Shown: positions 1 through 25,694 of the stretch, in pieces
Position numbering within the stretch: position 1 is the stretch's first letter
Layout: each line of letters starts with the position of its first letter
IMG/VR virus record: IMGVR_UViG_3300035187_002384
Location: 1-25,694 of that record
DNA from: a virus
DNA: 25,694 bases
Reading direction: 5' to 3' (one strand)
Translations under genes and position numbers: made by a program
The notes under the pieces: model-generated
Told to the model about the DNA's origin: nothing
The model's database searches: none
Seen by the model: the letters and a program-made list of their open reading frames with translations, nothing else

Positions 1-27
1 TTTGTTGACGTCAACGAAATGGTTTTG

Positions 28-98
28 TGGCCATGGCAGGATTCGAACCTGCAATAAACCCCGCCATTGGGGTGTGTGTGCCTTTCCACCACATAGCC
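28..98 (-). tRNA. tRNA-like gene, isotype not assigned
   Basis: Read on the minus strand, a 7-bp acceptor stem (GGCTATG with CATGGCC, one G-U pair) and a perfect T arm (GCAGG, loop TTCGAAT, CCTGC) are clear, with discriminator A. The D arm is short (GTG pairing with CAC). The anticodon arm is odd: the best stem is ACCCC/GGGGT, which leaves only a 6-nt loop AATGGC and no U in the usual position 33, so UGG (Pro) or GGC (Ala) cannot be chosen. CCA is not fully encoded. It lies 3 bp downstream of a second tRNA-like gene and probably shares its transcript. It could be a degenerate tRNA or a tRNA mimic. Confidence 0.6.
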
Positions 99-101
99 TT
101 G

Positions 102-173
102 TAGTCAGGACAGGATTCGAACCTGTATTTGCAGGCCCTTTCGAGCCCGTGGTTACCATTACGCCACCTGACT
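102..173 (-). tRNA. tRNA-like gene, isotype not assigned
   Basis: The minus strand shows a perfect 7-bp acceptor stem (AGTCAGG/CCTGACT), discriminator A, and a T arm ACAGG-TTCGAAT-CCTGT. The D arm (GCG...CAC with a GG in the loop) is weak. The best anticodon stem, CGGGC/GCCTG, closes an 8-nt loop TCGAAAGG instead of 7 nt. GAA (Phe) or CGA (Ser) could be read, but a serine tRNA would need a long variable arm, which is absent. A TATATTTG promoter box lies 8 bp upstream of the 5' end. Confidence is high that it is tRNA-derived and low on identity. Confidence 0.6.
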
Positions 174-180
174 ATTTACA

Positions 181-188
181 CAAATATA
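181..188 (-). promoter_or_regulatory. Bacteroidota-type -7 box upstream of the tRNA pair
   Basis: The minus strand reads TATATTTG, a full match to the Bacteroidota -7 consensus TAnnTTTG, ending 8 bp before the first base of the upstream tRNA-like gene. No TTG is found 19-21 nt further upstream, so the -33 half is weak or absent. The position fits transcription starting right at the tRNA 5' end. Confidence 0.5.
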
Positions 189-190
189 CA

Positions 191-382
191 CTACTTCTCC
201 CCAATTTCCCCCTTCAGCTTCTCGACGTAGACCGCTGCATCCATCAACTCCTCCTGCAGGTGTTGCAGCCATTGCATCAGCGTCAGGTCATCGCGCTCCA
301 TCGTTGTGCCGTACTTGCGCTTGCCCTGTTCCGCTCTTGTCCTAAATTGGTCAATAACTGACTCGACTATCTTATCGCTCAT
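191..382 (-). CDS. Small phage protein, MazG-like helix pair
   Basis: A 63-aa protein with the pattern RKYGTTMERDDL followed by MQWLQHLQEELMDAAVYVEKL at residues 22-57. I recognise this from many short phage proteins, in which the EELxDAxxY helix resembles one helix of the all-alpha MazG nucleotide pyrophosphohydrolase fold. It is too short for a complete MazG dimer half, so catalysis is not claimed. It overlaps the RyR-domain gene upstream by 11 nt and is the last protein gene before the tRNAs. A role near nucleotide-pool control is inferred only from this similarity and from the full MazG and DUF1599 genes 4-5 kb upstream. Confidence 0.7.
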   Translation of the reverse strand: MSDKIVESVIDQFRTRAEQGKRKYGTTMERDDLTLMQWLQHLQEELMDAAVYVEKLKGEIGEK

Positions 383-731
383 GATTGTCTTTTAGCGCGT
401 TCACAATTGCGCAAAATAAAGCGTCTTTTTTTTGCTGAAATTCAGGTAATTGCTCGAATGGGACGATACAAGGGTGCGTTTTTTTAACGGTATCCTTTAC
501 CTCCCCATACACCCACCCATCTGAAATCTTTTCCTGCATCCATGCGTTATGCTGTGCATCTTCTTTTGCGTCAGGGTTGTTTAATTTAAAGGCAACACCA
601 GAAATGGCGCTGTCTCGCTGCCATTGTTCGGCATCATCCCAATGACTTTGACTAAAGTCCCCGTTTGCTTGGCACCATACTCTATTAGCCTCATGGCATG
701 CCTTGGCGATATACTCTATTTTTTTATCCAT
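372..731 (-). CDS. RyR domain-containing protein
   Basis: A 119-aa protein matching the phage form of the ryanodine-receptor RyR domain. Residues about 5-55 hold KACHEANRVWCQANGD and a following W-rich stretch, and residues 65-110 hold HNAWMQEKISDGWVYGEVKD, KKTHPCIVPFEQLP and the closing FCAIVNAL helix. The family is common in phages and bacterial operons; no biochemical role is established that I can name. It sits 10 bp downstream of an unknown 95-aa gene and overlaps the next gene by 11 nt, so it belongs to the leftmost polycistron. The size is typical of stand-alone RyR proteins. Confidence 0.8.
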   Translation of the reverse strand: MDKKIEYIAKACHEANRVWCQANGDFSQSHWDDAEQWQRDSAISGVAFKLNNPDAKEDAQHNAWMQEKISDGWVYGEVKDTVKKTHPCIVPFEQLPEFQQKKDALFCAIVNALKDNHER

Positions 732-741
732 TTTCAGTTAT

Positions 742-1029
742 TTAGGCAAACAAAAATTGGTGCAGTTCCTCCACCGTGCGGCATACTTCATTGCCATCCT
801 TGTCCCACATCTGTAAATCCTCACGCCTGCCGAAATCCTTCTCGTACATCCACCAACATAAAGTTTCGTACTGGTCTTCATTTAAGACGTGCTTCAACAA
901 AATGCTGATGACTTCCTGTTTTGGCTCATCGAACTCGGATAAGTCGATGCCAAGTTTGTAGGCATCCATTTTACGCTTGTAATCCGTATCTATAAGGTTC
1001 AGCAGGTTTTGTAGTTCAGTTAGGGTCAT
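742..1029 (-). CDS. Hypothetical acidic protein
   Basis: A 95-aa acidic protein I do not recognise. It looks mostly helical in its first half (LTELQNLLNLIDTDYKRKMDAYKLG) and ends in a Trp/Asp-rich segment (CWWMYEKDFGRREDLQMWDKDG) with an FLFA tail. It has no signal peptide or membrane segment. It starts inside the last codons of the DPPY methyltransferase (4-nt ATGA overlap), so it is almost certainly translated from the same message and coupled to it. A methyltransferase partner role is possible but not supported by any motif. Confidence 0.65.
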   Translation of the reverse strand: MTLTELQNLLNLIDTDYKRKMDAYKLGIDLSEFDEPKQEVISILLKHVLNEDQYETLCWWMYEKDFGRREDLQMWDKDGNEVCRTVEELHQFLFA

Positions 1030-2237
1030 TGCTGTGCGTGTTTAATTCGTGCCTGTGCTATTGCGACGTACTCGGCCTCGCGTTCAATGCCGATGAAGCT
1101 AAAGCCTTCGAGTGCCGCCGCTTTGCCTGTGCTTCCTGATCCCATAAACGGATCGAGGACGATTCCATCGGGTGGCGTTACGAGCCTGCACAGGTATCGC
1201 ATCAGGTCGGTGGGTTTGACGGTGGGGTGAAAATTGGTTCGCATCGGGTGATTAGTAGGCTTCCCTTCTCTTGTTTCAATTCCCGACATCGCACCCGCCT
1301 TGCGTTGTTCCATCCCCTCGCACCCCTCATCCCTGTCGCGTTTGCTTGCCTTGGCGCAGTAGAAGAACCGCGCGGCGGAGCCTGAATCGCCATAGGTTTC
1401 GGATAGCGGGTGTTCTTCATCAAACTTGCCGTAAATGCCATTTGGAGAGCCGTTTGTTGTTCTGTTATTCCAAGGCCCCATTTTACCACTCTTGGTATCA
1501 GGAAACAACCCCACCACCTCCTCGCTTCCATCGTGGATGAAGTTGGCAGGCCAGCGGCCGAGTGCAGTTGTTGTGCCAATTTTCGGGTCGCTTACTTTAT
1601 AGTTAGCCGTACCGCTCCAATTAGTTGTCCTTTCCTCCGTCCCCACCCTACACCCATCCACGTTAATCGCACCCGTGCCGTGTTGCAGTACGTTCTCCGC
1701 TACCGTGCCAATCAAGGGCTTCCGCGCCACCGTTATCGGCTCAAGTGCGGGTTTTAACGCAGTGCCCCAGCCTTCCCATTGCTTCGCTTCGGGGGTGGCG
1801 GGGTCAGAATATATATATTCGGTTGCAGTTGCCTGCCCATATCGCGCGTTATGTATATTTCCTGCATGGTGTTTTTTTGTCCCCACCACCTTTCGCTCCG
1901 CTCCTGCCGCCTTATCAATCGCCTTGCTCACATCCAGCGACTTCGGAAACCCCGACCCGTACACCCAAGCAATCATATCGCGTATCTCAAACCCAGCGTC
2001 CTCAATCCTTACCGCCATTCGGTGCTGTGTCCTCGTGCCAGCAAAAGCCAGCAGATGCCCGCCAGGCTTCAACACCCGAAGGCACTCCGCCCACACTTCA
2101 ACGCTCGGAACATCGTAGTCCCACTTCTTGCCCATAAACGACAGGCCATACGGCGGATCAGTCACGACAGCATCAACGCTGCAATCAGGCATAGAACGCA
2201 AGACCTCAAGGCAATCGCCGTGTATCAGTTCAGTCAT
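1026..2237 (-). CDS. Site-specific DNA methyltransferase (DPPY, N6-adenine or N4-cytosine)
   Basis: A 403-aa S-adenosylmethionine-dependent DNA methyltransferase of the amino-methylating kind. The catalytic motif IV DPPYGLSFMGKKWD lies near residue 30. The SAM-binding motif I, LDPFMGSGSTGKAA, lies near residue 365, followed by FIGIEREAEYVAIAQARI. The order IV before I indicates the beta class. A typical HPTVKPTDLMRYL helix precedes motif I. The ATG at 2237 is preferred over an in-frame TTG at 2255, because homology begins with the MTELIHGDCL segment. No restriction endonuclease is adjacent, so it is probably an orphan phage enzyme that protects phage DNA from host restriction. Its base composition is GC-richer than the neighbouring primase gene, suggesting separate acquisition. 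Confidence 0.93.
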   Translation of the reverse strand: MTELIHGDCLEVLRSMPDCSVDAVVTDPPYGLSFMGKKWDYDVPSVEVWAECLRVLKPGGHLLAFAGTRTQHRMAVRIEDAGFEIRDMIAWVYGSGFPKSLDVSKAIDKAAGAERKVVGTKKHHAGNIHNARYGQATATEYIYSDPATPEAKQWEGWGTALKPALEPITVARKPLIGTVAENVLQHGTGAINVDGCRVGTEERTTNWSGTANYKVSDPKIGTTTALGRWPANFIHDGSEEVVGLFPDTKSGKMGPWNNRTTNGSPNGIYGKFDEEHPLSETYGDSGSAARFFYCAKASKRDRDEGCEGMEQRKAGAMSGIETREGKPTNHPMRTNFHPTVKPTDLMRYLCRLVTPPDGIVLDPFMGSGSTGKAAALEGFSFIGIEREAEYVAIAQARIKHAQQ

Positions 2238-2252
2238 TGAATTTAATTTGTG

Positions 2253-2260
2253 CAAATCTA
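2253..2260 (-). promoter_or_regulatory. Possible -7 box before the DPPY methyltransferase
   Basis: The minus strand reads TAGATTTG, matching TAnnTTTG, 15 bp upstream of the methyltransferase ATG and just beyond the stop codon of the primase-helicase gene. No TTG is found at the right spacing upstream, so this is a half-match. It would allow the left-most gene group to be transcribed separately from the replication genes. Confidence 0.35.
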
Positions 2261-2265
2261 ATTAA

Positions 2266-4083
2266 TCAAAATGGAGATTCAGCCAGCGTGTTGAATAATT
2301 TACTCCCATCTCTGAAATAAAAGGTGTCTCTATTTAGGTTAGCTTGGAATGTAAGTGGCTCCTCAAAGCCAGTGGGCGCACCGCCAGTTTCCGTCTCCCG
2401 TATCTTACGAATATGCATCTCAACAAGTCTCCTCATAGATGGATCTGGATGCTGAATCCTCCTGTGCAACGTGATGAAATCATCAGCACGGTTGACAAAC
2501 TTAGCGCCACCCTCAGTCTGCTCTGCGAAAGGAGGAACTGGCAAGCCATCCTTCCCCTTAACCCGCTGAGCCTCTGTAACAGCATGTACATTCAGCCAAA
2601 CAGCAATGCTCTTTGAGTTGCTTAACGTCAACAGCTCACTAACAGCCTCGTAGTCATACTCATGAACACCAAGGCTAAACGCCTGCTTCATATCCCTCTT
2701 AAGCCCATTGTAGGGGTCAATAAAGACCCCATCAATGCCATCATTGGCAATCAACTTATGAGTGAATGTAATCAAGTCATAAATGCTATAAGTCTGGGCA
2801 TTGTCAATGATGATGAAGTGCTTCCCAACCCAATCATAAGCCATCTTCATATCCGCAGTCGTCATCTTATCAATAGGCATACCCATAGCAAATGTCATCA
2901 GCCTCATCTTGATAGAGGCAGTCTTATTCTCTGATGAATACACAGCCCACTTCCACCCAAAGTTCATAGCAGCAGCCACTTGTAAGTATAGCGCAAATGT
3001 CGTCTTACCGATATTGCTATGCCCATTTATAATAGTGAAATTCCTCTTATACCTCCAATGGTCATCAATGGAGGGGATGCCAAGTTTAATACCCTGCTTG
3101 ATAACACCACCAGCATACGCTGATATCCACTTAAAGTCCTCATCATTACTGCTGATGAACGACATATCCCCATCCAGGATACGCAACTCTCTACGCATCT
3201 TATCTTTCTCATCATGTATGCTCTTGATAGGCTGTGTCTTGCCCCTCGCAATGCCATCCCTTATAGTGTGCTGCGCCCCTGATATCGAGTCAATATCCCT
3301 CTTGCAAATCTCCCTCGATAAAACCCTGACCACCTCATCCTCCTCCATATTTCCAGAAGCTATATAGCCACCACAAAGTATAGATGCCCTCAACAAGACA
3401 TTGTGCTTATCACCATCAGGGGCTTTCCTAATCATCTTGCAGGCTATGTTCAGCGTCTCATAATCTGTGTTTATGTTAGGCTGACTCACAAGAGCATCCT
3501 CCTTAGGCCTTTCGCTTATCAAGCCCCCATACACAGCAGACTCCTCATTGAGGATTATCTCAGGGTCGTAGCTTATAAAGCAAGCCCTGCTCACGTTGAT
3601 GCTCGTGGGGTCTGCATCAATATTGTGAGCATCCTTGTAATACTTGCAGATAGCCTTATAATGCTCCCTATGTCTTTCCGGGTTGCTTATCTTCATCAAC
3701 ACCTTCAAGCCTGTGCCGGTGGGACTGACAAAGCAGGCTAATGTATATGGGTCGAAAGAAAGCTTGTTCTTGTATTCTACAACAGATACATTATCCAAGT
3801 CTATGCAGATAATGCCTGAGTGCTGAGTTAAAGCGGAGTCTTCACGCTTAGAGAATATCCCAGAGAACAATATGACTGGGAGCTTCCTCTTAATTGCATT
3901 CTTCTTATCCTTGTCTTTTTCATTCCTTAGGGATTCAATAATCGGTAAAGAACTTTTGTGGCCATCCATTATCAGCGTTACCGCTTGAGAAAGACTTATA
4001 GTATGTGGTTGTTCTGTTGACGAAAGTGTCTGGAAAATAGTTATTCGTCTCTGTAATATTGGGGTTTGGTTTGTCGTGGTCAT
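2266..4083 (-). CDS. Primase-helicase (BT4734/VirE-N primase domain fused to DnaB-like RecA domain)
   Basis: A 605-aa replication protein. Residues about 12-190 match the BT4734-like/VirE N-terminal primase domain (RITIFQTLSS, LPVILFSGIFSKRED, HSGIICIDLDNV, CFVSPTGTGLKVLMKI). A helical linker around residues 230-275 resembles primase C-terminal domains. Residues about 310-600 form a RecA/DnaB-type ATPase with Walker A GHSNIGKTT (about residue 350) and Walker B GVFIDPYNGL. It probably primes and unwinds phage DNA. The start at 4083 is kept because the RITIF segment at residue 13 already belongs to the domain; this makes its 5' end overlap the DUF1599 gene by 149 nt in another frame. It is the last gene of the replication block. 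Confidence 0.88.
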   Translation of the reverse strand: MTTTNQTPILQRRITIFQTLSSTEQPHTISLSQAVTLIMDGHKSSLPIIESLRNEKDKDKKNAIKRKLPVILFSGIFSKREDSALTQHSGIICIDLDNVSVVEYKNKLSFDPYTLACFVSPTGTGLKVLMKISNPERHREHYKAICKYYKDAHNIDADPTSINVSRACFISYDPEIILNEESAVYGGLISERPKEDALVSQPNINTDYETLNIACKMIRKAPDGDKHNVLLRASILCGGYIASGNMEEDEVVRVLSREICKRDIDSISGAQHTIRDGIARGKTQPIKSIHDEKDKMRRELRILDGDMSFISSNDEDFKWISAYAGGVIKQGIKLGIPSIDDHWRYKRNFTIINGHSNIGKTTFALYLQVAAAMNFGWKWAVYSSENKTASIKMRLMTFAMGMPIDKMTTADMKMAYDWVGKHFIIIDNAQTYSIYDLITFTHKLIANDGIDGVFIDPYNGLKRDMKQAFSLGVHEYDYEAVSELLTLSNSKSIAVWLNVHAVTEAQRVKGKDGLPVPPFAEQTEGGAKFVNRADDFITLHRRIQHPDPSMRRLVEMHIRKIRETETGGAPTGFEEPLTFQANLNRDTFYFRDGSKLFNTLAESPF

Positions 4084-4351
4084 CTTCTAAGGCTATTTTT
4101 AGTAAAATTAAATAACCAATCAAGTCTGTAATCGTATCTTCGGTTTGGTCTGTAATCCCTTTGTTCTTTATTCTATTTAGCTTGTCGTCTATACGGGCGC
4201 AGATGGCTTTGACTGGGGTTAGCGCACTAAAAACTCCTAGCGGGGAAAGTGCGCTGTTCCCGTAACTAGCATTTTTCATCAATAAGAGATCTTCGATTTC
4301 TTTAATCTTGGATGATATCCTCTGCTCTGGAGTCTGTTGGGTAGTACTCAT
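3935..4351 (-). CDS. DUF1599-type protein (nucleotide modification associated domain 1)
   Basis: A 138-aa protein. Residues about 22-90 carry the DUF1599 pattern: LLMKNASYGNSALSPLG, then ICARIDDKLNRIKNKG and TEDTITDLIGYLILLKIAL. The family has been predicted to be associated with modified nucleotides or nucleotide pools and has a MazG-like helical layout with acidic residues. The last ~48 residues, rich in Asn and Thr, lie beyond the domain and are encoded by DNA that also encodes the start of the primase-helicase in another frame. The gene's own 5' end overlaps the HTH gene by 50 nt. Such a stack of long overlaps suggests translational coupling. Confidence 0.75.
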   Translation of the reverse strand: MSTTQQTPEQRISSKIKEIEDLLLMKNASYGNSALSPLGVFSALTPVKAICARIDDKLNRIKNKGITDQTEDTITDLIGYLILLKIALEDDHDKPNPNITETNNYFPDTFVNRTTTYYKSFSSGNADNGWPQKFFTDY

Positions 4352-4613
4352 CGTTTTGTATTTTTTGACAAATTTGAAAATCTTTAATCATATCAGTCAT
4401 AATCCTGTGGATGCCCCTGGCGAAGTTGACTGTTGGCTTTTGCTCACCATGATAAATCCTTTCAACGAAAGCCCTAGTCATACCGATATTACCTGCTATT
4501 GCGTTACGCCTAACACCATAGTCATCAACCCAAATTCTGAATAGATGAAGTGCTACGTCTGGATGGAATGGGGGAGGGGAGTATTCGCCCCCCGGATATT
4601 GAGGCCTGCTCAT
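4302..4613 (-). CDS. Small HTH-like DNA-binding protein
   Basis: A 103-aa protein with a likely helix-turn-helix at residues 35-75 (RRNAIAGNIGMTRAFVERIYHGEQKP), in the style of small Cro/XRE proteins where the second helix is MTRAFVERI. The N-terminus is Pro-rich and the C-terminus acidic. It sits between MazG and DUF1599 in the replication block and its 3' end overlaps the DUF1599 start by 50 nt. A regulatory or origin-binding role is inferred from the fold and position only. Confidence 0.6.
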   Translation of the reverse strand: MSRPQYPGGEYSPPPFHPDVALHLFRIWVDDYGVRRNAIAGNIGMTRAFVERIYHGEQKPTVNFARGIHRIMTDMIKDFQICQKIQNDEYYPTDSRAEDIIQD

Positions 4614-4628
4614 TCATTAAACCTTTAT

Positions 4629-4979
4629 CTAGTCTTTTATGAATGAACCATCCACCATCTTGCCTGTTCTGTCTTTGATTTCCTGGTAGGCATATCCAAG
4701 GGCAGACATAACATCATAGCCACGGATTTCAGCGAAGATGATTAGCGTAACCATGATATCTCCAACAGCGTCAATCTCCTCTTTGCGCTTTTTCTTGAGT
4801 ATTGCTGACGCTAACTCACCGACTTCTTCGATTATTTTAATAAGCTGTTTGTCGCTATTCTCTTCTTTCACGAGTCCTTTGTCATCAGCCCAGTCTACTA
4901 CATCGGAGATTAGTTTTTCGTACTTGCAGCGGTGGTCATTAATTTGACAGTCATCGAATCCTTGAGTGTGTTTTTCCAT
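4629..4979 (-). CDS. MazG-like nucleotide pyrophosphohydrolase
   Basis: A 116-aa protein of the all-alpha NTP pyrophosphohydrolase superfamily, which hydrolyses (d)NTPs to monophosphates. The metal-binding signature is visible as IIEEVGELASAILKK followed by EEIDAVGDIMVTL at residues about 50-80, giving the EExxE...ExxD pattern. The ATG at 4979 is preferred over the upstream in-frame ATG at 5030, because the extra 17 residues lie inside the DnaA-like gene and look unstructured. Phage MazG proteins are thought to adjust nucleotide or alarmone pools during infection. It is 5 bp downstream of the DnaA-like gene. Confidence 0.85.
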   Translation of the reverse strand: MEKHTQGFDDCQINDHRCKYEKLISDVVDWADDKGLVKEENSDKQLIKIIEEVGELASAILKKKRKEEIDAVGDIMVTLIIFAEIRGYDVMSALGYAYQEIKDRTGKMVDGSFIKD

Positions 4980-4983
4980 TGTA

Positions 4984-5379
4984 TTAAATTGTTTTATTTT
5001 CGGGTTGCAAGATAGCAAGTAAATCATCATCAGTCATTCTCTTTATTTTATTGATGAACCTCCAATTTGGCAGGTATGGGTCAACAGCTTGTACTGAATG
5101 AATGACTGATGTGTGGTGCCTACCGAGGAGGTTGGCAATTGATTGCAGTGTCACTATGTTGCCGTGGTATGTTCTAAGCACATAGCAAAGAGCGTGCCTC
5201 CCCGTTGCGATATGAAGCATCCTCGATCCAGACATCATCTCTTTCTTTGTAGTACCTACAAGTCTACATATCTGATCTGAATAAAAGTCAGCAATTTTAT
5301 TTATGAAGTAGTTGAACTGCAACTCTTCATCTATCGGCTTTGCTGTCATCCTTTTCTTGTATATTTTTCTTTGTGTCAT
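4984..5379 (-). CDS. DnaA domain IV-like DNA-binding protein
   Basis: A 131-aa protein whose C-terminal half matches the DNA-binding domain IV of DnaA. The helix around VTLQSIANLLGRHHTSVIHS is the signature helix-turn-helix (GRDHTTVxHA in DnaA), preceded by a basic, Arg-rich segment. There is no AAA+ ATPase domain, so it cannot be a full initiator; it could bind DnaA boxes at a phage origin or compete with host DnaA. The ATG at 5379 overlaps the stop of the cytosine methyltransferase (ATGA), which makes this start more likely than the ATG at 5484. It stands at the head of the replication block. Confidence 0.85.
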   Translation of the reverse strand: MTQRKIYKKRMTAKPIDEELQFNYFINKIADFYSDQICRLVGTTKKEMMSGSRMLHIATGRHALCYVLRTYHGNIVTLQSIANLLGRHHTSVIHSVQAVDPYLPNWRFINKIKRMTDDDLLAILQPENKTI

Positions 5380-7841
5380 CCGTTTAAAATTGTGTCTATT
5401 AGTTGAATCCTTTGCCCTATCCAGCGCATCACCGGAACAGCCATTGAGTTGCCACAAGCCTTGTACCTCGGCCCATCTGGGCATTGGTCAGCAGGTTTGT
5501 TGCGGTATGGTATTTTTGTCCACCCCCTCGGAAATCCTTGTAAAATTTCCGTTTCAAACGGAGTCAATCTTCGGATAGCACAGCTTCTTTGTGTTGGTTG
5601 ACCTTTATTAGCATTGGATTGCCATACTTCTTGAACCTTTGATAATGCTTCTCGCAATAACCAAGGCCTTTCATCGGATTCCCACAAATCTTGCAAGAGC
5701 CTTTTTGACGATGACTTTTCATATGGCAACTGCGACAAATACGTTCTAAGTTCTGCAATGAGTTGTTTAGGTAATTCCCATCCTTGTGATGCACATCCTT
5801 CGCATCCTGCTTCCCGCAACGATTGCAACAACCACTCGGAATAATCTTCCTTGCGTGATAATGGGCTGTAGATGAACCTACTATCGGAGAATGACGCTGG
5901 TCGTATGCCAAGCCCATACAAATCCGATTGCAGTATTTGCGTTGATTGAAGTGAATTAAATACTCCAAATCCCCATTGGGCAAACGCTTTCTCTCCAATT
6001 TTTTCTCGCAATAGTGACAATGCTTTAATGGTGTTTCTTTCTTGTGCGCCGGCATAATTTAAACCTTTATTCACAAAGGTATGACTAAAAGCGTTACCCT
6101 CCAACACCGCTCCATAATGGTTTACATCAGAAGCCGAAGAACCAATGGTCTGCGATGTATTCTCGTTGACAGTTTGGTTGTAGGTGTCCACGGCAATCGG
6201 TTGGGCAATCTGCTGATCTTGCGCTGCGCTAATCGTAAAGGCTTGCTCTTCTTGACCAAGGTAGCCTTTGCCTCCACCTTCGCATCCACCACGAACTTTG
6301 AATGCTATCGGTTGGGCAATTGCGTGTGGGCCTTTTGCCACAAGCGATGACATTGTTTCTCCTGATTCAATTCTTGGCTCGTATTGTGCATTCTCGCCTT
6401 GATTGAAGGCAGCACGGTCTATGATGGTTGGAGCATAAACCATATTTCCTGTTTCGTTTGAACCGCTTGGGCCTCCATATCCTGTTTTCCATTTGCTTGT
6501 AACGGTCGGGCTTAAATTTCCTCCTGCACAACTGATTTCGCTTGCCTTTCCAACGCCTCCTTCAGCATCGGTGGTAACTTCTTCCCTCTTTTTTCTGCTC
6601 GGTTTAATATCCCTTTGCAGGCTTTCGGACTCAAATAATACCGCTGCGGCAGGTCGCCAGTCTCCAAGGTATCCGATAACAGCGTTTCTATGTTGGGCTT
6701 GTTTAAGGAAATCACCGACCTCGTAAATCCCTGCCATTTCGCTAAAAATGTCGCTATTTGTTTGTCTCGCATAATTTGTAAGTTCTTGTAATAGGGTCAA
6801 AGAAGATAATGTTGCGCTTAACGAGTTCGGGGACGAGTCGCTCAAACGAGCAATGAGCCGACTTATGCTCTCCCCTGCTTGAAAAAAGATAGAGATTTTG
6901 GATTGAATTGTTTCCCTTGTCAAAGTCAATGTGGTGTACAATTTCATCACTTCGTAGAGGTCTTCCAATGCTTTCCTCAACGACTCTTCGGTGAGTGTAG
7001 ATTGGCCTTCCTGATTCAAACCCATCAATAGGTCTTCCAGAGTGAGTTCCTTTTGACTTTTTTCTCCAAGAGGCAAATCCCAATTTTTTTGCACGGGATG
7101 ATGTTTCAGGAATACCTCTACCAAGAGTTCTTGCCAATTCTTGTAGTTGCAGTTTTCCGTAAGAATTCCGAATAACTTCATCCTCCTCATCACTCCATCT
7201 CTTGAGAGGCTTGCTTGATCCGATTTTATTGGCTCTCGCTCGTACAGACTCAACACCTCTATTAAGATGCCGTGCAATATCTCGGTGAGACATTGTGCTA
7301 TAGTTAGAGCGGATGTAATCGTCCTCTCTTTCAGTATAGAATCTACGCTTTGTCCACATACAAAAACTCTTCTTCTTCTTTGTGCTACTCCGAAATATTG
7401 TGCATCAAGGATTTCAACATCACAAATATAGCCAATTTCTTCAAGACCGTCTAAAAATGATTGAAAATCTTTGCCTTGATTGCTACTTATGATGCCTGGT
7501 ACATTCTCCCAAACAATCCATTTTGGCTTTTTTATGTCAATCAAAGACAAAAATGTTAAAGTCAAATTCCCCCTTGGGTCTTCCATCCCCTTCCTAAGAC
7601 CAGCTACGGAAAAAGACTGACAAGGAGTCCCACCAACCAAAAGGTCTATGTGAGAATCCAAAAAGGTTTTGTTTGAAAAAAGTTTAGTCATATCCCCCAA
7701 ATTTGGTACAGTGGGGTATCTGTACTTCAGAACTTCTGAAGGGAAGTGTTCTATTTCGCTGAACCACTGCGCCTCAAATCCGAGGGATTCCCAAGCCACC
7801 GAAGCTGCTTCGATGCCTGAACAAACGCTACCGAACTTCAT
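5376..7841 (-). CDS. dcm: DNA (cytosine-5) methyltransferase with two long inserts
   Basis: An 821-aa cytosine-5 methyltransferase. The SAM motif FGSVCSGIEAAS is at residues 3-14, catalytic PCQS at 73-76, ENVPG at 112-116 and QRRRR at 154-158. The C-terminal RRLTPFETEILQGF is near 763, with KACGNSMAVPVMRWIG near the end. M.HhaI-like enzymes are near 330 aa, so about 450 residues are extra. Residues about 164-389 split VFV(C)G from GYLGDWRPAAAVLF and coincide with an HNH ORF in another frame; residues about 596-760 coincide with a second one. The frame nevertheless stays open throughout. The start lies in a TGATG overlap with the upstream gene. It is probably an orphan anti-restriction enzyme; whether the inserts are tolerated or removed is unknown. 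Confidence 0.88.
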   Translation of the reverse strand: MKFGSVCSGIEAASVAWESLGFEAQWFSEIEHFPSEVLKYRYPTVPNLGDMTKLFSNKTFLDSHIDLLVGGTPCQSFSVAGLRKGMEDPRGNLTLTFLSLIDIKKPKWIVWENVPGIISSNQGKDFQSFLDGLEEIGYICDVEILDAQYFGVAQRRRRVFVCGQSVDSILKERTITSALTIAQCLTEILHGILIEVLSLYEREPIKSDQASLSRDGVMRRMKLFGILTENCNYKNWQELLVEVFLKHHPVQKNWDLPLGEKSQKELTLEDLLMGLNQEGQSTLTEESLRKALEDLYEVMKLYTTLTLTRETIQSKISIFFQAGESISRLIARLSDSSPNSLSATLSSLTLLQELTNYARQTNSDIFSEMAGIYEVGDFLKQAQHRNAVIGYLGDWRPAAAVLFESESLQRDIKPSRKKREEVTTDAEGGVGKASEISCAGGNLSPTVTSKWKTGYGGPSGSNETGNMVYAPTIIDRAAFNQGENAQYEPRIESGETMSSLVAKGPHAIAQPIAFKVRGGCEGGGKGYLGQEEQAFTISAAQDQQIAQPIAVDTYNQTVNENTSQTIGSSASDVNHYGAVLEGNAFSHTFVNKGLNYAGAQERNTIKALSLLREKIGEKAFAQWGFGVFNSLQSTQILQSDLYGLGIRPASFSDSRFIYSPLSRKEDYSEWLLQSLREAGCEGCASQGWELPKQLIAELRTYLSQLPYEKSSSKRLLQDLWESDERPWLLREALSKVQEVWQSNANKGQPTQRSCAIRRLTPFETEILQGFPRGWTKIPYRNKPADQCPDGPRYKACGNSMAVPVMRWIGQRIQLIDTILNG
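5564..6055 (-). CDS. HNH endonuclease nested in dcm (zinc-finger type)
   Basis: A 163-aa ORF in a different frame of the same strand, wholly inside the cytosine methyltransferase gene. It has Cys pairs HCHYC and CNRIC in the first third. CCNRCGKQDAKDVHHKDGN, NNSLQNLERICRSCH follow near residues 75-110 (HNH metal site with flanking zinc-binding Cys), then CKICG and a GLGYCEKHYQRFKKYG tail typical of phage HNH proteins. The quality of the motif rules out a chance shadow. It has its own promoter-like TTG-N20-TACCTTTG 19 bp upstream of the ATG. Probable role: homing endonuclease or free-standing nicking enzyme. The same DNA is read as a recurring segment of the phage methyltransferase in the other frame. 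Confidence 0.8.
   Translation of the reverse strand: MPAHKKETPLKHCHYCEKKLERKRLPNGDLEYLIHFNQRKYCNRICMGLAYDQRHSPIVGSSTAHYHARKIIPSGCCNRCGKQDAKDVHHKDGNYLNNSLQNLERICRSCHMKSHRQKGSCKICGNPMKGLGYCEKHYQRFKKYGNPMLIKVNQHKEAVLSED
6074..6104 (-). promoter_or_regulatory. Promoter for the nested HNH gene
   Basis: The minus strand has TTG (6102-6104), a 20-nt spacer, and TACCTTTG (6074-6081), matching the Bacteroidota -33/-7 arrangement. The -7 box ends 18 bp before the ATG of the zinc-finger HNH gene. It lies within the methyltransferase coding frame. The spacing is identical to the promoter at 20205-20235. Confidence 0.5.
6512..6772 (-). CDS. Small phage protein nested in dcm in a third frame
   Basis: An 86-aa ORF in another frame inside the methyltransferase gene. 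Residues about 38-75 hold TGDLPQRYYLSPKACKGILNRAEKRGKKLPPMLKEAL. I recognise this as a widespread small phage protein family of unknown function, with the recurring core YFLSPKACxGILRRAxKRGKxLP. The same bases in the methyltransferase frame give GYLGDWRPAAAVLFE, which I also remember from phage methyltransferases, so both readings may be conserved. It starts 19 nt before the end of the first HNH ORF. Whether it is translated cannot be told from sequence alone. Confidence 0.5.
   Translation of the reverse strand: MRDKQIATFLAKWQGFTRSVISLNKPNIETLLSDTLETGDLPQRYYLSPKACKGILNRAEKRGKKLPPMLKEALERQAKSVVQEEI
6754..7359 (-). CDS. HNH endonuclease nested in dcm (Myb/SANT-like DNA binding)
   Basis: A 201-aa ORF in another frame inside the methyltransferase gene. 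Two helix-turn-helix repeats are visible: EREDDYIRSNYSTMSHRDIA...ARANKIG (residues 9-46) and WSDEEDEVIRNSYGKL...SRAKKLGF (54-95). A C-terminal HNH site follows, with EIVHHIDFDKGNNSIQNLYLF and HKSAHCSFE (about 138-170). This layout is known from phage homing-type HNH enzymes. Its ATG falls in the codons for VCG of the methyltransferase, exactly at the insertion point. A TATATTTG box at 7423-7430 lies 63 bp upstream but lacks a -33 match. Likely a mobile endonuclease that entered the methyltransferase gene. Confidence 0.8.
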   Translation of the reverse strand: MWTKRRFYTEREDDYIRSNYSTMSHRDIARHLNRGVESVRARANKIGSSKPLKRWSDEEDEVIRNSYGKLQLQELARTLGRGIPETSSRAKKLGFASWRKKSKGTHSGRPIDGFESGRPIYTHRRVVEESIGRPLRSDEIVHHIDFDKGNNSIQNLYLFSSRGEHKSAHCSFERLVPELVKRNIIFFDPITRTYKLCETNK

Positions 7842-8044
7842 CAGCTTACATTTGAATATCCGTTTCTTTTTTGAATCTCTTGTAGCACAACCTGAACCTT
7901 TTCTTTAATAGAATTGACAAGCTCACTATCATCAGAGTTTCGTTCAATAGCCCCTTCTAAATTGGCTAACTCCTGGTCTAATGATATAAGACTAATCCCA
8001 GATAGCCATTTCTTGTATGCGGATTTGCTTGAATTAGTCATCAT
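7841..8044 (-). CDS. Hypothetical small helical protein
   Basis: A 67-aa protein of unknown function that looks all-helical with a heptad-like pattern (SLDQELANLEGAIE...ELVNSIKEKVQVVLQEIQKR), so a short coiled coil is likely. Two adjacent ATGs (8044 and 8041) could start it; an upstream ATG at 8059 would deepen the overlap with the previous gene and is less likely. It ends in a TGATG overlap with the cytosine methyltransferase start, so the two are probably translationally coupled. Confidence 0.6.
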   Translation of the reverse strand: MMTNSSKSAYKKWLSGISLISLDQELANLEGAIERNSDDSELVNSIKEKVQVVLQEIQKRNGYSNVS

Positions 8045-8255
8045 CACCCACCTCCTCATCGTTTTTGCTGAAGATGCTAGATATAACCTCTTGATCGTAT
8101 CCCGATGACATCAACAGCATTTCAAGTAGTGCCTGAATATCTCTGATGTTTAAATCCCAGGCATCTCGCGTGATACTGGATTTACTTAGCCCCATATGAG
8201 GCATATTGACTTCAATAGTCAACTTAGTGTAGTATTTTGATTTCTTTTCTGACAT
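8034..8255 (-). CDS. Hypothetical acidic protein
   Basis: A 73-aa protein that I do not recognise. The first 25 residues form a likely beta strand pair (KYYTKLTIEVNMP), followed by helices (IRDIQALLEMLLMSSGYDQEVISSIF) and a strongly acidic tail (DEEVGDDD). It follows the SSB-like gene by 53 bp and overlaps the next gene by about 8-11 nt. The upstream leader contains two TTTAAAC copies directly before CCAATG. Confidence 0.6.
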   Translation of the reverse strand: MSEKKSKYYTKLTIEVNMPHMGLSKSSITRDAWDLNIRDIQALLEMLLMSSGYDQEVISSIFSKNDEEVGDDD

Positions 8256-8308
8256 TGGTTTAAAGTTTAAATGATATATGAGAAACTTCGTGGAAGGGAA
8301 AGCTTTAT

Positions 8309-8587
8309 TTAGAAGGGGAGGTCATCTGACCCAACAGATGCTTTCGCAGGTGTTGATGCAGGTTTAGACGTTACATTATCCCTCGGCTCAAGTAGTGTGG
8401 CATATGGTTTCCCTGATGCCTTACCGGTGCGGATGCGGATGCGAACCTTTGCGTTCTTATCTGCTTTTTGCATTGCACGATGCATCTCTTCAACAGATAG
8501 TGCTATCGTGTAGCCAACGTGCTGATTGTTGAATTCATCACTGAATACGCTTCCAATGAATTCCAATTGATTTTGATTTGTTTCCAT
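8309..8587 (-). CDS. Candidate phage single-stranded DNA-binding protein
   Basis: A 92-aa protein ending in SDDLPF, which matches the conserved acidic tip of bacterial SSB (DDDIPF), the docking site for partner repair and replication proteins. It is preceded by a Ser/Thr/Pro-rich linker (NVTSKPASTPAKASVG), as in SSB. The body has alternating strands (KVRIRIRTGKASGKPYATLLEP) compatible with a small OB fold, but is shorter than a standard ~110-aa OB domain, and I see no clear family match. Its position 12 bp downstream of the RecB-type exonuclease supports a recombination or replication role. Confidence 0.6.
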   Translation of the reverse strand: METNQNQLEFIGSVFSDEFNNQHVGYTIALSVEEMHRAMQKADKNAKVRIRIRTGKASGKPYATLLEPRDNVTSKPASTPAKASVGSDDLPF

Positions 8588-8599
8588 AAAAAAAAGGGT

Positions 8600-9397
8600 T
8601 TAAAGAGTTTGATGATGTAAAAAAGAGTAGATATCCTTCCCTTCCACGAAGTATTCTACATAAGTCTGAATCGCTTTGTTCATCATATCAACACCAGAGA
8701 GATAGAACTCCTCGCTGATATTTACAATACCAAGGTCATAGCTACCCTTGTCGATAACGATGTAACGAAAGTCTGTGTGATGGACATTGAAGAGCTTGCA
8801 ATATATTGCAGCTTGAGCATTGTAGCCGTACAAGAATGCCGACTTCCTGAATGATTTGATGTCACTTGTTGTTTTAATGTCGTAGACAACTCCATCGTGA
8901 GTGATGATGTCAGCCTTGCCACGAAAGGCAAGCCCCTCTATCAATCCAACTGTTGGGACCTCATGGCTTGACTGTTCGATAATCTGTTGTAGTATTGGGT
9001 TCTTGCGAACAGCCGTCACCATCTTGTCTATCTGCACAGATTCACCCTCTGTTATCAGTATCCTATCTGAGTTCATTTCAGCCTCTTTAAAGGCTTTTGT
9101 TGCTCTGCTTGATACATTTATCACCTCATACATTCCGTTGACTTTATGTGGCTCTAAAATCATTGTATGAGTAATCTTACCGATGCTAAGGGCTGGTGAT
9201 TCCAGTGATGTTCCGTTCAGGTAGTAGTGGTATATCTTTGGGGAATCAGCGAGCATTTTCACTGCTGATGAGGAGAGCGAACTCTTCCCCATATATCCGT
9301 AGTAGAAGTCATCATCAATCATGCTTTCGATGAGTTCTTTTTTGCTGTGTATCGACCCATCTAACAGGATGATACTGTCATTAGATTGTTTTGTCAT
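8600..9397 (-). CDS. PD-(D/E)XK exonuclease, exodeoxyribonuclease VIII-like
   Basis: A 265-aa protein resembling RecE/Exo VIII-type PDDEXK nucleases (DUF3799 group). Early helices include SSSAVKMLADSPKIYHYYL. The conserved IGKITHTMILEP corresponds to the GxxxHxxxLEP helix. The nuclease core is AFRGKADIITHDGVVYDIKTT (Asp...DxK), followed by the YNAQAAIYCKLF helix with the QxxxY motif. It would resect double-stranded ends to give single strands for annealing. The ATG at 9397, 14 bp after the upstream stop, is chosen over one at 9436 that would overlap it. The leader is made of repeated AAACC units. It works plausibly with the SSB-like and annealing-protein candidates. Confidence 0.85.
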   Translation of the reverse strand: MTKQSNDSIILLDGSIHSKKELIESMIDDDFYYGYMGKSSLSSSAVKMLADSPKIYHYYLNGTSLESPALSIGKITHTMILEPHKVNGMYEVINVSSRATKAFKEAEMNSDRILITEGESVQIDKMVTAVRKNPILQQIIEQSSHEVPTVGLIEGLAFRGKADIITHDGVVYDIKTTSDIKSFRKSAFLYGYNAQAAIYCKLFNVHHTDFRYIVIDKGSYDLGIVNISEEFYLSGVDMMNKAIQTYVEYFVEGKDIYSFLHHQTL

Positions 9398-9411
9398 TGG
9401 TTTGGTTTGGT

Positions 9412-10053
9412 TTAGTAAATGTATTTGCCTACCCATTGGGTATGGCCTTTGGGGGTGGTTATACTAACTTGTCTTAGTGGTTTACGATATTCTTCTTCAA
9501 AGCATTTAATCTCACACTCAAAAGCATTCGGCATTTTGGGAAGGTTGAGTGATTGGATTGACTCTCCATAAAACTTATAAAACTTTACTGCATACTCACC
9601 TGAAGTTATTTTTCTATTTTCTTCTGAAAAAATGATAGCTTTGTGTATGGCAGTTTTAAGTTGTTCCTCTGTGTACTTGTACTTCTCTTTGGCTTTGTTG
9701 TAGCCTACAATAAATGATGAAACCTCATAATCAGTAACTCCAACTTTTTTATATGAACTTTTAAATTCCTCAGCCAACTTCTCAACCTCATCTTCAAGTG
9801 GTGGTAACAAGTCTACGCCTTGAAGAGCAGGCGAGTTGTTGAGTGGTAAGTGGGCTATAATTTTCTTACACTTTTTATAATTGAAAACTCTATCATGCTC
9901 AAAATTTTCTATACTTACTTTTTGTTCTACACTATCTGATTTATACACTTTTGTGACTATTCCTTCTTTGAAAAAGAAATAATTACCTTCTTTAATCTCT
10001 GAATCATCTACCACCAATAGGTAGCTGTCTGTTTTAATGATGCTGTGTGTCAT
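9412..10053 (-). CDS. Conserved Bacteroidota phage protein, unknown function
   Basis: A 213-aa protein. The N-terminal part (YLLVVDDSEIKEGNYFF) looks like a small beta barrel. A central KKIIAHLPLNNSPALQGVDLLPP segment (residues about 64-85) is a pattern I remember from proteins in Bacteroidota prophages and phages. The rest is helical (EEQLKTAIHKAIIFSEEN) with a final strand near GHTQWVGKYIY. No catalytic motif is visible. Its start overlaps the upstream stop by 4 nt (ATGA), so it is cotranslated with the 115-aa YEQAL-family protein. Confidence 0.7.
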   Translation of the reverse strand: MTHSIIKTDSYLLVVDDSEIKEGNYFFFKEGIVTKVYKSDSVEQKVSIENFEHDRVFNYKKCKKIIAHLPLNNSPALQGVDLLPPLEDEVEKLAEEFKSSYKKVGVTDYEVSSFIVGYNKAKEKYKYTEEQLKTAIHKAIIFSEENRKITSGEYAVKFYKFYGESIQSLNLPKMPNAFECEIKCFEEEYRKPLRQVSITTPKGHTQWVGKYIY

Positions 10054-10397
10054 AGTTTAACTGGGGTTATAAGTATAATCAATTTATTCAAACAAGCAAG
10101 TTCAGCTTCTTCGTAAGTGTCACAATGGTACACTAAAGAGGATTGAACAACTGGATTGTAATGTCCATCATCAAACTCAATAAAGTGCCTTAACCCGTGT
10201 TTTTCCCTGAACCACCTAAACGCTTGTTGGTAGAGGGGGGCAACAACTTCAAATTTATGCACATTTTTGAAATAGCTGTAATAGCCTTCCGATTCATACA
10301 ACTCAACAGTAGCAGTGTAAAATGAAAAGCATTGCTCATCAAACCCAAGACCTTTGAGTGCAAGGGCTTGTTCATAAGGGATAAATTCGTTTTTCAT
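10050..10397 (-). CDS. YEQAL-family phage protein (paralogue 1)
   Basis: A 115-aa protein with the layout EFIPYEQALALKGLGFDEQCF, then QQAFRWFREKHGLRHFIE, and a C-terminal DTYEEAELACLNKLI. I recognise this family from Bacteroidota phages; its function is unknown. The gene at 11079-11438 has the same three blocks, so this is one of two divergent copies. It is linked by ATGA overlaps on both sides. The leader ATAAACCCAACCC is also the 3' end of the upstream Ala/Tyr-rich gene. Confidence 0.75.
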   Translation of the reverse strand: MKNEFIPYEQALALKGLGFDEQCFSFYTATVELYESEGYYSYFKNVHKFEVVAPLYQQAFRWFREKHGLRHFIEFDDGHYNPVVQSSLVYHCDTYEEAELACLNKLIILITPVKL

Positions 10398-10879
10398 AAT
10401 TGGGTTGGGTTTATAATTGAATTAACTTTTTGGATGATAAGGTCGCCAATGTACTTTCGGCAAATGTCAGCTGTTTGCAATCGATTTTCGATAGCGGCAG
10501 CGGCATCGGCATCGTAATAGGCATCGGCAGCGGCAGCGGCATAGGCAGCATAGGCATAGGCAGCGGCATAGGCAGCGGCATAGGCAGCGGCATAGGCAGC
10601 ATCTAACTCCTCGCGTGTTGCCCTGCCTTCGCCAAAAGCAATCGCGGTGTCAACTGCTTTAATGCTTCTATCGTCCTTCAATAAGTGCCTAACGGTGTTG
10701 GCGCAGTGCCCTTTTGCAAGGGTTAATGGTTGCAGTCCAATATCGCATTTGGATGCGAGCCACAACAACCAATCGCCGCGGTGGCAGGTAGCGACAACCT
10801 CTTCGACTGTTTTACTTTCTGCCCACTCAATTGCATCGGAGCAGGCGTTAATGGATTTTAGATATTCGGTAAATGTCAT
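10394..10879 (-). CDS. GDWLLWLA-family protein with Ala/Tyr repeat (annotated elsewhere as putative immunity protein)
   Basis: A 161-aa protein. The first ~90 residues hold ACSDAIEWAESKTVEEV, GDWLLWLASKCDIG, LTLAKGHCANTVRHLL and AVDTAIAFGEGRATREELDAA, a pattern I know from proteins often labelled 'putative immunity protein' without proven function. Residues about 93-130 are a run of Ala, Tyr and Asp built from AAYA units encoded by tandem hexanucleotides, which probably form a long amphipathic helix that can change length by slippage. A short C-terminal domain ends NPTQL, whose codons double as the next gene's leader. The gene at 13057-13683 is a distant relative. Confidence 0.75.
   Translation of the reverse strand: MTFTEYLKSINACSDAIEWAESKTVEEVVATCHRGDWLLWLASKCDIGLQPLTLAKGHCANTVRHLLKDDRSIKAVDTAIAFGEGRATREELDAAYAAAYAAAYAAAYAYAAYAAAAADAYYDADAAAAIENRLQTADICRKYIGDLIIQKVNSIINPTQL
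10505..10605. repeat. GGCAGC/GGCATA hexanucleotide microsatellite
   Basis: About 100 bp of near-perfect 6-12-bp repeats (plus strand GGCAGCGGCATA and variants) encoding the Ala/Tyr helix of the 161-aa protein. All units are multiples of 3, so gain or loss keeps the frame. It is GC-richer than its surroundings. Confidence 0.9.
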
Positions 10880-11082
10880 AATTGGGTTGGGATTAAGGTT
10901 GAATTTAGTTCTTGAAGTTTATCATAGATGATGATGAGGTCGCTTGCGCTGAGCCATCCATCCCCTTGCTTGGGGTCGAAATAATACTCTCCGTTATCGG
11001 ATTGGATGAACATCCCTATAAACTTCCCCATAAAATTAGCCTCGAGTACATAGGGGTTTTCAGTTGGAGTGCAGGTAATCAT
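10876..11082 (-). CDS. Hypothetical small protein
   Basis: A 68-aa protein with no family I recognise. It has an aromatic, strand-rich first half (FMGKFIGMFIQSDNGEYYFDP), then SASDLIIIYDKLQELN, which is likely one helix. It starts and ends in 4-nt overlaps with its neighbours. Its last five residues, IPTQL, are nearly the same as the NPTQL end of the next gene, because both junctions contain the same leader CCCAACCCAATTATGA. Confidence 0.6.
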   Translation of the reverse strand: MITCTPTENPYVLEANFMGKFIGMFIQSDNGEYYFDPKQGDGWLSASDLIIIYDKLQELNSTLIPTQL

Positions 11083-11438
11083 AGTTTTATAAGTTCAATA
11101 AGTTTATTAAGACAGGCAGATTCTGCTTCTTCGTAGGTATGAAAGTATGCCGCATACTGAGTGCTAGTATGTTCACCTGATAATACCCAACAAAATGTAG
11201 ATTTATTACCTAACTCCATTGTTATCCAAGAGTACAATCCATACTTCTCTCTAAAAAATCTGAATGCCTGTTGTTTAAGTGGTGCTATAACAGTATGCCC
11301 CCCTCGTGCATGATGAACTTTGCAATCACAGACTGTAAATTCTTTAGTCGCATGGTAGTAAGCCCCTAAGTAAGGTTCATCAAAACCGAGTTCTTTAAGA
11401 ATCAAGGCTTGTTCGTATGTTACAAACTCTTGTGTCAT
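11079..11438 (-). CDS. YEQAL-family phage protein (paralogue 2)
   Basis: A 119-aa protein with EFVTYEQALILKELGFDEPYL, KQQAFRFFREKYGLYSW and a C-terminal HTYEEAESACLNKLIEL block, matching the 115-aa protein encoded 0.7 kb downstream. The middle differs and contains a Cys/His cluster (CDCKVHHARGGH). The function is unknown. Two diverged copies separated by two other genes suggest an old tandem duplication, or acquisition from related phages. It overlaps both neighbours by 4 nt. Confidence 0.75.
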   Translation of the reverse strand: MTQEFVTYEQALILKELGFDEPYLGAYYHATKEFTVCDCKVHHARGGHTVIAPLKQQAFRFFREKYGLYSWITMELGNKSTFCWVLSGEHTSTQYAAYFHTYEEAESACLNKLIELIKL

Positions 11439-11734
11439 GGGTAGTGGATATTAGGCTCTCTCTTATCGTACTCGTAGGCTAAGACATCATGGATGAAGTC
11501 ATCTTCGTCTATGTAGTTTTCGATAGCCTCTAAGACTTCTTCAGTCATATCGTGGGTGAATACCTTACCATTCTCGCAGGTTGAGTAAACATCCCCATCT
11601 ATATGCACTTCCATACCCTCAACAGTGTCATTGGTTAAGTCTACATCGGTATCGTCATACTCAATTTCGACATAGAATATTATCATCTCATCCTCGTATT
11701 TCATTGACCTTGATGAATCTATAGTTGTTTTCAT
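11435..11734 (-). CDS. Hypothetical acidic protein
   Basis: A 99-aa, strongly acidic protein (FYVEIEYDDTDVDLTNDTVEGMEV, then ENYIDEDDFIHDVLAYEYD). It has predicted strands then helices; no membrane segment and no recognised family. Such acidic small proteins in phage early regions are sometimes DNA mimics or inhibitors, but nothing here proves that. It overlaps the next gene by 4 nt and follows the upstream gene by 7 bp. Confidence 0.6.
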   Translation of the reverse strand: MKTTIDSSRSMKYEDEMIIFYVEIEYDDTDVDLTNDTVEGMEVHIDGDVYSTCENGKVFTHDMTEEVLEAIENYIDEDDFIHDVLAYEYDKREPNIHYP

Positions 11735-11741
11735 AGTTCAG

Positions 11742-11981
11742 TTATTTAACTCCATCGATTTCGATGGATTTAGGTTTAAACTCTTGCAATAGTGATACGA
11801 TTGAGTCAAAGCGGAGGTCAATAAATCTGTTGATGAAAGAGTTCACATCCTCTCCATACAACTTTGCATCCCAGGTTATAGCAGCAACAGCAATATCTTC
11901 AATGCTATCCCCCTGCACCCAATGGGCGGTAAGCTCCACATCTGTAGAGCCTACCGTAATTTCTATCTGGGTGGTGTTCAT
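11742..11981 (-). CDS. Hypothetical small protein
   Basis: A 79-aa protein without recognised domains. It begins with strands (TQIEITVGSTDVELTAHWVQ) and ends with a helix (FINRFIDLRFDSIVSLLQEF). Its start overlaps the stop of the annealing-protein candidate by 4 nt, so it is probably coexpressed with it. No further role can be read. Confidence 0.55.
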   Translation of the reverse strand: MNTTQIEITVGSTDVELTAHWVQGDSIEDIAVAAITWDAKLYGEDVNSFINRFIDLRFDSIVSLLQEFKPKSIEIDGVK

Positions 11982-12577
11982 TTCACCAAAGCATTTAAAT
12001 TGATCAACTGAATCCGATTGAACTCATACTTAGCAGTAATCTTATCCAGGTTCTCCTTGGTCGGATTAGCCTTCAAAAACTCAAATGCCTTCTGATAAGT
12101 AGGATCAGCAACAGTAGGCGATTGAACTGAACTCTGACGCTCCTGCTTAGCAATAGCCATAGACACCTCATTAGCTGAAGCAATAGATGTCTCAATGCCA
12201 ATGCCAAGATTTGCCAAGCACCTGCCCCAAGCACTCGTCTCACAGTTCTCTACATAAGATGTCTTGTTGATATTACTCGAAGTCCTATCCTCCTGAGCAA
12301 GCCCAACAGAAATGACCCTGCCATCCTTATCCTTGACAATAGCACGGATTACGCATGACTGATCATCTAAATGCACAACCTCTGACTCCAATGACCACCC
12401 CGAATAAATAGGGTTGTTCCGGAAATAAAGGATGCGCTGATTAACCTCTACATACTCCTTACCCTTGATGTTCGTGGTCTTGAAGTTGTGGATGAATGAC
12501 TGCTGCGGTGTCTGTGCAACAGGTTCCGACTCAACACTCTTAGGTGTAGTAGCCAATGGTGATTTTGTTGATGCCAT
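11978..12577 (-). CDS. Candidate single-strand annealing / recombination mediator (Erf/Rad52-like group)
   Basis: A 199-aa protein. Residues about 35-140 carry GKEYVEVNQRILYFRNN, SLESEVVHLDDQSCVIRAIV, GRVISVGLAQEDRTSS and YVENCETSAWGRCLANLGIG. I recognise this core from phage proteins related to Erf and similar single-strand annealing proteins, where a beta sheet followed by a conserved helix with ETSAxGRAL is typical. A flexible N-terminal arm and a C-terminal helical domain flank it. With the RecB-type exonuclease and SSB-like protein downstream it would form an annealing-based recombination set. The first gene after the 12613 promoter box. The family assignment is by memory of the pattern only. 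Confidence 0.6.
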   Translation of the reverse strand: MASTKSPLATTPKSVESEPVAQTPQQSFIHNFKTTNIKGKEYVEVNQRILYFRNNPIYSGWSLESEVVHLDDQSCVIRAIVKDKDGRVISVGLAQEDRTSSNINKTSYVENCETSAWGRCLANLGIGIETSIASANEVSMAIAKQERQSSVQSPTVADPTYQKAFEFLKANPTKENLDKITAKYEFNRIQLINLNALVK

Positions 12578-12612
12578 AATTAATTTTGGTTTAAATGGTT
12601 AAATTGATTTTG

Positions 12613-12620
12613 CAAATATA
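12613..12620 (-). promoter_or_regulatory. Bacteroidota-type -7 box before the recombination block
   Basis: The minus strand reads TATATTTG followed by C, a full match to TAnnTTTG, in an AT-rich gap of 79 bp between two genes. It lies 35 bp before the ATG at 12577, and the leader carries TTTAAACC. No TTG at about 20 nt upstream is seen. It is the widest gap in this gene run, which supports a transcription start here. Confidence 0.5.
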
Positions 12621-12656
12621 CTAATGTTTTGTGAATAAATGTCATTTACTTGTGAA

Positions 12657-13073
12657 TTATTTTTGACTTAAATTATACCGTTTTCTCAGGTAGTCGCATC
12701 CTCTGATTACTTTATTGATATCCCAGAAGAACGATGGGGTGAGCTTTGGTTTGTCTTCATCTGGTATCTGTGCGTGAAGGCTTGCGTATATGTCAAGCAG
12801 CTCCATCTTCCCGATAAGGGATGGTAGTTTCTCAACCATCTTGCGTTCAAGGGCGAGGTATCTCTCTATTGTCTCATGGAATCCGAGTAGGCGGAAAACC
12901 CTCACTATAGATGACTCTACGCTATCTCCATGGCATTTAGCCATCACCCTCCCAGACTCCTCTACAACAGATGCAACAAACAGGTCATTCTCTTTGGCCA
13001 CTATCACTTGGCAGTTGCGGAACATAGGTTCGGCATAGAATGTTTCGAGGAGTTGGTCAGCGTTCATCCCCAA
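12657..13073 (-). CDS. Hypothetical protein
   Basis: A 138-aa protein of unknown function. Beta-rich in the first 60 residues (CQVIVAKENDLFVASVVEESGRVMAKCHG), then helical (SSIVRVFRLLGFHETIERYLALERKM and VIRGCDYLRKRYN). ATGs at 13073 and 13067 are both possible; either overlaps the upstream gene by 11-17 nt. Its stop is followed by the promoter-bearing gap, so it ends a gene group. Confidence 0.6.
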   Translation of the reverse strand: MGMNADQLLETFYAEPMFRNCQVIVAKENDLFVASVVEESGRVMAKCHGDSVESSIVRVFRLLGFHETIERYLALERKMVEKLPSLIGKMELLDIYASLHAQIPDEDKPKLTPSFFWDINKVIRGCDYLRKRYNLSQK

Positions 13074-13683
13074 TTGAAGTTAATCTGTTGTAGATGGATT
13101 CAGTAAGTATATCGTCAAGATTACTGTGCAGAATAGACATACAAGACCTCTCTATGTTTTCCACAATTTCATCATAGGTATCATCTTCTGACCTATCAAA
13201 GGCATTCTTATGGTTTGCTATTGTGGTGGCTATTGATGAGCAGCACAGTTCAGCGTGTTTGCTGAGGGCGAAGTATATAGGGATGCATAGATGGCCTCCG
13301 GGGCTTATGTATCCGGTAGACTTGGGGAATCTGTTAAAGACCCTATGAGCAGCCTTTTCTATCTGATTCTCGTCGGCAGAGCCATTGCAGTAGGCATCGG
13401 CTACATCAAGGGATTCGTTGATGATGAGCATATCCTCATTCTTCAGCACCCATCCCTGGTACCCATTTTTGTTTTTTATGATGGACATCATGTACTTGAC
13501 GCAATCAACTTTGGCCTTGGTGATCACCCTTACATCGACATCGAGTTTATAGGCCAGCCAAAGTAGCCAATCCCCACTCCTGACATTTGCCAACAGCTCA
13601 TCTGTTGTCTCACAACTTGATGCGTACCTCAGCCCTGCTTTGCAGGGGCGCATTGATTTAATTACTTGATACAGTGTGTTCAT
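13057..13683 (-). CDS. GDWLLWLA-family protein, distant paralogue
   Basis: A 208-aa protein. Its first 70 residues share with the 161-aa protein at 10394-10879 the pattern of CKAGLRYASS, TTDELLANVRSGDWLLWLAYKLDVD and ITKAKVDCVKYMM. The remainder is unrelated: residues 95-125 (NESLDVADAYCNGSADENQIEKAAHRVF) resemble the helix region but without the Ala/Tyr repeat, and the C-terminus is helical and acidic. Function unknown. The shared module suggests duplication and C-terminal replacement. Confidence 0.65.
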   Translation of the reverse strand: MNTLYQVIKSMRPCKAGLRYASSCETTDELLANVRSGDWLLWLAYKLDVDVRVITKAKVDCVKYMMSIIKNKNGYQGWVLKNEDMLIINESLDVADAYCNGSADENQIEKAAHRVFNRFPKSTGYISPGGHLCIPIYFALSKHAELCCSSIATTIANHKNAFDRSEDDTYDEIVENIERSCMSILHSNLDDILTESIYNRLTSIGDER

Positions 13684-13716
13684 GATACTTTGTTTAAATG
13701 ATTGATTTTAGAGAGT

Positions 13717-13929
13717 TTAAGACATTTTCGGCATTGGGTATACTTCTTGTACATTGGATCTGCGCTCGTCAAACTCGTTGTTTAAAATAGCCATACTAGC
13801 GGCATATCGGAGGGCTTCTCGTATTGTTCCGTATCGCAACCTACATTTGTTGATGATTTCGGTTTCACATAAGACTGTTGTCATTTTCATTTCATCTTTG
13901 TGGGCGTGGATTTTGTTTGGGTTGTTCAT
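13717..13929 (-). CDS. Hypothetical small protein
   Basis: A 70-aa protein, possibly starting later at an internal Met near residue 14 (MKMTTVLCETEIINKCRLRYG). The part ETEIINKCRLRYGTIREALRYAASMAILN looks like a helical bundle. No family recognised. It starts in a 4-nt overlap with the exported protein gene, and a 33-bp gap with a TTTAAAC leader follows. Confidence 0.55.
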   Translation of the reverse strand: MNNPNKIHAHKDEMKMTTVLCETEIINKCRLRYGTIREALRYAASMAILNNEFDERRSNVQEVYPMPKMS

Positions 13930-14423
13930 TGGCTTATATGGTTAAGTAGTGAATTGAAATTCTGGTTTACTCTTGTTGATTCTTTCTGCGTCAGATAGCG
14001 ATCATAGATGTACAATCGTATTGCTTTTATTTTCTTCTGAGCAATCAGCCTCAGGGTGTCATTGTCAATATCGGCAAAGGCACTCGCTACAAACATGCTG
14101 AATGATGAATTGTAATCGAAGTCTACTTCTACCTCGCTTAAGTCTAACTTGCTACCATCTTCAAAGATGATGTAAATGCCTTTTGCATTACTTGCAAGTG
14201 TATGACAAAATACCCTAGCGGAAATGTAGGCATCGCCTTCACTAGAGTCCTCTTTTATTATGTATCCGACAACTGGCTCTGGATATGCGATTCCAAACCC
14301 TTTGTGATGAAGCGGGGTTCGATAAGTTGTCTGATTCTTGAACTCATCGTACTGTATGGTTACTTGCGCTCTGCTGGTTAGTGTAGCGAATAGCATTGAT
14401 GATATTAGAAATACTTTTTTCAT
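13926..14423 (-). CDS. Predicted exported protein with signal peptide
   Basis: A 165-aa protein with a classic signal peptide: MKKVF, a hydrophobic core LISSMLFATLT, and a likely signal peptidase I site after SRA, giving a mature start at QVTIQYDE. The mature part is strand-rich (YIIFEDGSKLDLSEVEVDFDYN) and ends in helices. Similar small secreted beta proteins beginning Q-V/T-T occur in Bacteroidota genomes. An exported protein amid phage early genes suggests a periplasmic or envelope role such as superinfection exclusion, but this is speculation. The leader has three CTAAAC repeats. Confidence 0.7.
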   Translation of the reverse strand: MKKVFLISSMLFATLTSRAQVTIQYDEFKNQTTYRTPLHHKGFGIAYPEPVVGYIIKEDSSEGDAYISARVFCHTLASNAKGIYIIFEDGSKLDLSEVEVDFDYNSSFSMFVASAFADIDNDTLRLIAQKKIKAIRLYIYDRYLTQKESTRVNQNFNSLLNHISQ

Positions 14424-14429
14424 TGTGGT

Positions 14430-14591
14430 TTAGGAGTTTAGGTGTTTAGCGTTGAGGTATCTTCCGTACAATGCCCAGTTGAATGTTAGAGGGCGGATTG
14501 TCTCGGAGTGATCGGGGATGGTGGTCTTCTTCAGTTGTTCTCTGATGAATTCCTTCCAATTGGGTTGATGTTGATCTGTTTTTGTTTTCAT
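14430..14591 (-). CDS. Hypothetical small protein
   Basis: A 53-aa protein (MKTKTDQHQPNWKEFIREQL...). The ATG at 14591 overlaps the stop of the small membrane protein gene upstream (ATGA), which makes it a better start than the in-frame ATG at 14687. It is rich in basic residues and Trp; no family recognised. The stop codon TAA forms the start of the CTAAAC leader of the exported protein gene. Confidence 0.5.
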   Translation of the reverse strand: MKTKTDQHQPNWKEFIREQLKKTTIPDHSETIRPLTFNWALYGRYLNAKHLNS

Positions 14592-14749
14592 AATGAGTTT
14601 AATTTGATTAGGATTGACAATATTGAAATGAAAATTATACCAGGGATGATAGAGCCTGGAGACTTTGCTCCATCTAGCAGAATCCAAAGTATTATCGTGA
14701 TGCAGATATGAGCATCGTAGTTTCTTCTGAGCTTATTCCTGATGTTCAT
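14588..14749 (-). CDS. Small membrane protein, one transmembrane segment pair (53 aa)
   Basis: A short ORF of 53 aa read by eye: MNIRNKLRRNYDAH, then hydrophobic ICITIILWILLDGA, a short KSPGS loop, and IIPGIIFISILSILIKLNSL. The basic N-terminus and two hydrophobic stretches indicate a small inner-membrane protein with one or two membrane passes. It overlaps the upstream gene by 17 nt and the downstream start by 4 nt (ATGA), so it fills what would otherwise be the only gap in this run, strong positional support. Function unknown; holin-like or toxin-like small proteins have similar shape. Confidence 0.6.
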   Translation of the reverse strand: MNIRNKLRRNYDAHICITIILWILLDGAKSPGSIIPGIIFISILSILIKLNSL

Positions 14750-14993
14750 CAAATAACAGCTTTATGAATGACTTCCGATAGCGTGAATCAGACTTGAAAT
14801 TGTTATCAACTGCATACTGTTTGACCTTTGGTAGGTTCAAGATAACATCTATATCTTGATACTGCAAGTTTTTTAAGTTGAAAATTGAATCAAGGTTGGT
14901 GATGACCCTGCCAACCACTCTCGGCTGAACTGAGGACAAAGCCTCAAGTTCAGTCAAGATGATTTTGTTTGACCTCTCTAATAGTGTCTTCAT
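14733..14993 (-). CDS. Hypothetical protein
   Basis: An 86-aa helical protein (LLERSNKIILTELEALSS..., IDVILNLPKVKQYAVDNNF) without recognised family. It starts in a 4-nt overlap with the 83-aa gene upstream and ends 17 nt inside the start of the small membrane protein gene. No regulatory sequence of its own is seen. Confidence 0.55.
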   Translation of the reverse strand: MKTLLERSNKIILTELEALSSVQPRVVGRVITNLDSIFNLKNLQYQDIDVILNLPKVKQYAVDNNFKSDSRYRKSFIKLLFDEHQE

Positions 14994-15241
14994 TTGAATA
15001 AAGATGAGAAGCTATGGAAGTCTTGATTTAGATCAAGGGACCTCACAATGAAATGCGCATCCCCGAATGGCACCTCTATAAAAAACTTGTATCGCTTGAG
15101 GATGTTCTCGGCATACTCTCGTCTATCTAAGTTCTCAATAGATTCTATCATCAGCATAGCATCAGGGGTGAGTCGCTCCCATAGTGTAGGGAACTTCAGA
15201 TTTGAAATCTGTTCTTTTAACTCTTGTGTGAATTTACTCAT
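14990..15241 (-). CDS. Hypothetical protein
   Basis: An 83-aa protein of unknown function. Mostly helical in the first 50 residues (FTQELKEQISNLKF, LDRREYAENILKRYKF) then strands (FIEVPFGDAHFIVRSLDL). The leader CTAAACCCCAATAAACTATG is one of the clearest copies of the recurrent leader motif and nearly matches the leader of the 213-aa gene upstream. Confidence 0.6.
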   Translation of the reverse strand: MSKFTQELKEQISNLKFPTLWERLTPDAMLMIESIENLDRREYAENILKRYKFFIEVPFGDAHFIVRSLDLNQDFHSFSSLFK

Positions 15242-15261
15242 AGTTTATTGGGGTTTAGATG

Positions 15262-15903
15262 TTATAGTTGTTGTTTTGATTTGTTTGCGAGACCTATTAG
15301 CCTTTGCTGAAACTTCTGACTTTTTTGAACAAGGTCTGATAAGGAGTCCTGGTCATACTCCCAGACTAATTTGACAGGCTCATAAAATACCACTTCTTCG
15401 CCTCCTACCTCAACTTTATTCCTAACCTTGTTAAATGACATCCTAACACAAACATCTATGAATTCATACCCATTTGCGTGATTGTAGGTTTCCGATTTAT
15501 TTGACAACGGGGCATTTGGATTGTATATGGTTACTTGTGCGCGACAACAGTCTGGATTGAATTTAATATTACTATGAATGAACTCATCAGCGTATTCAAA
15601 CACATCGGAAACCATTTTTCTATACACCCCATTAAAATAATATCCATCAATGGAGGTTAGCCTACTGCCAAATTCATTGTTAAATTTATCCATATCTTCG
15701 TAAAATTGAGCCTCTAATTGGTTTAATACATAGCGACTCTTCACTCTATATGACTCAATCATATTCTGTTTTTTGTCGTTGGCATCATCTATTGACTTTA
15801 ATGTAAACACCTCCTTTGAGTTGTCTTTAGTGTTGTTGATTTTCGTGAATTCACTCACAAAGAATTCAAGTATCAACTTCTGGTGATTAGTTAAGTTTAA
15901 CAT
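15262..15903 (-). CDS. Hypothetical protein
   Basis: A 213-aa protein without recognised family. Residues 1-95 look helical and charged with coiled-coil potential (KSIDDANDKKQNMIESYRVK). Residues 115-190 are strand-rich (RAQVTIYNPNAPLS, FIDVCVRMSF, KVEVGGEEVVFYEPVKLVWEY) and the end is a helix rich in Gln and Lys. The start is fixed by the leader TTTAAACCCAAATAAACTATG. It is the largest gene of the small-unknown-gene run. Confidence 0.6.
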   Translation of the reverse strand: MLNLTNHQKLILEFFVSEFTKINNTKDNSKEVFTLKSIDDANDKKQNMIESYRVKSRYVLNQLEAQFYEDMDKFNNEFGSRLTSIDGYYFNGVYRKMVSDVFEYADEFIHSNIKFNPDCCRAQVTIYNPNAPLSNKSETYNHANGYEFIDVCVRMSFNKVRNKVEVGGEEVVFYEPVKLVWEYDQDSLSDLVQKSQKFQQRLIGLANKSKQQL

Positions 15904-15924
15904 AGTTTATTTGGGTTTAAAGGT

Positions 15925-16146
15925 TTAGCAGAAGTATGAGATTAATGCATCCCATTCAGGATGTTGTTCAGCCCAAAGCCGGTATAGGTCATCATTGGAA
16001 TATTCCTTACTCAGTCGCGCAGGAACATTTGAGATGGTAACGTTGTACCTTTGGTTTGGATAGTTGCCAGTTCGGTAGATTGTGGCGTTCACAATGTCGC
16101 ACTGATCTGTTGGTAATGAAATTGGGGTTTGTTCTACGATTGTCAT
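15925..16146 (-). CDS. Hypothetical small protein
   Basis: A 73-aa protein. Strand-rich centre (VNATIYRTGNYPNQRYNVTISNVP), then an acidic Trp-containing helix (NDDLYRLWAEQHPEWDALISYF) and a terminal Cys. No family recognised. Its leader is ATAAACCCCAAACCAATG, in which the TAA is also the upstream gene's stop codon. Confidence 0.55.
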   Translation of the reverse strand: MTIVEQTPISLPTDQCDIVNATIYRTGNYPNQRYNVTISNVPARLSKEYSNDDLYRLWAEQHPEWDALISYFC

Positions 16147-16157
16147 TGGTTTGGGGT

Positions 16158-16385
16158 TTATAGGGTTGAATAAGATGGGGTTAAAAAGTAGGGGTAGATA
16201 TCATCAGCCATGAAGGTTTTGGCATCAGCATCCATAGCATCATAATGCAGGTAGTCCTCGCAGAAGTCAAAGAATCTCTTTTGTTGGTCATCATTTAGTT
16301 TGCTGAATTCAGCGATAGCAAACTTATGATTGCCATTCTCTTTTGCCAGGAGAATCGACTCAAATAAATCATAGTAATCAGTCAT
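16158..16385 (-). CDS. Hypothetical small acidic protein
   Basis: A 75-aa acidic, helical protein (YYDLFESILLAKENGNHKFA, DDQQKRFFDFCEDYLHYDAMDADAKTFMADD). No family recognised. Its stop TAA begins the next gene's TAAACCCC leader, and the same arrangement precedes its own ATG, so stop codon and leader are merged at two consecutive junctions. Confidence 0.55.
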   Translation of the reverse strand: MTDYYDLFESILLAKENGNHKFAIAEFSKLNDDQQKRFFDFCEDYLHYDAMDADAKTFMADDIYPYFLTPSYSTL

Positions 16386-16396
16386 TTTATTGGGGT

Positions 16397-16543
16397 TTAG
16401 AGGGTTGAGAAAAAGATGTTACGGATAATTAGAGCAATGATCATCAATGTTAAAATGTTGAGGATCACCCGACTGTATTGGTCTATGATTTCGGGGGCGT
16501 TGGCATAAATGTAGTCCAACAGTTCATTAAATTTATTTTTCAT
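16397..16543 (-). CDS. Small single-pass membrane protein
   Basis: A 48-aa protein (MKNKFNELLDYIYANAPEII...) with one hydrophobic segment ILNILTLMIIALIIRNIFF at its C-terminus. An in-frame ATG at 16594 would add MIVNKTTITKTTSTPIN, but those codons lie in a repeated element found again at 17859-17922, where they do not continue into a gene. The ATG at 16543 has the usual ACCCCCATCAAT leader, so it is preferred. Function unknown; a C-tail-anchored inner-membrane protein is likely. Confidence 0.55.
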   Translation of the reverse strand: MKNKFNELLDYIYANAPEIIDQYSRVILNILTLMIIALIIRNIFFSTL

Positions 16544-16573
16544 ATTGATGGGGGTTGAAGTTGTTTTAGTTAT

Positions 16574-16630
16574 GGTTGTTTTATTCACTATCATAAAGTA
16601 GAGCCAGGGACAAGCCCTGGCCCTACTGTT
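16574..16630 (-). repeat. Hairpin repeat element, copy 1 (possible terminator)
   Basis: On minus-strand RNA, positions 16626 to 16598 form a 12-bp stem (GUAGGGCCAGGG with CCCUGGCUCUAC, one G-U) and a 5-nt loop CUUGU, 14 nt after the stop of the 230-aa gene. A short conserved tail that includes ATGATAGTGAAT follows. The second copy at 17859-17922 keeps the stem and loop while the stem bases change. There is no long U tract, so it may be an attenuator, RNA-stabilising element or terminator. Confidence 0.65.
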
Positions 16631-16639
16631 GCAGATTGT

Positions 16640-17332
16640 TTATGGGTTAAATACGGGGCAAATAAGCAATTCGCCAGTGCAAACTGAATCTTTAAGCACA
16701 AATACACTGGTACACTTTTTGCTATCCTGAATCCTGAAGTGAAGGTTAATATCCTTTTCGTTGAAAGCAGAAGACAGGTTATGCAGGTGCCCAGCTCCAT
16801 AAATTATTCCAGCCGATTTTTCTTCGTTTTTGGCCTGGAAGACATCATCATATTTAATGTTGTTTTCAATGAATCCCTTTGAAGTATATTGACTACTTTT
16901 TACATTTACTAAAACGGTCTCCTTCATATTAAATTTTGCATCGTAAATTTGAAAGTAGAAGTTTTCATCGAAATGTACCAACTTCAAATAACTTGCTTTA
17001 ATTAGTTTCTTCCATGAATCCGGCGAAATACACAGTCTAATATCCGTTAGATCGAATTCAGTTTCAAAGGTTTGGACCAACAGGGCAATATCAAAGTAAT
17101 TTTGCAGGTCAATTTTGGCCAAAATATGCGCGTTAGTCGCATAAGCGTACATAGTTTTTATGCTCCTCCCTTCAGATTCAATCATTTCGGGTTTGGCTAA
17201 TTCTTGTTCAATAGCTTTACCATACTGAATGTAAATTGAACTGTATTGCTCCCGAAACGGATCTTTTCCGCAAAACAAATGAATACCTGGAAGGGCTTGT
17301 GACTGTGTGTAAACTGAAATTAAGTTTTTCAT
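16640..17332 (-). CDS. Hypothetical protein, weak sliding-clamp-like features
   Basis: A 230-aa protein. The segment KTMYAYATNAHILAKIDLQNYF (about residues 59-80) resembles the ATDGHRL region of DNA polymerase beta-clamp-like proteins. The C-terminal part GHLHNLSSAFNEKDINLHFRI ending VCTGELLICPVF could be the last clamp strands. It is shorter than a full 360-aa clamp, and no diagnostic motif is present, so this remains a guess. It has two TTTAAACCC copies in its leader and follows the RadC-like gene by 31 bp in a two-gene cassette bracketed by hairpin repeats. Confidence 0.5.
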   Translation of the reverse strand: MKNLISVYTQSQALPGIHLFCGKDPFREQYSSIYIQYGKAIEQELAKPEMIESEGRSIKTMYAYATNAHILAKIDLQNYFDIALLVQTFETEFDLTDIRLCISPDSWKKLIKASYLKLVHFDENFYFQIYDAKFNMKETVLVNVKSSQYTSKGFIENNIKYDDVFQAKNEEKSAGIIYGAGHLHNLSSAFNEKDINLHFRIQDSKKCTSVFVLKDSVCTGELLICPVFNP

Positions 17333-17363
17333 AATAAAAAGGGTTTAAAAAAGGGTTTAAAGA

Positions 17364-17807
17364 TTAAATTAGGCCGCTATCGGCAAAGGAGAAATGATCG
17401 TCTTCTGTTAATATCAAATGATCCAGGAGGGAAACATCAAATATTTCCAGGGCTTGTTTTATCTTTTTTGTAATTTGTTTGTCTTGTTCGGAGGGCTGCA
17501 AATTACCTGAAGGATGATTATGTACAATAATAACGGCCGACCCCAAACAGTCCACAACGTGCTTGCAAATTATACGAACATCTACAAAAGTTCCGGATAC
17601 TCCGCCCTGAGATATTTTAGCCCAATGTTTTAATTTGTGGGATCGGCTGAGGATCATAACATAAAACGACTCTACTACGTCTATATCATCGTCGTACATT
17701 TTTCGGGCTAAATCCGCGCTCATTGTACTATTTTTAATTTGTTGGGACTCAATTTTAATACCTGAGTCGCAAACTACTGAGATAATCTTTTTTTGTTTTG
17801 AATACAT
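17364..17807 (-). CDS. radC: RadC-like JAB/MPN-domain protein
   Basis: A 147-aa protein of the RadC group lacking the N-terminal helix-hairpin-helix domain of chromosomal RadC. The metal-binding JAB motif is clear: IIVHNHPSGNLQPSEQD (residues about 93-109), followed by LLDHLILTEDDHFSFADSGLI, typical of the RadC C-terminus, and FYVMILSRSHKL for the first strand. RadC-type JAB proteins are common on mobile elements; chromosomal RadC was once linked to repair but its role is unproven. The leader has GGGTTTAAAGGG-type repeats on the opposite strand (TTTAAACCC on the coding strand). Confidence 0.88.
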   Translation of the reverse strand: MYSKQKKIISVVCDSGIKIESQQIKNSTMSADLARKMYDDDIDVVESFYVMILSRSHKLKHWAKISQGGVSGTFVDVRIICKHVVDCLGSAVIIVHNHPSGNLQPSEQDKQITKKIKQALEIFDVSLLDHLILTEDDHFSFADSGLI

Positions 17808-17858
17808 GATAAAAGGGTTTAAAGGGTTAAAAGGTTGTTATTGTTTTTTGTTGGTTGT

Positions 17859-17922
17859 GGTTGTTTCATTCACTATCATAATAAGATAGGAGCCAGAGAC
17901 AAGCCCTGGCCCCTAACTGTTT
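17859..17922 (-). repeat. Hairpin repeat element, copy 2 (possible terminator)
   Basis: On minus-strand RNA, positions 17915 to 17887 form a 12-bp stem (UAGGGGCCAGGG with CUCUGGCUCCUA, two G-U pairs) and loop CUUGU, 5 nt after the stop of the 209-aa gene. The G-U pairs would be A-C mismatches on the other strand, so it acts in leftward transcripts. The shared tail ATGATAGTGAATGAAACAACC could encode a 13-aa leader peptide (MIVNETTTTNKKQ) before the RadC gene. Confidence 0.65.
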
Positions 17923-18550
17923 ACGCGGGTACCCGTTCAAATTTACCCGTGTTCAAATTCTGTTGGTAGTGGGTCACCTTAAAAGGGCTGTAATTTTCCG
18001 GCACTCTTTTTAATAGACTTTGATATAAATCTATATTTGGGCTACAGTCCCTAAGCGGGTTTTGATTAGATCCGCTGAGACCCTCCTTTACTCTTTTTAT
18101 AACAGTTTCAAAGATCGGGAGGACTTCCGAAAGTTCAATATTGTTGGAGGGGTTTAAACCGCTATATTCGTAGGCTGCGCGAATAGCTACTTTTGAATAC
18201 ATTAAAACTGTGCGCAAAATATAGTCTTGCTGCTCCTGGCTCCACAGGTGCCAACAGTCGGCTATATTCTTATAAACACCTGGCAACTCTTCAATTTTGC
18301 GGTTTAAATCAAAGTTAGTAAACTTAAAGTGCCCGTTTTCGTTTATAATCGGTAGGGCTATTTCATAATATGTTGATTTTTTAGGAGCGCATAGGCGCCC
18401 TGTTTTCGGATCCCTCAACTGGCAAACAAACCGAAAGCCTTTTTTAGGGTTGAATTCTAAAAACGCGGTTCCGGTTGTGCGGTGCCTACCGAAAGGATAG
18501 TCTTTGATATCTTCGACGTGGGAGGAGGGGAGAAATTGAAAGTTTTTCAT
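17921..18550 (-). CDS. Hypothetical protein
   Basis: A 209-aa protein. N-terminal segment DYPFGRHRTTGTAFLEFNPKKGFRFVCQLRDPKTGRLC looks like a beta barrel with basic residues, and residues 110-175 are helical (CWHLWSQEQQDYILRTVLMYSK). Not recognised with certainty; proteins like it occur on Bacteroidota mobile elements beside RadC. Its leader is a long run of AACCTTTTAAC and TTTAAACCC variants. It is followed within 5 nt by the second hairpin element. Confidence 0.6.
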   Translation of the reverse strand: MKNFQFLPSSHVEDIKDYPFGRHRTTGTAFLEFNPKKGFRFVCQLRDPKTGRLCAPKKSTYYEIALPIINENGHFKFTNFDLNRKIEELPGVYKNIADCWHLWSQEQQDYILRTVLMYSKVAIRAAYEYSGLNPSNNIELSEVLPIFETVIKRVKEGLSGSNQNPLRDCSPNIDLYQSLLKRVPENYSPFKVTHYQQNLNTGKFERVPA

Positions 18551-18589
18551 AAGGTTAAAAAGTTAAAAGGTTAAAAGGGTTGAAAGGGT

Positions 18590-18769
18590 TTAAATAGAGT
18601 AAATAAATTGTTTAAAAAGTGCCACGGCCTCAGTTTTACTGTATCCCGTGTAAATCCGTTTTACAAGCTGATTAAATAGAATACAGCTAATTAGATACGA
18701 TCCGGATCCTTCGACCTGGCAAACATTCAAAGCCCTCAGGGCCTCTTCTTTTTGGAGATAGTTTTTCAT
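18590..18769 (-). CDS. Hypothetical small protein (59 aa)
   Basis: A short ORF found by eye: MKNYLQKEEALRALNVC..., ending FKQFIYSI. It is helical with two Cys and begins with MKN like the 209- and 230-aa proteins. It sits 37 bp downstream of the promoter -7 box at 18815 and its leader contains CTAAACC/TTTAAACC repeats just like its neighbours, so it is probably the first gene of the long leftward operon. Its stop TAA is part of the next leader. No family recognised. Confidence 0.55.
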   Translation of the reverse strand: MKNYLQKEEALRALNVCQVEGSGSYLISCILFNQLVKRIYTGYSKTEAVALFKQFIYSI

Positions 18770-25120: not shown

Positions 25121-25694
25121 ATGAAGATAACCCGACGCGCAGCCAACGTCCACACGATTGACTGCGAGGGGAAGGAGGCGGAGTTTCTGCTCATCAGCGA
25201 CCTGCACTGGGACAATCCGAAGTGCGATCGCGATCTACTAAAAAGCCACCTCGACGAAGCCGTGCGCCGCAACGCCAAGGTCATCATGAACGGCGACACC
25301 TTCTGCCTGATGCAAGGCAGAGGCGATCCACGCAGGGGAAAGGATGAAATAAGGCCTGAACACAACAAGGGCAACTACCTGCAAGCCGTAGTGAACGACG
25401 CTGTACAATGGTTCAAACCGTATGCCAAGCACATCGCTCTAATTGGCTACGGCAACCACGAAACGAGCGTCATCCGTAATGTCGAGTTCGACGCCTTGCA
25501 GATGTTCGTCACGCTGCTAAACCACGATTGCAAGACTGACGTTCAGCTTGGCGGCTACGGCGGCGCGATCCTGTTCGGATTCACGCACAGTGCTAAAGTA
25601 AACCACCGGACACGCTTTGCGATGCACTACTACCACGGTTCAGGCGGAGGCGGCCCAGTGACCAAAGGCGTCATCCAAGACCAGCGAATCATGG
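25121..25694 (+). CDS. Metallophosphoesterase (calcineurin-like), truncated by the window end
   Basis: The reading frame from the ATG at 25121 runs off the right edge after 191 codons. Calcineurin-like motifs appear in order: LLISDLHWDNP (D-x-H, about residues 23-33), IMNGDTF (GD, near 57-61) and GYGNHET (GNHE, near 107-112), then GFTHS near the end. Phage versions are found among late genes and may act on nucleic acid ends or phosphoproteins; the substrate is unknown. GC-rich codons contrast with the middle of the window. Confidence 0.8.
   Translation, partial: MKITRRAANVHTIDCEGKEAEFLLISDLHWDNPKCDRDLLKSHLDEAVRRNAKVIMNGDTFCLMQGRGDPRRGKDEIRPEHNKGNYLQAVVNDAVQWFKPYAKHIALIGYGNHETSVIRNVEFDALQMFVTLLNHDCKTDVQLGGYGGAILFGFTHSAKVNHRTRFAMHYYHGSGGGGPVTKGVIQDQRIM

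Follow-up and report, generated by a model that had tools for sequence, protein, structure and literature searches.

Organisation of the methyltransferase locus

The window, that is the whole 25,694-nucleotide stretch analysed (positions 1 to 25,694 of IMG/VR virus record IMGVR_UViG_3300035187_002384), carries on its minus strand a C5 cytosine DNA methyltransferase (MTase) gene that shares its bases with two HNH endonuclease genes, HNH-A and HNH-B (Table 1). The earlier note had claimed that the MTase frame has no internal stop and that the two HNH ORFs lie wholly inside it. Both claims are borne out, and each HNH ORF has a frame of its own, distinct from that of the MTase, the latter being +1 relative to HNH-A and +2 relative to HNH-B.

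Table 1. Coordinates of the MTase gene, its inserts and the nested HNH genes in the window
Feature	Position	Strand	Description and evidence
C5 cytosine DNA MTase ORF	5376..7841	-	821 codons, ATG to stop, both inserts read through; PF00145 6e-56, PHROG 116 1.3e-77
MTase N-terminal part, residues 1-161, motifs I to VIII	7359..7841	-	aligned to insert-free relatives; invariant columns
Purine-rich motif VIII codons, possible Shine-Dalgarno	7367..7381	-	7 bases upstream of HNH-A start; dG -2.4, weak
Insert A, MTase residues about 162-389	6675..7358	-	missing in 25/34 informative relatives
HNH-A endonuclease ORF, 201 aa	6754..7359	-	HNH_3 in C-terminal half; PF13392 3e-8
MTase variable region separating inserts A and B	6075..6674, ends approximate	-	aligned to insert-free relatives
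AAAGG, Shine-Dalgarno-like	6064..6068	-	8 bases upstream of HNH-B start; dG -3.4, weak
Insert B, directly before motif IX	5580..6074, approximate	-	insert-free relatives show MAIRRLTP there
HNH-B endonuclease ORF, 163 aa	5564..6055	-	PHROG 1271 1.9e-10; family alignment; junction
MTase C-terminal part, motifs IX and X (RRLTPFETEILQGFP, GNSMAVP)	5376..5579	-	alignment to relatives, junction reading

C5 MTase motifs I, IV (PCQ), VI (ENV), VIII, IX and X are all present in the protein, in the usual numbering for these enzymes. The N-terminal motif residues are SVCSGIEA, GGTPCQSF, ENVPG and QRRRRVFV, and those invariant across a 25-row alignment are retained. The variable region is presumably the target recognition region, going by the C5 MTase layout. 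The AlphaFold model of the entire MTase has a low mean confidence (52.3). The entire MTase frame matches DNA_methylase only, with no intein splicing (Hint) domain (Pfam, E up to 1), and in a Pfam scan the MTase-frame peptides of the inserts have no match of their own.

HNH-A is placed directly 3' of motif VIII, its ATG overlapping the MTase codons GTA TGT, and its HNH_3 match exceeds the curated Pfam cut-off. HNH-B lies further downstream, its final codons and stop overlapping the motif IX codons, and is laid out as an HNH flanked on either side by a zinc ribbon-like part. Its own Pfam matches (HNH_3 4.6e-4, HNH 0.002) are under the cut-off; its family matches HNH in 25 and HNH_3 in 24 of the 28 members scanned (E up to 0.01). 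The HNH pattern is kept in 13/13 nested HNH-A family members and in 49/52 HNH-B sequences. The structure model of HNH-B is confident (mean pLDDT 89.0), and a Foldseek search with it gave no match at E 0.001 or better.

Insert-free alleles and movement of the inserts

The two inserts coincide with the extra residues of the MTase, as the earlier note had proposed, and related MTases exist without one or both of them. At site A, 37 loci were examined and 34 were informative, nine of which (L001-L009) contain the insert. In the empty alleles, query residues 1-163 and 379 onward are directly adjacent. The insertion point had been claimed to fall exactly after VFVCG; this is good to within a codon, since four empty alleles read VFV-V-GYLGDW where the window reads VFV-[CGQSV...NAVI]-GYLGDW. 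An apparent duplicate of motif VIII is seen at the 3' end of insert A. The 5' end of insert B falls in variable sequence and its boundary is therefore approximate.

In several carriers the inserts are much more similar than the sequence around them, which is what homing would predict. Over MTase bases 150-1200, which include the insert at about 484-1167, identity to the window is 94-100% in L002, L003 and L005, and it falls to 66-86% outside. Such a block, in which the insert and its flanking DNA are more alike than the rest of the gene, is the sequence signature of gene conversion. No signal of recent movement is found when L004 and L006-L009 are compared with the window. For HNH-B, L072 and L074 are 93-100% identical within the HNH gene and mostly 65-90% in the flanks; among nine HNH-B pairs, the excess of insert identity is clear in two, partial in four and missing in three. 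The carriers are mostly environmental phages, with some genome bins of several bacterial phyla. A plasmid search gave one weak match, to another MTase.

Sequence evidence for the reading of both frames

The MTase frame is open through HNH-A in all 13 closer relatives (identity 47% or more), cluster J mycobacteriophages included, and through HNH-B in 53/58 distinct sequences, matches under 90 aa being left out of the stop count. In the 66 distinct open sequences, the third frame always carries at least one stop. Seven distant HNH-A-like genes, six of them without an MTase match in the locus, have 5-19 stops in the corresponding frame. The sequences used for the shuffle, selection and Shine-Dalgarno tests counted as nested if their host frame had zero stops, and the openness of this class is therefore built in; what counts as a result is its share of all distinct sequences, together with the shuffle probabilities. 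L085, which has a stop in its HNH-B frame and an open MTase frame, was left out of the three tests because of that stop. When the codons of the window HNH genes are shuffled synonymously, a mean of 4.0 MTase-frame stops arises in HNH-A, the probability of none being 0.002, and a mean of 11.2 in HNH-B, where 0/1000 shuffles are stop-free. Across the families, the probability of an open frame is 0.01 or less in 13/13 HNH-A and 0.025 or less in 50/52 HNH-B sequences tested, the other two being GC-rich copies (L185, 0.058; L119, 0.072).

The five HNH-B sequences that are not read through hold 11-23 stops in the corresponding frame. HNH-B is fused in the MTase frame itself in L192, the MTase frame is broken around HNH-B in L110 and L117, the MTase is degenerate in L116, and the HNH gene is beside the MTase gene, not inside it, in L122. 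These five were considered as free-standing controls and rejected as such, only L122 being of that kind; since reading of the ORFs gave fusion, broken and degenerate cases, they control only for not being read through in that frame. A prfB-like frameshift, considered for some of the HNH-B carriers, proved wrong for most of these. In the HNH-B tree, which excludes four open sequences with short matches, the open sequences and the five exceptions do not form one clade each; three changes are seen, and the five group with seven open sequences. The earlier note had named an MTase frame broken at the HNH position as evidence against dual coding: such breaks do occur in a minority (L110 and L117, and L116 with its degenerate MTase), and not in the 53/58 HNH-B or the 13/13 HNH-A sequences.

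Constraint is unequal at codon positions 1 and 2 of any gene, and selection on the two frames was therefore measured against an empirical null, the MTase N-terminal parts of the same loci. Purifying selection on both frames, for which the earlier note had suggested a test, is strong for HNH-A and weak for HNH-B. The host-frame NN/NS ratio, computed without stop changes, is 0.54 (0.47-0.64) for HNH-A versus 0.99 (0.82-1.19) for the single-coding N-termini, and divergence at the three codon positions is 0.31/0.19/0.28 versus 0.17/0.13/0.43. The own-frame constraint of HNH-A (NN/SN 0.52) is clearly below 1 and weaker than that of single-coding genes (0.25); that of HNH-B (0.23) is as strong. For HNH-B the host-frame ratio is 0.76 between sequences diverged by 0.15-0.30 and 0.99 between those diverged by 0.30-0.42, pointing to weak amino-acid constraint, which hardly differs from that of the five sequences not read through, as these give 0.99 and 1.02 with wide intervals. 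Insert A is thus under purifying selection at the amino-acid level on both frames, and the MTase frame of insert B is mainly under stop avoidance.

The starts of the HNH genes are preceded by Shine-Dalgarno-like sequences. Mean dG is -6.17 in each family, versus -2.76 (HNH-A) and -2.79 (HNH-B) for control ATGs (p 3e-4 and 2e-11). An ATG start is found in 13/13 HNH-A and 51/52 HNH-B sequences, under a start-picking rule that favours ATG. The stretch within motif VIII is strong in the L004, L009 and L038 alleles and weak in the window. AGR codons make up 29/36 in motif VIII of ten carrier alleles versus 73/121 in 34 others (p 0.03), a difference that is suggestive only.

Interpretation and known systems

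Dual-coding homing HNH genes within an MTase that is translated straight through are very probably the best explanation of the locus. The proposal of the earlier note, that mobile HNH genes entered the MTase with both frames still readable, is supported by the insert-free alleles, the recent movement of some inserts, the open frames and the selection on both frames, weak though it is for HNH-B. Each insert would be a homing-type HNH endonuclease gene at a highly conserved MTase stretch, motif VIII for HNH-A and motif IX for HNH-B, copied into empty alleles along with flanking DNA. The HNH protein would arise from internal initiation in its own frame, aided by the upstream Shine-Dalgarno-like sequence, which for HNH-A would sit within the motif VIII Arg codons. 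Each insert would leave in the MTase a peptide of some 165-228 additional residues, bordering its variable region on one side, a place where added length would be tolerated. Selection would purge stops from the MTase frame of the inserts and, for insert A, also conserve the peptide. We infer DNA cutting, site targeting and expression of both products, and the intact motifs and the selection suggest that the MTase is still active.

The alternative that survives best, although improbable, is that the MTase has been inactivated and persists as a carrier for homing elements. Its gene is indeed broken, degenerate or split in L110, L116, L117, L005 (frame-shifted downstream of HNH-A) and cluster J phages (C-terminal part annotated as a separate gene), but the window enzyme retains its invariant motif residues and MTase-frame constraint persists within insert A. 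Phage introns often carry HNH genes, and the inserts could be self-splicing introns that have escaped recognition, the open MTase frame having no significance; at the HNH-A homologue, the annotation of Mycobacterium phage Schatzie reads 'unable to determine intron boundaries'. This reading, which we consider quite unlikely, was rejected as Rfam searches gave no match at E<=1 in window positions 5000-8400 and none at gathering score in seven carrier loci; moreover, neither one stop-free frame in 66 distinct sequences nor conserved amino acids in the MTase frame of insert A would be expected of an intron. It is less plausible still that only the MTase with its extra peptides is real and that the HNH ORFs are defunct relics or by-products of overprinting. 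The stop in the HNH-B frame of L085 and the relaxed constraint on HNH-A would fit such relics, but constraint is clearly present in the HNH-A frame and of single-coding strength in HNH-B, HNH patterns are kept, Shine-Dalgarno sequences are enriched, some copies have moved recently, and it is the MTase-frame peptides that have no Pfam match. Chance or HNH codon usage is a highly improbable cause of the open MTase frame, being rejected by the synonymous shuffles in all but the two GC-rich copies and by the stops in relatives that are not read through.

The usual view is that homing genes can spare the host gene only within introns or inteins or at intergenic sites, and the HNH-A and HNH-B families suggest another route, the sharing of host bases. 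Like inteins, the inserts would be made as part of the host protein, next to conserved motifs; unlike inteins, the nuclease is in another frame and the MTase frame has no intein domain match. They resemble group I intron-encoded HNH homing endonucleases of the I-HmuI type in their conserved site in a phage gene and their inferred homing, but match no intron family and keep the host frame open. Free-standing phage HNH homing endonucleases are of the same enzyme class, and in L122 HNH-B adjoins the MTase gene; unlike these, the window HNH genes lie within coding sequence, with bases in common.

The principle of an HNH gene hidden in a methylase has already been published for another methylase, as the 'ShiLan domain' (Arsenault et al. 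2025, PMC11855218), which likewise is an other-frame HNH gene within a phage methylase, with an open host frame, a disjunct distribution suggesting homing and no intron or intein detected. The same paper describes in Pacc40 gp60 an out-of-frame HNH-like ORF in a phage helicase-methylase, a likeness by description only, the host gene being different and the HNH identity less certain according to its authors. For the ShiLan HNH, a GTG start was proposed and no RBS found (PMC11855218), unlike the ATG starts here, with Shine-Dalgarno sequences enriched over the families and weak in the window. The words 'selection' and 'cytosine' are not found in the text of PMC11855218. HNH-A has only the HNH core in common with the ShiLan HNH (40% over 52 aa), to which HNH-B shows no significant similarity; no kinship is found past the core, and the 16 phage records matching the ShiLan HNH at 1e-30 include none that matches HNH-A or HNH-B. 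The ShiLan gp65 methylase has TDPPYG, which we take to be an amino-MTase motif, and the host enzyme here is a C5 MTase. The carriers also differ from the ShiLan hosts and, unlike the ShiLan case, the window has two elements within a single MTase gene, each in a frame of its own. MTase class, HNH families and hosts set the locus apart from the published case, to which it also adds selection evidence.

The published observation is thereby broadened to 66 distinct sequences, two further HNH families and two insertion sites, with added sequence evidence that both readings are used. Relatives of both HNH genes in many other phage MTases suggest that such non-breaking entry of a mobile gene may be widespread. 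More tentatively, and rather less likely than not, dual-frame homing elements might represent a general strategy that has evolved several times, with phage MTases at its centre: families A, B and ShiLan share at most the HNH core, and each could have a usual relative frame giving a stop-free, sometimes functional host peptide. In family A, the second reading could have become a folded, helical piece of the MTase that is kept by selection, the loss of either reading being costly and the element thus locked in without splicing. Given the small size of the elements and the possibility of expressing the phage genes in laboratory strains, the birth and retention of a gene inside another is directly testable. 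Finally, for annotation, long phage MTase ORFs may conceal a second gene.

Two HNH frames within an open methyltransferase frame

The earlier note had claimed a cytosine methyltransferase (MTase) frame free of stops over 821 codons, with two HNH endonuclease ORFs wholly inside it. Both claims are borne out, the nested ORFs, HNH-A and HNH-B, lying in two different other frames of the same strand. The HNH core is the sole similarity between them. In HNH-B, a CxxC...HH...N...NL...CxxCH core is flanked by two zinc-ribbon-like parts, and Pfam (E up to 0.01) finds HNH in 25 and HNH_3 in 24 of the 28 family members scanned. The HNH-B structure model is confident (mean pLDDT 89.0), and Foldseek gave no match to it at E 0.001 or better, PacI, an HNH restriction enzyme, appearing only at E 0.63.

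Features of the window and of related loci
Sequence	Feature	Position	Strand	Remarks
Window	MTase ORF	5376-7841	-	821 codons; PF00145 6e-56 (Pfam), phrog_116 1.3e-77 (PHROGs): C5 MTase
Window	HNH-A ORF	6754-7359	-	HNH_3 3e-8 (Pfam)
Window	HNH-B ORF	5564-6055	-	Pfam HNH matches sub-threshold; PHROG HNH 1.9e-10
Window	Insert A tail past HNH-A stop	6675-6753	-	MTase frame AQHRNAVI, then GYLGD; AQHRNAVI resembles a degraded second motif VIII
Window	DnaA C-terminal-domain-like ORF	4984-5484	-	Longest form overlaps MTase 3' end; later start possible
L038	MTase C-terminal part	2923-3273		Cluster J mycobacteriophage; annotated as separate gene, MTase may be split
L039	MTase C-terminal part	3011-3358		As L038
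L040	MTase C-terminal part	2822-3172		As L038
L192	HNH-B in MTase frame itself	2053-3519		Single 488-codon fusion ORF; Clostridium genome-bin contig
L195	Second HNH-B-like stretch	6315-6731		41%; upstream of first copy
OM373202.1	Relative of ShiLan HNH	39568-40038		Cyanobacterial phage Cr-LKS3; 49%; under annotated DNA methylase

Relatives were gathered from family alignments, scans of virus and genome contigs, and phage records (match of at least 90 amino acids); the distinct sequences number 20 for HNH-A-like genes and 58 for HNH-B. The host frame, i.e., the MTase frame read through the insert, is open, in the same relative frame, in all 13 of the closer HNH-A relatives, whose identity goes down to 47-49% and which include cluster J mycobacteriophages; the other seven (about 42% identity or less) are not inside an open MTase frame. 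It is open in 53/58 HNH-B sequences, always in the other relative frame, with carriers including Staphylococcus phage CUB-EPI_14 and genome contigs labelled Pseudomonadota, Bacillota, Spirochaetota, Verrucomicrobiota and Melainabacteria. Three loci carry both genes: the window, L151, and L083, which lies on the contig of L152. None of the 66 open-frame sequences has a stop-free remaining frame (12-25 stops for A, 1-17 for B). When three C5 MTase motifs were searched as loose patterns, every open host frame had one or more of them, and 13/13 A and 37/53 B had at least two, many loci being cut by contig ends. Ten ambiguous HNH-B host frames were compared with Pfam: five matched DNA_methylase and five had no match. 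Of the latter, L100, L101, L102 and L104 have motif IX just downstream, and L114 is left without a Pfam assignment.

Chance openness was assessed by synonymous shuffling within each HNH gene, which yields on average 3-6 (A) or 2-13 (B) host-frame stops. The probability of a stop-free host frame is at most 0.01 in 13/13 A and at most 0.025 in 50/52 B (exceptions: L185, 0.058; L119, 0.072).

An MTase broken by stops at the HNH position, named in the earlier note as evidence against dual coding, does occur, in L110 and L117, where MTase pieces lie on either side of HNH-B, and is absent from the open-frame majority of both families. The other HNH-B sequences with stops in the usual host frame are the fusion in L192, the degenerate L116, and L122, where HNH-B adjoins the MTase end. 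In L085, the stop is in the HNH frame and the MTase frame is open; in L005, HNH-A is nested and the MTase changes frame further on.

Anti-Shine-Dalgarno pairing 5' of the HNH starts averages -6.17 in both families, vs. -2.76 and -2.79 at other ATGs within these loci (p 3e-4 and 2e-11); in the window, the signal is weak for both genes. The motif VIII Arg codons are AGAAGAAGGAGG or AGGAGG in some HNH-A carriers (L009, L038; also L004), and these Shine-Dalgarno-like codons suggest that the host catalytic motif may double as a ribosome binding site.

Empty alleles and mobility

Scanning virus contigs with the MTase as query gave 37 loci, nine with HNH-A (L001-L009) and two with HNH-B (L001, identical to the window across the MTase gene, and L010). 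Site A, after motif VIII, is empty in 25/34 informative loci; four empty alleles read QRRRRVFV-V-GYLGDW at codon level, the window counterpart being QRRRRVFV-[insert A]-GYLGDW. Motif IX starts directly after insert B, and its bases are shared by the final HNH-B codons and stop. In C5 MTases, a variable region lies between the two sites.

Across MTase bases 150-1200, a stretch with insert A inside it, identity to the window is 94-100% in L002, L003 and L005, vs. 66-86% beyond it; L004 and L006-L009 lack this contrast. For HNH-B, identity between L010 and the window is 98-100% through the gene and falls to 36-80% over the first 150 bases compared (ungapped comparison). Nine HNH-B pairs were profiled. 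Insert identity is clearly above flank identity in L072-L074 and L072-L077 and partly so in L072-L075, L077-L079, L105-L108 and L100-L101; L072-L079, L092-L094 and L070-L072 show no excess. Co-conversion of flanking DNA is expected of homing endonucleases, and the identity pattern, judged from sequence, appears to be such co-conversion, which is not proof of cutting.

Selection in two frames

As in tests for overlapping genes, each change was scored in each frame as synonymous or nonsynonymous, stops being left out. As null, 55 MTase N-termini from these loci were read in the corresponding false frames; a second version used representatives at least 10% apart, with leave-one-taxon-out ranges. 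Dual-frame purifying selection, which the earlier note had proposed to test, is found for HNH-A; HNH-B shows mainly stop avoidance.

For HNH-A, host-frame NN/NS is 0.54 (0.47-0.64; leave-one-out 0.50-0.58) at 0.15-0.30 divergence, vs. a null of 0.99 (0.82-1.19), and 0.67 (0.57-0.78) at 0.30-0.42, vs. 0.96 (0.83-1.10). The false frame gives 1.38, similar to its null (1.37). Divergence at codon positions 1/2/3 is 0.31/0.19/0.28 at 0.15-0.30, vs. 0.17/0.13/0.43 for the null. As host-frame NN/NS is low and third positions are not the fastest, both frames are kept at the amino-acid level (9 representatives, 7 of them in tested pairs). Identity to the window is higher in the host than in the third frame in 10/12 HNH-A comparisons, with a tie in L003 and the reverse in L154 (29 vs. 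30).

For HNH-B, the corresponding values are 0.76 (0.65-0.90), vs. 1.37 (1.09-1.76), and 0.99 (0.85-1.11), vs. 1.42. The five HNH-B not read through in the host frame give 0.99 (0.62-1.53) and 1.02 (0.74-1.40), from 3 and 6 pairs; some of the difference from the MTase null may therefore stem from the HNH protein itself. Position rates (0.18/0.18/0.40) look nearly single-coding. The HNH-B host frame is constrained mainly to be stop-free.

In the MTase structure model (mean 52.3), the insert A host-frame peptide is predicted to form helices: most of its ten-residue blocks score pLDDT 62-89, with values falling to 35-40 around residues 251-280. Insert B scores 27-57, and the greater part of the variable region is below 35. 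This model fits the selection result, with few carriers behind it.

Relation to known elements and a motif IX interruption

A hidden out-of-frame HNH was described in the methylase of phage ShiLan, with a second case in Pacc40; neither intron nor intein was found and homing was proposed (PMC11855218). The principle is thus already known, and the present case, in a C5 MTase, is a new version of it. Three further papers describe the mobility of the ShiLan element (PMC9957025), report one further carrier (PMC12613952) and deal with cluster J phages, their introns and their free-standing HNH genes (PMC3706429). Our literature search, covering few subscription papers, turned up neither a description of such inserts in C5 MTases nor a two-frame selection test of such elements. 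Dual-coding homing HNH genes are in our judgement a very probable explanation for both inserts, our confidence being slightly lowered by the comparison of HNH-B with its own non-read-through relatives. Apart from the cyanobacterial phage record, the other 15 of 16 records with ShiLan HNH relatives are mycobacteriophages.

In four contigs (L100/L196, L102/L195, L193, L194), motif IX in one frame is RRLTP-L-stop-L-ECERLQG (CTY TRA CTT), and a +1 shift is present at this position in L101 and L104. This interruption is conserved and, as L193 has no HNH-B match, is not tied to the insert.
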